This document shows positions 1 through 49,835 of a DNA stretch of 49,835 nucleotides, piece by piece. The position numbers and the translations under genes are program-made. The notes below the pieces were generated by a model, which was not told the origin of the DNA, made no database searches, and saw only the letters and a list, made by a program, of their open reading frames with translations. Position 1 is the first letter of the stretch. The number at the start of each line of letters is the position of its first letter. Source of the stretch: Halorubrum sp. Boch-26 (lineage in GTDB: Archaea > Halobacteriota > Halobacteria > Halobacteriales > Haloferacaceae); assembly GCF_029889805.1 (NCBI RefSeq), contig NZ_JARANT010000007.1, positions 1-49,835 of the forward strand, read 5' to 3'.

Positions 1-202
1 TTGCATGGTCTATGTGGTGTCCGAGTCAGCCAGCGACCTGGATGACACCGAACTACCACGGCTCACATCAGATTTCCTCTTACGCCGGAGCGCAGGGGGC
101 GAAATCCTCATATCGGTGAGTCGGCCAAGCCGACTCTGCGAAACCGGGCCGAGTTGAACGTCCCGAATCCGCGGTGCGTTCTTCGCGTTTCATCTGAACG
201 GG

Positions 203-232
203 CTTATACACTTAAGCACGTCGGAACGCTTC
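203..232 (-). promoter_or_regulatory. Downstream copy of rRNA-like promoter
   Basis: Minus-strand reading gives TTCCGACG, a three-base spacer and TTAAGTGT, matching the copy at 305-323. Confidence 0.45.
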
Positions 233-304
233 GACCGGCCGCGGTGCGGCCGGCCGCTCTCCCCCACGCCGGGGGACCTTCGCATTCAATACGAACCCCG
301 GCTT

Positions 305-323
305 GTACTTAACCCCGTCGAAC
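305..323 (-). promoter_or_regulatory. Upstream copy of rRNA-like promoter
   Basis: Minus-strand reading gives TTCGACG, a three-base spacer and TTAAGTA. The same arrangement recurs about 95 bases further downstream, as expected of tandem stable-RNA promoters. Confidence 0.45.
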
Positions 324-330
324 CATCGCC

Positions 331-780
331 GCCACGTCATGCGGTTTCAATGAGAGCGGTTGCCACGACGGGTCGAGGCTCGAAGCCGTGTGGATGCTCT
401 CGATTAAGAGCCGTTCGGTCGAGCCGTCGACGCCGATCGGCGCTAATTTATATGGATTTTGTCACTAAATTGGTCGAGATATCGCTGTGAGATTGCGGCG
501 ATCGACTCGTCCTCTACACGTGTCGAACGCTCTTTAGTCGGAGTACAGCGAATACCGGCCTAGCGGATCTGCTCACTCCCGGGATGAAAGCCCCTCGCCT
601 CATTCGCGCGCGCACGGAAACAACGAAGAGAAAACAACGTCGTTGGAGAAGAAAGAACGCCGCTGGAGGAGATGGCCCAGCAAGCGGATGACAACGAGAC
701 GATGAGAAACACGCGGCGAGCGAGCGGTCGTTTATACCACGGGCGTTTATAAGGGAGGGGAACGCATATAAAAGCGAACG
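331..780. other. Gene-free upstream region of tbp
   Basis: Open frames here are short, on both strands, and show no recognisable protein, so I call no gene. Near the right end are three TATA-like boxes on the plus strand at about 731 (TTTATACC), 746 (TTTATAAG) and 765 (CATATAAA). The box at 746 lies about 30 bases before the tbp start and fits a leaderless transcript. A further AT-rich stretch with TTTATATGG lies near 447-456. Confidence 0.5.
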
Positions 781-1341
781 ATGACGAACCCTGCTGATTC
801 GATCGAGATCCAGAATGTCGTTGCATCGACCGGGATCGGCCAAGAGCTCGACTTGGAGGCGCTCGCCGAGGACCTTCCGGGCGCCGATTTTAACCCGGAC
901 AACTTCCCCGGGCTCGTCTACCGGACCCAAGAGCCGAAGGCGGCCGCCCTTATTTTCCGGTCGGGAAAGATCGTCTGTACAGGCGCGAAGAGCATCGACG
1001 ACGTCCACGAGGCTCTCGGGATCATCTTCGAGAAGCTCCGCGGGCTACAGATCCCGGTCGAGGAGGACCCGGAGATAACCGTACAGAACATTGTGTCGAG
1101 CGCGGATCTCGGCCACAACCTCAACCTGAACGCGCTGGCGATCGGGCTCGGCTTGGAGGATGTCGAGTACGAGCCGGAGCAGTTCCCCGGGCTCGTCTAC
1201 CGCATGGACGAGCCGGAGGTCGTCATTCTGTTGTTCGGTAGCGGAAAGATCGTCATCACCGGTGGGAAACGCACCGACGACGCCGAGGAGGCAGTTGAGG
1301 AGATCGTCGAGCGGATCGAGGGACTCGGCCTGCTCGGCTAG
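781..1341 (+). CDS. tbp: TATA-box binding protein TBP
   Basis: Archaeal TATA-binding protein, the general transcription factor that binds and bends TATA boxes and recruits TFB and RNA polymerase. The 186-residue protein is the full family length and is made of two direct repeats (about 8-90 and 98-180). Each repeat carries FPGLVYR (42-48 and 135-141) and SGKIV.TG.K (61-70 and 154-163), the saddle-shaped DNA-binding core. It is acidic, as is usual in halophiles. The ATG at 781 sits about 30 bases after a TTTATAAG box, so the mRNA is probably leaderless. The gene stands alone, convergent with orc1/cdc6. Haloarchaea often carry several tbp paralogues, and which one this is cannot be told here. 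Confidence 0.97.
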   Translation: MTNPADSIEIQNVVASTGIGQELDLEALAEDLPGADFNPDNFPGLVYRTQEPKAAALIFRSGKIVCTGAKSIDDVHEALGIIFEKLRGLQIPVEEDPEITVQNIVSSADLGHNLNLNALAIGLGLEDVEYEPEQFPGLVYRMDEPEVVILLFGSGKIVITGGKRTDDAEEAVEEIVERIEGLGLLG

Positions 1342-1502
1342 GCGTTCAGTCGCTTGTATCGGCTCGATCGGATCGGTTCAGTCGGTTACGGGGCGTCGAA
1401 CCGGCAGCGCACGGTCCTCGGGGAGCCGTTTCCGCGAGACCGACCGCGGAGGAGACACTCGGGCGAGAAGAAACGGGTCAAAGAGCGGTCTCGCCGGAGC
1501 GG

Positions 1503-2705
1503 CTAGGTGTTACCGTCTTCGGTTAGTACGTCCTTGACGACGCTCGGGTCCTCCAGTAGCTGGTGTTTCGTGTAACTGCCCTCTGCGCTCCCACCGCTGT
1601 GTTTCGACTGCTCGATGATGTCGAGGAACGCGTGTTCCTTGAGGAGGTCACGGACGCGACGGAGCGAGAGGCTGTCAGATCCCTCCTGTCGGCAGATGTT
1701 CTCGTAAATCTCGTACACGCGACTGGTCCGGAAGCCATCCTGACGTCCGTTCGAGAGCGATAGCAGCGCGAGCGCCTGAAGGACGTACCGGGAGTGTGGC
1801 GTCGATCCACGGATGAGCTCGCGGAACCGGTCCGTTTCGGCGCGCTGGCGAGCCTGCGTAACGAACTCCTCTCGGACCGTCGGTTCGTCGTTTCCCTGTG
1901 CGATTTCGCCGGCGTACCTGAGGATGTCGATAGCCTTCCGTGCGTCCCCGTGTTCCCGGGCCGCGAGCGCCGCGGCGCGCGGAATGGTGGACGGGTCGAG
2001 GACGTCGTCGTGGAACGCGTCCGCCCGCGCCTGCATGATCTCTCGGAGTTGGTTCGCGTCGTACGGCGGGAACACGAACTCGCGTTCACAGAGGCTGGAC
2101 TTGACCCGCTCGTCCATTCGGTCCTTATACTGGATCTTATTGCTGATCCCGACGACGCCGAGCTTACAGTCGGTGATCTTCCCGGCCTCGCCCGCCCGGG
2201 AGAGCTGCATCAGGATCGCGTCGTCGTCGAGTTTGTCGATCTCGTCGAGGATGATGAGGACGACGTCGTACCGCTGGTCGAGGATGCGCCAGAGCCGCTT
2301 GTAGTACGTCGACGTCGAGAGCCCCTTGTCCGGGACGTTGATCCCGGTTGCGTCGGGGTCGTTCACGCCGTCAGCGATGGTCTGTACGGCCTGCGTCTCG
2401 GTCGTATCCTGCGCGCAGTCGACGTACGCGAAGGTGGCGTTGACGCCCTCCTCGCCGGCGGTCGAGACGAGTCGCTTCGAGACGTACTTTGCACAGAGGG
2501 ACTTCCCGGTCCCCGTCTTCCCGTAAATGAGGACGTTACTCGGACTCTGGCCGAAAATGGCCGGATTGACCGCGTTCGCGAGATCGGCGATCTCGTCGTC
2601 GCGACCGACGATCCGACCTTCTCCGGGGAGATGACTGATCTCAAGGAGTTCCTTGTTCGTGAATATCGGGTCCTCCCGAGTGAAGAGGTCGTCCGCTGCG
2701 TCCAT
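1503..2705 (-). CDS. Orc1/Cdc6-family replication initiator
   Basis: AAA+ origin-binding protein that recognises ORB elements and helps load the MCM helicase. I start it at the ATG at 2705 (400 residues, MDAADDLF), because an in-frame extension to 2858 would run through the repeated origin boxes. Walker A GKTGTGKS lies at residues 62-69, Walker B IILDEID at 151-157, with a sensor-like GISNKIQ further on. The last 100 residues are a winged-helix domain that contacts DNA. Directly upstream is a gene-free AT-rich tract with ORB-like boxes, the usual partnership of an initiator with its own origin. Haloarchaea have many orc paralogues, so I give no number. Confidence 0.95.
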   Translation of the reverse strand: MDAADDLFTREDPIFTNKELLEISHLPGEGRIVGRDDEIADLANAVNPAIFGQSPSNVLIYGKTGTGKSLCAKYVSKRLVSTAGEEGVNATFAYVDCAQDTTETQAVQTIADGVNDPDATGINVPDKGLSTSTYYKRLWRILDQRYDVVLIILDEIDKLDDDAILMQLSRAGEAGKITDCKLGVVGISNKIQYKDRMDERVKSSLCEREFVFPPYDANQLREIMQARADAFHDDVLDPSTIPRAAALAAREHGDARKAIDILRYAGEIAQGNDEPTVREEFVTQARQRAETDRFRELIRGSTPHSRYVLQALALLSLSNGRQDGFRTSRVYEIYENICRQEGSDSLSLRRVRDLLKEHAFLDIIEQSKHSGGSAEGSYTKHQLLEDPSVVKDVLTEDGNT

Positions 2706-2711
2706 GGGATC

Positions 2712-2733
2712 GACACCGGGTTTCCGGTGAAAT
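2712..2733 (-). repeat. ORB-like origin box 1
   Basis: On the minus strand it reads ATTTCACCGGAAACCCGGTG. It starts seven bases upstream of the orc1/cdc6 ATG. Confidence 0.75.
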
Positions 2734-2772
2734 GCGTTCCGTTTCGATCGTGCGCGGAAGGAGGATCGAGAC

Positions 2773-2798
2773 ACACACCGGGTTTCCGGTGAAATGGG
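2773..2798 (-). repeat. ORB-like origin box 2
   Basis: Same orientation and nearly the same sequence as box 1; the core TTTCACCGGAAACCCGGTGT is intact on the minus strand. Confidence 0.75.
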
Positions 2799-2906
2799 CA
2801 CTGTGGGGGGTGGTGTTCTATGGGGTAACTGAGAAGGAAACCGAGAACGGGGACGCAATGCGGGTCGAGCAGAGACGATACGGAATGACAGAATCCATTA
2901 CGCCCT

Positions 2907-2936
2907 CCAATTCACCGGAAATACGGTGTCCATTCC
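2907..2936 (+). repeat. ORB-like origin box 3
   Basis: Plus-strand core TTCACCGGAAATACGGTGTC, two bases different from the consensus of boxes 1, 2 and 4, in the opposite orientation to boxes 1 and 2. Confidence 0.65.
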
Positions 2937-3160
2937 ACGACCTCTCACACCAGAGACGAGGGTTTCAAGCCCATAAAAACCTGATTAGCCGCTCCCGTTT
3001 CCGATGAAAACCCTCTCTACTACCGAGAGAGAAGTCTCTCTACTAGGTAGCTTATTGGGATATACTCTAAACCAAGGTATAACTCTTTATGAAAAAGCTG
3101 AAGTTGAAATCAGTGATCCACCGGAAATATAGAAATCCGACCCGACCGCACCTGCCACGC

Positions 3161-3195
3161 TCCCCCATTTCACCGGAAACCCGGTGTGTCACTCC
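3161..3195 (+). repeat. ORB-like origin box 4
   Basis: Plus-strand core TTTCACCGGAAACCCGGTGT, identical to box 2 but inverted. It lies on the far side of the AT-rich stretch. Confidence 0.75.
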
Positions 3196-3310
3196 GTCCT
3201 CATACTCCCGTCCTCATACTCCCGTCCTCTCACTCCCGTCCTCTCACACCTATCTCCATATGTTACTCCGCTGTACGAGAACGAATGCGACCGTGGGGAT
3301 TGAACTGCGG

Positions 3311-3405
3311 GCGAGAACTACTAAAGCGAGCGAGAACTACTAAAGCGAGCGAGAACTACTAAAGCGGGCGAGAACCACAAATGCAGGCGAGAATCACAAA
3401 ATGAC
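3311..3405 (+). repeat. Tandem 19-bp repeat, about five copies
   Basis: The unit GCGAGAACTACTAAAGCGA starts at 3311, 3330 and 3349, and two diverged copies start at 3368 and 3387. The array lies between the origin boxes and the end of the malic enzyme gene. Whether it is an iteron-like binding site or a simple minisatellite cannot be told from sequence. Confidence 0.8.
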
Positions 3406-3454
3406 GAAAGGCTCCTTCAAAACGACTCAGAAGGGTTAATCGACCGGAGATCCG

Positions 3455-5707
3455 CTACTCTTGGGCGTCGACAACCGCCACGCTCGCCAAGTTGACGATG
3501 TCTTTTACCTCGTCACCGCGCTGGAGGACGTGGACGGGCTGATCCATGCCGACCAGCATCGGGCCGATGGCCTCCGCTCCGCCGAGACGCTGGAGCAGTT
3601 TGTATCCGATGTTGCCCGCTTCGAGATTCGGGAAGACGAGCACGTTCGCCGCCTCGTCGAGCTCCGAAAACTCGTAGGTCCCGTTGAGGATCTCGTCGAC
3701 GACCGCCGTATCGGCCTGCATCTCGCCGTCGACGGGGAAGTCGACCGTATCGTCGCCGTGGAGAATGTCGACCGCCTCCCGGGGCTTCCGCGTTCCCTGG
3801 TTGTCGACGCTGCCGAAGTTGGAGTACGACAGCATCGCCGCGCGCGGTTCGACGTTGAACCGCCGCGCGAGCTCCGCGGTGTGACGAGTGACCTCCGCAA
3901 GCGTCTCCGCGTCCGGGTCCTGGTTCACTGTGGTGTCGGCACAGAATATCACCCGGTTCTTGAACGTGAGCATGTACACGCCGGCGATCGTGTCGGTCTC
4001 GTCGTCGGACCCGATCACCTGTAGCGGCGGCCGGAGCGCCGAGGGATAGTGATGCGTCAGGCCGGTGAGCATGGCGTCCACGTCGCCCGCTTTCACCATG
4101 ACGCTCCCGAGGTAGTTCGTGTCACGCCGGACGAGCTCGTTCGCCTCCCGGCGGGTGATCCCCTTGCGTTTCCGGATCTCGTGAAGCCGGTCGCCGTACG
4201 CCGACACGTCGCGGTGTTCCGGATCGACGGTCTCCGGCTGGAACGAGAGTCCGAGCCGATCGGCCGTTCGACTGATCTCGTCGGTGTCACCGAGCAGCAC
4301 GGGATCCGCGATACCCTGCTCCGAGAGCTGATAGGCCGCGCGGATCATCTTCTCGTCGGTCCCCTCCGCGAGTGCGATGCGCTTCGGGTCGCTCTTCGCC
4401 TTGTTGAGGACGACACGCATCATCTCGCGGGATTTCCCGAGCCGCGCTTCGAGTTCTTCTCGGTACCGTTCGAGGTCGATCTCGGTACGCGCGGCGCCCG
4501 ACTCCATCGCCGCCTCGGCGACGCTCGGCGCGACCTCGAAGAGGACGCGCGGGTCGAGCGGCTTCGGGATCACGTAGTCCGGGCCGAACTGGAGCGGGTC
4601 GTCGCCGTACGCCTTCACGACTGCGTCCGGGACGTCTTTCCGTGCCAGCTCCGCGAGCGCCTCCGCGGCGGCCCGCTTCATTTCCTCGTTGATCTCCGTC
4701 GCGCGCACGTCGAGCGCGCCGCGGAAGAGGAACGGGAACCCGAGGACGTTGTTCACCATGTTCGGGTAGTCCGACCGTCCGGTGGCCATGATAACCGTGT
4801 CGTCGCGGGCGGCTTTCGCGTCCTCGTAGGTGATCTCCGGGTCGGGGTTCGCCATCGCGAAGATGATGGGGTTGTCGCCCATCGACTGCACCATCTCCTG
4901 CGAGACGATCCCGCCGACTGAGAGTCCGACAAAGACGTCGGCACCATCTATCGCGTCCGCGAGGTCCCCGTCGGGGCCCTCGCTGGCAAACTGGCTCTTG
5001 TACTCGTTGACCCCGCCGTTGGCGGCGCGTTCGGCCGTAATGATCCCGGAGGAGTCACACATTGTGATGTTCTCTTTGCGGGCGCCGAGCGAGACGTAGA
5101 ACTTTGCGGACGCGATCGCGGACGCGCCCGCGCCGGAGAAGACGATCTCGATCTCGGAGATGTCCTTCCCGGAGATTTCGACCGCGTTCGTCAGGGCGGC
5201 GCCGGAGATGATCGCGGTCCCGTGCTGGTCGTCGTGGAACACGGGGACGTCCATCTCGTCGCGGAGGCGCTCCTCGATCTCGAAGCACTCCGGCGCCTTG
5301 ATGTCCTCGAGGTTCACGCCACCGAACGTCGGCTCCATCGCGGAGACCGCTTCGCAGAACGGATCGACCGCGTCGATGTCGAGTTCGATGTCGAAGACGT
5401 CGATGTCGGCGAAGCGCTTGAAAAGCACACCCTTCCCTTCCATGACCGGCTTCGACGCCGACGCTCCGATATCGCCGAGTCCCAAGACGGCAGAGCCGTT
5501 CGAGACGACCGCGACGAGATTCCCCTTGGCGGTGTACTCGAAGACCGACTCGGGATCCGCGGCGATATCGCGACAGGGCGCCGCGACGCCGGGCGAGTAC
5601 GCCAACGAAAGGTCCCGCTGCGTGTTCGTCGGCTTCGTGGTCTCGATCGCGATCTTTCCCGGCGGCTCTTGACGGTGGTATTCCCGCGCGTCGTCATCCA
5701 ATCCCAT
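3455..5707 (-). CDS. maeB: NADP-type malic enzyme with C-terminal phosphotransacetylase-like domain
   Basis: Oxidative decarboxylation of malate to pyruvate and CO2, linking the citric acid cycle to gluconeogenic or lipogenic precursors. The 750 residues match the long MaeB architecture: malic domain (GLGDIG 76-81, EDIKAPECF 134-142, FHDDQHGT 157-164), NAD(P)-binding domain (SGAGASA 191-197, then [19 protein letters not shown]), and from about residue 420 a phosphotransacetylase-like domain. In bacterial MaeB the last domain is regulatory (acetyl-CoA sensing) rather than catalytic; the same is assumed here. The start [19 protein letters not shown] agrees with family N-termini. It is a single gene, and its end faces the origin region. 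Cofactor preference is inferred from the family. Confidence 0.95.
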
Positions 5708-5850
5708 GTGGTCCTCAATTCGGGAACGGAGTAAAAAGGTATGTGAACCCGTCGAAAGAGTGGTTCGACGTTCGACGTTTCTCCGTCGAAATCGGAGAAT
5801 CGTCCGACCGCTCGGGTATCGGTGTCACGTTCGATGTCGACACCGACTGC

Positions 5851-7005
5851 TCAGCGGTCGTTGTAGTCGTCGCCCTTCGCTCCCGACCGTCCGCCGACTT
5901 CGGAGTCGGAACCGGAACCGAAGTCGGAACCGGAATCGGAGTCGAAACCCGAATCGAGATCGGCATGGAGCAACGCGAGCGCCGGGTCGATCCCGCCGAG
6001 CGTCGAGACTTCGTAGGCGACGCGGTAGGAGCGCGTAACGACCTGCACGGGCAACACGAGCACCACGAGGACCGCGATCCCTGCGAGTGCCACGAACGCG
6101 AGCGCCGACACCCCCGCCGTGGTCCCGACCAACGCGCCAAGCCCGCCCAGCGCGACGGCCACGAGGAGGAGCGCGAGACCGGCGACCGTGGCCACGAGGG
6201 CGAAAGCGAACACGGCCGCGAGCCCCTCGACGACCGACAGTCCCAGCGAGACGACGACGTGGACGAGGAGGTAGATCAAAAGCTCCGTCCACTCGGCGCG
6301 TAAAGTCGTCCAGAACCGACGCCATCCCCCGATCACGCCGGTCCCCTCGACGATCATCGTCGGCACGACGAACTCGTAGGTGAAGCGGAGCGCGAGCGTG
6401 GCGACCGCGACGAACACCGCTCCGAGAACACTGAGAGCGACCGCCGACCCGACCGACAGCGACGCGAGCGTCGTGGCGAACGAGTCGACCGGCGCCCACC
6501 CGATCGGGGTGTCCGCGGCGACCGCGACGAGGACAACGAGTGCGACGGGCGTCGCCGCCGCGGTGCTCAGTACCGCGGTGAACAGGAACAGGCCGAGCGA
6601 CTGGCGGAGTCGCCCGAGAAACGGTCGCCAGATCCGGACCTCGTTCGTTCGGAGCGCGTCGTAAAAGACCAGTCGCAGCGACAGCGACGCCACGGAAACC
6701 GCGGCGACCAACAGGACGATTCCGACGGCGACGACCGCCAGTACCCTCGGGTCCACCACTTCCGCGAGCTCGGCGGGAATCATCAAGCGACCATCGACGG
6801 TCCCGAACCCCGGATCGATCCCCTGAGGCGGCGTCATACCCGCGTCGGAGACGGCGGAGACGGACGCGTTCACACCTGCGCCACCGCCGCCCATTAGGAG
6901 CACGAGGAGGGAGAGCTTCGCCCAGCGAACGAGGCTGAACGGAAACAGGAACCGGCGCGTGGCGTCGACCGCGTGGTCGAGGGCGCCGACGGCGTGCCAA
7001 CTCAT
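5851..7005 (-). CDS. Haloarchaeal multi-pass membrane protein of unknown function
   Basis: A 384-residue protein beginning MSWHAVGALDHAVDATRRFL, with about six hydrophobic segments (near 30-45, 85-115, 140-190, 205-225, 255-315, 318-335), typical of an uncharacterised haloarchaeal membrane family. I recognise the type but no function. The C-terminal 35 residues are a low-complexity D/S/G tail encoded by a short degenerate DNA repeat (about 5895-5965), probably cytoplasmic. A TATA element on the minus strand at 7028-7039 lies about 27 bases before the ATG at 7005, supporting this start and a leaderless transcript. A longer overlapping frame (5825-7396) lacks such support. Confidence 0.85.
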   Translation of the reverse strand: MSWHAVGALDHAVDATRRFLFPFSLVRWAKLSLLVLLMGGGGAGVNASVSAVSDAGMTPPQGIDPGFGTVDGRLMIPAELAEVVDPRVLAVVAVGIVLLVAAVSVASLSLRLVFYDALRTNEVRIWRPFLGRLRQSLGLFLFTAVLSTAAATPVALVVLVAVAADTPIGWAPVDSFATTLASLSVGSAVALSVLGAVFVAVATLALRFTYEFVVPTMIVEGTGVIGGWRRFWTTLRAEWTELLIYLLVHVVVSLGLSVVEGLAAVFAFALVATVAGLALLLVAVALGGLGALVGTTAGVSALAFVALAGIAVLVVLVLPVQVVTRSYRVAYEVSTLGGIDPALALLHADLDSGFDSDSGSDFGSGSDSEVGGRSGAKGDDYNDR

Positions 7006-7027
7006 ATCCGTCGCTTCTCACGGATCG

Positions 7028-7039
7028 CTTATATAATAT
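7028..7039 (-). promoter_or_regulatory. TATA box of the membrane protein gene
   Basis: The minus strand reads ATTATATAAG, centred about 27 bases upstream of the ATG at 7005, the distance expected for a leaderless haloarchaeal transcript. Confidence 0.65.
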
Positions 7040-7124
7040 GTTGGGAGAGCGGCTCCGGAAGCCCGGGCCGTCCCGCCTACTTCGTCTCGATTCCCCTCGC
7101 TCCGAGCACCATCTCTCCCCACTT

Positions 7125-7198
7125 CGACCACAATTTCTCACCACTCTGACCGCACCTTCTCCACGCTCCGACCACAATTTCTCACCACTCTGACCGCA
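7125..7198 (+). repeat. 30-bp perfect direct repeat between divergent genes
   Basis: The same 30 bases (beginning CGACCACAATTTCTCACCAC) occur at 7125-7154 and 7169-7198, 14 bases apart, in the gap between the membrane protein gene and the zinc-ribbon gene. It could be a regulator site or a local duplication. Confidence 0.85.
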
Positions 7199-7231
7199 GC
7201 CCTTTACGCCGAACGGTGCGAGCACCCGAGT

Positions 7232-8053
7232 ATGAAGGTCCGCGGCGAACGGGAGTGTCAGGAGTGCGGCGCCCGGTGGTCGTACTACGAGACGGGAAGC
7301 GTCGAGTGCCCGGATTGCGGGGGTCTCCGGAGCGTGGGCGTCGACGACCGCACGGCTCACACCGACGCGCTCGCCGCGCTCAACCTCGGGACGCACCGCG
7401 CTCGGTTCGGTGACGCAGAGGGGACGCTCCCGACGGAGGGCGTCGACGAACTCAAGTCAGATCTCCGCGAGTACGTCCGCAAGCGCGGATTCATCCGCGG
7501 CGGAGAGCTGCTCCCGCTCGACGACACGTACCTCGCGGCTCGGGAGCTACTGGAGGCGATCGACTGCTACGACCGGCTCCGCAACCCAGCCGATGCGGAC
7601 CGCGAGTACCTCATCGACCTGCTGGCCGGCGCCGACGACGGCGACCGCCCCGCGACGGAGAACGTCCCCGAGCGACTCCGCGAGGCGCGCGGGATGGCGG
7701 CAGCCCGCGCGGTCGACGAGTACCGGAGTGACCTCCTCGCGTTTCTCGACGAACTCGACACAGACAGCGGAACGGGTTCGGAGGACGATACGATCCGAGA
7801 CGACGCCAAAGCGGACACGGCGACGGTGTCAGTCACCGGCGACGATCCGCGGTCGCGAATCGCCCCGGCAAGAGAGCTCCTCGAACGACTCCGAGACCGC
7901 GCAAAGCGCGTCGAGGCGCTCAACGGCGACGTTCCCGCGGCGGACGCCGATGCGCTCCTCGACGCTGCGGACGCGCTCGGCGAGTACGTGCGAACCGGCG
8001 GCGACGCAGCGATCGAACGGGCTCGCGCCCGACTGCCGGACCAGAGCGCCTGA
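7232..8053 (+). CDS. Haloarchaeal TFIIB-type zinc-ribbon protein, function unknown
   Basis: A 273-residue acidic protein with an N-terminal zinc ribbon (CQECG at about 9-13 and CPDCG at about 27-31) and a long, mostly helical remainder rich in Asp, Glu, Ala and Arg. This layout is common to a conserved haloarchaeal family (DUF7117-like) with no known activity; nucleic acid or protein contact through the ribbon is only inference. The ATG at 7232 starts just before the ribbon, and the weak box CCTTTACG lies about 28 bases upstream. The next gene, 90 bases on, also encodes a small zinc-binding protein. Confidence 0.85.
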   Translation: MKVRGERECQECGARWSYYETGSVECPDCGGLRSVGVDDRTAHTDALAALNLGTHRARFGDAEGTLPTEGVDELKSDLREYVRKRGFIRGGELLPLDDTYLAARELLEAIDCYDRLRNPADADREYLIDLLAGADDGDRPATENVPERLREARGMAAARAVDEYRSDLLAFLDELDTDSGTGSEDDTIRDDAKADTATVSVTGDDPRSRIAPARELLERLRDRAKRVEALNGDVPAADADALLDAADALGEYVRTGGDAAIERARARLPDQSA

Positions 8054-8142
8054 CGCCGCGAACGCATCGAGCACGAACACGGCGTAATCACACGCGATAT
8101 CCGCGGGAGTACATTCAACTCTCCCCTCACCGATCCACGCCC

Positions 8143-8370
8143 ATGCCGCGGTTCGACGTCCACGACCACCGTCACGCGCTGAAGCAGCTCAAGGACACGG
8201 GATCGACGAGCCTCTGGGAGAATCGGAAGGATGTCCCGTGCCCGGTCTGTGACGCCCCCTTCGACCGGCTGTTCACCACGCGCGAGACGGGGACGACGTT
8301 CCCCGAAAGCGACGGGGCGAGGTTCTGTCTCCTCCGCGACGACGACGCGATCCACCTGTTTCGGCACTGA
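8143..8370 (+). CDS. Small zinc-finger protein
   Basis: A 75-residue protein (MPRFDVHDHRHALKQLKDTG) with a single CPVC pair near residue 31 and conserved His residues near both ends, resembling a haloarchaeal family of tiny zinc-ribbon proteins, sometimes labelled flagella cluster proteins without proof. The second half (FCLLRDDDAIHLFRH) is well ordered and acidic or aromatic, not a random translation. It lies on the same strand as the preceding zinc-ribbon gene and converges on the MATE exporter gene 28 bases away. Function unknown. Confidence 0.8.
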   Translation: MPRFDVHDHRHALKQLKDTGSTSLWENRKDVPCPVCDAPFDRLFTTRETGTTFPESDGARFCLLRDDDAIHLFRH

Positions 8371-8397
8371 TCGTACACCCGCCAGCGATCTGATCGC

Positions 8398-10062
8398 TCA
8401 GTCGCCGACGGCCGCGTCGACGTCGGGCTCCGGGTCGCCGATGTACCGCTCGGTCCACGTTCCTCGGGCGAACCACGCGACGCCGATAATCGCACCGAGG
8501 ATGTTCCCGAGCGCCATCCCGACCCAGACGCCGGTCTCGCCCCACCCGGCGACGAAGACCAAGTAGCCCACGCTTGCGACGCGGCCGACCCAGAGGGTGA
8601 GTATCGAGATCACCATCGCCGTCTTCGTGTTGCCGGCGCCGCGGAACGCGCCGAGAATCACCTGCGAGACGCCGATGAAGGCGAACTCCACCGATCGGAC
8701 CCGAACGTACTCGACCGCGTACGAGACGGTGGCGGGCGCGTCCGGCACGTCGCCGAGGAAGGCGCCGACGATCGGCTCCGTGAACGCCACCGCGACGACG
8801 GCGACGAGGAACATCACGCCCGCCCCGGTCCCGGCGGCGAGTTTGACCGACCGCGCCGCGCGGTCCGCCCGGTCCGCGCCGAGGTTCTGTCCCACCATCG
8901 TATCGATCGCGCGTCCGAGCCCCATCGCGGGGAGGAAGACGAGCGAGATGAGGCGGTTCCCGAGCCCGTACGCCGCCACGACCGGCGGCGAGAACGTGAC
9001 CACCATCGCCGTGAGGGTGATCATCGCGAGCGCGCTGGTCGTCTGCTCGACGCTGGAGGGGAGCCCCAGCCGAAAGATGTCGCGGATGAACCCCAGGTCT
9101 GGCACAAGGTGACTCACCGTGACGGCCGGCCCCAGCCCGGTGCCGAACAGCAGCCAGATGCCGATGGCGGTGGCGACCCCCCGCGAGAAGATCGTCGCTA
9201 TCGCCGCCCCCTCGATCCCGTAGCCGGTGAAGCCGGTAACCGCGAACAGCGAACTCTCCAGCGCGACCGGATCGAAGGCGGCGGCGACCGGGAGGCCGGC
9301 GAGCCACGCGAACAGCGGGTTCTCGGCGAACCCGAAAACAAGGAACGGGTCGAGGAACACGTTCAGAACCACTGAGACGAGCATCACCGCCATCGGCGTC
9401 CGGGTGTCGCCGTAGCCGCGCATCAGCGCGGAGAAGACGAAGAACCCGAACATCAGCGGGATGCCGGCGAAGATGACCTCCATGTAGTCGGCCGCGAGGG
9501 GGATCACCGTCGCCGCGGTGTCGGGGTCGCTCGGGAGGAGCTCCAAGGCCGGGCGCGTGTAGAAGTACCCCGCGACCCCGATGAGCACCGACAGCACGGA
9601 GACGGTGAAGATGGTCTGGCCCGCGACCAGCCCGGCCGACCGGTCGCCGTCGGCCCCCGTGTACTGCGCCACGAGGATGGCGCCCGCGGTGGTGAATCCG
9701 CCGGCGACGGCGATAAGCAGGAAAATGAGCGGGAACGCGAGGCTGATCGCTCCGACTGCCTCCGCAGACAGCCGACCGAGGTAGAGCGTGTCGACGACGT
9801 TGTAGGTCACCTGTAACAGCTGGATGACGACGATGGGCCACGCCAGCTGAAACAGCGGCCTGACCAGGCTCCCCTCGGTGATCGACTCCTCGGGAACGCG
9901 CTCGCCGCCGTCGCCGTCGGAGCCATCACCAGGCCGGTCGGAGTCACCGTCAGCTCGGTCGGAGTCACTGTCAGGGGCACTCTCACCGCCTTCTGGGGGG
10001 ATATCTGTTCGATCTTTAGAGGGCTCGTCGCTCACTGGCTTATAAATAGGTGGCTCCGTCAA
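8398..10062 (-). CDS. MATE-family efflux transporter
   Basis: Multidrug and toxin extrusion transporter, probably cation-coupled, in the cytoplasmic membrane. After an acidic, low-complexity N-terminal stretch of about 60 residues (D/S/G rich), the protein shows twelve likely membrane segments and the pseudo-symmetric halves of the family, beginning PLFQLAWPIVVIQLLQV. The family's usual length is 450-480 residues, so the 554 here reflect the N-terminal extension. I keep the ATG at 10062, but a TATA-like TTTATAAG falls inside the first codons (about 10040-10047) and a GTG at 10035 is an alternative start. Substrate unknown. Confidence 0.9.
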   Translation of the reverse strand: MTEPPIYKPVSDEPSKDRTDIPPEGGESAPDSDSDRADGDSDRPGDGSDGDGGERVPEESITEGSLVRPLFQLAWPIVVIQLLQVTYNVVDTLYLGRLSAEAVGAISLAFPLIFLLIAVAGGFTTAGAILVAQYTGADGDRSAGLVAGQTIFTVSVLSVLIGVAGYFYTRPALELLPSDPDTAATVIPLAADYMEVIFAGIPLMFGFFVFSALMRGYGDTRTPMAVMLVSVVLNVFLDPFLVFGFAENPLFAWLAGLPVAAAFDPVALESSLFAVTGFTGYGIEGAAIATIFSRGVATAIGIWLLFGTGLGPAVTVSHLVPDLGFIRDIFRLGLPSSVEQTTSALAMITLTAMVVTFSPPVVAAYGLGNRLISLVFLPAMGLGRAIDTMVGQNLGADRADRAARSVKLAAGTGAGVMFLVAVVAVAFTEPIVGAFLGDVPDAPATVSYAVEYVRVRSVEFAFIGVSQVILGAFRGAGNTKTAMVISILTLWVGRVASVGYLVFVAGWGETGVWVGMALGNILGAIIGVAWFARGTWTERYIGDPEPDVDAAVGD

Positions 10063-10102
10063 TCAGGCTTCCGGTTCCGGCGGCCCGCGTGTTGTGGCCC
10101 TC

Positions 10103-11275
10103 TCAGTTTCCGTCGCTATCCGCGACATCGTCTCGACCGAGAGATCCCTCGGCGGACTCCTCGTCATCCAAATTCACGCCATCGAACTCGTCACCGACCG
10201 GCGAGTCGGCGGCGGCCGCCCGAGCGCCTCGCGTCCCGTCGTCGTCGGGCTTGTCGCCCGCCCGTTGCCCCGGCGGTCGCCCGTCGTCCGGGCCGCCGAC
10301 CCGCGCGACCCCGGAGGTGTCGTCGAAGACGAGGTGCCGGTGCGGGTACGCCATCTCGACGTCCGCGTCCGTGAGCCGCTCCCGGATCCGGGTGTTCACG
10401 TCGGACTGTACCTTGGCGAGCTTGTACGGCTTCTTCACCCAGTACCGGAGGCGAAGCAGCACGCCGTCGTCGCCGAACTCGTGGATCCGGCAGTCCGGGC
10501 TGGCGACGTAGCGCGCGACGCCGACCCGGATGTCGGGGCCGCCGTTGATCACCGCCTCGCAGTCCCGGGCCGCCCGCTCGATCAACCGACGACCCTCTGA
10601 GATGTCGCTCTCGTAGGTGACGAGCACGTCGATTGTCCGCCGCGTTCGCTCGTCTTCCGCCGAGAAGTTGGTCACGTCGCGCTCCCGCATCGACCCGTTC
10701 GGAACGACGAGGAAGGTGTTGTCGAGCGTGAATATCTTCGTGTACCGGATCGTGATGTCCTCGACGAACCCCGTAGTCCCGTTCTCCAGTTCTATCATGT
10801 CACCGATTTCGAACGGCTGGTCCGCGAGAATGAACACACCATTGATGAAGTTCCCGACGAGCGGGGCGAGAATGATACCGATCACGGCCGAGAACACCGC
10901 CGTCCCGACGAGCAGATCGGTAAACTGGAACCCGGCGGCTCTGAGCCCGAACAGGAACGCCATGACGATCGTCCCGACCCGGACCCCGCGGACGATCGTC
11001 TGCGCGACGCTCTGCCTCGACACCCGCCTGGCCACCGGGCGCCCGATGAGTCGGACGAGGAACTTCGAGAGGACGACGCCGACCGCCACCGACAGGACGA
11101 CCAACAGTATCCCGGATCCGGGGAGCGACGCCAGCCGCGAGACGGCGTTCGCCACCGGATCGAGGATCTGCCCCGGTGCCGGACCGAGGATCTGCCCCGG
11201 CGCCGGATCGAAGAGCGTCCCCGATATCGGCGCCGCGCCCGCGGGCTGTGCCATAGCCAACTCGCTATCGCCCAT
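10103..11275 (-). CDS. MscS-family mechanosensitive ion channel
   Basis: Small-conductance mechanosensitive channel, which opens under membrane tension during osmotic down-shock. The 390 residues contain an N-terminal hydrophobic segment (about 45-65), further membrane segments near 95-150, and the pore-lining and beta domain with GTAVFSAVIGIILAPLVGNF, then GDMIELENGTTGFVEDITIR and TIRYTKIFTLDN typical of MscS. The acidic C-terminal 60 residues are low complexity. The N-terminus has an unusual run of related PAPGQIL repeats (about residues 23-45). The start could be the second Met at 11254. A second MscS gene lies at 40712-41566. It is transcribed in the same direction as the upstream-lying MATE gene, about 40 bases apart. 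Confidence 0.92.
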   Translation of the reverse strand: MGDSELAMAQPAGAAPISGTLFDPAPGQILGPAPGQILDPVANAVSRLASLPGSGILLVVLSVAVGVVLSKFLVRLIGRPVARRVSRQSVAQTIVRGVRVGTIVMAFLFGLRAAGFQFTDLLVGTAVFSAVIGIILAPLVGNFINGVFILADQPFEIGDMIELENGTTGFVEDITIRYTKIFTLDNTFLVVPNGSMRERDVTNFSAEDERTRRTIDVLVTYESDISEGRRLIERAARDCEAVINGGPDIRVGVARYVASPDCRIHEFGDDGVLLRLRYWVKKPYKLAKVQSDVNTRIRERLTDADVEMAYPHRHLVFDDTSGVARVGGPDDGRPPGQRAGDKPDDDGTRGARAAAADSPVGDEFDGVNLDDEESAEGSLGRDDVADSDGN

Positions 11276-11379
11276 CCGAAAAAGGGTTTCTCCCCGAGGA
11301 CGGGGGGAGCGGGGCGGCCGGTGAACGCACGAACGCGGACTGAGTAACCACTAACACCCCGCCAGGCGAATCCCGTATC

Positions 11380-12120
11380 ATGTCGGAGACTCCGCCCGTC
11401 CAGCCGTCTTTCAGCGTCACCCACGACTCCGCGCCGAGCGACGTCCTCGTGGCCGGCTTCTCGTCGTTCGGGCTCGCCGGACTGACCGCCGTGGACTACC
11501 TAGTCGACGACCTCGACCTCGAGGAGACCGGGCACGTCCGGATCGAGGGGCTGCCGTCGATCACCCCGTTCGCGAAGGGGCGACCGCGCCATCCGGTCCG
11601 ACTGTACTCCGCGGACGACGTCGACGTCACCGTGCTCGTGGCCGAGCAGTTCGTTCCGCCCGCGCTCGGGAAGCTGCTCTCGACGGCGATCCTCGACTGG
11701 ACCGAGGGCGCCGAAGTCTCGGAGATCGCGGTGTTGGCCGGGGTACCGATCCCGCACGGCCCGGACGCTCACCGCACCTTCTACGTCGCGACGGACGACT
11801 ACCGCGATGCGCGCCTCGCGGACGAGACGGTCCCGCCGATGGAGGCGGGCTTCCTCGACGGGACGAGCGCCTCGCTGCTCGAACGAGGGATGGACTCGCC
11901 GCTCGGCGTCGGCGTGTTCATCACGCCGGTCCACGCGCAGGCCCCGGACGTGGAGGCCGCGGTACGGCTCGTGGACACGGTGAACGAGACCTACGACCTC
12001 GGAGCGGACTCCGAGCCGCTGACGTCGTTCGCGGAGGAGATCCGCATGCACTACGAGGGGCTCGCCGAACGGATGGAGGAGCGCGAGCCGGAACGCGGGT
12101 ACGACCGGATGTACATGTGA
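11380..12120 (+). CDS. PAC2-family protein (proteasome assembly chaperone-like)
   Basis: A 246-residue protein of the PAC2 family, whose eukaryotic members act in proteasome assembly. The archaeal members are conserved but their role is not established. Visible features are the N-terminal VLVAGFSSFGLAGLTAVDYL, the middle VAEQFVPPALGKLLSTAIL and VLAGVPIPHGPDAHRTFYVA, and C-terminal TPVHAQAPDVEAAVRLVDTV. The ATG at 11380 follows the gap from the divergent MscS gene. No clear partner lies next to it; the following gene is a regulator 142 bases away. Confidence 0.92.
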   Translation: MSETPPVQPSFSVTHDSAPSDVLVAGFSSFGLAGLTAVDYLVDDLDLEETGHVRIEGLPSITPFAKGRPRHPVRLYSADDVDVTVLVAEQFVPPALGKLLSTAILDWTEGAEVSEIAVLAGVPIPHGPDAHRTFYVATDDYRDARLADETVPPMEAGFLDGTSASLLERGMDSPLGVGVFITPVHAQAPDVEAAVRLVDTVNETYDLGADSEPLTSFAEEIRMHYEGLAERMEEREPERGYDRMYM

Positions 12121-12232
12121 CGTATCGCCCTCCGGACGGGGCGGCCCCCTACGCGGAGCCGTCCCCCACGGACCGACGACCCGCGATAGGATCTGAATCT
12201 GAAAACGCGTACAACTCGACTCATAGTAAAAA

Positions 12233-12240
12233 CCTATATC
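12233..12240 (+). promoter_or_regulatory. TATA box of the TrmB-family regulator gene
   Basis: CCTATATC lies about 27 bases upstream of the ATG at 12263, giving a leaderless transcript. Confidence 0.55.
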
Positions 12241-12262
12241 CATTGAACGCGTCGTCTCGGGT

Positions 12263-13315
12263 ATGACCGACGATCTTCGCGACACACTCGATCACGTCGG
12301 GGACCGGTTCAACCTCGGCGAGTACGAGATCGACGCCTACCTCGCGGTGTTGGAGCACGGCGAACTGACGGCGAGCGACATCGCCGACCGGACCGACATC
12401 CCGCAGCCGCGCGTGTACGACACGGTGCGAAGCCTCTCGGACCGCGGACTCGTGGAGCTGCGCGAGTCGCGGCCGATGAAGATCGTCGCCGTCGACCCGG
12501 ACGACGCGTTCGGTGACCTCCGGTCGTCGTTCACGGAGATGGTCGACGAGCTAGAGGCCCGGTACACCGCGCCGACCCGAGAGACCGAGGCGGTGTCGCT
12601 GGTGAAGTCGCGCTCGACGATCCTCCGGTACCTAGAGGAGATCATCGCCGGCGCGGAGTACGAGCTCGCCGTCTCTCTGACTCCCGGCCTGCTCCGTCGC
12701 TTCCGTGACGACCTCGCTGAGAAGGTGGCCGAGGGCGTCAGCGTCGAACTGCTCGTCACCCCCGCGTCGAAGGCGCCGGACCCGGACGAGTTCGACTACC
12801 TTGAGGTGTCGACCATCGCTCGCGCGCGACGAGGCATCACGACGCCAGTCCTTGCGGTCGCCGACGGAGAATACTCCGTCTACGCCACGCAGGACGCGCT
12901 CCGCGACGACCGCGAGCGCTACGGCGTCATCTTCAACCGCTCAGCGCTCGGCTTCCTCGTCTCCGGCTTCTTCGGCACCGTGCTGTGGACGACGGCCGAG
13001 ACGCTCGCCACGAACGGGTCTGAGCGCCCGTTCCCGCGCCGCTACGCGTCGATCCGCCGGGCCGTCAAGGACATCAGGGAGTTCGCCGACAAGGAGTTCT
13101 ACGCGACCGTCGAGGGACGCGACATCGAGACGGGCGAGCCGGTCACCGTCCGCGGCCGCGTCGTCGACCTCGCGTTCGAGGACACCGAGGAGGTTGCGTC
13201 GCTGGTGGTCGAGACCGCGTCCGGGCGCGTCGAGATCGGCGGGCGCGTCGCCGCTTTGGAGGACGTCGAGGGACAGGAGATCGTCATCGGCCGCGACGAG
13301 CCGCCGGCGCTGTAA
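12263..13315 (+). CDS. TrmB-family transcriptional regulator
   Basis: Sugar-responsive archaeal regulator. The N-terminal winged helix (about 10-75) has the TrmB signature: [20 protein letters not shown], then [20 protein letters not shown] and [13 protein letters not shown] coiled linker (about 85-110) leads to a TrmB C-terminal effector domain (about 115-350). The 350-residue length is full. It lies 70 bases before an aldo/keto reductase gene on the same strand, which has its own TATA-like box. Halophilic TrmB proteins control glycolytic and gluconeogenic genes; this one's ligand and regulon are not visible. Confidence 0.92.
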
Positions 13316-13384
13316 GGCGGGTCTCGTTTCCACGCCGACCGCGCAGTCGCCCCGATTTATTATGCGGGCCGCCGCCCGATCAGT

Positions 13385-14353
13385 ATGGAGCACACGACGC
13401 TCGGTGACACGGGCACGACCGTCAGCGAGCTCGCGCTCGGCTGCATGAGCTTCGGAAGCGAGCACGAGTGGATGCTCGACGAGGAGGAAGGCCGCGAGCT
13501 CGTCGAGCGCGCGATCGAGCTCGGGATCACCTTCTTCGACACCGCGAACGTCTACTCGAACGGCGAGAGCGAAGAGATCCTCGGCGACGTGCTCACCGAG
13601 TACGACCGCGACCGCTTCGTCGTCGCCACGAAGGTGTACGGCGAGATGGACGAGTCGAACCCGAATTCGAGCGGGCTCTCGCGGAAGGCGATCGAACAGG
13701 AGCTGTCGAACAGCCTCGACCGGCTCGGGATGGACACGGTCGACCTCTATCAGATCCACCGCTGGGACGACGACACGCCGATCGAGGAGACGCTTTCCGC
13801 GCTCGACGACGCCGTCCGCCGCGGCGACGTACGATACGTCGGCGCCTCCTCGATGTGGGCCCACCAGTTCGCCGAGGCGCTCCACACGAGTGACCGCGAG
13901 GGGTACGAGCGGTTCGTCACGATGCAGAACCTCTACAACCTCGCGTATCGCGAGGAAGAGCGCGAGATGGTCCCGCTATGCGAGAGAGAGGGGATCGGCA
14001 TGATCCCGTGGAGCCCGGTCGGCGCCGGCTACCTCGCGCGCCCCTACGAGCAAGACGACGCCACGGCCCGCGGCGAACACGAGACCGCGCTCGGCCGGCC
14101 GTACCGCGAGGGCGGCGGCGAGGAGATCAACCGCCGCGTGCAGGAGCTGGCCGAGGAGAAGGGCGTGAAGATGGCCCAGATCGCGCTCCGGTGGGTGGCC
14201 GGCAAGGACGTCGTCGACGCGCCGATCGTCGGCACGTCGAGCGTCGAACACTTGGAAGACGCGGTCGAAGCGCTCGACGTCGATCTATCGGCGTCGGACG
14301 TGGAGTGGCTCGAAGAGCCGTACGAGCCGGTCCGGGTCTCCGGCCACGAGTAG
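13385..14353 (+). CDS. Aldo/keto reductase
   Basis: NADP-dependent carbonyl or sugar-aldehyde reductase with a TIM-barrel fold. The catalytic tetrad is complete: Asp52 (FFDTAN), Tyr57 (VYSNGESEE), Lys83 (VATKV) and His125 (YQIHRWD). The 322-residue length and the C-terminal IVGTSSVEHLEDAVEALDV cofactor region match AKR families of the YajO or MocA type. GATTTATTAT at 13354-13363 lies about 27 bases upstream of the ATG, so it can be transcribed separately from the TrmB gene before it. The physiological substrate is unknown; the neighbouring TrmB regulator hints at sugar metabolism. Confidence 0.93.
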   Translation: MEHTTLGDTGTTVSELALGCMSFGSEHEWMLDEEEGRELVERAIELGITFFDTANVYSNGESEEILGDVLTEYDRDRFVVATKVYGEMDESNPNSSGLSRKAIEQELSNSLDRLGMDTVDLYQIHRWDDDTPIEETLSALDDAVRRGDVRYVGASSMWAHQFAEALHTSDREGYERFVTMQNLYNLAYREEEREMVPLCEREGIGMIPWSPVGAGYLARPYEQDDATARGEHETALGRPYREGGGEEINRRVQELAEEKGVKMAQIALRWVAGKDVVDAPIVGTSSVEHLEDAVEALDVDLSASDVEWLEEPYEPVRVSGHE

Positions 14354-14495
14354 CGCGCCGCCGCCGGAGAGGGATCCGCTCGGAGGGACTGAGGGGGGCT
14401 CGGGCGCCCTTCGCGTGTACGTCCGACGCCGATCCCATGACCGCACCCCTGTGTCGGCGTAACACACTTAAGAGACCGCTCTGTAAGGTGACTCA

Positions 14496-15215
14496 GTGGC
14501 ATCCCGACAAGGCGGGCCGGGAGACGCGGAGTCATCCCGTCCCGGATCGACGGAACGTCGGACCGCGTCCACGACCGCGCCGGCTGGGGCCGAACGGCGC
14601 GCGGCGCGCTCAAACCCTTTTCCCGCCGAGCCGGAGACGACCGATCCGCGGAGACGCGGGTCCGCGTCTGATCGCCGGTCCGGAGCCGCGCGAACCGCGG
14701 AGGACCCGCCGATTCGCGACCCCGGGCGCTACGCGCTCACCGATCACTTCCGCAAGCGCCTCGAACAGCCCGGTCGCTACGTGTCGACTCGGACCGTGAG
14801 CGACGCGATCCGCCGAGGGCAGCTCCGCTGGAACCGGACCGACGGCTGGCGGTTCGCCCTCGTCGAGGGCGGGGTCCGATTCGTCGTCGTCGTCGGTGAT
14901 ACGGAGACGAACTCCCCCGTCGTCGTCACCGGCTGGACGGAGGTGGCCGACCGCGAGGCGGCCCTCGACGCGCGCCGGTGGGACCCCGTCGACGTCGACA
15001 CCATCACCGTGCGAGCGGCGCTCAGCGAATCGGCGTCGGCGCCCATTCCGGACCGGATCCGGCCTCGCACGGTGACCCGGCCGTTCGTCGTCGGCGACCA
15101 CCGGCTGAAGACCGAACCCGGCGAGCCGTACGTCCGGTGCGCCGACTGCGGCTGCCGGTTCCGCTCGAAGGACGCGATCACCTCCCGTGGCTGTCACGGG
15201 CGCTCTGGTCGGTGA
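14496..15215 (+). CDS. Uncharacterised haloarchaeal protein with C-terminal zinc-binding motif
   Basis: A 239-residue protein. Residues 1-75 are basic and low complexity. The rest is a conserved-looking domain (YALTDHFRKRLEQPGRYVST, TVSDAIRRGQLRW, FVVVVGDTETNSPVVVTGWT), ending in a probable zinc site CADCGCRF with a later Cys-His (GCHG). I do not recognise a function. The GTG at 14496 lies 28 bases after CACTTAAG (14465-14472), which supports this start. If that box is not used, translation may begin further in. It lies upstream of the XPB-like helicase on the same strand, 96 bases apart. Confidence 0.75.
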   Translation: MASRQGGPGDAESSRPGSTERRTASTTAPAGAERRAARSNPFPAEPETTDPRRRGSASDRRSGAARTAEDPPIRDPGRYALTDHFRKRLEQPGRYVSTRTVSDAIRRGQLRWNRTDGWRFALVEGGVRFVVVVGDTETNSPVVVTGWTEVADREAALDARRWDPVDVDTITVRAALSESASAPIPDRIRPRTVTRPFVVGDHRLKTEPGEPYVRCADCGCRFRSKDAITSRGCHGRSGR

Positions 15216-15311
15216 CGGCCGATCCGAACCGGTCACCGTCGGCTGCCGACCCGTAGCCGGTCGTCGACCGCGGACGCTACCCCTTTCAGCGTCGCGGCCG
15301 AATCGGATCCA

Positions 15312-17201
15312 ATGACCGACGACGCCGGCGACGACGCATCCGGGCCCGACGACCTCTCGCTGGATCGCTTCCACGAGGCGCTCGAAGCGGAGGAGCGCCC
15401 GATCGCGACCGCCAGCGAGGTCGCTCGGCGACTCGGCACGACGCAGTCGACCGCCCGAGACGCGCTGGCCGCGCTCGTCGACCGCGGCGTCGTGGACCGG
15501 CTCGACGTCGAGAGCGACCCGGTCGTCTTCTACCCGACGGACTGGGGCCGGCTTGCGACCCGCGAGCGCGTCGTCGCGTTCCCGAACCGCCGCGAGATCG
15601 TCGTCGACCGCCCGACGCAGTACACCCGCGCGAGACTCTCGCAGTTCGCGCACCTCGTCGACACAACCGGGACGGAGCCCGGAACCCGCGGGTACCTCTA
15701 CCGGATCCGACAGGAGGACGTGTGGGCCGCGCCGTTCGACGACGCCGCCGACCTCATCGCGAGCCTTCGCACTGTCCTCCCGCGCAGATTCGAGCACCTC
15801 GAGGAGTGGATCCGCGACCAGTGGCGCCGCGCGCACCGCTTCCGCTTATATACCCACGACGACGACTACGTCGTCCTCGCGGCCGCCTCCGAGAGCCTGA
15901 TGGGCAACGTCGCCGACCAGCACCTCGACGACGACCACCTTCGGGCACCCATCTCGGAGACGGAGGCGTGGGTGAACGAGGGCGCCGTCGCCGAAGTGAA
16001 GCGCGCCCTCTACGACGCGGGCTACCCGGTCGAGGACGACCGGGACCTCGACGTGGGCGACCCGGTCGATATCGACCTGACGACCGACCTCCGCCCGTAC
16101 CAAGAGACGTGGGTCGAGACGTTCCTCGAACGCCGCTCCGGGGTGTACGTCGGCCCGCCGGGCTCCGGGAAGACCGTCGCCGCCATCGCGACCATCGCGG
16201 CGGTCGGGGGCGAGACGCTCATCCTCGTCCCCTCCCGCGAACTCGCCGGGCAGTGGCGAGAGGAACTGCTCGAACACTCCACGATCGACTCGGCCGACAT
16301 CGGACTGTACCACGGCGGGCAAAAGGAGATCCGCCCGATCACGATCGCAACCTACCAGATCGCCGGAATGGACCGCCACCGCTCCCTGTTCGACTCCCGG
16401 AAGTGGGGGCTGATATGCTTCGACGAATGTCACCACGTTACCGCCCCGGTCTACAGCCGCACGGCGGAGCTCCAGAGCAAACACCGCCTCGGCCTCTCGG
16501 CCACTCCGGTCCGCGAGACCGGCAGCGAAGAGGAGATATACACCCTGATCGGTCAGCCGATCGGCGCCGACTGGGACGAGCTGTTCGAGGCGGGGTTCGT
16601 CCAGGAGCCGGAGGTCGAGATCCGGTACGTCCCGTGGCGCGACGAGATGGCGCAAAACGAGTACGCCAGCGCCGACGGCCGCGGGCGACGCCGGCTCGCC
16701 GCCGAGAACCCCGCGAAGATCGAGGAGATCCGATACCTGCTCGCGGCCCACCGCGACAAGCAGGCGCTCGTCTTCATCGAGTTCCTCGATCAGGGCGAGG
16801 CGATCGCCGACGCGCTCGGCGTGCCGTTCATCAGCGGTGAGACCCCGCACCGCGAGCGCGCCGAGCTGTTCCGGCGGTTCCGCGAGGGCGGAGGGAGCGG
16901 CGACGGCGAGAAAGGGAGACCCGGTTCGGACGGCGACGGCCTCGACACCCTCGTCGTCTCCCGCGTCGGCGACGAGGGGATCGACCTCCCGAACGCCGAG
17001 GTCGCGATCGTCGCCAGCGGGCTCGGCGGCTCCCGCCGCCAGGGGTCTCAGCGCGCGGGGCGAACGATGCGGCCCGCCGGCTCCGCGCTCGTCTACGTGC
17101 TCGCGACGCGCGGCTCCAGCGAGGAGGAGTTCGCCCAGCGGCAGATGCGGCACCTCGCGCGCAAGGGCGTCCGCGTTCGGGAGACGAACGTCGCGGAGTA
17201 G
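15312..17201 (+). CDS. rad25: XPB/Rad25-like DEAD/DEAH-box helicase
   Basis: Superfamily 2 ATP-dependent helicase of the XPB group, thought to act in DNA repair in archaea. Residues 30-70 form a winged helix (ATASEVARRLGTTQSTARDA). The helicase core carries Walker A GPPGSGKT (281-288), DECHH (371-375), SATP (396-399) and, right after it, RETG at 401-404, where XPB proteins have their RED motif. The C-terminal half ends with QRAGRTMRP (motif VI). An acidic or glycine-rich linker (about 520-545) interrupts the second RecA domain. Length 629 residues. Haloarchaea often carry several rad25 paralogues; whether it acts in excision repair is not shown. Confidence 0.9.
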   Translation: MTDDAGDDASGPDDLSLDRFHEALEAEERPIATASEVARRLGTTQSTARDALAALVDRGVVDRLDVESDPVVFYPTDWGRLATRERVVAFPNRREIVVDRPTQYTRARLSQFAHLVDTTGTEPGTRGYLYRIRQEDVWAAPFDDAADLIASLRTVLPRRFEHLEEWIRDQWRRAHRFRLYTHDDDYVVLAAASESLMGNVADQHLDDDHLRAPISETEAWVNEGAVAEVKRALYDAGYPVEDDRDLDVGDPVDIDLTTDLRPYQETWVETFLERRSGVYVGPPGSGKTVAAIATIAAVGGETLILVPSRELAGQWREELLEHSTIDSADIGLYHGGQKEIRPITIATYQIAGMDRHRSLFDSRKWGLICFDECHHVTAPVYSRTAELQSKHRLGLSATPVRETGSEEEIYTLIGQPIGADWDELFEAGFVQEPEVEIRYVPWRDEMAQNEYASADGRGRRRLAAENPAKIEEIRYLLAAHRDKQALVFIEFLDQGEAIADALGVPFISGETPHRERAELFRRFREGGGSGDGEKGRPGSDGDGLDTLVVSRVGDEGIDLPNAEVAIVASGLGGSRRQGSQRAGRTMRPAGSALVYVLATRGSSEEEFAQRQMRHLARKGVRVRETNVAE

Positions 17202-17277
17202 TCCGGTGCGACGTGACGGAGTCGTTCGGCGAGCGAACCGTCCGGTCCCGTGAGGGGAACCGACCGATATCCCCCGC

Positions 17278-17832
17278 TTACAGCGTCTCAGCCATGCGCT
17301 GGGCGGCCTCTTCGATACCGCCCTCGTTCTCGATAAACCGAACGGGAGCGTTCTGGTCGCGCGCGTACTGGAGCGCGGCGGACCGGTTGAGATCCTGTTC
17401 GAAGGAGATCTTGCGCTCGGTGGCCTCCCGCGTCTCGCGGTCGCTTTCCCGTCGGCGTTCGAGGATCGTCTCCGGGTCCGCCTCCACGAGGACGAACGCG
17501 GTCGGCGAAACGTCGTGGAGCACTTCGGCAGGTAGCCCCTGAATGTACCCGGCCGACGTTTCGACCGCCAAGTGTGTCGAGAGGAGAATATCCGCGGTCC
17601 GCGCCTCGTCAGCGATGAACTCTCCCGCACGACGCTGGAGGCGGCGCGTCTGCGTTTGGGAGAGCTCAGCGAGGCCTTTCCGTTCAGTCGTGATACCGGT
17701 CGTCGCAGCCTGTTCGAGCATCACGTCTCCGAAATTTATCAGCTTGTACTCCCCTCCGAGTCCACGTCGAACCGCCTGACAGACGCTGGAGAGCCCGACA
17801 CCGGTGACTCCAGACACCAGCGTGACCACCAT
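17278..17832 (-). CDS. adkA: Archaeal-type adenylate kinase
   Basis: Reversible phosphate transfer between ATP and AMP to give two ADP. The 184-residue protein begins MVVTLVSGVTGVGLSSVCQA, matching the archaeal AdkA family, whose P-loop usually reads GVPGVGxTT; here Thr replaces Pro and SS replaces TT. The family lacks the usual P-loop Lys too. INFGDVMLE and LSTHLAVETSAGYIQGLP follow, then a lid-like R-rich stretch ERRRESDRETREATE. The ATG at 17832 overlaps the stop of the upstream DUF5789 gene by one base (TGATG), so the two are co-translated. I ignore a longer frame to 18138 because it would overlap the DUF5789 gene almost entirely. Confidence 0.9.
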   Translation of the reverse strand: MVVTLVSGVTGVGLSSVCQAVRRGLGGEYKLINFGDVMLEQAATTGITTERKGLAELSQTQTRRLQRRAGEFIADEARTADILLSTHLAVETSAGYIQGLPAEVLHDVSPTAFVLVEADPETILERRRESDRETREATERKISFEQDLNRSAALQYARDQNAPVRFIENEGGIEEAAQRMAETL

Positions 17833-18122
17833 CAGAAACTCACCTCGCTCTCGTCGTCCGTCTGTTGCGGCATCCCGCCGCGGTCGTCGTAGTATCTGCG
17901 TCCGATGAACCGCGCTCCGACGAGCGTCATCAACGTGTCGTAGAGGTCGTCGGCCGAATCGAACTCCTCCACCTCGGACCGTTCGATGACCGTTCGGATC
18001 GTCGTGACCTCTCCGTCCGGGGGGGACAGCTCCGTGCTCCCTACCGTCTCTAACACCGTTTCCCGTGACACTGGAAACTGGAGTTTCCGTGCGAACAGAT
18101 CGCGGGTCTCTGGTAAGCGCAT
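17832..18122 (-). CDS. DUF5789-family small protein
   Basis: A 96-residue protein (MRLPETRDLFARKLQFPVSR) of a haloarchaeal family of unknown role. The conserved C-terminal part FIGRRYYDDRGGMPQQ is recognisable. The second half is acidic. I start at ATG 18122; an alternative ATG at 18131 adds MVC. Its TGA overlaps the adenylate kinase ATG, so the pair forms an operon, suggesting a role linked to nucleotide balance, though nothing direct supports this. Confidence 0.85.
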   Translation of the reverse strand: MRLPETRDLFARKLQFPVSRETVLETVGSTELSPPDGEVTTIRTVIERSEVEEFDSADDLYDTLMTLVGARFIGRRYYDDRGGMPQQTDDESEVSF

Positions 18123-18284
18123 ACAAACCATATGACACTGAGTAGTAAAGTAGCTACGTGTGTGGTCCCCGTCCACAAGACAACCTCCTCGGGGAGTTCT
18201 CCCCGGTTCCCACGCGTTCAGGCGCGAGGGCGAACGGCGCGTGATCGGATCCCCGCCGAGCTGTCTCCCCGGGGACCATCGCGC

Positions 18285-19049
18285 TCAGCGAAGCACCTCT
18301 CGGAGCGCGTCCGCCCCGCGCTCGATCGACGAGATCGGGTCGGCGGGATCGTCGTGCTCGTAGACGAGCCACTCGGCGCCGGCGTTCCGCGCGCTCGCGA
18401 CGACCGCGTCGAGGTCCACGTCGCCCTCGCCGAGCGCGACCGACTCGTCGCTATCGACGTCGACGTCGCTGGCGTGGACGTGCGTGATCCGGCCGGCGTG
18501 TCGATCGATCAGCCCGGCCGGATCGGTCCCGCCGACGAGCGCCCAGCCGGCGTCGATCTCGAACCCGACCCGGTCGTCGGTCCGGTCGATCAGTCGCTCG
18601 ATAGCCGAGTCGCCGTCGACGGTCGCGAACTCCTGATCGTGGTTATGGTACGCGAGCCGAACGCCCTCCGCGCCGAGGGCCTCCGCGAGGTCGTCCAGCC
18701 GCGTCGCGACCGCGTCGACAGCCGCCGTGTCCTCGAAGTGCGCCGCGTCGAGCCACGGGACGACGAGCGTGTCGACGCCGAGCCGATCGTATAAGTCGAG
18801 CGTCTCGTCGAACCCCCCTTCTAACCAGTCCTCCGGAACGTCCTCTAACGCCTCGATCGGAACGTGCGCGGACGCGGCGTCCAGATCGTTTCGGTCGAGG
18901 GCCGCGAGTACCTCCTCGGTCGGCGACTCGCGCACCCGGTAGGCGAACTCCACGCCGTCGTAGCCGGCCGCACCCACTCGGTCGAGCAGCTCCGGGAGCG
19001 ACTCGTCGAGCGAGCGAAGCAGGTACAGCTGAACCGCGATGTCGACCAT
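18285..19049 (-). CDS. Sugar phosphate isomerase/epimerase
   Basis: TIM-barrel protein of the xylose isomerase-like (AP endonuclease 2) superfamily, 254 residues. It starts MVDIAVQLYLLRSLDESLPE and shows GYDGVEFAYR near 35, VVPWLDAAHF in the middle, RLAYHNHDQEF (metal-binding His-rich strand), GFEIDAGWAL and ITHVHASDVD near the C-terminus, the usual metal-ligand pattern. The substrate cannot be assigned. It lies alone, 162 bases after the DUF5789 gene start and about 155 bases from the divergent TPP enzyme gene. Confidence 0.93.
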   Translation of the reverse strand: MVDIAVQLYLLRSLDESLPELLDRVGAAGYDGVEFAYRVRESPTEEVLAALDRNDLDAASAHVPIEALEDVPEDWLEGGFDETLDLYDRLGVDTLVVPWLDAAHFEDTAAVDAVATRLDDLAEALGAEGVRLAYHNHDQEFATVDGDSAIERLIDRTDDRVGFEIDAGWALVGGTDPAGLIDRHAGRITHVHASDVDVDSDESVALGEGDVDLDAVVASARNAGAEWLVYEHDDPADPISSIERGADALREVLR

Positions 19050-19203
19050 AGCCGTCGTCTCTCGGCCAGTAACGTATCGGTTCGGGTGCCTCTCGGGGGC
19101 GGCGGTGGCGACCGCCCGGGGATACCCGTCCTTACCGGCCCGAGGCTCTGGTCAGAGCCCCCGCCGTCGAAGCTTTGAACACCCGCTCCGTCGACCTCGC
19201 GGT

Positions 19204-20949
19204 ATGGACACGAACGACGCCCCCAGCGACACGGATCCGAGCGCGGTCGGCGCCCCGACCGTCGGCGAGGCGGTCATCGACCACATGCTCGACCGCGGGG
19301 TCGACGTCGCCTTCGGGATCCCCGGGAAGCAGACGCTCCCGCTCAACCGCGCGCTCGCTGACCGCGACGCGCGGTTCGTCGTCGCGCGCCACGAGACCGC
19401 CGTCACCCACCAGGCGTGGGGGTACGCCGAGACGGGCGAGACCGGGACGATGGCGGCGACGGTCGTCGTCCCCGGCCCGGGCGACATGAACGCGATGAAC
19501 GGCCTGAAAAACGCCCTGAACGACTGCGTCCCGCTCCTCCACCTCGCCGTCGAGACCGAGCGCGAGGTCCGCGGCGGCGACGGGATCCACGAGACGCCGC
19601 CGGAGACGTACGATACGGTCGTCAAGGAGAACGTCCTCGTCGACTCCCCCGCGGGCGCGGTCCCGGCCGTCGCCGACGCGATCTCCACCGCCCGCGAGCA
19701 CCCGCAGGGGCCGGTCCGCGTCGGCATCCCGAAGGACGTGCTCGCGAGCCGGACGCCCCAGCCCGCGGTCGGGACGCGAGAGCCGAGCGCGTCGCCGGCT
19801 CCGCCGTCCGAGGCCGTCGACCGCGCCGCGGAACTCCTCGTCGGCGCCGACGCCCCGGCGATCCTCGCTGGCGGCGGCGTGCGACGCGCCGGCGCGAGCG
19901 ACGCGCTCCGGTCTGCCGCGGAGGCGCTCGACGCGCCCGTCGCGACCACGTACAAGGGGAAGGGAACGTTTCCGGAGACTCACCCGCTCTCCGCCGGCGT
20001 GCTCTGCGGCGGGTCGAGCACGGCCCTCCGGGAGCTGCTCGGCGCGGCCGACGTCGGGCTCGTCGTTGGGTCCGACCTCGACGCGGTCGCGACCGCATCG
20101 TGGTCGGCCTCGATGCCGGACCGGATCGTTCACGTCACCCTCGACGGCGACGACATCGGATTCGGCTACGAGACGGAAATCGGAGTCGTCGCCGACGCGG
20201 ACGCGTTCCTCCGTGCGCTCGGCGAACGACTCGACGCGGACGGCGAGCCGAGTGCCGACGGGGCAGCGGCGCGATCCGGAGCCGAGCGCGCCGGAGCAGT
20301 CAGGTCGGCCGACGAGGAGCGGTTCGCGGCGCTCGCGGACGAGCGCGCCCCGGGTGACCCTCCGCGGTCGGTCGAGGTCCTCCGCGAGGTCCGCGAGGCG
20401 CTCCCCGAAGAAACGATCGTCACGGCGGACGCCGGCGGCTTCCGGCTCTGGACGCTCGTCTCCTTCCCGGCGACGGGCCCCCGATCGTACGTCAACCCCG
20501 GGTCGTGGGCGACGATGGGGACCGGGCTGCCGTCGGCGATCGGCGCCAAGCTCGCGAACCCCGACCGCGACGTCGTCGCGCTGACCGGTGACGGCGGGCT
20601 CATGATGTGCGTGCACGAGCTGCATACGCTCGCCGCGGAAGGGACCGACGTGACCGTCGTCGCGCTCAACAACGACGACTACGCGATCATCAGCGAGGAG
20701 GCGTCGCGCTCGTACGGCTTCCCCGAGGGAACGTACGGCTGGGCAGACGCGGGCCTCGACCTCGTCGCCGTCGCGTCCGGGATGGGCGTCTCGGCTGAGC
20801 GCGTGACAGACGTGGACGCGGTCGGCGACGCGGTCGACGCGGCCCGGCACCGCGACGGCCCCGCGCTCGTCGAAGTCGTCACGGACCCGGCGGAGCCGCA
20901 GGCGAGCGAGTGGATGACGCGAGACCCCGCTGCCGGCGAGGATCAGTAG
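19204..20949 (+). CDS. Thiamine pyrophosphate enzyme, acetolactate synthase-like large subunit
   Basis: TPP-dependent enzyme of the acetolactate synthase / benzoylformate decarboxylase group, 581 residues from ATG 19204. The TPP-activating Glu64 is in ARHETAVTHQ. The middle domain (about 200-330) is followed by the TPP/Mg site GDGGLMMCVHELHTLAAEGT with NNDDYAII. A low-complexity insert rich in Ala, Asp and Glu lies near 345-385. No small regulatory subunit (ilvN) and no ketol-acid reductoisomerase lie beside it, so a role in branched-chain amino acid synthesis is unlikely. The exact 2-oxoacid substrate is unknown. Confidence 0.9.
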   Translation: MDTNDAPSDTDPSAVGAPTVGEAVIDHMLDRGVDVAFGIPGKQTLPLNRALADRDARFVVARHETAVTHQAWGYAETGETGTMAATVVVPGPGDMNAMNGLKNALNDCVPLLHLAVETEREVRGGDGIHETPPETYDTVVKENVLVDSPAGAVPAVADAISTAREHPQGPVRVGIPKDVLASRTPQPAVGTREPSASPAPPSEAVDRAAELLVGADAPAILAGGGVRRAGASDALRSAAEALDAPVATTYKGKGTFPETHPLSAGVLCGGSSTALRELLGAADVGLVVGSDLDAVATASWSASMPDRIVHVTLDGDDIGFGYETEIGVVADADAFLRALGERLDADGEPSADGAAARSGAERAGAVRSADEERFAALADERAPGDPPRSVEVLREVREALPEETIVTADAGGFRLWTLVSFPATGPRSYVNPGSWATMGTGLPSAIGAKLANPDRDVVALTGDGGLMMCVHELHTLAAEGTDVTVVALNNDDYAIISEEASRSYGFPEGTYGWADAGLDLVAVASGMGVSAERVTDVDAVGDAVDAARHRDGPALVEVVTDPAEPQASEWMTRDPAAGEDQ

Positions 20950-21057
20950 CCGTGCCCCTGCGAGGGGAGTAGACCCCGTGACCACGAGCGTGGCCGCTCG
21001 CGACGACGGACTCCGCGCCAGAAGGTTTCACCCCTCGCGTTTCGGGTATCTGAAGCG

Positions 21058-21066
21058 AGATATATG
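21058..21066 (+). promoter_or_regulatory. TATA box of the small membrane protein gene
   Basis: GATATATGA lies about 27 bases before the ATG at 21090, consistent with a leaderless transcript. Confidence 0.5.
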
Positions 21067-21089
21067 ACGGTCGGGTCACGACCCTCCGT

Positions 21090-21539
21090 ATGCGCAATCC
21101 GTGGGTCCACGACGACATGTCGGCTGGAGTCGGCTCCGGGTACGGCGGGAAAGTCCGGCTACTGGGGGCGTTCGTGTGGGGAACGCTGTTGCTCGGCGTC
21201 GGCGGGTCCGCGGTTCTCATCGGGACCGGGGCGGTCGAACCGGCGCTCCCGGGCTCGTTGCGATCGGCCGTCACGTTCGTCGTGGCCGGGACGACGTTGG
21301 TGCTCCTGTCGCCCCTCATTCTGCGGTTACTCGCGATATCGCGGCTGCTCGCGGCGACGGCGTTTCTCGCCAGTAGCTGGCTGCTCGGCAGGTTCGTGTG
21401 GAGCCGCGAGTCCGAGCGGATCGAACGACTCCTGCTGGGCGACGGAGGCCTCGGAGCCGGCGCGGAAGGCCTCGGTACCGACGCGGGGTCGGTCAACGGC
21501 TTGGTAGAACTGCTCGAGGCGCTCCTCTCCATCCTCTAA
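21090..21539 (+). CDS. Small haloarchaeal membrane protein
   Basis: A 149-residue protein with three or four hydrophobic segments (about 24-45, 55-75, 76-95, 96-110) and an acidic or glycine-rich tail ending LVELLEALLSIL. I recognise no family function. The TATA box at 21058-21066 supports the ATG at 21090; the Met at residue 10 (MSAGVGSGYG) is an alternative. On the opposite strand another open frame overlaps it, but it has no hydrophobic or domain pattern, so I prefer this one. Confidence 0.65.
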   Translation: MRNPWVHDDMSAGVGSGYGGKVRLLGAFVWGTLLLGVGGSAVLIGTGAVEPALPGSLRSAVTFVVAGTTLVLLSPLILRLLAISRLLAATAFLASSWLLGRFVWSRESERIERLLLGDGGLGAGAEGLGTDAGSVNGLVELLEALLSIL

Positions 21540-21625
21540 CACGCCCGGAATAGAGGATTTCAGCGTCGAGAGGCGGGTTGTGCCCAGAGCGTGAGCCTTA
21601 ACAACTCTCGTTGTGAATTCCGGCC

Positions 21626-22696
21626 ATGACTCACGCGAACGACGTCGCCGTCGGCATCGTCGGGCTCGGCGGGATCGGCACCCACCACGCGACGAAGCTG
21701 ACCGATCGCGGCGCGAACCTCGTCGGCGGCATGGACATCGACGCCGACGCGCGGGCCGCGTTCCACGAGAGGTTCGGCGTCCACGCCTACGAGAACGAGA
21801 CGGAGCTCTACGAGGTGTGCGACGCCGTCCTGATCACGACGCCGAACCGCTTCCACGAGGAGTACGCCGTCTCGGCGCTGGAGGCCGGCCTCGACGTGCT
21901 CTTGGAGAAGCCGCTCGCGCACACCGTCGAGAGCGCGGAGCGCATCGCCGCGGCCGCCCGCGACGCCGAGGGATTCTGCATGGTCGGGTTCAACAACCGG
22001 TTCGCGGAGCCGGTCCAAGTGATCAAGGGGTACCAGGACGAAGGGCGGTTCGGCGAGACGACCCACGTCGAGGCGAACTACGTCCGGCGCCGGGGCGTCC
22101 CCGGCCGCGGCTCGTGGTTCACGTCGGGCGACGTCGCCGGCGGCGGCGCGCTCATCGACATCGGCGTCCACGCCATCGACTTGGCGCTGTACTTCCTCGG
22201 TCACCCGGAGGTCGTCGAGGTGTCGGGCGAGACGCGCACCGAGTTCGGCGACCGCGACGACTACGCGTTCGTCCACATGTGGGGCGACGACAACGGGGCC
22301 GACGGGTTCGACGTGGAGGACTCCGCGTCGGCGTTCATCCGCGACGCCGACGGCAACACCGTGTCGCTGGAGGTCGCGTGGGCGACGAACCGCCCGACGA
22401 ACGACGAGTTCGTGATCCGAGGGACGGAGGCGGGCGCGACGTTCGACCGCGGCAGCGACGACCTCACGATCCACGAGGCGAGAGCGTTCGACGACGAGCA
22501 GCACCACTTCTCCGACACCGAGGTCGAGACGCGCGAGAGCGACAGCCACGCCGCCGAACAGGCCGCCTTCCTCGACGCGGTCGCGGCGGGCGAGGCGCCC
22601 TCGATCAACACGGTCGACGAGGCGCTCTCCGTCCAGCGCGTCATCGACGCGATCTACCGATCCTCGGAGCGCGGCGAGGCCGTTCGGCTGGACTGA
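21626..22696 (+). CDS. Gfo/Idh/MocA-family oxidoreductase
   Basis: NAD(P)-dependent dehydrogenase, usually of sugars or inositols. The 356-residue protein has the N-terminal Rossmann motif GLGGIGTHH (13-21), the EKPLAHT signature (94-100) and the second domain with GGGALIDIGVHAIDLALYFL, the catalytic-loop region. Length is normal. It follows the small membrane protein by 87 bases and precedes the DUF418 gene by 85 bases on the same strand. Substrate unknown; no sugar transporter is adjacent. Confidence 0.93.
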   Translation: MTHANDVAVGIVGLGGIGTHHATKLTDRGANLVGGMDIDADARAAFHERFGVHAYENETELYEVCDAVLITTPNRFHEEYAVSALEAGLDVLLEKPLAHTVESAERIAAAARDAEGFCMVGFNNRFAEPVQVIKGYQDEGRFGETTHVEANYVRRRGVPGRGSWFTSGDVAGGGALIDIGVHAIDLALYFLGHPEVVEVSGETRTEFGDRDDYAFVHMWGDDNGADGFDVEDSASAFIRDADGNTVSLEVAWATNRPTNDEFVIRGTEAGATFDRGSDDLTIHEARAFDDEQHHFSDTEVETRESDSHAAEQAAFLDAVAAGEAPSINTVDEALSVQRVIDAIYRSSERGEAVRLD

Positions 22697-22780
22697 GCGA
22701 ATCGCCGGCCGGTTCGGCGCGTCGAGCGCTCGCGCTATCCGAACCTATTCGGTCCTGCGGTCCCTCCGCAGAGTCAACTC

Positions 22781-24001
22781 GTGACACGCGACGCCGGCCC
22801 GACCCCGCCCTCCGAACGCATCGTCAGCCTCGACGCGCTCAGAGGGTTCGCTCTGCTCGGAATCTTACTCATCAACGTCTGGGTGTTCGCGATGCCCGAG
22901 GCGTCGCTGTTGAACCCCACCGTCTACGCCGATTCCACCGTCTACGGCGACTTCACGGGCGCGAACTACTGGGCGTGGTTCGCCGGCCACGTGTTCGCGC
23001 AGTCGAAGCTCATCACGCTGTTCTCGGCGCTGTTCGGCGCCGGGGTCCTGCTGTTCGTCGAGAGCAAAGAGGAGAAGGGCCAGCCCGCGGTCAGGCTCCA
23101 TTACCGGCGGACCGCGGTCCTCATCGCGATCGGCATGTTGCACGCGTACCTCCTGTGGTACGGCGACATCCTCGTCGCGTACGGGTTCACGGGGCTGTTC
23201 CTGATCACGCTCCGCGATCTGGAGGCCAAACAGCTCGCGGCGCTCGGCGGGCTCTTCCTGCTGTTCGTCCCCGTGACGGAGCTGTTCGCCGCGGTCAGCA
23301 TCGGCGGCGACGCCATCGCGTCCCAGTGGGCGCCGAGCGAGGCCGCGCTTCGCCAGGAGGTGGCGACCTACCGGAGCGGCTGGATCGAACAGATGGACCA
23401 CCGCGTCTCCGCCTCGTTCCAGCGACAGACGACCGGCTTCATCGGCTCCAGTTTCTGGCGCGTCGGCGGCGTGATGCTGCTCGGGATGGCGCTGTACCGC
23501 TGGGGCGCGTTGACCGGTGAGCGCTCGGCGCGGTTTTATAAGCGGCTCGTCACCGGCGGGGTCGTCGGCGTCGCAGTCGTCGTCGCCGGCGTCGCCTACA
23601 TCGAGGCCAACGACTGGAGCGCGGGCGCGGCGCTGTACTGGCGCCAGTTCAACTACGTCGGAAGCCTCCTCGTCGCCGGCGGCTACCTCGGGCTCGTCAT
23701 GCTGTACGCGAAGCGGCGCCCGGACGGCCCCGTGACGCGGACCTTCGCCGCGGTCGGGCGGACCGCCTTCACGAACTACCTGCTCCAGACCGTGCTCGCG
23801 ACCACGATCTTCTACGGCCACGGCCTCGGCCTGTTCGGCTCCGTGAGCCGCGTCGAGCAGTACGGGATCGTCCTCGCGATCTGGGTCGTGCAGGTGACGC
23901 TGTCGGTGCTCTGGCTCAAGCGCTATCGGTTCGGTCCCGTCGAGTGGGTCTGGCGGACGCTGACGTACGGGGAGCGGCAGCCGATGCGAAATCCGGAGTA
24001 A
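22781..24001 (+). CDS. DUF418 multi-pass membrane protein
   Basis: A 406-residue membrane protein with RIVSLDALRGFALLGILLIN near the N-terminus, the hallmark of the DUF418/YeiB group related to acyltransferase-3 and DUF1624 proteins. About ten hydrophobic segments follow, and the C-terminal DUF418 region contains RTAFTNYLLQTVLATTIFYG and GPVEWVWRTLTYGE. The start is GTG at 22781. Function unknown; a role in modifying or exporting a surface compound is only suggested by distant relatives. Confidence 0.9.
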   Translation: MTRDAGPTPPSERIVSLDALRGFALLGILLINVWVFAMPEASLLNPTVYADSTVYGDFTGANYWAWFAGHVFAQSKLITLFSALFGAGVLLFVESKEEKGQPAVRLHYRRTAVLIAIGMLHAYLLWYGDILVAYGFTGLFLITLRDLEAKQLAALGGLFLLFVPVTELFAAVSIGGDAIASQWAPSEAALRQEVATYRSGWIEQMDHRVSASFQRQTTGFIGSSFWRVGGVMLLGMALYRWGALTGERSARFYKRLVTGGVVGVAVVVAGVAYIEANDWSAGAALYWRQFNYVGSLLVAGGYLGLVMLYAKRRPDGPVTRTFAAVGRTAFTNYLLQTVLATTIFYGHGLGLFGSVSRVEQYGIVLAIWVVQVTLSVLWLKRYRFGPVEWVWRTLTYGERQPMRNPE

Positions 24002-24076
24002 TCGGACTACGAACGTTCGCTCTTCGTCCATCGACCCGCGTTCCGTTCGTGTTCTGTTGCCGCCAGCGACGCGGTA

Positions 24077-24156
24077 ACCACCTCCAAAGCCCCAGCCGCT
24101 CGCTTATAAGTAGTTGACTGCGGATCCTCGGAGACCACCTCCAAAGCCCCAGCCGC
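24077..24156 (+). repeat. Direct repeat of 23 bases
   Basis: A 23-base sequence beginning ACCACCTCCAAAGCCCCAGC occurs at 24077-24099 and 24134-24156. The second copy runs into the 18-base inverted repeat. Confidence 0.85.
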
Positions 24157-24244
24157 GAGGGCGGCGCACGCTCGCTGCGCTCCTCGGTCGCTCACTTCGT
24201 TCGCTCCCTGCGGTGCTTACATCGCCTGCGCCGCCCTCGCGGCT
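24151..24244. repeat. 18-base inverted repeat
   Basis: AGCCGCGAGGGCGGCGCA at 24151-24168 is exactly complementary to 24227-24244, with a 58-base loop. A strong hairpin is possible in RNA or single-stranded DNA. Confidence 0.85.
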
Positions 24245-24421
24245 GCCCCTTTGAGTCCCGGCCCCACCGCACCGCAACCGCACCTCACACCTCCCCAGCC
24301 TCGTCGCTGGCACCCTCCGCTTCGCTTCGGGAGCCAGCGACTCCCTCGCGCGTGCTGCTCGGCCGCGAAGCGGCCTCGCAGGCACGCGCCACCGCACGCT
24401 CATGGACAACTAAGCCGTCAG

Positions 24422-25141
24422 TTACGACTCGTCGACTACTCGGTTCGACAGCGTCCCGACGCCCTCGTAGGTGATCTCGACTTCTTCGCCCGGCTCGACG
24501 AGCCCCGGGTTCGCCGGGCTCCCGAAGGCGACGCAGTCGCCGGGCTCGAACGTGAACCGCTCCGAGAGATAGGAAACGATCTCGTGGGGACCGAACAGCA
24601 TCAGTTCGGTGTTCGCGTCCTGCCGCTGCTCCCCGCCGACCGTCGTCGAGATATCGAGGTTCGTCGGGTCGACGTCGGTCTCGATCCACGGGCCGAGGGG
24701 CGCGGAGCCGTCGAACGCCTTCCGCGCGGTCCGCCCCTGCTGGTCGAGCGCGTCGACGTCGTTCATCACCGTGTAGCCGCGGACGACCTCGGGAACGTCC
24801 TCGGGGTCGAGGTCCCGACAGCGCTCGTCGATGACGGCAACCAACTCGCCCGCGTACGTCAGCTCGTCGGTCCACTCGGGGTACGCGATCGACTCCCCGT
24901 GCGCGAGCAGGCTCGCCGGCGGCTTGATGAAGAAGTCGGGCTCCTCGGGGCGCTCGTACTCCATCTGGTCGAGCGTCTCGACGTAGTTCCGCCCGACGCA
25001 GTAGAGCGCGCTCGGGTCGCAGGGCGGGAGGAGCCGACCGTCGCGGCCGACCTCGTAGCGGCCGTCGGCGGCGACGATCGTCCCGTCCTCGTAGCGTCCG
25101 GAGACCGGTCCGTCGGGCGTGAGCAAGCGTGCGAGTCGCAT
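24422..25141 (-). CDS. Fumarylacetoacetate hydrolase-family protein
   Basis: FAH-superfamily enzyme, a group that cleaves or hydrates 2-oxo acids such as acylpyruvates. The 239-residue protein shows YCVGRNYVETLDQM near 45-60, the FIKPPASLLAHG loop, LTYAGELVAVIDERCRDLD and, near the C-terminus, PGDCVAFGSPANPGLVEPGE, all typical of the fold. The metal-site Glu of the ExE motif is in the middle part. Start ATG 25141 gives MRLARLLTPDGPVSGRYEDG, a normal N-terminus. It lies 75 bases downstream of the SAMP1 cluster on the same strand. Substrate unknown. Confidence 0.92.
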   Translation of the reverse strand: MRLARLLTPDGPVSGRYEDGTIVAADGRYEVGRDGRLLPPCDPSALYCVGRNYVETLDQMEYERPEEPDFFIKPPASLLAHGESIAYPEWTDELTYAGELVAVIDERCRDLDPEDVPEVVRGYTVMNDVDALDQQGRTARKAFDGSAPLGPWIETDVDPTNLDISTTVGGEQRQDANTELMLFGPHEIVSYLSERFTFEPGDCVAFGSPANPGLVEPGEEVEITYEGVGTLSNRVVDES

Positions 25142-25215
25142 GGCGGCACGTCCACGCGGGGCCGTCGAAAAGGCGTCGGTCGCGGTCGGGAGGCGTCTGG
25201 CGCGCTCGGTCGCGG

Positions 25216-25635
25216 TTAGTCGTCGTCCTCGTCCGCGGTCCCGATCACGACGCCCGACCGGATCTCCAGCGCGGTCTCGAACTCCTCGCGGCGCGTCTGA
25301 CCCGAGCCCGCCCGCTCCACCGCCGTCTCGTGGGCGCGGGCGACGGCGTCGCGCTCGCGGTCAGTGAGTCCCAGCCGCTCCCCCACGCCCTCCCAGTGGT
25401 CGGGCTCCACGAGGAACGTCTCGCGGTCAGGCTCGGTCGCGATGCGCTCGTACCGTCGCCTGTACTCATCGATCCGCGGGCTCAGGTCCGCCTGCACGCG
25501 GGCGAGGAGGGAGGGGAGCCGCTCGGCGGGAACGCTGGCGAGCGCCGCCGTCTTCACCAGCGCGCTCCCGTCGATCGGGTAGTCGTCGGTCGACGAGGCC
25601 GATCCCGCTCCCGATGGATCCTCGTCGTCGGCCAT
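25216..25635 (-). CDS. Uncharacterised conserved haloarchaeal protein
   Basis: A 139-residue acidic protein, mostly helical, with the middle stretch LLARVQADLSPRIDEYRRRY and the C-terminal ERDAVARAHETAVERAG. I recognise no function. Its ATG (25635) overlaps the TGA of the upstream MoaD-related gene by one base, so it is the last gene of a translationally coupled trio with SAMP1. That points to a role in sulfur transfer, molybdopterin or protein modification, but this is only context. Confidence 0.8.
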   Translation of the reverse strand: MADDEDPSGAGSASSTDDYPIDGSALVKTAALASVPAERLPSLLARVQADLSPRIDEYRRRYERIATEPDRETFLVEPDHWEGVGERLGLTDRERDAVARAHETAVERAGSGQTRREEFETALEIRSGVVIGTADEDDD

Positions 25636-25997
25636 CAGCCCCCGGCCCGCATCGCTTTCTGCCGGTACTTCGGGAGGAGCTCCGCGAGCGCTTCCGGGTC
25701 ACCGTCGAACTCGGCGGTCACCTCGGTGAGCTTGATCGCGGCCGTGACTGTCACCTTCTCGGCGCTGAGCGCGACCCGCCACCCGTCGCCGTCCACGCGG
25801 GTCGCCTCCGCCGGATCGTCGGTGCCGACGAGCTCTCCCCCAAGGTTGACGAGGTAGTGGGCCGCGAGTCGCCGCGATATCCCGCGGTACGCGACCGTCT
25901 CGCGCTCCCAGCCGTCCTCGGCGGGCGGGAGGCCGTCGCCGGCTTCGCCGTGGGCGGTTCCGTCGCCGACGGTCGTCGAGTCGCCGTCGGTGGTCAT
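25635..25997 (-). CDS. MoaD-related C-terminal domain protein
   Basis: A 120-residue protein whose second half (HYLVNLGGELVGTDDPAEAT, VALSAEKVTVTAAIKLTEVT) resembles the MoaD-related C-terminal domain annotated in haloarchaea (PF09189 type, from memory). The first 40 residues are low complexity. ATG 25997 overlaps the SAMP1 stop codon by four bases and its own stop overlaps the next gene, so translation of all three is coupled. A longer frame to 26447 would run through SAMP1 and is rejected. The role is presumably in molybdopterin synthesis or with the ubiquitin-like protein; this is inference. Confidence 0.75.
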   Translation of the reverse strand: MTTDGDSTTVGDGTAHGEAGDGLPPAEDGWERETVAYRGISRRLAAHYLVNLGGELVGTDDPAEATRVDGDGWRVALSAEKVTVTAAIKLTEVTAEFDGDPEALAELLPKYRQKAMRAGG

Positions 25998-26275
25998 GCG
26001 CCGCCCGCCACCGGCGGGAACACCGAGAGCCGATCGCCGTCCTCCAGCGCCGTCTCCAGGCCGTCGAGGTGGAGCACCTCGCGACCGTTCTTCAGCACGT
26101 TTATCTGCGGAGCGAGGCCGCCGTCGACGATCAGGCGACCGGCCATCCCGTCGTACTCGTCCTCGAGCTCCCGCAACACGTCGCCGACGCTCGATCCGTC
26201 GGCGAACTCCGCCTCGACGATCTTCCCGCCGGCGGCCTCGCGAAACGTCGCGAAGAACCGAAGTTCCAGTTCCAT
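25994..26275 (-). CDS. samp1: Ubiquitin-like small archaeal modifier protein, SAMP1/MoaD-type
   Basis: Beta-grasp protein of 93 residues that in haloarchaea is activated by the E1-like UbaA and either delivers sulfur for molybdopterin or is conjugated to proteins. The sequence MELELRFFATFREAAGG, ADGSSVGDVLRELEDEY and the C-terminal DGDRLSVFPPVAGG match the family. Oddly, the gene encodes one more residue, Ala, after the terminal diglycine, because the stop TGA follows GCA in the overlap with the next gene's ATG. A free GG end is normally required. First gene of a coupled trio. Confidence 0.93.
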   Translation of the reverse strand: MELELRFFATFREAAGGKIVEAEFADGSSVGDVLRELEDEYDGMAGRLIVDGGLAPQINVLKNGREVLHLDGLETALEDGDRLSVFPPVAGGA

Positions 26276-26371
26276 ACCCGTCTATCGGGCCCCCGCGGCT
26301 TAAAAACGGGCGGCCGCGGGGATCCCCGAGGGCCAGACCGGCGGATCGCCGAGAGAAATGCGCGAGGACGC

Positions 26372-26755
26372 CTACAGGTCCGAGAGCCGGATCCCGTCCT
26401 CGACGAGCCGAAAGTTCCGCTCCCGCCCCAGTTCGTCGGCGAGCCACTCGTGTTCGTACAGCTGTCCGATCAGCTCCACGTAGAGGTTACGCCACGCGAT
26501 CGCGTAGATCGGGGACTGCCCCCACGCGCGCAGTTCGGGGACGAACTCGTGATAGGTGCTCGCTTGCCCCTCCATGCGCTCGACCGCGTCGGCGACGACC
26601 TCGGCCGCCTCGGCCGGTTCGGCGTCCGCTATCTCCTCGTTGATCCGCGACTGGATCCCGGCGATGGCGCGACGCATGTCCTGCGCCGCGGTACCGTCCT
26701 CCTCGGGCAACGACTCGACGACCCCTCGCGGCACGCCGAGTTCTATTTCAGGCAT
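26372..26755 (-). CDS. Conserved haloarchaeal protein of unknown function
   Basis: A 127-residue protein starting MPEIELGVPRGVVESLPEED, helical, with a conserved-looking aromatic section TYHEFVPELRAWGQSPIYAI and WRNLYVELIGQLYEHEWLAD. I recognise no function. The ATG at 26755 is chosen over a 9-residue longer start (26782). It precedes SAMP1 by about 96 bases on the same strand and follows the PhoU-like gene by 126 bases. Confidence 0.75.
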   Translation of the reverse strand: MPEIELGVPRGVVESLPEEDGTAAQDMRRAIAGIQSRINEEIADAEPAEAAEVVADAVERMEGQASTYHEFVPELRAWGQSPIYAIAWRNLYVELIGQLYEHEWLADELGRERNFRLVEDGIRLSDL

Positions 26756-26881
26756 GTCGAAGACTCCGGCGGCGACGCTCAAAAAACCCGCTCACCCGGC
26801 GATCCGCTCGGCGTCTCGGACTCGTCGGTACCATCCCGTCGGCGACCCACCGCCCCGTCGGCGACCCACCGCCCTCCTCGC

Positions 26882-27880
26882 TCACGGCGTCGGCGCGGCC
26901 TTCTGGAGGGCCGTCTCCGCGATGTTGCCGCCGTAGTCGGCCGACCGGAGCACGGAGTCGACGACGAGGCCGAGCAGCTGGGCGCGGGCCGGGTCCAGGT
27001 CGCGGAGGAGCTCGTCGATCGCCCGCACCCGCTCGTCTATCGCCCTGACGCCGGTCCGGGCGTCGTTCGCCAGCCGCGTCGCCTCCTCGCTCTCGTCGGC
27101 GAACAACGCGTCCATCGCGGTGTCGATCACTTCCACGGCGTCGGCGTGGAGATCGCTGACGGCCTCGACGACCTCGTCGGGCAGCGGCTCCTCGATGCTG
27201 AGCGTCAGGTGACCGATCTTCGTGGCGTGGTCGCCGATCCGCTCCAACTGACGGGCGCTGGAGTGGTAGTCGAAACACTCCTCGCGCGGGAGCCCGACCT
27301 CCTCGGCCGCCTTCGGCGTGCGCATCGTCGCCCGGAAGATCCGGGAGACGACGAGCCACAGGCGGTCGAGGTCGTCGTCGCGGCCGATCACGTCGTGTGC
27401 GAGGTCGTGGTCGAGATCGGAGAGCGCGGCGAGCGCGTCCTCCAGCATCGACAGCGAGATCAGCCGCATTCGGGTGACGGCGTTATGGATCGACAGCTCG
27501 GACGAGTCGAGCAGATCCTGAATGACGACCCGGTCGCGCGTCTCCTCTAACACCTCTAACCCGACGAGGCTCTGGACCGCCTCGCGGATCTTGGAGCGCT
27601 GTTCCGTGGTGATCTCGGCGCCCTCCAGCTCGATCACGTCGAACCCGCTGACGTACATCGTCGTCACCGCGCGCGTGAGCGCCTGTCCCGAGAGGTCGGT
27701 GACGTCAAGCGTCCCGCGGGTGCGCTCCTCCTCCGACCGCGGCGTGAGAAACAGCGAGTCGCCGTCCGGGAAGAACTCGATCTTGGTGCCGGCCTCCACG
27801 TCGTTGTCGGTCGCCCACGTCTTCGGGATCGAGACCGTGTACGTCGAGCCGCCGGTGACCTGCACCTTCCTCGTTTCCAT
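26882..27880 (-). CDS. PhoU-family regulator with N-terminal AbrB/SpoVT domain
   Basis: Phosphate uptake regulator-like protein. Residues 1-45 (METRKVQVTGGSTYTVSIPK, TWATDND) form an AbrB-type swapped-hairpin DNA-binding domain, followed by two three-helix PhoU repeats (about 110-210 and 215-325), with SARQLERIGDHATKIGHLTL in the second. The 332-residue AbrB-PhoU fusion is the usual haloarchaeal form. I choose ATG 27880: GATTTAAG on the minus strand at 27905-27912 lies 28 bases before it. No pst transporter genes are adjacent, so the target genes are unknown. Confidence 0.92.
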   Translation of the reverse strand: METRKVQVTGGSTYTVSIPKTWATDNDVEAGTKIEFFPDGDSLFLTPRSEEERTRGTLDVTDLSGQALTRAVTTMYVSGFDVIELEGAEITTEQRSKIREAVQSLVGLEVLEETRDRVVIQDLLDSSELSIHNAVTRMRLISLSMLEDALAALSDLDHDLAHDVIGRDDDLDRLWLVVSRIFRATMRTPKAAEEVGLPREECFDYHSSARQLERIGDHATKIGHLTLSIEEPLPDEVVEAVSDLHADAVEVIDTAMDALFADESEEATRLANDARTGVRAIDERVRAIDELLRDLDPARAQLLGLVVDSVLRSADYGGNIAETALQKAAPTP

Positions 27881-27904
27881 GTCTCGGTATCGCACACGAT
27901 CTCC

Positions 27905-27912
27905 CTTAAATC
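27905..27912 (-). promoter_or_regulatory. TATA box of the PhoU-like gene
   Basis: The minus strand reads GATTTAAG, about 28 bases upstream of the ATG at 27880. Confidence 0.5.
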
Positions 27913-28302
27913 TATCCGAAATATATACTCCTCAGTTGTCGTACGAAGGTGGCTCCATTCTGGTAATTAGCCCGCTTTACACCGGTACTAGGTTATCATA
28001 AAAGTAGCGGTCGTGCGATTTCACCTGTTTTATATAGTTCTATATAGATATATGTCGGGTGTTTCGTCCGACGAAGTTCGGGGGCGAATCTCACGCTTGG
28101 GGCTCCCGGGCGCGGTTCGGGGGAGCCAGTCGCGAGCGTCGGGCAGACGGTATCCCACGAGCAACGGATCACGGAGGAGGCGACCGACGCGTTCGGCGGG
28201 TTTCTAATCCGGTCGATCCCGGTAACCGAGCCCCTGTCGCGCCGTCCCACGGTGGTAGAAGTTGAGAAGAGTTAAATCGCATGGGGCGCAATCCTCATTC
28301 GC
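27913..28302. other. Gene-free interval before tRNA-Glu
   Basis: Weak open frames here show no protein features. An AT-rich section at 27913-28060 has TTTTATATAGTTCTATATAG (about 28029-28048), a possible promoter cluster with no visible gene after it on either strand. GAGTTAAATC at 28270-28279, 28 bases upstream, fits a tRNA-Glu promoter. Confidence 0.45.
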
Positions 28303-28413
28303 GCTCGGTTGGTGTAGTCCGGCCAATCATGTTGGCCTTTCGACGGATGCGGCGCGACGGCGCGCCGGTTCGGAAGTCAGCCGACGACCAGGGTTCAAAT
28401 CCCTGACCGAGCA
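28303..28413 (+). tRNA. tRNA-Glu (UUC) with a 36-nt intron
   Basis: Acceptor arms GCTCGGT (28303-28309) and ACCGAGC (28406-28412) pair, with discriminator A and no encoded CCA. The anticodon arm is TTGGC / CTTTCGA / GCCGA with anticodon TTC at 28339-28341. The T arm CCAGGGTTCAAATCCCTG is complete. The anticodon loop is interrupted by about 36 bases (28343-28378) at the canonical 37/38 site. The intron can fold as a stem CGGCGCG-ACGG-CGCGCCG, and GGAA near its end can pair with TTTC of the anticodon loop, leaving three-base bulges (GAC and GTC) as in the bulge-helix-bulge motif cut by the archaeal endonuclease. Spliced length is 75 nt. Confidence 0.92.
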
Positions 28414-28506
28414 TTTCTCACGGACCCGCGTCGCCAGCGACGGGGTCGTTCGGCCACCGCCGTTCCGAAGGGGAAGAATCACCACGCTCGCCGACGAGTC
28501 TCCGAT

Positions 28507-29682
28507 ATGAGCGACGACCCCGAAGGCGACGGCCCGCGCTTCGAGACCCGCGCGATCCACGCGGGACAGGAGCCCGATCCCGAGACCGGCGCGCTGATGA
28601 CGCCGATCCACGCGAACTCCACCTACGAACAGGACGCGCCGGGCGACCACCGCGGCTACGAGTACAGCCGGACCGGGAACCCGACACGGACCGATTTGGA
28701 GGCGAACCTCGCGTCGCTGGAGTCGGGGAGTCACGCGCGCTGCTTCTCCTCGGGGATGGGCGCGATTAACACCGTCCTGAACCTGCTGTCGGCGGGCGAC
28801 CACGTCGTCGCCGGCGACGACGTGTACGGCGGCACCCACCGCATCCTCACGCAGGTGTACGACGAGTACGACGTCGACACCAGCTTCGTCGACACCACCG
28901 ACCACGACGCGGTCCGGGACGCGATACGCGATGAGACGGAGCTCGTGTGGGTCGAGACGCCGACGAACCCACTCATGAACGTCAACGACATCGGCGCGCT
29001 CGCCGGCATCGCCCACGCGAACGACGCGCTCTGCGCTGTCGACAACACGTTCGCGACGCCGTACCTCCAGCGCCCGCTCGAACACGGGGCGGACATCGTC
29101 TGCCAGTCGCTGACGAAGTATCTCGGCGGCCACTCCGACACGATCGGCGGGGCGCTAATCGTCGACGACGACGACCTCGACGAGCGGATCGGCTTCTACC
29201 AGAACTCGGTGGGCGCGACGCCCGGCCCGTTCGATTCCTTCCTCGTGCTCCGCGGGACCAAGACGCTCCCGGTGCGGATGGACCGGCACTGCGAGAACGC
29301 GATGGCGCTCGCGGAGTGGCTGGAGGATCACGACGACGTGAGTCGCGTGTACTACCCCGGACTGGAGAGCCACCCGGACCACGGGCTCGCGGCCGAGCAG
29401 ATGGACGCGTTCGGCGGCATGCTCTCCTTCGAGTTCGACGGGAGCCTCGATCGGGCGTCGACCGTCGTGAGCGAGACCGAGGTGTTCACCCTCGCGGAGT
29501 CGCTCGGCGGCGTCGAGAGCCTCATCGAGCAGCCGGCCGCGATGACCCACGCCGCGATCCCGCGCGAGGAGCGCCTCGCGGCCGGGCTCACCGACGGGCT
29601 CATCCGGGTCTCCGTCGGCTTGGAACATATCGAGGACATGCGGGCCGACCTGCAGGCCGCGTTCGACGCGGCGCCGGAGTAG
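28507..29682 (+). CDS. metB: Cystathionine gamma-synthase/lyase-type PLP enzyme
   Basis: PLP-dependent enzyme of the Cys/Met metabolism family, acting in transsulfuration or homocysteine synthesis. Lys204 in QSLTKYLGGHSD binds PLP. YEYSRTGNPTRTDLEANLAS (52-71) and CFSSGMGAINTV (79-90) are family signatures. Length 391 residues is normal. The C-terminal SLGGVESLIEQPAAMTHA is conserved in gamma-synthases and lyases, which cannot be separated by sequence alone; metB is therefore a tentative symbol. It follows tRNA-Glu by 93 bases and precedes the hydroxyacid dehydrogenase gene, which has its own TATA box. Confidence 0.9.
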   Translation: MSDDPEGDGPRFETRAIHAGQEPDPETGALMTPIHANSTYEQDAPGDHRGYEYSRTGNPTRTDLEANLASLESGSHARCFSSGMGAINTVLNLLSAGDHVVAGDDVYGGTHRILTQVYDEYDVDTSFVDTTDHDAVRDAIRDETELVWVETPTNPLMNVNDIGALAGIAHANDALCAVDNTFATPYLQRPLEHGADIVCQSLTKYLGGHSDTIGGALIVDDDDLDERIGFYQNSVGATPGPFDSFLVLRGTKTLPVRMDRHCENAMALAEWLEDHDDVSRVYYPGLESHPDHGLAAEQMDAFGGMLSFEFDGSLDRASTVVSETEVFTLAESLGGVESLIEQPAAMTHAAIPREERLAAGLTDGLIRVSVGLEHIEDMRADLQAAFDAAPE

Positions 29683-29746
29683 TCGAGCGCGAGTCGTCGG
29701 GCTCCGCCCCGTCCCGAAGGCGGCACCCTTCGCCGCACGGGGACCC

Positions 29747-29753
29747 TTTATAT
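29747..29753 (+). promoter_or_regulatory. TATA box of the hydroxyacid dehydrogenase gene
   Basis: TTTATAT lies about 26 bases upstream of the ATG at 29776, giving a leaderless transcript. Confidence 0.65.
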
Positions 29754-29775
29754 CGGTCGCGCCGAGTCACCCGCC

Positions 29776-30723
29776 ATGAGCGATCCAGACGTACTCGTGT
29801 TGCGACAGACGATCCACGGATCGGACGCCACGGATCTGGTCGCGTCGCTCCGCGAGCGACTCCCGGACCGCAACATCGCGTTGGCGCGAACGCCCGCGGA
29901 GGAGCGCGAGCTGATCGCGACCGCCCGCGTCGCGGTCGGGCTCCACATAGACGAGGAACTGCTGTCCGCCGCCGGGGATCTGGAGCTGTTCGCCTGCGTG
30001 TTCGCGGGGACCGGCCACCTGCCGCGCGACGCCCTCGCTGACCGCGGCGTCGCCGTGACGAACGCCTCGGGGGTCCACAAGCCGAACATCGCCGAGTACG
30101 TCGTCGGGTCGATGATCACGCACGCTCGGGGGTGGCCGCGCGCGCAGCGTCAGAAGGCGAAGCGCGAGTGGCGCACCTACGAGACGACCGAGGTGTACGG
30201 CTCGACGGTCGCCGTCGTCGGACTCGGGGCTATCGGACAGGCGATTCTCGACCGGCTGGAGTCGTTCGACGTCGAGACGATCGGGGTCCGGTACTCACCC
30301 GAAAAGGGGGGGCCGGCCGACGAAGTCCACGGCTTCGACGCGTTCCACGAGGCGATCGCCGACGCGGAGTACGTGGTGCTCGCGTGCCCTCTCACCGAGA
30401 CGACGCGGGGGCTCGTCGACGCCGAGGCGCTCAAGACGATGCGCTCCGACGCCGTCCTGATAAACATCGCGCGCGGACCGATCGTCGACACCGACGCGCT
30501 CGTCTCCTCGCTCCGGAACAGCCGGATCCGTGGGGCCGCGCTCGACGTGACCGACCCCGAGCCGCTCCCCGAGGACCACCCCCTGTGGGGCCTGGGGAAC
30601 GTCACCATCACCCCGCACAACGCGGGCCACACGCCGCACTACTACGACCGGGTCGCCGACATCCTCGCCGGCAACCTCGACCGGCTCGACGACGGCGCGG
30701 AGCTGGAGAACCGCGTGATCTGA
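29776..30723 (+). CDS. D-2-hydroxyacid dehydrogenase
   Basis: NAD(P)-dependent dehydrogenase of the D-2-hydroxyacid family (315 residues, normal). The cofactor motif is GLGAIG (149-154). The catalytic Arg233 (NIARGP), Glu262 (DPEPLPEDHPLW) and His281 (TPHNAG) are all present. It is a stand-alone gene with a TATA box at 29747-29753 and converges on the cyclophilin gene. The exact substrate (phosphoglycerate, lactate or another oxoacid) cannot be inferred. There is no ACT domain, so it is not a standard SerA. Confidence 0.93.
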   Translation: MSDPDVLVLRQTIHGSDATDLVASLRERLPDRNIALARTPAEERELIATARVAVGLHIDEELLSAAGDLELFACVFAGTGHLPRDALADRGVAVTNASGVHKPNIAEYVVGSMITHARGWPRAQRQKAKREWRTYETTEVYGSTVAVVGLGAIGQAILDRLESFDVETIGVRYSPEKGGPADEVHGFDAFHEAIADAEYVVLACPLTETTRGLVDAEALKTMRSDAVLINIARGPIVDTDALVSSLRNSRIRGAALDVTDPEPLPEDHPLWGLGNVTITPHNAGHTPHYYDRVADILAGNLDRLDDGAELENRVI

Positions 30724-30767
30724 GTGGCCGTTGCTCCCTTATAAATAGACGGCGACCGCGTCGCGTC

Positions 30768-31334
30768 TCACTCGTCGACGGTGACGCCTTCGATCTCGAC
30801 CGTGTCGCGGGGCTCGTCGCGGCGGTCGGTCGGAATAGCACCGATCTCCTCGACGACGTCCATCCCGTCGATGACCTGGCCGAAGACGGCGTGCTTGCCG
30901 TCGAGGTGCGGCGTCGCGTCCAGCGTGACGAAGAACTGCGAGCCGTTGGTGTCCGGGCCGGAGTTCGCCATCGAGAGGATCCCGGGGCCGTCGTGAGTCA
31001 GGTCGTCGTGGAACTCGTCGTCGAACTGGTATCCGGGGCCGCCGCGACCGTTCTCCATCGGGTCGCCGCCCTGGATCATGAAGTCCTCGATGACGCGGTG
31101 GAAGACGTTCCCGTCGTACAGCGAGTCGCCGCGGACCTCGCCGGTCTCAGGGTCCTCCCACGTGTTCGTGTCGCGCGCGGGGTCGGCGTCCGCGGCGGGG
31201 TCGTGACGCGCCAGCCCGAGGAAGTTCTCGACCGTCTTCGGGGCGCGGTCGGCGAACAGCTCGACGACGACGTCGCCGTGGTTCGTCTGGAGTGTCACCT
31301 GCGGATTGTCGGGATTGGAAACCTCGCGTGCCAT
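30768..31334 (-). CDS. ppiA: Cyclophilin-type peptidyl-prolyl cis-trans isomerase
   Basis: Catalyses proline isomerisation during folding in the cytoplasm. The 188-residue protein (start [20 protein letters not shown] at 31334) shows [37 protein letters not shown] (catalytic His-Arg and Phe-Met), [39 protein letters not shown], the full cyclophilin core. A 20-30 residue acidic insert (about 45-60) lies after LARHD. There is no signal peptide. A longer frame to 31415 has an arginine-rich extension and is not used. Confidence 0.95.
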
Positions 31335-31418
31335 GTCTTTGAGAACGGACGCGCACCGGAAAACCCTACCCATCCGCGTCGTCGCGCGCGCCGTCGGACC
31401 GACGACCGCGAACATCGC

Positions 31419-31428
31419 GTTTTTAAGC
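31419..31428 (+). promoter_or_regulatory. TATA box of the XapX gene
   Basis: GTTTTTAAGC lies about 27 bases upstream of the ATG at 31450. Confidence 0.5.
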
Positions 31429-31449
31429 GGACATCACCGACGCGTCGAC

Positions 31450-31650
31450 ATGAGTTCGACCTCCGTCCTGACCGCCGCCGCGCTTCTCGTCGGGGTGACG
31501 GTCGGCGCGCTGTTCGCGTTCCTCCGCGTCCCGATTCCCGCCCCGCCGGAGTTGCCGGGCGTGATGGCGATCGTCGGGATCTATCTCGGCTTCAAATTCG
31601 TCGGCTACGTCGGTGTGGGCTTCGACCTGCTCGACGCGCTGGGGCTCTGA
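31450..31650 (+). CDS. XapX-domain small membrane protein
   Basis: A 66-residue protein with two hydrophobic segments (about 7-28 and 37-60), MSSTSVLTAAALLVGVTVGA with FLRVPIPAPPELPGVMAIVG, the two-helix motif of the XapX family. In bacteria XapX lies near xanthosine genes; its role is unknown. The ATG at 31450 is supported by the TATA box 27 bases upstream. It is divergent from the cyclophilin gene. Confidence 0.88.
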   Translation: MSSTSVLTAAALLVGVTVGALFAFLRVPIPAPPELPGVMAIVGIYLGFKFVGYVGVGFDLLDALGL

Positions 31651-31751
31651 CGGTTCACCCCGACCAGACCACTCCGTCCCGCCCCGACAACTCCGTCCCG
31701 ATACGGTCCCGCCCGATTCACCTGCTCCGCCCCGACTACTCCGTCCCGACA

Positions 31752-31800
31752 CCGTCCCGCACGCTCCGCCTGCTCCGTCCCGCACGCTCCGCCTGCTCCG
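31752..31800 (+). repeat. Tandem 23-bp repeat
   Basis: A 23-base unit starting CCGTCCCGCACGCTCCGCCT occurs at 31752-31774 and 31775-31797 and continues for a few bases. The whole gap 31651-31876 is made of related CTCCGTCCCG-like words and contains no gene. Confidence 0.8.
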
Positions 31801-31876
31801 TCTCGTTCACGCGTCAACCACCCGTCTCGGCCGAACGGCCGGTATCGTTTTGCACCCGGCCCGAGCAGTGTTACGT

Positions 31877-32389
31877 ATGTACGACGACATCCTCTTGCCG
31901 GTCGCCCCGGGCGGCGAGGCGAACGACGCGGTCCCGCACGCGGCCAGCCTCGCCGATCGCTACAGCGCCACCGTTCACGTCGTCTCCGCGGTCGACACGC
32001 TGGCGGAGACGCTCCGCGGGCCGCAGGCCGGCGCGTTCGCCAAGCGTATCGAGGCCGCCGCACACGAGCGCGTCGAGGCGGTGACGGCGGAGCTAGAGGC
32101 CGCCGGCGTCGACGTCGTCGGCGACATCCGGCAAGGCGAGCCCATCGACGTCATCGAGAACGCCATCGCCGACACCGGCGCCGACATCGTCGTGATGCCG
32201 AGCCACACCCGTAGCGGCATCCGTCGGGTCCTCCTCGGGAGCGTCACCGAGAAGATAGTGCGGATCTCTCCCGTCCCCGTGGTCACCGTGCCGATGACGG
32301 ACCGAGAGGAGAGCGGCGCGGCGTCGGAAGGTGAAGGCGGGATGACGGGAGTCGATGAGCGCGACGAGTCGGCTGAAAACGGGGCGTGA
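31877..32389 (+). CDS. Universal stress protein (UspA family)
   Basis: Nucleotide-binding stress protein with a single Usp domain. MYDDILLPVAPGGEANDAVP starts the alpha/beta fold, and MPSHTRSGIRRVLLGSVTEK with VRISPVPVVTV carries the ATP-binding loop G-x9-GS pattern. An acidic 25-residue tail follows. Length 170 residues. Its last codons overlap the truA start by four bases (GTGA), so the two are translationally coupled. The trigger of expression is unknown. Confidence 0.93.
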   Translation: MYDDILLPVAPGGEANDAVPHAASLADRYSATVHVVSAVDTLAETLRGPQAGAFAKRIEAAAHERVEAVTAELEAAGVDVVGDIRQGEPIDVIENAIADTGADIVVMPSHTRSGIRRVLLGSVTEKIVRISPVPVVTVPMTDREESGAASEGEGGMTGVDERDESAENGA

Positions 32390-33306
32390 CCGGCGCCGCG
32401 ACGACCCGTGCGTTTCGGATCGCGTACGACGGCCGGGAGTTCGCCGGCTTCCAGCGCCAGCCGCACGCGACGACCGTCGAGGGGACCCTCCTCCGGGCGC
32501 TCGCCGAACACGGGATTCTCGACCGCGGTGACGGGCCGACGCACGCGACGCCGCCGGGATACGCCGCGGCGGGCCGAACCGACGCCGGGGTCTCCGCCCT
32601 CGCCCAGACGGTCGCGTTCGAGGCGCCGACGTGGCTCACGCCGCGGGCGTTCAACGGGCACCTCCCCGGATCGGTGCGGGTCTGGGCGGCCGCCGACGTT
32701 CGCGAGGGGTTCCACGCGACCCACGACGCGGTTCGGCGGACGTACCGGTATCACCTCTACGCGCCCGAGGCGGGAGCTTCCGCGACGGACCCGACCCATA
32801 CCGTGGACGATGACCGCGTCCGCGACGCCCTCGATCGGCTCTCGGGACGCCACGACTTCCACAACCTGACGAGCGACGATGCGGGAACCGTTCGCGACCT
32901 GACCGCGGCGGCGACGCGAGACGGCGACCTGCTCGTGATCGAGGTCGCCGCCGACGGGTTCGCGCGCTCGCTCGTCCGGCGTCTCGTTGCCGCGGTCCGG
33001 GCAGTCGGCCGGGGACACACCGAGCCGTCGCGGATCGACCGGCTGCTCGGCGCGGAGCCCGTGCCGGGCGAGATCGGCGTCGGCCCCGCGCCGCCCGAGC
33101 CGCTGGTGCTGTGGGACGTCGCGTACGACGGGGTCTCCTTCGACGTCGATCGGGAGGCCGCTGAGAGCGCCCGCGTCGCCTTCGACGAGCGCTACCGGAT
33201 GGCGCGCCACGTCGCCGCCGCGACGGGCGCGATCCGGGACCGGATCGCGGGAGACACGGAAGAGTCGGGAGAGCCGGGGGATCGACGCGACGGCGACGCC
33301 GCTTAA
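32386..33306 (+). CDS. truA: tRNA pseudouridine synthase TruA
   Basis: Forms pseudouridine at positions 38-40 of tRNA anticodon arms. Start GTG at 32386 overlaps the USP stop. FRIAYDGREFAGFQRQ (10-25) and the catalytic Asp66 in AAGRTDAGVSAL are standard, followed by RTYRYHLYAP and the second domain with GRHDFHNLT and FARSLVRRLVAAVRAVGRGH. The acidic tail of 30 residues is a haloarchaeal addition. Its TAA overlaps the convergent regulator's TAA (33303-33305). Confidence 0.95.
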   Translation: MTGAATTRAFRIAYDGREFAGFQRQPHATTVEGTLLRALAEHGILDRGDGPTHATPPGYAAAGRTDAGVSALAQTVAFEAPTWLTPRAFNGHLPGSVRVWAAADVREGFHATHDAVRRTYRYHLYAPEAGASATDPTHTVDDDRVRDALDRLSGRHDFHNLTSDDAGTVRDLTAAATRDGDLLVIEVAADGFARSLVRRLVAAVRAVGRGHTEPSRIDRLLGAEPVPGEIGVGPAPPEPLVLWDVAYDGVSFDVDREAAESARVAFDERYRMARHVAAATGAIRDRIAGDTEESGEPGDRRDGDAA

Positions 33307-33869
33307 TCGGCCGCGCTTGCGTTGGCCGCGTCGGCCGTGTCGGCCGCGTCGGCGGCGGGCGTCTCCATCCCGTCGACCCGCAACAGGAGGGTGTTGCCGT
33401 CGACCTCCGTGGCGTCGACGGTCCCCGAAAGCCGAAGCCCGGTTGCCGGCGTCGGACCCACGGTGACGTGGTCGCCGGCTTCGATGGGTTCGATCGAGCC
33501 GCGGATCACGAGCTCCGCGCGACAGAGCTCGGGGTTAGCGACGCTCGAGAGGTCGATCTCCTCGACGTTCACCCCCTCTACCGAGTCGCCGTCGACCGAG
33601 ACCGGCGTGGTCTCGGCGCCGTCCATCCGCTCCACGCCGAGGGTCTCGTAGGCGCCGTCGGTGGGGACGTATCCGCCGGAGGGACCCGGGACCCCCTCGA
33701 CCAACCGGAGGTCGCGGAGGCTCTGCATCCGGTTCCGAACCGTGCCGGGGTTCCGGTCGATCGCCTCGGCGATCTTCCTCCCGGACACCGGTCGGTCGGC
33801 GTTCTCCGCGAGGTTTACGAGCGCGGTAAGCACGCGTTTCTGGCTTGACGTAAGCTGTATCGTGGACAT
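33303..33869 (-). CDS. Winged-helix transcriptional regulator with C-terminal TRAM-like/beta domain
   Basis: A 188-residue protein. Residues 1-65 form a winged helix: QLTSSQKRVLTALVNLAENA, SGRKIAEAIDRNPGTVRNRM and DLRLVEGVPGPSGGYVPT. Residues 75-170 look like a small beta domain (NPELCRAELVIRGSIEPIEA, GDHVTVGPTPATGLRLSGTV). The tail is Ala-rich. I recognise the general type (haloarchaeal HTH regulator) but not the ligand. A long AT-rich region upstream (33870-34145) is probably where it and others bind. Its stop overlaps that of truA. Confidence 0.85.
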   Translation of the reverse strand: MSTIQLTSSQKRVLTALVNLAENADRPVSGRKIAEAIDRNPGTVRNRMQSLRDLRLVEGVPGPSGGYVPTDGAYETLGVERMDGAETTPVSVDGDSVEGVNVEEIDLSSVANPELCRAELVIRGSIEPIEAGDHVTVGPTPATGLRLSGTVDATEVDGNTLLLRVDGMETPAADAADTADAANASAAD

Positions 33870-34287
33870 ACGCCAACGGAGAATTTTGATATGAATAAAC
33901 GTTTGCTTCTACACACCTTATATTCTATATATGGTTGTTTATAGCCGATAAATAAACGAACACAGTCTATTCCCCACAGAATAGCCACGAAACAATATTT
34001 AATATATTTACTCGCGCCATAATAAAACGAACATGCGCTCTTGTTCCATTATGATTGGTTTATGGACAACGATACACCCGATATACGGTAGTCTGCTGTG
34101 AAATACGCATAATACCTTATACAGCAGGCACCGTGAGTATTTATTCGTCCGTTCGGAAGCGGCGGGTGAACATGAATCGTCGAACCGGGGGGCGACCGCG
34201 GCCGCGTCGCCGCCGAATCACGGTACGGGGTCGCAGCTCCCAGGCGGAATCGCGAAGCAACGGCCCGAGCGACCGGAGGGCCGACCG
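33870..34287. other. AT-rich regulatory island between a divergent regulator and nadE
   Basis: About 275 bases (33885-34145) are unusually AT-rich for this chromosome. Three related words ATAAACGTTT (33894), AAATAAACGAACA (about 33950) and AATAAAACGAACA (about 34021) recur. An imperfect inverted repeat GTCTGCTGT / ACAGCAGGC lies at 34091-34099 and 34121-34129, with TTAATATATTT and TTATACAGC boxes near it. The 78-residue open frame at 34055-34291 has no protein features and I leave it out. The GC-rich section 34150-34287 holds nothing recognisable. Confidence 0.6.
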
Positions 34288-35256
34288 ATGAGCGAGCGCG
34301 GATCCCCCGCCTTCGAGGGCGACTCGCTGGACGATCGCGCCGCGAGCGCGGTCCGGTCGGTGACCGGCGACGAGACGGACCCGACCGACGAAACGGCCGC
34401 GGACGGGGCGGTTTTCGGGGAACCGTCCGGATCGCACGACCTGAACCTGCGCGACCCCGCCGAGGAGCGCGAGCGCGTCCGGTCGTTCGTCGAGTCGTCG
34501 GTCGCGGCCGCCAACGCGGACGGGGTCGTGGTCAACATGAGCGGCGGGCTCGACTCCACGGTGACGGCGGCGCTCGCCGTCGAGGCGCTCGGGGCGGACC
34601 GCGTCTACGGCCTGATACTCCCGTGTAACAAGGTCGGCGCGCACCACGCACGCGACGCGGAGGCGCTCGCGGACGCGCTCGGGATCGAGCACGACACGGT
34701 CCACCTCCACTCGCTGTTCGCGCAGTTCGGCGCGGTCGCGCCCGACCGCTTCGACCTCCACGACGAGCCGGTGCTGTCCGGCAACGCGGTCGCGCGGTTC
34801 CGGATGACGCTCGCGTACCTCGCCGCCAACGCGACGGACCGCGTCGTCTGCGGGACGGCCAACCGGAGCGAGCTGCTGCTCGGCTACTTCACGAAACACG
34901 GCGACGGCGGCGCCGACATGCATCCGATCGGCCACCTGTACAAGACCGAGGTCCGCGCGCTCGCGACCGAGCTCGACGTCCCCGAGTTCGTCGTCGAGAA
35001 GCCGCCGACCGCGGGGTTCCTCCCGGGACAGCGCGACGCCGACGACCTCGGCGCCCCCTACGAGGTCATCGACCGCGTGCTCTGGCTCGGCGTCGACCGC
35101 GGGCTCGACGCCGCGACGATCGCGGAGCAGTTGTCGGAAGGCGACGACGTTGAGGTCGACATCGACGAAGAGGTCGTCGCCGACCTGCTCGCGCGACACC
35201 GGGCCACGGCCCACAAGCGCATGACGCCGGACGTGCCGACCGGACGCGGGGGGTAG
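34288..35256 (+). CDS. nadE: NAD+ synthetase
   Basis: ATP- and ammonia-dependent amidation of nicotinic acid adenine dinucleotide to NAD+. The PP-loop SGGLDST is at residues 85-91, then LILPCNKVGAHHARDAEALA, GNAVARFRMTLAYLAANATD, CGTANRSELLLGYFTKHGDG and LYKTEVRALATELDVPEFVV, all diagnostic. The 322-residue protein has an acidic N-terminal extension of about 50 residues and no glutaminase domain, so it is of the ammonia-dependent type. It follows the AT-rich island. NAD kinase lies 8 kb away in the same window. Confidence 0.95.
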   Translation: MSERGSPAFEGDSLDDRAASAVRSVTGDETDPTDETAADGAVFGEPSGSHDLNLRDPAEERERVRSFVESSVAAANADGVVVNMSGGLDSTVTAALAVEALGADRVYGLILPCNKVGAHHARDAEALADALGIEHDTVHLHSLFAQFGAVAPDRFDLHDEPVLSGNAVARFRMTLAYLAANATDRVVCGTANRSELLLGYFTKHGDGGADMHPIGHLYKTEVRALATELDVPEFVVEKPPTAGFLPGQRDADDLGAPYEVIDRVLWLGVDRGLDAATIAEQLSEGDDVEVDIDEEVVADLLARHRATAHKRMTPDVPTGRGG

Positions 35257-35287
35257 TCACTCCCTCCGTCCCGTCCGGACCAGCCGC

Positions 35288-36730
35288 CTACTCCCAGTCG
35301 GCGGGCCAGAGGTCGGCCGCGCGCATTCCCGTCTCGAAGTCGGCGTCGCGGAACTCGGCGATGAGCGTATCGCGATCGAGCCGGGGCACGTCCCGCTCGG
35401 GCGCGGCGAACTCGCAGACGAGCAGCGCCGTCAGAATTGCGTGCTCTCGGATATTACGGTCGTCGACTTTGTCTCGCGTGTCGGCGTGCGTGTGGCCCCA
35501 CCCCCGGCCGCGGTCGCCGGAGTCGCTGTGGAGCTGAAGCGCCGGCACCCCGCGCCGGACGAACGGCCACTGGTCGGAGAACGGGTGCGGCTCCGCGTCC
35601 ACGGCGATCGGCTGGCGGGTCGCCGTCGACACCGACTTCGCGATCGACGCGGCGGCGTCGGAGGCGTGCGCGAGCGCGACGAGGTCCCGGTGGCGCCCCG
35701 CGCCGTCGACGTTGATCACCCCCCGTACCCGGTCGAGGTCGAGCGTCTCCGCCAAGTGTTCCGCCCCGAGCAGCCCGACCTCCTCGGCGCCGACCGCGAC
35801 GACGTCGACGCCGATCGGGAGGGCGGCCTCGGTCAGGATCCCCGCCGCGGTCGCGACGGTCGCGATTCCGCAGCCGTTGTCGAGCGCCCCCTCCGCGATG
35901 TCGTGGCCGTCGTAGTGGGCGAGCAGCAGGAGGCGGTCGTCCGTGTCGGGCCCCACGCGGCCGACGACGTTCCGGCTCTCGCCCCGGGCGGTCGTCGCCT
36001 CGACCGTGAGCTCGGCCTCGGCGGCCCCCGGCGCGTCGGCATCGTCGACGCTTCGTCCCTCACCGATCGCGTACTCACGGAGCCACGCCCCGGTCTCCTT
36101 GGAGACGCCGACGGCGACCGCGTCGGCCTCCCCGCCGAACGTCAGCGAGCCGGTCGGCGGGAGCTGCCCGTCGAGGTGGTTGACGAAGACGAAGCCGACC
36201 GCGCCGGCGTCGATCGCGTACCCGAACTTCTCCATGCGGTGGACGAACCGCCCGCCCGACGGGGTCGTGGTCGAGGCGACGGCGATCCGCCCTTCGACGT
36301 CGCGGTCGTCGATCTCAGCGGGGGTTCCGTATCCCACGTCGACGAGCGCGCCCGAGACCGCGCCTCCGGGCGAGTACGGGAGCGCGATAGACTCGAACTC
36401 CCGGGTCGCCGATTCTCCCACCCGATCCGGGACGTGGACCCGAAGCTCCGCGCGCTCGCGTTCCCACGCGTCCAGCTCGAAGGGATCGGTGTCGACGTCG
36501 GCGAGGCCGGCGCGCTCGAACGCCTCGGCGACGATCCCCGCCGCCCGGCGCTCACCGTCGCCCCCGGCCATGCGGCTGCCGATCGCGGTGAGATCGGTGA
36601 GGAAGCGCCACGGCTCGTCGTCGGTCCACGCTCGGGCGAGCGCCGGCGCGAGCGCGGCGCGTCGCTCGCGGACGCGCTCGACGGCCTCGGACGTGGCGGA
36701 CGCGTCGGCTTCGGTCGGCTGTGAGTGCAT
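35288..36730 (-). CDS. M28-family zinc aminopeptidase
   Basis: Probable zinc-dependent aminopeptidase of 480 residues. The metal ligands of the family are visible: LLAHYDGHDIAEGALDNGCG (His and Asp), VGAEEVGLLGAEHLAE (Glu-Glu), VINVDGAG (Asp) and HTHADTRDKVDDRNI (His). A PA-like inserted domain (about 130-260) lies between the N-terminal region and the catalytic core, as in many M28 proteins. There is no signal peptide, so it is probably cytoplasmic. ATG 36730 (MHSQPTEADAS) is preferred to an arginine-rich upstream Met at 36778. It is divergent from the tRNA-Gly remnant. Confidence 0.92.
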   Translation of the reverse strand: MHSQPTEADASATSEAVERVRERRAALAPALARAWTDDEPWRFLTDLTAIGSRMAGGDGERRAAGIVAEAFERAGLADVDTDPFELDAWERERAELRVHVPDRVGESATREFESIALPYSPGGAVSGALVDVGYGTPAEIDDRDVEGRIAVASTTTPSGGRFVHRMEKFGYAIDAGAVGFVFVNHLDGQLPPTGSLTFGGEADAVAVGVSKETGAWLREYAIGEGRSVDDADAPGAAEAELTVEATTARGESRNVVGRVGPDTDDRLLLLAHYDGHDIAEGALDNGCGIATVATAAGILTEAALPIGVDVVAVGAEEVGLLGAEHLAETLDLDRVRGVINVDGAGRHRDLVALAHASDAAASIAKSVSTATRQPIAVDAEPHPFSDQWPFVRRGVPALQLHSDSGDRGRGWGHTHADTRDKVDDRNIREHAILTALLVCEFAAPERDVPRLDRDTLIAEFRDADFETGMRAADLWPADWE

Positions 36731-36823
36731 AGAGCACTGACTGCCTCGGAAGCGTGTTAAACGTGTGGCTCCCGGCACCGGAAACGCTACGTTGAAGTGG
36801 GCCGGTCGGGCACTTCCGTTTGA

Positions 36824-36894
36824 GCACCGTTGGTCCAGTGGTAGGACATTAGCTTCCCAACCTAATAGCCCGTCGGTTCAATCGGGTACTGGTG
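36824..36894 (+). pseudogene. Degenerate tRNA-Gly copy at the left end (attachment site)
   Basis: The first 49 bases match tRNA-Gly(CCC) except for one change that breaks the last anticodon-stem pair (GC to CC). The T arm then reads TCGGTTCAATCGGG, which does not form a proper five-base stem, and the acceptor end is changed to ACTGGTGC. It is probably not a working tRNA but the remnant left by integration, marking the left boundary of the insert. Confidence 0.75.
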
Positions 36895-36994
36895 CGTTGG
36901 GAGCTAAGACGCGCGGTATATCCACTTTCCTCCGAATTTGGTAGTGAAAATAGGTCAGTAATGTACTGGTCTAACACTAATCCGGCAATCCCCA

Positions 36995-37006
36995 CGCAGT
37001 ACTGCG
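36995..37006. repeat. 12-base palindrome before the integrase gene
   Basis: CGCAGTACTGCG is a perfect palindrome, flanked by GGCAA and TTGCC, about 40 bases before the integrase start. It could be an operator or recombinase arm site. Confidence 0.45.
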
Positions 37007-37043
37007 GTTTGCCAACCCCTCAGGGCTACTACATGAATCAGCC

Positions 37044-38186
37044 ATGTTCGACACGATTGACGACGACGATGTAGAATTGCCTGTCTCACCAGTTGCAGAG
37101 TCAACCGTAGAAGACCTCGAAGAATACCCTCCACTACACCGAGAGAACTACAAGGGGTTCAAAACCGACCTCCTCAAGTGGTTACTCCGGACTGGCAAAG
37201 CTCCAGATAAGGGAGATGGATATGCGATAGAGACGGTTCGGCAGACACACTATCGCATTGAGCACGCATACCGCTGGAAATGGGAGAAAGATGGAATCAC
37301 GACAGATTTCACTCCTGATGATGCCGACGACCTGATCAAACTACTCAACGCACGAACGACAAAGCCCGAGTCAGAGGTAGCAAAGTACCAAAAGGCGATC
37401 AAGCGACTGTTTAAATACTTCAATCGTGCTAAGGGTCGCGATTACGAGTGGGACCCTGGATACCTGAACAGCAAGGGTGGCTCATCAATGAGCCATAGTT
37501 ACTTCAAAAAGTACGAACTCGGTCGATTGTATGAAGCGGCGCTGGAAATATCTGATTTTCGCAGTTATAACAACAAATCACTGACCCCGATTGAGCGGGA
37601 ACGGTTGTCTCATCACCTTGCAGATCGGAACGGGGTGAAAGTTGACGAGATTGGTCCGGAGGATTTCAAAGAAGCCGGTTCTTGGAAGTACCCGTCAATT
37701 ATCGCAGTCTGCTGTGACACGGGACTCCGACCCATTGAGGTCAAGCGGTCGAACACAGAGTGGATCAACCTCCGCGATCAAGAACTCGTGATCCCCTCCA
37801 AGGAATCGAGTAAGGGAGATTCAATGTGGGAAGTCGTGCTGTCAAGTGAGGCAACACGCGCCCTGAGTAACTGGATGGACGAGCGTGATGCCCTGAAAAA
37901 ATACGACGATAGCGATGCGATCTGGCTCACAAAATACGGGAACCCCTACAGTTCTGGTTCTCTGAACAATTTGCTAAACAAACTCATTGAGCGGGCAAAT
38001 ATTGAACCTCGGAATCGCGATCTCACTTGGTATTCGATCCGTCGAGGTGTTGCTACTCTTTGCGCCAACGAAGAGGGTATTCACAATGCGAAGGAACAGC
38101 TACGTCACAAGCAAATTGAGACAACTGAGCGGTATATCCACTCTGGTTCAGAAGAACGAGAGAAATTGGCTGACTCAAAGTGGTAG
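37044..38186 (+). CDS. Tyrosine recombinase/integrase
   Basis: Site-specific recombinase of 380 residues that presumably integrated this element into tRNA-Gly. An N-terminal core-binding (SAM-like) domain (about 28-130) is followed by the catalytic domain. Catalytic residues are Arg229 (DTGLRPIEVKR), Arg333 (WYSIRRGVATL), His355 (QLRHKQI) and Tyr364 (ERYIH). The usual His/Lys before Arg333 is not in its common place (Y-S-I-R rather than H-x-L-R). The gene is unbroken, unlike SSV-type integrases that split on insertion. Low GC and codon use differ from the host. The promoter is not clear. Confidence 0.93.
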   Translation: MFDTIDDDDVELPVSPVAESTVEDLEEYPPLHRENYKGFKTDLLKWLLRTGKAPDKGDGYAIETVRQTHYRIEHAYRWKWEKDGITTDFTPDDADDLIKLLNARTTKPESEVAKYQKAIKRLFKYFNRAKGRDYEWDPGYLNSKGGSSMSHSYFKKYELGRLYEAALEISDFRSYNNKSLTPIERERLSHHLADRNGVKVDEIGPEDFKEAGSWKYPSIIAVCCDTGLRPIEVKRSNTEWINLRDQELVIPSKESSKGDSMWEVVLSSEATRALSNWMDERDALKKYDDSDAIWLTKYGNPYSSGSLNNLLNKLIERANIEPRNRDLTWYSIRRGVATLCANEEGIHNAKEQLRHKQIETTERYIHSGSEEREKLADSKW

Positions 38187-38306
38187 GGTAGAAATAGTAT
38201 GAGAATCTTGATAAAACGGTCATACACCAACTCCGTACCCAATTTAATGATAGTAGACCAGACCCAATAATTACTCTCCCTCGAAAGCGCTCCCCCGAAC
38301 ACCTCA

Positions 38307-38314
38307 ATTTATTA
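38307..38314 (+). promoter_or_regulatory. TATA box of the winged-helix/HEPN operon
   Basis: ATTTATTA lies about 28 bases upstream of the ATG at 38339, so the operon probably has a leaderless transcript independent of the integrase. Confidence 0.55.
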
Positions 38315-38338
38315 CATATTGTGTGCCATTGGCTCAAC

Positions 38339-38827
38339 ATGAGCTATTCAAAGCCTCCATACGACGCTACAGTTGAAAACATTCGTCTGTTATGTGAGGA
38401 GTTACGTGACGCTTCAGGGATGAACAAAGATGATTTAGAAGAACAGACTGACGAACTGGGAGGATCTACATTTGACAGAACTCTTGAAGCCGCTGTTAGG
38501 CTTGGATTGTTTTCGGAACTGGACGGTGAATATCAGGCTACAACCGAGGGGAAGCAGATCGGGTACGGAAGGCTTGCTCCAGAAGAAGAAAAAGAGCTAT
38601 TCCGTGATTTGGTTAGCGGATACGGTTTCTACAGAGAATTGTTGAAAATTGTTGGTGGAGAGTTAACAAGCAACAATGGTGAACAGTACTTGGAGCGCGA
38701 TATTGTCCAGAGTGAAATCGGGATTAACTTTGATTTCGGAGTTGGTGATCGGACTCTAAAATCGGCGGCAGGGACATTCTTACAGATCTTAGATCAGTGT
38801 GGTGTCGGGAACTACACACGGGGTTAA
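38339..38827 (+). CDS. Winged-helix protein, N-terminal part of a split gene
   Basis: A 162-residue protein from ATG 38339. Residues 1-75 (VENIRLLCEELRDASG, TFDRTLEAAVRLGLFSEL, GEYQATTEGKQIGYG) form a winged helix, and 95-162 form a second, similar fold (FYRELLKIVGGELTSNNGEQ, then DRTLKSAAGTFLQILDQCGV). It ends GNYTRG-TAA. The next codons in the same frame read GDYPTRLVINEEYSEFLS, which looks like a direct continuation of the family sequence rather than a new protein. So this looks like the first part of a 283-codon gene broken by TAA at 38825. It resembles DUF5343-like proteins (from memory of the family). It starts the operon ending in the HEPN gene. Confidence 0.8.
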   Translation: MSYSKPPYDATVENIRLLCEELRDASGMNKDDLEEQTDELGGSTFDRTLEAAVRLGLFSELDGEYQATTEGKQIGYGRLAPEEEKELFRDLVSGYGFYRELLKIVGGELTSNNGEQYLERDIVQSEIGINFDFGVGDRTLKSAAGTFLQILDQCGVGNYTRG

Positions 38828-38848
38828 GGTGACTATCCCACCCGTCTT

Positions 38849-39190
38849 GTGATTAATGAAGAATATTCGGAGTTCCTCTCTAGACTGACAACGGAGGAAC
38901 AACCACCGAAAAACGATGGGGTAGCTCAGGAAGAACTACCCATTGATGAAGACGAATCAGATACTGAGGATTCTGTTGAATCCGAACAATCTGAATCTGT
39001 TGAGCCGGATGGCGAATCAGACAACCATCCGCCAGAATCTAGCGAGGGGACAGCAAAAATTGAAATGACAGAGGGAACAGTAGATGGGAATGCGGATTTA
39101 ACAATAGAGATTGAGATCTCTTCAGAAGATTGGGATAGTGAAGAAGTGATCTCGGTAATTGAATCGGTAAAAGGAACGGCTTCAGAATAG
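38849..39190 (+). CDS. C-terminal part of the split winged-helix gene
   Basis: Starts at GTG 38849 in the same frame as the preceding ORF, eight codons after its TAA. The 113 residues comprise a continuation of the winged-helix domain (EEYSEFLSRL), a very acidic linker (DEDESDTEDSVESEQSESVE) and a final segment AKIEMTEGTVDGNADLTIEI with EISSEDWDSEEVISVIESVK, a beta-alpha element often seen at the ends of DUF5343-type proteins. It is probably not an independent gene unless GTG initiation or reading through TAA occurs. The stop TAG is immediately followed by the ATG of the HEPN gene. Confidence 0.6.
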   Translation: MINEEYSEFLSRLTTEEQPPKNDGVAQEELPIDEDESDTEDSVESEQSESVEPDGESDNHPPESSEGTAKIEMTEGTVDGNADLTIEIEISSEDWDSEEVISVIESVKGTASE

Positions 39191-40156
39191 ATGTTTCCCG
39201 CCTACGTAGTTCCACCTGAAGATATTACTGAGGTACTATTTGCCCTTTCAGAACTGGATGATGATGCTGATCAGAGTGCTGTAGCGCAGTTTGTGGACGA
39301 ATCCACTCGGAAAGTACGAGAGTCAATAAGGATACTCCGAGAATTAGATATAATAGTTGGTGATGATACGCTTACATTAGATATTGAATACGACGATCTT
39401 GTTCAGCAATTACCGCCATCTGAGCGTGGCACGATTATTGAGAGGGCACTTCTGAGTTATCAACCATTTATTGATTATGCGACCTATCTCAAGAGAGGAT
39501 ATTCATCTGAGCAGGCAACACAGATGGTATTCGCTGCCAATACTGATCTATCTAGTGATGCCGAGTACGTACAAAGATATTTTCAGAGATTAGGATCTTA
39601 TTCAGGCATACTGACAGAAGACGGAGAGGTGTCCATTGAGGTTCGAGAGATACCTACTGATTCAACTCAGTCGATAGAAAAGCTTAGAGAAGCGTTAGAC
39701 TCCGAATTAGAGGTTCGTATTTATCTTGATGAGATTCTTGGTGAGGAGCTGATGAATTTCTTAGACGAAGATACTAAGTCGGATTTGTCAAGTGGGTACA
39801 TGAAACACTCCACCTCACCGGGTGACGCGATAAGTGCCGTCGGAAGAGCATTTGAGGACTTTCTTAGACATATTGGAGCAGACTTTGGTAACGAAGACCG
39901 CGACTACGGGAGTGCTTCCGGCATCATCCCAGTGGTGAATCATTTACAGGGAGATGATCTAGTAAGAAAAGTCCACAAGCGCCGAGTGTTTTCTTTAGCT
40001 GAGATTAGAAATAAGGGAGGGGCACATGGAGATGACACTGAAGTTCTTGAGCGGTGGGATACCTCCCCAGAAGTTGCTCTCAATACTGCGATCAGCGCTA
40101 CACTCTTGATAAGGAGTATCTACGTGTTCGCATCAGAAGAGAGGTTAGCATTGTGA
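39191..40156 (+). CDS. Winged-helix plus HEPN (Abi-C-like) protein, candidate defence effector
   Basis: A 321-residue protein starting directly after the stop of the preceding gene (TAG ATG). Residues 1-75 form a winged helix (DADQSAVAQFVDESTRKVRE, SIRILRELDIIVGDDTLT) and about 85-155 a second one (IERALLSYQPFIDYATYLKR, TQMVFAANTDLSSDAEYVQR). From about 200 a helical domain ends with EIRNKGGAHGDDTEVLERWD and LLIRSIYVF. RNKGGAH (Arg273-His279) is the R-x5-H pattern of HEPN ribonucleases, as in the abortive infection C-terminal (Abi_C) family. Many HEPN toxins cut RNA in antiviral or toxin-antitoxin systems. Activity and role are inference. Codon use matches the mobile element. Confidence 0.85.
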   Translation: MFPAYVVPPEDITEVLFALSELDDDADQSAVAQFVDESTRKVRESIRILRELDIIVGDDTLTLDIEYDDLVQQLPPSERGTIIERALLSYQPFIDYATYLKRGYSSEQATQMVFAANTDLSSDAEYVQRYFQRLGSYSGILTEDGEVSIEVREIPTDSTQSIEKLREALDSELEVRIYLDEILGEELMNFLDEDTKSDLSSGYMKHSTSPGDAISAVGRAFEDFLRHIGADFGNEDRDYGSASGIIPVVNHLQGDDLVRKVHKRRVFSLAEIRNKGGAHGDDTEVLERWDTSPEVALNTAISATLLIRSIYVFASEERLAL

Positions 40157-40531
40157 CTACAGCTGTCTTCCAATACGTTGAGGAGAAAATTCAGAACTAG
40201 ATTACTGAGATCTCCTGTCACAGTATGGCATAACCAGAGGCTTCCGCTACATTGCTCCTGTTGAAACAAATTCTAAGCCATTCTTTGAGCGGGATACGAT
40301 CAGTTTGCGCTTTTAGAGAATCTCATACACAGACTTTGCTATGTTTGTAGAGTGGATCTCAACAGAGTGATTGTACAGTAGCAATACTTTGAGCGGGCAA
40401 ATGTTGTGTTCCCACGAGATACTGTACTGCCCCTCGAAGTAGCACAATGAATGAGTTTATAACAGAGGATGCGTTTTAGCCAAATGCGAGATCGAACAGA
40501 GGCAACATCCGGAAAATGTTGCTGATTACCA
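40157..40531. other. Non-coding right end of the integrated element
   Basis: 375 AT-rich bases with no convincing gene. The word TTTGAGCGGG recurs at about 40287 and 40391. A hairpin GCAACAT / ATGTTGC (40502-40508 and 40516-40522) lies just before tRNA-Gly, and GTTTATAAC at about 40456-40464 could be a promoter. It could be a decayed gene, a small RNA or recombination arm sites. Confidence 0.5.
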
Positions 40532-40602
40532 GCACCGTTGGTCCAGTGGTAGGACATTAGCTTCCCAAGCTAATAGCCCGGGTTCAATTCCCGGACGGTG
40601 CA
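40532..40602 (+). tRNA. tRNA-Gly (CCC), integration target
   Basis: Acceptor GCACCGT pairs with ACGGTGC, discriminator A, no encoded CCA. Anticodon arm TTAGC / TTCCCAA / GCTAA gives anticodon CCC. T arm CCGGGTTCAATTCCCGG is intact. Length 71. It is the right boundary of the integrated element, so the working gene is at this end. A nearby copy of its 3' end lies at 40653-40666. Confidence 0.95.
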
Positions 40603-40616
40603 CTCACTTCGTCCGT

Positions 40617-40665
40617 GCACCGTCCGTACCCCCGCTCGCAAGCTCGCGGGGGTCCCGGACGGTGC
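40617..40665 (+). terminator. Long hairpin with a copy of the tRNA 3' end
   Basis: GCACCGTCCG (40617-40626) pairs with CGGACGGTGC (40656-40665), and inside it CCCCCGC with GCGGGGG, separated by a two-base mismatch. The 14 bases 40653-40666 equal the last 14 of tRNA-Gly (40589-40602). The left arm can also pair with the tRNA's own 3' end (40592-40603 with 40615-40626). It might be a terminator or processing signal, or a scar of recombination. Confidence 0.55.
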
Positions 40666-40711
40666 ATATCTGCGGCGAGCGATATAGCGACTCCGAGCGA
40701 CGGCGATCCGC

Positions 40712-41566
40712 TTAGACACCGCCCGCGTCATCGACCGTGAGATCGCCCGAAACCGCGTGCTGACTGGTCGTGCTGAGGTCGATTCCGGCGTCGCGACACC
40801 GCTCCGTCACGGTCCGGATGTACGCCGAGCGCGTCACCGAGAACTCCTCCCGATCCGGGTCGGCGATCCAGAAGCGCGCCTGCAGATCGATCGCCGTGTC
40901 CGCGAGGCCGGCGACGCGGACCGACGGAGCCGGATCGTCGATGACCTCCTCGTGGTCGGCGGCCGCGTCCAACAGGATCCGGGTCGTCTCGTCGATGTCG
41001 TCGGCGTAGCCGATACCGAAGGTCGCCGAGATGCGGAGCGTGTCGTTGCTCATGCGGTTCGTCACAGCGTTCGTCGCGAGCTCGGTGTTCGGCACCGTGA
41101 TCGTCTCGTTGTCGAACGTCCGGATACGGGTCACCCGGAACCCGATGTCGTCGATGAAGCCGGCGTTGCCGTTCCACTCGATCCAGTCGTCGATATTGAA
41201 GTTCCGGTCCTGCACGATGAACACGCCGGCGACGAAGTTCGACAGCACGTCTTGGGCCGCGAACCCGACGGCCAGCGTGAGCGCGGCGACGATGAGCGCC
41301 GAGCCGCCGAGGAATCCGGTGAACCCCGCGGCCCACGCCCCCACGACCAGCGCGGCGACGAGGGTGCCGACGCCGAGTAGCTTCTCTATCGTTCGTTCGA
41401 GGGTCGGTTCGAGCGTTCGGCGGGTGACCACCCAACTGACGATCGGGTTGACGACGTACCGGCCGGGGAGGTACAGCGCGCCGGCGACGACGAGGAACTC
41501 GGCGATCTGCCCGAAGAGCCCGACGTACTTCGGAACCAGTTCGGTGGCAACCTGCGACATGGCCAT
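40712..41566 (-). CDS. MscS-family mechanosensitive ion channel
   Basis: Small-conductance mechanosensitive channel for osmotic release, 284 residues from ATG 41566. Membrane segments lie at about 18-40, 65-85 and 90-120; the pore helix is ALTLAVGFAAQDVLSNFVAG with the conserved FVAGVFIVQDRNFNIDDWIE beta-domain start. The rest is the cytosolic beta/alpha cage (TRIRTFDNETITVPNTELAT). Longer frames to 42121 run through a proline- and arginine-rich stretch and are rejected. It is a second MscS-type channel in the window, shorter than that at 10103-11275. It is not part of the mobile element. Confidence 0.92.
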   Translation of the reverse strand: MAMSQVATELVPKYVGLFGQIAEFLVVAGALYLPGRYVVNPIVSWVVTRRTLEPTLERTIEKLLGVGTLVAALVVGAWAAGFTGFLGGSALIVAALTLAVGFAAQDVLSNFVAGVFIVQDRNFNIDDWIEWNGNAGFIDDIGFRVTRIRTFDNETITVPNTELATNAVTNRMSNDTLRISATFGIGYADDIDETTRILLDAAADHEEVIDDPAPSVRVAGLADTAIDLQARFWIADPDREEFSVTRSAYIRTVTERCRDAGIDLSTTSQHAVSGDLTVDDAGGV

Positions 41567-41643
41567 GGCTGACACAGCGGCGGGCGCGGAATGAACCTTG
41601 TCGTGTGAGAGGGGAGACTGCGCGGGGGACGGCGTGAGCTCGG

Positions 41644-43083
41644 CTAGAAGATGTTCGCCTGCCCGTAGACGGAGATGCCGGTGTCGGTGATCTCGTATGG
41701 CTTCGTCTCCCGAGAGTGGTTCGCGTCGCGGATCTTCTGGATCTCGACGGCCAGCCGCGTCTCGCGGAAGTCCGAGCCGCGGACGTACTGGAGCACGAAC
41801 ACCGCGTCGGTGAGGTACTCGACGATACCGTGGCGGGAGGCGTACGGGTTCTCCTCGCTGGCCTCGGAGGTGAGCAGCGTCGTCACGCCCGCCTCCTTCA
41901 GCGATCGGGTGAACCCGAACACCTCCGAGCGCCGCTTCGCCGGGTGGTCGTACATCATCTCCAGGAGCGAGACGGAGTCGAGCACCAGCCGGTCGGCGTC
42001 GAACTCGGCGATGAGCCGGGTGAGGTCGTTCCGGATCGACGCGAGCGAGTTCGCCATCTCGATGGGGTCGATCGCGACCACGGCGAGCCGATCCCCGGCG
42101 GCGGCCTCGCGGAACGCCCACCCCTTCTCCTCGGCGGTCGAGAAGATCGATTCGCGCGTCTGTTCGAGGGTGATGTAGACGCCCTTCCCGTCGGATTCGA
42201 GCGCCTCGTTGAGAAACTGGAGCGCGAACGTCGTCTTCCCGGTCCCCGCCCCGCCGATGACGGAGAGCAGGGAGCGTCGCGGAACCCCGCCGAGGATCAT
42301 GTCGTCGAGCCCCTGTATTCCGACATCGGTGCGCGCTATCGACGACTCGAACTCGTCCGGATCGACATCGAATCCCGTTTCTCCCCGCGGGCCACCGCCG
42401 GGGCCGCCGGGGCCGCCGCCTCCGCCGAACTCGCCGAATCCGGGCTCGTCCGACTGCGCCGAGGCGTTTCCGCGGTACCCGCCGAAGGGGTCGTCGTCGC
42501 CGAACGATCCGCCGTCGAAGGAGTCGCTGGCGCCGGCGCCGCCGAACGGGTCGCCGCCTCCGCCGCTCTCGGCTCCGCCGAACGGATCCGCCGAGCCTTC
42601 GTCCGGAACGGGCGATTCCGGGGCATCGAAGTCCCCGTCGCCGAACTCGGTACCGGAATCGTCGCCGGCCGCCTCATCGGACGAGCCCTCATCACCGGCC
42701 GCTCCGCCGGCAAACGGATCGGCGTCACCGAACGAACCCCCGCCGAAGGGCTCGCTCTCATCGGCGGCGTCGTCCGGTTCGGTCTCGTCCGTCTCGTCGC
42801 GGACGCCGCCGAACGGGGTGTCCTCGTCAACCCCGGGGCGGTCTTCCCCCGTGGTTCCGGCGTCGCTGCCCGCCGCATTCGCGGCGTCGTCGGGATCATC
42901 GACGCCTTCGGTTTCCGTTGCCTCGTCGCCCTCGGCCTCGTCGCCCTCGCCGTCGGTGGTTTCGTCGTCAGTGGTTTCGTCGTCAGTGGTTTCACCGTCG
43001 GTGGTTTCGCCGTCGACCGAGCGATCGGACTCCTCGTCGATGTCGCGCAGCGCGCGCTCGAACCAGTCGTCCTCCTCGCTCAT
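41644..43083 (-). CDS. KaiC-like RecA-family ATPase with a long acidic disordered N-terminus
   Basis: A 479-residue protein. Residues 1-240 are low complexity, acidic and glycine-rich, with repeated ETTDD units and several DPFGG or SFGD words. The RecA/KaiC-type ATPase domain follows: TDVGIQGLDDMILGGVPRRS, Walker A GGAGTGKTT (277-285), EQTRES (306-311), LVLDSVSLLEMMYDHPAKRR (Walker B) and the C-terminal FVLQYVRGSDFRETRLAVEI. The KaiC/GvpD/RAD55-like group acts in signalling, gas vesicle regulation or archaellum control; the specific role here is unknown. The disordered half is unusually long. It is divergent from nadK. Confidence 0.88.
   Translation of the reverse strand: MSEEDDWFERALRDIDEESDRSVDGETTDGETTDDETTDDETTDGEGDEAEGDEATETEGVDDPDDAANAAGSDAGTTGEDRPGVDEDTPFGGVRDETDETEPDDAADESEPFGGGSFGDADPFAGGAAGDEGSSDEAAGDDSGTEFGDGDFDAPESPVPDEGSADPFGGAESGGGGDPFGGAGASDSFDGGSFGDDDPFGGYRGNASAQSDEPGFGEFGGGGGPGGPGGGPRGETGFDVDPDEFESSIARTDVGIQGLDDMILGGVPRRSLLSVIGGAGTGKTTFALQFLNEALESDGKGVYITLEQTRESIFSTAEEKGWAFREAAAGDRLAVVAIDPIEMANSLASIRNDLTRLIAEFDADRLVLDSVSLLEMMYDHPAKRRSEVFGFTRSLKEAGVTTLLTSEASEENPYASRHGIVEYLTDAVFVLQYVRGSDFRETRLAVEIQKIRDANHSRETKPYEITDTGISVYGQANIF
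42956..43015. repeat. Four tandem 15-bp repeats inside the KaiC-like gene
   Basis: Unit GTGGTTTCGTCGTCA at 42956, 42971, 42986 and 43001 (the last two slightly diverged), encoding repeated (D/G)ETTD residues in the disordered N-terminus. Expected to vary in copy number between strains. Confidence 0.85.
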
Positions 43084-43204
43084 CGTTCCAGTCGGCCGTG
43101 GGCGGTCGACATGTGTCGGGCAACGCGGCCGGTCGGCTTGAAACTTTGCGGAATCCGGGGCCGAAGTCCGCATCCTTTTGTCCGGCGGCGAGAATCTGTG
43201 GCGC

Positions 43205-44032
43205 ATGGAGGTCGGCATCGTGGCACGGAAGGGGAGCGAGGGCGCGGTAAGCCTCGCGGCGGACCTACGCGACGCGGTCGTCGCCGCCGGGGAGTCCGTC
43301 TGGCTCGACGCGGAGACGGCCGACGCGCTCGGCGAGAGCGACCGCGGACGCTCGGTCGACGCTCTCGTCGAGGCGGACCTCGCCGTCGCGGTGGGCGGGG
43401 ACGGGACGTTCCTCTTCGTCGCGCGCAACGCCGGCGGCACCCCGATCGTCGGCGTCAACCTCGGCGAAGTGGGATTCCTCAACGCGGTCTCCCCGGCGGA
43501 CGCCGAGAAGACCGTTCTCGCCGAGATCGAGGCGTTCGCCCGCGGCGGACTGGACGTTCGAGAGGCGCCGCGGCTCGCGGCGCACGCGGACGACTGGACC
43601 TCGGTGCCGGCGGCGAACGAAATCGTGATCCAGAGCGACCGCCGCGGCCCCGGCGCCGGCATCGACTACGAGGTGCGCGTCGACGGGAGCCGCTACTCCG
43701 GCGGGCACGCCGACGGCGTGCTCGTGGCGACGCCCACCGGCTCGACGGCGTACAACCTCTCCGAGCGGGGCCCCCTCGTCGGTCCGGGCGTGAGCGGACT
43801 CGTCGTGAACGAGATGGCCGCCGATGCGGGGATGCCGCCGCTCGTCGTCGACGTCGACGCCGCGGTCACGGTGGCGGTCGAGGGCGTCGCGGAGGCGGTC
43901 GTCGTCAGCGACGGCCGGAACAAGACGACCCTCGACGCGCCGGTCGAGGTGACCGTCGAGCGGACCACGCCGCCGATGCGGATCGCCGGCCCGCCGTCAG
44001 ACTTCTTCGAGGCGCTCGGGAAGCTCTCGTGA
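43205..44032 (+). CDS. nadK: NAD kinase
   Basis: ATP-dependent phosphorylation of NAD+ to NADP+. The 275-residue protein shows GGDGTFL (64-70), VGVNLGEVGFLNAVSP, AANEIVIQSDRRGPGAGIDY, the GGHADGVLVATPTGSTAYNL diagnostic block and SGLVVNEMA. ATG 43205 is chosen. It is divergent from the KaiC-like gene (121 bases between) and followed by a membrane protein gene. NAD synthetase lies at 34288-35256. Confidence 0.95.
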   Translation: MEVGIVARKGSEGAVSLAADLRDAVVAAGESVWLDAETADALGESDRGRSVDALVEADLAVAVGGDGTFLFVARNAGGTPIVGVNLGEVGFLNAVSPADAEKTVLAEIEAFARGGLDVREAPRLAAHADDWTSVPAANEIVIQSDRRGPGAGIDYEVRVDGSRYSGGHADGVLVATPTGSTAYNLSERGPLVGPGVSGLVVNEMAADAGMPPLVVDVDAAVTVAVEGVAEAVVVSDGRNKTTLDAPVEVTVERTTPPMRIAGPPSDFFEALGKLS

Positions 44033-44098
44033 GTCAGTGACACCGCCACGGTCGAGCGCGTCCACAAAGCGTTTATCCCCCGGAGCGAACCGTCGGCC

Positions 44099-44776
44099 GT
44101 GAACCGCCGGTCCGTCCTGCTCGGATACGTCGCCGCGGGCGTCGCCGTCGCGGTCGCGTCGGCGGCCGCCTGGCTCGCGTCGCCCGAGACCGTCCTCACG
44201 CGGCTGTCGCTTCTCGCCGCCGACCCGGTGCGGTTCGGCGTCGCGCTGCTCGCGCTGACGGCAGTCAGACCCCTCTTAGCGTGGCCGACGACGCTGCTCG
44301 CCGTGGCCGTCGGGTTCGGGTACGGCTGGGTCGGCGTCCCGCTCGGCGTCGCCCTCCTCGTGGCGACGGCGATCCTCCCCTATCGCCTCGCGCGGGCGGG
44401 CCGGATTCGCGCACGCGGCGCCTTCCGGGCCGCGGACCGCCTCTGCGACGCGGGCGAGCGCTTGGCAACGGCGGCCGGGAGCGTCCGGGCCGTGGCGGCC
44501 ACCCGGCTGCTCCCGCTCCCCTCGGACGCGGTTTCGGTGGGGGCGGGGGCCGCGGGGATCCGCACGCGACCGTTCCTCCTCGGGACCGCGGTCGGCGAGC
44601 TTCCGTGGGTGATCGTCGGCGTCGCCGCCGGCGTCTCGCTCGACCGGCTCGCGGCCGGCGACCTCTCAGCGGTCGATCCGACCGTGCTGATCGCGATGGC
44701 CGGCGCCGGGGGGCTGCTGCTCGCCGGTCCGCTGTATCGAACGCTTTCCGACGGAGGGTCCGCGTCGACGGCGTGA
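44099..44776 (+). CDS. VTT/SNARE-associated (TVP38-like) membrane protein
   Basis: A 225-residue membrane protein with about six hydrophobic segments (5-27, 47-65, 68-92, 130-150, 170-190, 195-215) and the VTT domain pattern RPLLAWPTTLLAVAVGFGYG, then TRLLPLPSDAVSVGAGAAGI and GTAVGELPWVIVGVAAGVSL. Start GTG at 44099, 27 bases after GTTTATCC. TVP38/DedA-type proteins are thought to handle lipids or ions, and this one's substrate is unknown. It follows nadK by 66 bases. Confidence 0.85.
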   Translation: MNRRSVLLGYVAAGVAVAVASAAAWLASPETVLTRLSLLAADPVRFGVALLALTAVRPLLAWPTTLLAVAVGFGYGWVGVPLGVALLVATAILPYRLARAGRIRARGAFRAADRLCDAGERLATAAGSVRAVAATRLLPLPSDAVSVGAGAAGIRTRPFLLGTAVGELPWVIVGVAAGVSLDRLAAGDLSAVDPTVLIAMAGAGGLLLAGPLYRTLSDGGSASTA

Positions 44777-45206
44777 CCGTCTCGGTGAGAGAGGGTCTCG
44801 GTCGGTGGCAGACGCGGGAGAACGGTCGGTCGTCGTGGCCGCGGGAAAGACGGATCGCGACGGGGTAGTCAGTCACCGTGACTGCGCGGCCCGGATCGGA
44901 CCGCGATCTGTACGTGGTCGTATCGCTATCTGTACGTGGTCGTATCGCTATCTGTACGTGGTCGTATCGCTATCTGTACGTGGGACGTTGTCGACCGCTC
45001 GGACGCGGAATGCCTCCGAACGGTCGACCCGAGTCGTGTGCCTGTGTGAGGACCGATGCGAGCGTGCATTCCCCCGGTCCCCGATTCCCGGGACCGTCCC
45101 AGCCCTAACCCCGAAGCCGCGGCGGCCCGACGTGGTGGTGTCGGCCGAACGCGGCTTCAACGGGGGACCGGGGGAATGGGCGCTGCGTCAGTCCGATCGC
45201 GGCCGC
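44777..45206. other. Gene-free interval with a tandem repeat
   Basis: No gene is supported. At 44908-44983 a 22-base unit starting CTGTACGTGGTCGTATCGCT is repeated three times (44908, 44930, 44952) with a fourth partial copy at 44974. The rest is GC-rich with no clear promoter. Confidence 0.65.
44908..44983 (+). repeat. 22-bp tandem repeat, 3.5 copies
   Basis: Exact copies at 44908-44929, 44930-44951 and 44952-44973, then a partial copy from 44974. Likely to vary in copy number. Confidence 0.9.
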
Positions 45207-45953
45207 CTACGCGTCGCCGTCGTCTCCGGCTCCGTCGCTTCCCTCGCCCTCACCGCCTTCGCTCCCGTCACTCCCCTCGTAGGAGACCTCGATCCCCTGC
45301 GGGACCGGACGCAGGAGGTACGCACCGGTCCCGCGCCGCACAGGCGCGAAGTCGGCGGTGAAGCTCGTTCGGGTGCTCTCGCGGACCTCGAACGCCTCGT
45401 TGAACGTGAGCGGCGCGTTGCCCGGCAGGTCGACCTCGGCCTCGTCGCCGCCTTCGAGGGTGCCGTCGACGTTCGAGACGTCGAGCTGGAGGAACCGGTA
45501 CGTACCGACCGCCAGCTCTCGCTCGTCGATCAGCTGCGTCTCACCGTTCTGGAGCCGGACGAGGTCGGCCGCCTGCGGCTCGTCGAACTCGTGGTGCTCG
45601 CGGCCGGCTGGTTCGTCCTCCTCGCCTCCCTCGTCGGTCTCGCCGCCGTCGTCGCCGTCGGTCGCCTTCCCCTCATCGGTCGCGTTCCCGCCGTCCGTCC
45701 CGTTCATCTCGGCGCCGCTCTCGGCGCCTTCGGGCCCGAGCCAGATCCCCTCGACGGTGACCACGAGCGACTCGAAGTCGGCGATGTCGGCCGGCTGATC
45801 GGTCACCTGCGTCGCGAGCGTTCCGGTCGCCCGGCCGACGCACCCGGCGAGGCCGGTCGCCCCGAGCGCGGCGGCACCGGTCGCCTGCAGGTAGGCCCGC
45901 CGAGAGATCGTATCGGGACCGGACGCGTCGGCGTCGAGCGTGCGCTCCGTCAC
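45207..45953 (-). CDS. DUF4382 lipoprotein
   Basis: A 248-residue surface lipoprotein. The N-terminus carries a twin-arginine signal (ISRRAYLQATGAAALG, Arg18-19) and a lipobox LAGC with Cys38, so it is probably Tat-exported and lipid-anchored. A DUF4382 domain follows (FESLVVTVEGIWLGPEGAE, then ELAVGTYRFLQLDVSNVDGT), interrupted by an acidic low-complexity insert (about 85-120). An acidic Gly/Ser tail ends the protein. Start GTG at 45953; the small secreted protein gene ends one base before, so they form an operon. Function unknown. Confidence 0.88.
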   Translation of the reverse strand: MTERTLDADASGPDTISRRAYLQATGAAALGATGLAGCVGRATGTLATQVTDQPADIADFESLVVTVEGIWLGPEGAESGAEMNGTDGGNATDEGKATDGDDGGETDEGGEEDEPAGREHHEFDEPQAADLVRLQNGETQLIDERELAVGTYRFLQLDVSNVDGTLEGGDEAEVDLPGNAPLTFNEAFEVRESTRTSFTADFAPVRRGTGAYLLRPVPQGIEVSYEGSDGSEGGEGEGSDGAGDDGDA

Positions 45954-45954
45954 G

Positions 45955-46260
45955 TCACGCGCCTCCGGACGCGGTCCCGTCGGACTCGGCGTCGGGGGTC
46001 TCGGCGTCGTCCCCGTTACCGGCGATACCGCTCACGGTCTCGCCGAGGTCGTCGACGCCGCCCGACAGGAAGTCGTTCACGTTGCTCAGGATGTCGCCGA
46101 CGAAGTCCGGCACCTGGTCGGGTAAGTCGCTCGGCGGCCCCGCGTCGCCCGAGGTATCGTCCGGTCCGGGCGTCGCCGCGACGGCGCCGGCGGCCGCGCC
46201 GGTACCGATCAGTACCACCGTGGCGAGCGCCACGATCAGTGTCGTTCGGATCGCGTTCAT
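45955..46260 (-). CDS. Small secreted acidic protein
   Basis: A 101-residue protein from ATG 46260: signal peptide MNAIRTTLIVALATVVLIGT ending at a likely AVA site near residue 28, then an acidic, glycine- and Asp-rich mature part (DTSGDAGPPSDLPDQVPDFV). I recognise no family. It is the first gene of an operon with the DUF4382 lipoprotein, sharing a promoter (TATA at 46286-46294). Confidence 0.75.
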   Translation of the reverse strand: MNAIRTTLIVALATVVLIGTGAAAGAVAATPGPDDTSGDAGPPSDLPDQVPDFVGDILSNVNDFLSGGVDDLGETVSGIAGNGDDAETPDAESDGTASGGA

Positions 46261-46285
46261 GACGATTTCCACTCGGCACCAGACC

Positions 46286-46294
46286 TATTTAAAC
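46286..46294 (-). promoter_or_regulatory. TATA box of the secreted protein operon
   Basis: Minus-strand GTTTAAATA lies about 28 bases upstream of the ATG at 46260. Confidence 0.6.
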
Positions 46295-46460
46295 GATACA
46301 GGCGGTTCAGTCCAGTTGCGTCCGAATTAACTCCACTTAATCGCAAGTACGCGGCTTGACGAGTTCGATCCCCGTCTCGGACGGGGAGACAGAGAGTAGT
46401 TTATAAAAGAGCGGCGAGAGAACTGCGGTCGGGAACGCGGCCGCGGACCGGGCGACCCGC

Positions 46461-47765
46461 TTACGGCTCGAGCCGGTTCGGGTCGCGCGGGAACATGATC
46501 GCCTCCTTGATGTTGTCGAGGTCGGCGACTTTCTGGACGAGGCGGTCGATGCCGAGCCCGTAGCCGCCGTGGGGAGGGGTGCCGAAGCTGAGCGCCTCGA
46601 TGTAGAACTCGAAGTTGGCGGTCTCGACGCCCTCCTCCTCCATGACCTCGACCATGCGGTCGACGTTGTGCTCGCGCTGACCGCCCGAAGAGAGCTCCTG
46701 TCCCTTATAGATGAGGTCGAACTTCCGCGAGGCGATGTCGTCGCCCTCGACGTCTTGCATGTAGTAGAACTTCTCGTCTGGGTAGCCGACGACGAAAAAG
46801 GCGGGGTGGCCCTGCTCCTCGAAGTGCTCGCCGAGCAGTTTCTCGCCTTTCGTGTCGAGGTCGGTCGGGTCGTCCGGGAAGTGGCCGTACTCGGTCTCCA
46901 GGATGTCGAGCGCCTCCTCGAAGGCGATCCGGGGGAAGTCGTCCTCGGGCACGTCGAGGTCGACGTCGAGCAGATCGAGCTCGCGCTCGGCGTTCTCGGC
47001 GGCCGCGCGAAGCGAGTACCGGAGCGACTCCTCCTGGACGTCCATCACGTCGTCGTGGTCGTCGATGTACGCGAGCTCCACGTCGAACATCGATATCTCG
47101 GAGACGTGACGGGAGGTCGCGAAGTCCTCGGCGCGGAACGCGGTACCCGTCTCGTACACCGCCTCGTAGCCCGACGCCATCAGCATCTGCTTGTACAGCT
47201 GGGGGCTCTGCGAGAGGAACGCGTCCTTGTTGTAGTAGAGGATCGGGAACAGTTCGGCACCGCCCTCGGCGCCGCCCTTCGAGATGAGCGGAGTCTTGAT
47301 ATCGACGAACCCCTCGTCGTCGAACCACTCCTCCATCGCCGTCATCAGCTTCGAACGCAGGGTGAAGACGGCGAGCGTCTCCGGCTTCCGGAGGTCGAGC
47401 GCGCGGTTGTCGAGCCGGGTCGAGAGGTCGACTTCGATGTCCTTCGAGATCTCCAGCGGGAGCGGGGAGTCGGCCTCGTCGATGACCTCGTACTCGGTCG
47501 GCGCGATCTCGACGCCCCCGGGGGCCTGGTCGCTCTCCAGCGGCTCGCCGACGACGCGGACCACGTCCTCGGCGCCGACGTCTTGGACGGCCTCGAACAG
47601 CTCCGGCTCGCGCTCCTCCTTGAAGACGATCTGGATGAGGCCTTCGCGGTCGCGCACGATGAGGAAGACGAGGCCTCCCAGGTCGCGGATCTCGTGGACG
47701 TGGCCGGCGATGGCGACCTCGTCCGCGTCCGGTTCGACGTCCGACGTGTGGATTCGCTCGATCAT
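46461..47765 (-). CDS. aspS: Aspartyl-tRNA synthetase, archaeal type
   Basis: Class II synthetase charging tRNA-Asp. The 434-residue protein has the N-terminal OB-fold anticodon-binding domain (about 1-105, [20 protein letters not shown]), motif 2 [20 protein letters not shown], and motif 3 [20 protein letters not shown] with [11 protein letters not shown] at the end. Archaeal AspRS can be non-discriminating and also charge tRNA-Asn; the discriminating residue cannot be judged here. ATG 47765 ([13 protein letters not shown]) is the family start; an upstream in-frame Met at about 47807 is less likely. Confidence 0.95.
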
Positions 47766-48338
47766 GACGGTGTCTGTGTTAGGTGCATCTGGTCGGGCGT
47801 TCGGCATAGGCCTGTCGTCTCGGCGTCGACGGAACCCGTCGCGCGCGGCGGTCTCGCCCCGGATTCGGGGCGGTCGCTCGCATCGGATTCGGGGCGGTCG
47901 CTCGCTCGGACCCCACCGCCGAGTCCGTGCGAACAATTGTCTCACACTCTCGCCATAGATTTAATAACAGTCCGACATATCAGTCTGTTAACGGCGCACC
48001 CGCGTCGCCGGAGCCCACGTATGACCCGCCTCCGTTCCACCGTCTCGACGCCCGCCGCCCTCGACGGCGACGGGTTTCGCGGCTGGAACGGCTACTGGAC
48101 TCCGGGTACACGGTCCGTCCGGCCGACCGCGTAGCGCGCGTCGGCTGGGGATATTCCCCCTCGGGACGGACCGCACCCTGTCCTCTCCAGCCGCCGCCGT
48201 ATCGACCGCGGAATCGTCCGGGCACGTCCGTGTTCCCCTCGCGAGCACCGACCGCGCCCGTCGCCCGTTCCCCGCGGGCGCCGACGGCGAGGTCGGGCGT
48301 TCGAGGCCGCACCGCGTTCGACTCGCGGCGAGGGGCTC
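47766..48338. other. Gene-free interval upstream of aspS and the small protein gene
   Basis: No gene is supported. At 47860-47881 and 47884-47905 is a 22-base direct repeat starting CGGATTCGGGGCGGTCGCTC. An AT-rich box ATAGATTTAATAACAG at about 47955-47970 looks like a promoter, reading to the right, far upstream of the next gene. Confidence 0.5.
47860..47905 (+). repeat. 22-bp direct repeat
   Basis: Exact copies at 47860-47881 and 47884-47905, separated by two bases. Confidence 0.85.
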
Positions 48339-48623
48339 ATGGCAGCAGCCATCCGCACGCAGACGGTGGAAGCGACGGTGACAGTCCGGGTTTCACAGTC
48401 GGCCGGCGGGGACCTCGTCGCCGGCGCCCGCAGACAGCTGGATCGGGTCGACGGCGTGTCCGTCGACGAACTGGCTATCGCCGGCATCCAACCGGGGCTC
48501 AACGACACGACGGTCGAGGCGGTCGCGACCCTCTCCGTCGACGGCGATCGACCGGTCAGAGAACGACTGACGGACGGGTTCGGCGTGGAACCGGGGCGCG
48601 TCGAACGGGTGGATCGCGGCTGA
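48339..48623 (+). CDS. Small conserved haloarchaeal protein
   Basis: A 94-residue acidic protein (MAAAIRTQTVEATVTVRVSQ) with alternating strand-helix pattern (VEATVTVRV, GDLVAGARRQLDRVDGVSVD, TTVEAVATLSVDGDR). I recognise no function. It converges on the larC gene 36 bases away. The overlapping frames on both strands have no better case. Confidence 0.65.
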   Translation: MAAAIRTQTVEATVTVRVSQSAGGDLVAGARRQLDRVDGVSVDELAIAGIQPGLNDTTVEAVATLSVDGDRPVRERLTDGFGVEPGRVERVDRG

Positions 48624-48659
48624 TCTGAAGTCGACGAGTTCGGCGACCGGCCCGGAGAG

Positions 48660-49664
48660 CTACTCGTCGATGTCCTCGCGCACCTGCGCCTCGGCCCGCC
48701 GAAGCACGTCTCGAATCGGGGTCCCGGTCGCCTCGGCGACCGCGACCGCGTCGTCGTACTCGGCGCTCACGTCGTAGATGTCGCCGTCGGCGGTCGAGGC
48801 CACCTTCACCGAGACCTCGTGGTCGTCGCCGCCGATCGCGAGCGTCGCCGCCTCGAAGGCGCGCTCCGCGATCCACCGGTGGCTCGCGCTCGACTGCCGG
48901 ACACCGAGAGTCCCCGTCTCGCGGGCGAGTCGCTCCGCGACCGCCTCGGCGTCTGACGGCTTGCAGATGGCCTTCACGAGGTGCCCCGGCCGCGATTTCT
49001 TCATCGTCGTCGGGACGATCGTCACGTCGCGAGCGCCGGCGCGTGCGAGCGTTTCCTGAAGGCCGCCGAGCACCTCAGGCGCGGCGTCGTCGAGGTTCGT
49101 CTCCAAGACCACGATCTCGTCGCGGACGAGACCGTCGCCGGAGGGCTCGTTCGAGGCGTCAGCGACGCTCTCGTCTCCGCCCGGGTCACCGCCGTCGCCG
49201 ACGAGCACGCGGAGCACGTTCGGGTGCTCCGGGAACGTCGCACTGCCGGCGCCGTAGCCCGCGGCGTCGAGGTCGAGGGCGGGCAGGCGGCCGACACCCT
49301 CGGCGACCGCGGCGAGGATCGCGGCCCCGGTCGGCGTGAGCAGCTCGCGGTCGACCGGGCCGCCGACCGTCGAGAAGTCGGCGCCCGCCGCGATCTCGGT
49401 CGTCGCCGGCGCGGGGACCGGGTAGACGCCGTGGCTCATCTCGACCTCGCCGCCGCCCGCGGCGACGGGAGTCGTCACGACGCGGTCGGGATCGAGGTCG
49501 TTTATCAGGAGTGCCGCCCCCACCACGTCGGCGATCGCGTCGTCCGCTCCGACCTCGTGGAAGTGCGTCTCGTCGAGTCCCGTTCCGTGAACGGACGCCT
49601 CGGCGCGGCCGAGGCGCTCGAAGGCGTCGAGCGCCAGCGACTCGACGGCGTCCGGGAGGTCCAT
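48660..49664 (-). CDS. larC: Nickel insertion protein LarC, 5'-truncated
   Basis: Lar family protein that inserts nickel into the nickel-pincer nucleotide cofactor. The visible 334 residues from Met at 49664 match the middle and C-terminal LarC parts (THFHEVGADDAIADVVGAAL, PVAAGGGEVEMSHGVYPVPA, VLETNLDDAAPEVLGGLQ, TTMKKSRPGHLVKAICKP). But in-frame sequence upstream to about 49775 still encodes family-like residues: HRSYSEVVALVES, preceded by a histidine-rich run (HDHSHDHSH). No start codon is found before an in-frame TAA at 49809-49811, and the first 70-80 residues of LarC (GxxGDM region) are absent, so the gene is broken or truncated near the window end. Confidence 0.8.
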   Translation of the reverse strand: MDLPDAVESLALDAFERLGRAEASVHGTGLDETHFHEVGADDAIADVVGAALLINDLDPDRVVTTPVAAGGGEVEMSHGVYPVPAPATTEIAAGADFSTVGGPVDRELLTPTGAAILAAVAEGVGRLPALDLDAAGYGAGSATFPEHPNVLRVLVGDGGDPGGDESVADASNEPSGDGLVRDEIVVLETNLDDAAPEVLGGLQETLARAGARDVTIVPTTMKKSRPGHLVKAICKPSDAEAVAERLARETGTLGVRQSSASHRWIAERAFEAATLAIGGDDHEVSVKVASTADGDIYDVSAEYDDAVAVAEATGTPIRDVLRRAEAQVREDIDE

Positions 49665-49775
49665 CGACTCGACGAGCGCGACAACCTCGGAGTAGCTGCG
49701 ATGGACGCCCGCGCCCTCGGCGTGGTCATGGCTGTGGTCGTGGTTGTGGCTGTGATCGTGGCTGTGGTCGTGGTA

Positions 49776-49835
49776 GAGGAAGAGGACTAGGGAAATGAGA
49801 AATATGAGTTAGATCTATTTATGTAATGAGGGGAT
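49776..49835. other. AT-rich sequence at the right edge, beyond the larC break
   Basis: The last 60 bases are far richer in AT than larC and do not encode LarC residues in any frame I can see. They may be the end of an inserted element or an odd junction. Confidence 0.45.

What the first reader, a model, noticed from the sequence alone, without database searches (positions are those of the whole stretch)
38825..38848. In-frame TAA splits the winged-helix gene next to the HEPN gene
The 38339 and 38849 ORFs are in the same frame. Reading through TAA (38825-38827) gives TRG-[stop]-GDYPTRLVINEEYSEF, which looks like an uninterrupted domain, and the second ORF has no normal start (GTG inside the domain). 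A nonsense mutation, a sequencing error or recoding are all possible. If the first gene is an antitoxin or regulator, its loss would matter for the HEPN gene.
Basis: partly seen in the sequence, partly recalled or inferred. Interest (0 to 1): 0.6.

Follow-up and report, generated by a model that had tools for sequence, protein, structure and literature searches.

The report
Broken partner gene of HEPN nuclease
In a salt-loving archaeon, a small mobile DNA element carries two genes that normally work as a pair (a DNA-binding protein and a predicted RNA-cutting enzyme), and the first gene is cut short by a stop codon, most likely a recent inactivating mutation that may also shut down the second gene.

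Summary
TAA 38825-38827 interrupts, in frame, one 283-codon gene (ATG 38339 to TAG 39190) that directly abuts the HEPN gene (39191-40156). About 20 haloarchaeal homologues read straight through this column. None ends at TRG, and none starts at INEEY. In the predicted fold the stop falls inside the wing of the second of two tandem winged helices, so it is not a domain boundary.

The gene is best read as a recently disrupted allele. A base error in a draft genome cannot be excluded; recoding is unlikely. The closest relative (Halovenus aranensis) has a sense codon here, but its copy is independently broken by an insertion sequence.

The pair is a conserved two-gene module: a FokI-recognition-domain-like DNA-binding partner plus a winged-helix HEPN protein with an invariant RxxxxxH motif. 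All ten full-length HEPN genes found have such a partner next to them. Here the pair is cargo of a 3.7-kb element in tRNA-Gly(CCC). The stop probably removes the partner's function and, because the genes abut without a gap, probably also stops HEPN translation. Defence is the most likely role of the intact pair; this is inferred. The broken gene is ordinary; the uncatalogued module is mildly novel.

The parts
36823..36872 (+). attL: duplicated 5' part of tRNA-Gly(CCC), left end of the integrated element
   Evidence: 49/50 identity to 40531-40580; relatives have the uninterrupted site
37044..38186 (+). tyrosine recombinase (integrase) of the element
   Evidence: Pfam Phage_integrase E 1.2e-17; near-identical gene at the same tRNA in G291 with other cargo
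38308..38313 (+). TATA-like box (TTTATT) 31 nt before the winged-helix ATG, suggesting a leaderless two-gene transcript
   Evidence: direct sequence; similar box and spacing in three relatives
38339..39190 (+). winged-helix partner gene as one interrupted reading frame (283 codons, stop at codon 163)
   Evidence: read-through translation; homologues continuous across it
38825..38827 (+). in-frame TAA at codon 163, in the predicted wing hairpin of the second winged helix
   Evidence: model m24cf001227d9 strands 157-160 and 169-172
38828..39190 (+). orphaned remainder: last strand and helix of winged helix 2, acidic disordered linker, C-terminal beta-alpha motif
   Evidence: homology, model, C-terminal motif shared with the second partner family
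39191..40156 (+). winged-helix HEPN protein (321 aa), intact; starts directly after the partner's TAG
   Evidence: HEPN fold Z 12.7 to 3o10, 123 residues; 9-member alignment
40007..40027 (+). HEPN RxxxxxH motif (R273, H279), R and H invariant in 9 of 9 homologues
   Evidence: and direct sequence
40532..40603 (+). tRNA-Gly(CCC), intact gene at the right end of the element (attR)
   Evidence: ARAGORN

Best explanation
The TAA is a recent nonsense mutation that inactivates the first gene of a conserved two-gene module carried on a small tRNA-Gly-integrated mobile element. Shown: one ancestral gene, continuous in relatives; a stop inside a folded DNA-binding-type domain (predicted); HEPN frame and motif intact; genes abutting without a gap. 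Inferred: the 162-residue product misfolds or is inactive; HEPN, which has no detectable promoter of its own and starts at the base after the partner's stop, is translated by termination-reinitiation and is therefore made little or not at all. In intact copies the partner, a tandem winged-helix protein shaped like the FokI recognition domain, probably binds DNA and controls or recruits the HEPN protein, which probably cleaves RNA to stop an infected cell. The window copy is then a decaying, probably silent, defence or toxin cassette.
For: About 20 homologues, 235-320 aa as stand-alone proteins, are uninterrupted at this column. The stop lies in a region of pLDDT about 95, between wing strands 157-160 and 169-172. 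The stand-alone second half has no good start. The nearest relative's copy is independently broken by an IS, with inverted repeats TCGGTACTTCCCAA at both contig ends, while its HEPN stays open at 75% identity. A third family member, with no HEPN neighbour, has a 2-nt frameshift. Stop and start lie within about 11 nt in all eight co-directional pairs. In Haloferax volcanii, a premature stop in the upstream gene abolished translation of the downstream gene in 9 of 9 tested overlapping or closely spaced pairs (PMC6728339). TAA ends other genes in the window, such as 40712-42121.
Against: No read data, so a single-base assembly error is possible. The post-stop part has kept its frame and moderate conservation (pN/pS 0.44 overall, 0.27 in the rest of the domain, against 0.14 before the stop), but synonymous sites are near saturation, so this cannot date the loss or prove decay. 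Coupling and HEPN silence are inferred, not measured.
Confidence: 0.75

Rival explanations
1. Sequencing or assembly error: the gene is intact in the organism and the module works.
For: Draft genome of 177 contigs, 95% complete; one stop is the only lesion in an otherwise clean gene; no other genome of this species was found to check against.
Against: Single-base errors in polished contigs are rare (general knowledge); independent disruptions of the same gene family (IS, frameshift) show that real loss happens.
Confidence: 0.15
2. Functional split: the 162-aa N-terminal part and a GTG-38849 product of 113 aa are both made and act together or apart, for example a short repressor plus a free C-terminal motif.
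For: Both parts stay open; the first winged helix is complete, and the C-terminal motif is conserved across two partner families.
Against: No homologue is split this way; the stop cuts a beta hairpin of a confidently predicted domain; no TATA-like box before GTG 38849.
Confidence: 0.06
3. Programmed stop-codon readthrough or recoding keeps the full protein at a low, regulated level.
For: The frame is open and homologous on both sides.
Against: The stop is unique to this copy; TAA is an ordinary terminator in this window; in archaea only Sec and Pyl readthrough is demonstrated (PMC8037382).
Confidence: 0.03
4. About the role of the intact partner (compatible with a nonsense mutation): it is a strict antitoxin, and its loss leaves a HEPN toxin free to act.
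For: Two-gene operon with the partner upstream, the usual antitoxin-first order.
Against: Two lineages lost the partner and kept an open HEPN gene with its motif, which should be lethal unless HEPN is silent; the partner is not an MNT-type antitoxin but a FokI-like tandem winged helix.
Confidence: 0.2

Closest known systems
HEPN superfamily RNase effectors (Abi-type, Csm6, HepT; PMC3710099)
   Same: HEPN four-helix fold (Z 9-12.7 to 3o10, 2hsb, 1ufb, 6m6u, AbiA 8oz7, LsoA 5hy3) and invariant RxxxxxH motif
   Different: No Pfam, NCBIfam or PADLOC model matches; the N-terminal half is a winged-helix module related to the partner gene
HEPN-MNT (type VII) toxin-antitoxin
   Same: Two-gene HEPN module with a small partner gene next to it
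   Different: The partner is a tandem winged helix with an acidic tail, not a nucleotidyltransferase
FokI / N.BspD6I recognition domain and BrxA
   Same: Partner residues 3-190 superpose on FokI (1fok, Z 12.0, 180 residues, 3.5 A) and on N.BspD6I (Z about 10); the HEPN protein's N-terminal part matches N.BspD6I (Z 8.1) and BrxA 7zge (Z 7.2)
   Different: No DNA-cleavage domain and no methyltransferase gene in the element; target specificity unknown; sequence similarity is only marginal (E 0.04)
Small tRNA-integrated elements of archaea with a tyrosine recombinase (PMC8371274)
   Same: Integrase, duplicated tRNA end, swappable cargo, empty sites in relatives
   Different: Very small (about 3.7 kb) with a two-gene cargo

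Membership tests
HEPN superfamily | four-helix HEPN fold | tested here: met
   VIA Z 12.7 over 123 residues to 3o10 and several other HEPN chains in the top ranks
HEPN superfamily | RX4-6H catalytic motif | tested here: met
   R273 and H279 invariant in 9 of 9 aligned homologues; present in the window copy
HEPN superfamily | RNase activity | not testable with these tools
   needs biochemistry
HEPN-MNT type VII toxin-antitoxin | partner is an MNT nucleotidyltransferase | tested here: not met
   the partner's confidently modelled part is tandem winged helix throughout; no MNT family hit in Pfam
FokI-type recognition domain | tandem winged-helix recognition fold | tested here: met
   Z 12.0 over 180 residues
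FokI-type recognition domain | detectable sequence homology | tested here: inconclusive
   profile search top hits 1fok and 2fok at E 0.04
Programmed stop-codon readthrough | stop conserved among homologues | tested here: not met
   only the window copy has a stop at this column
tRNA-integrated element | direct repeat of a tRNA end, integrase, empty site in relatives | tested here: met
   49/50 repeat, integrase, empty site in G391 and others
Known anti-phage defence system | match to a catalogued defence gene model | tested here: not met
   PADLOC scans of both protein families gave no significant match

The most novel reading that the evidence does not exclude
The intact pair is an undescribed two-gene archaeal immune module: a FokI-recognition-like DNA-binding sensor and a HEPN ribonuclease that carries a related winged-helix module, spread by small tRNA-integrated elements, with disruption of the sensor gene switching the whole module off through translational coupling.
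Probability: 0.3. Interest if true: 0.6.

Novelty: new variant of a known kind. Interest (0 to 1): 0.35.

Why it matters
The stop itself is a common kind of event. Its value is that two close lineages independently broke the same partner gene while keeping an open HEPN gene, a natural experiment on whether the partner is an antitoxin, an activator or merely the translational switch for HEPN. The pair is absent from Pfam, NCBIfam and PADLOC and would be a concrete candidate defence or toxin system to test in haloarchaeal lab strains.

Tried and rejected
GTG 38321 as the real start: rejected for ATG 38339 (box position and homologues). A natural boundary at TRG: rejected by about 20 homologues. 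Degenerate-pattern scans of genome and viral contigs with the partner found nothing; with HEPN, two genome hits and no viral hit; alignment A1 was not conserved enough for that tool. Phage records held no HEPN relative; plasmids held few relatives. BLASTP of partner against HEPN protein was negative, but profile comparison links their N-terminal halves (91%, E 9e-7). pN/pS was tried to date the loss; synonymous sites are near saturation, so it is uninformative. L042 looked truncated but has an upstream ATG and is intact. Weak Pfam and PADLOC hits (HVO_A0261_N, Cas6_IIIh, PbeC and others) were not accepted. Foldseek alone gave no HEPN-protein match at E <= 0.001; the HEPN call rests on VIA alignments plus the motif.

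Full report
What was checked. The TAA at 38825-38827 is real in the given sequence. The frame opened by ATG 38339 continues in phase through it to TAG 39188-39190, giving 283 codons with one stop at codon 163. The HEPN ATG is the next base, 39191. The search inside the own genome found only this copy.

Homologues. A search of 391 genomes of the class found relatives in 23 other genomes. Those read as full genes are open across the column of the stop, with the conserved pattern AGxGxY..G...TRL..(D/E) flanking it. The residue under the stop varies (mostly R, also Q, K and S), so the position is not itself invariant, but the surrounding wing is. Three copies are broken, each differently: the window (stop), Halovenus aranensis (G301; IS with inverted repeats TCGGTACTTCCCAA and TTGGGAAGTACCGA at two contig ends), and a copy on a plasmid of Haloarcula sp. 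SYNS111 (G332; 2-nt deletion against a close relative). The last has no HEPN neighbour in the stretch examined.

Structure. The read-through partner (mean pLDDT 78, folded part about 95) is two tandem winged helices (residues 1-79 and 81-187), a disordered acidic linker (188-254) and a C-terminal beta-alpha motif. The stop cuts the second wing between strands 157-160 and 169-172. Aligned by VIA, residues 3-190 match the FokI recognition domain (Z 12.0, 180 residues, 3.5 A) and N.BspD6I nickase (Z about 10, 165-170 residues); the remaining top rows are mostly single MarR-like winged helices over about 65-70 residues. A profile search of PDB sequences also puts FokI first, but only at E 0.04.

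The HEPN protein. The model (mean pLDDT 85) has a C-terminal HEPN domain (Z 12.7 to 3o10, 12.1 to 2hsb) with R273 and H279 invariant in 9 of 9 homologues. Its N-terminal half is winged-helix and related to the partner's N-terminal half by profile comparison (91%, E 9e-7), with structural matches to N.BspD6I (Z 8.1) and BrxA (Z 7.2). BrxA is itself described as homologous to the FokI DNA-binding domain (PMC12839542).

The module. Ten full-length HEPN relatives were found (window included), and every one has a winged-helix partner gene directly beside it: eight co-directional with about 11 nt or less between stop and start (window, G301, G336, G352, G063, G326, G002, G724) and two in other orientations (G066, G355). 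The partners of G063, G326 and G002 belong to a second, related family (profile 97%). G724 lies outside the window's order and still has the pair; its partner was identified by eye, since the profile search of G724 with A2 gave no hit. The pair is rare and patchy: 10 of 391 genomes matched, counting one C-terminal remnant.

The carrier. Window 36823-36872 repeats the 5' part of tRNA-Gly(CCC) at 40531-40580 (49/50). The GC content falls from 0.65-0.76 in the flanks to 0.42-0.52 inside. Relatives of the same genus show the joined, empty site (G391 and others), and G291 carries nearly the same integrase at the same tRNA with different cargo. In G352 the pair sits with an integrase between two tRNA-Ser genes. 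So the pair is swappable cargo of small tRNA-integrated elements.

How it most likely works. Intact: a leaderless transcript begins at the partner's ATG (TTTATT box at -31, similar in relatives). Ribosomes finish the partner and restart at the HEPN ATG. The partner probably binds DNA and controls or recruits the HEPN protein, whose predicted RNase activity would arrest the cell. Broken: ribosomes stop at codon 163, 363 nt before the HEPN start. In Haloferax volcanii such early stops abolished downstream translation in 9 of 9 overlapping or closely spaced pairs (PMC6728339). The pattern scan found no box before the HEPN start. The module is therefore probably silent. This also explains how two lineages can lose the partner and keep an open HEPN gene without harm.

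Rivals. A base error cannot be excluded without reads. Recoding has no support beyond the open frame: the stop is unique to this copy, TAA ends other genes in the window, and only Sec and Pyl readthrough is demonstrated in archaea (PMC8037382). A functional split is disfavoured because the stop cuts a folded hairpin. A strict antitoxin role is possible but not needed.

Novelty. The nonsense mutation is ordinary. The pair has no model in Pfam, NCBIfam or PADLOC, and the paper searches made here did not turn up a description of it; only openly licensed papers were searched. It is best filed as a new variant of HEPN two-gene systems.

Noticed in passing
window 36823-40603: The whole 3.7-kb unit is an integrated element in tRNA-Gly(CCC); genome G291 has the same integrase at the same tRNA with two small predicted membrane-protein genes instead of the winged-helix/HEPN pair.
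   Followed up: yes
L014:247-2208, L015:1-2778, L020:937-3702: The same tandem winged-helix module is fused in front of OLD-like AAA ATPases (AAA_15; in L015 and L020 also an OLD-type TOPRIM match), another defence-type architecture.
   Followed up: partly
L043:2977-4869 and L060:3743-5680: In two distant genomes an SF2-helicase-like gene with an N-terminal HTH-like region lies directly upstream of the HEPN gene or pair, suggesting a larger three-gene version; assigned by eye only.
   Followed up: no
L029/L030 (Halovenus aranensis contig ends): The closest relative's partner gene is interrupted by an IS element with 14-bp inverted repeats and an apparent 3-bp target duplication (CAG).
   Followed up: yes
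L063:6671-6820: Genome G274 keeps only the last 50 residues of a HEPN relative (86% identical) near a tRNA-Thr and a TnpB-like gene, a remnant of a lost copy.
   Followed up: no
L047:6844-7783: A solo partner-type gene on a Haloarcula sp. SYNS111 plasmid is frameshifted by a 2-nt deletion relative to close homologues.
   Followed up: yes
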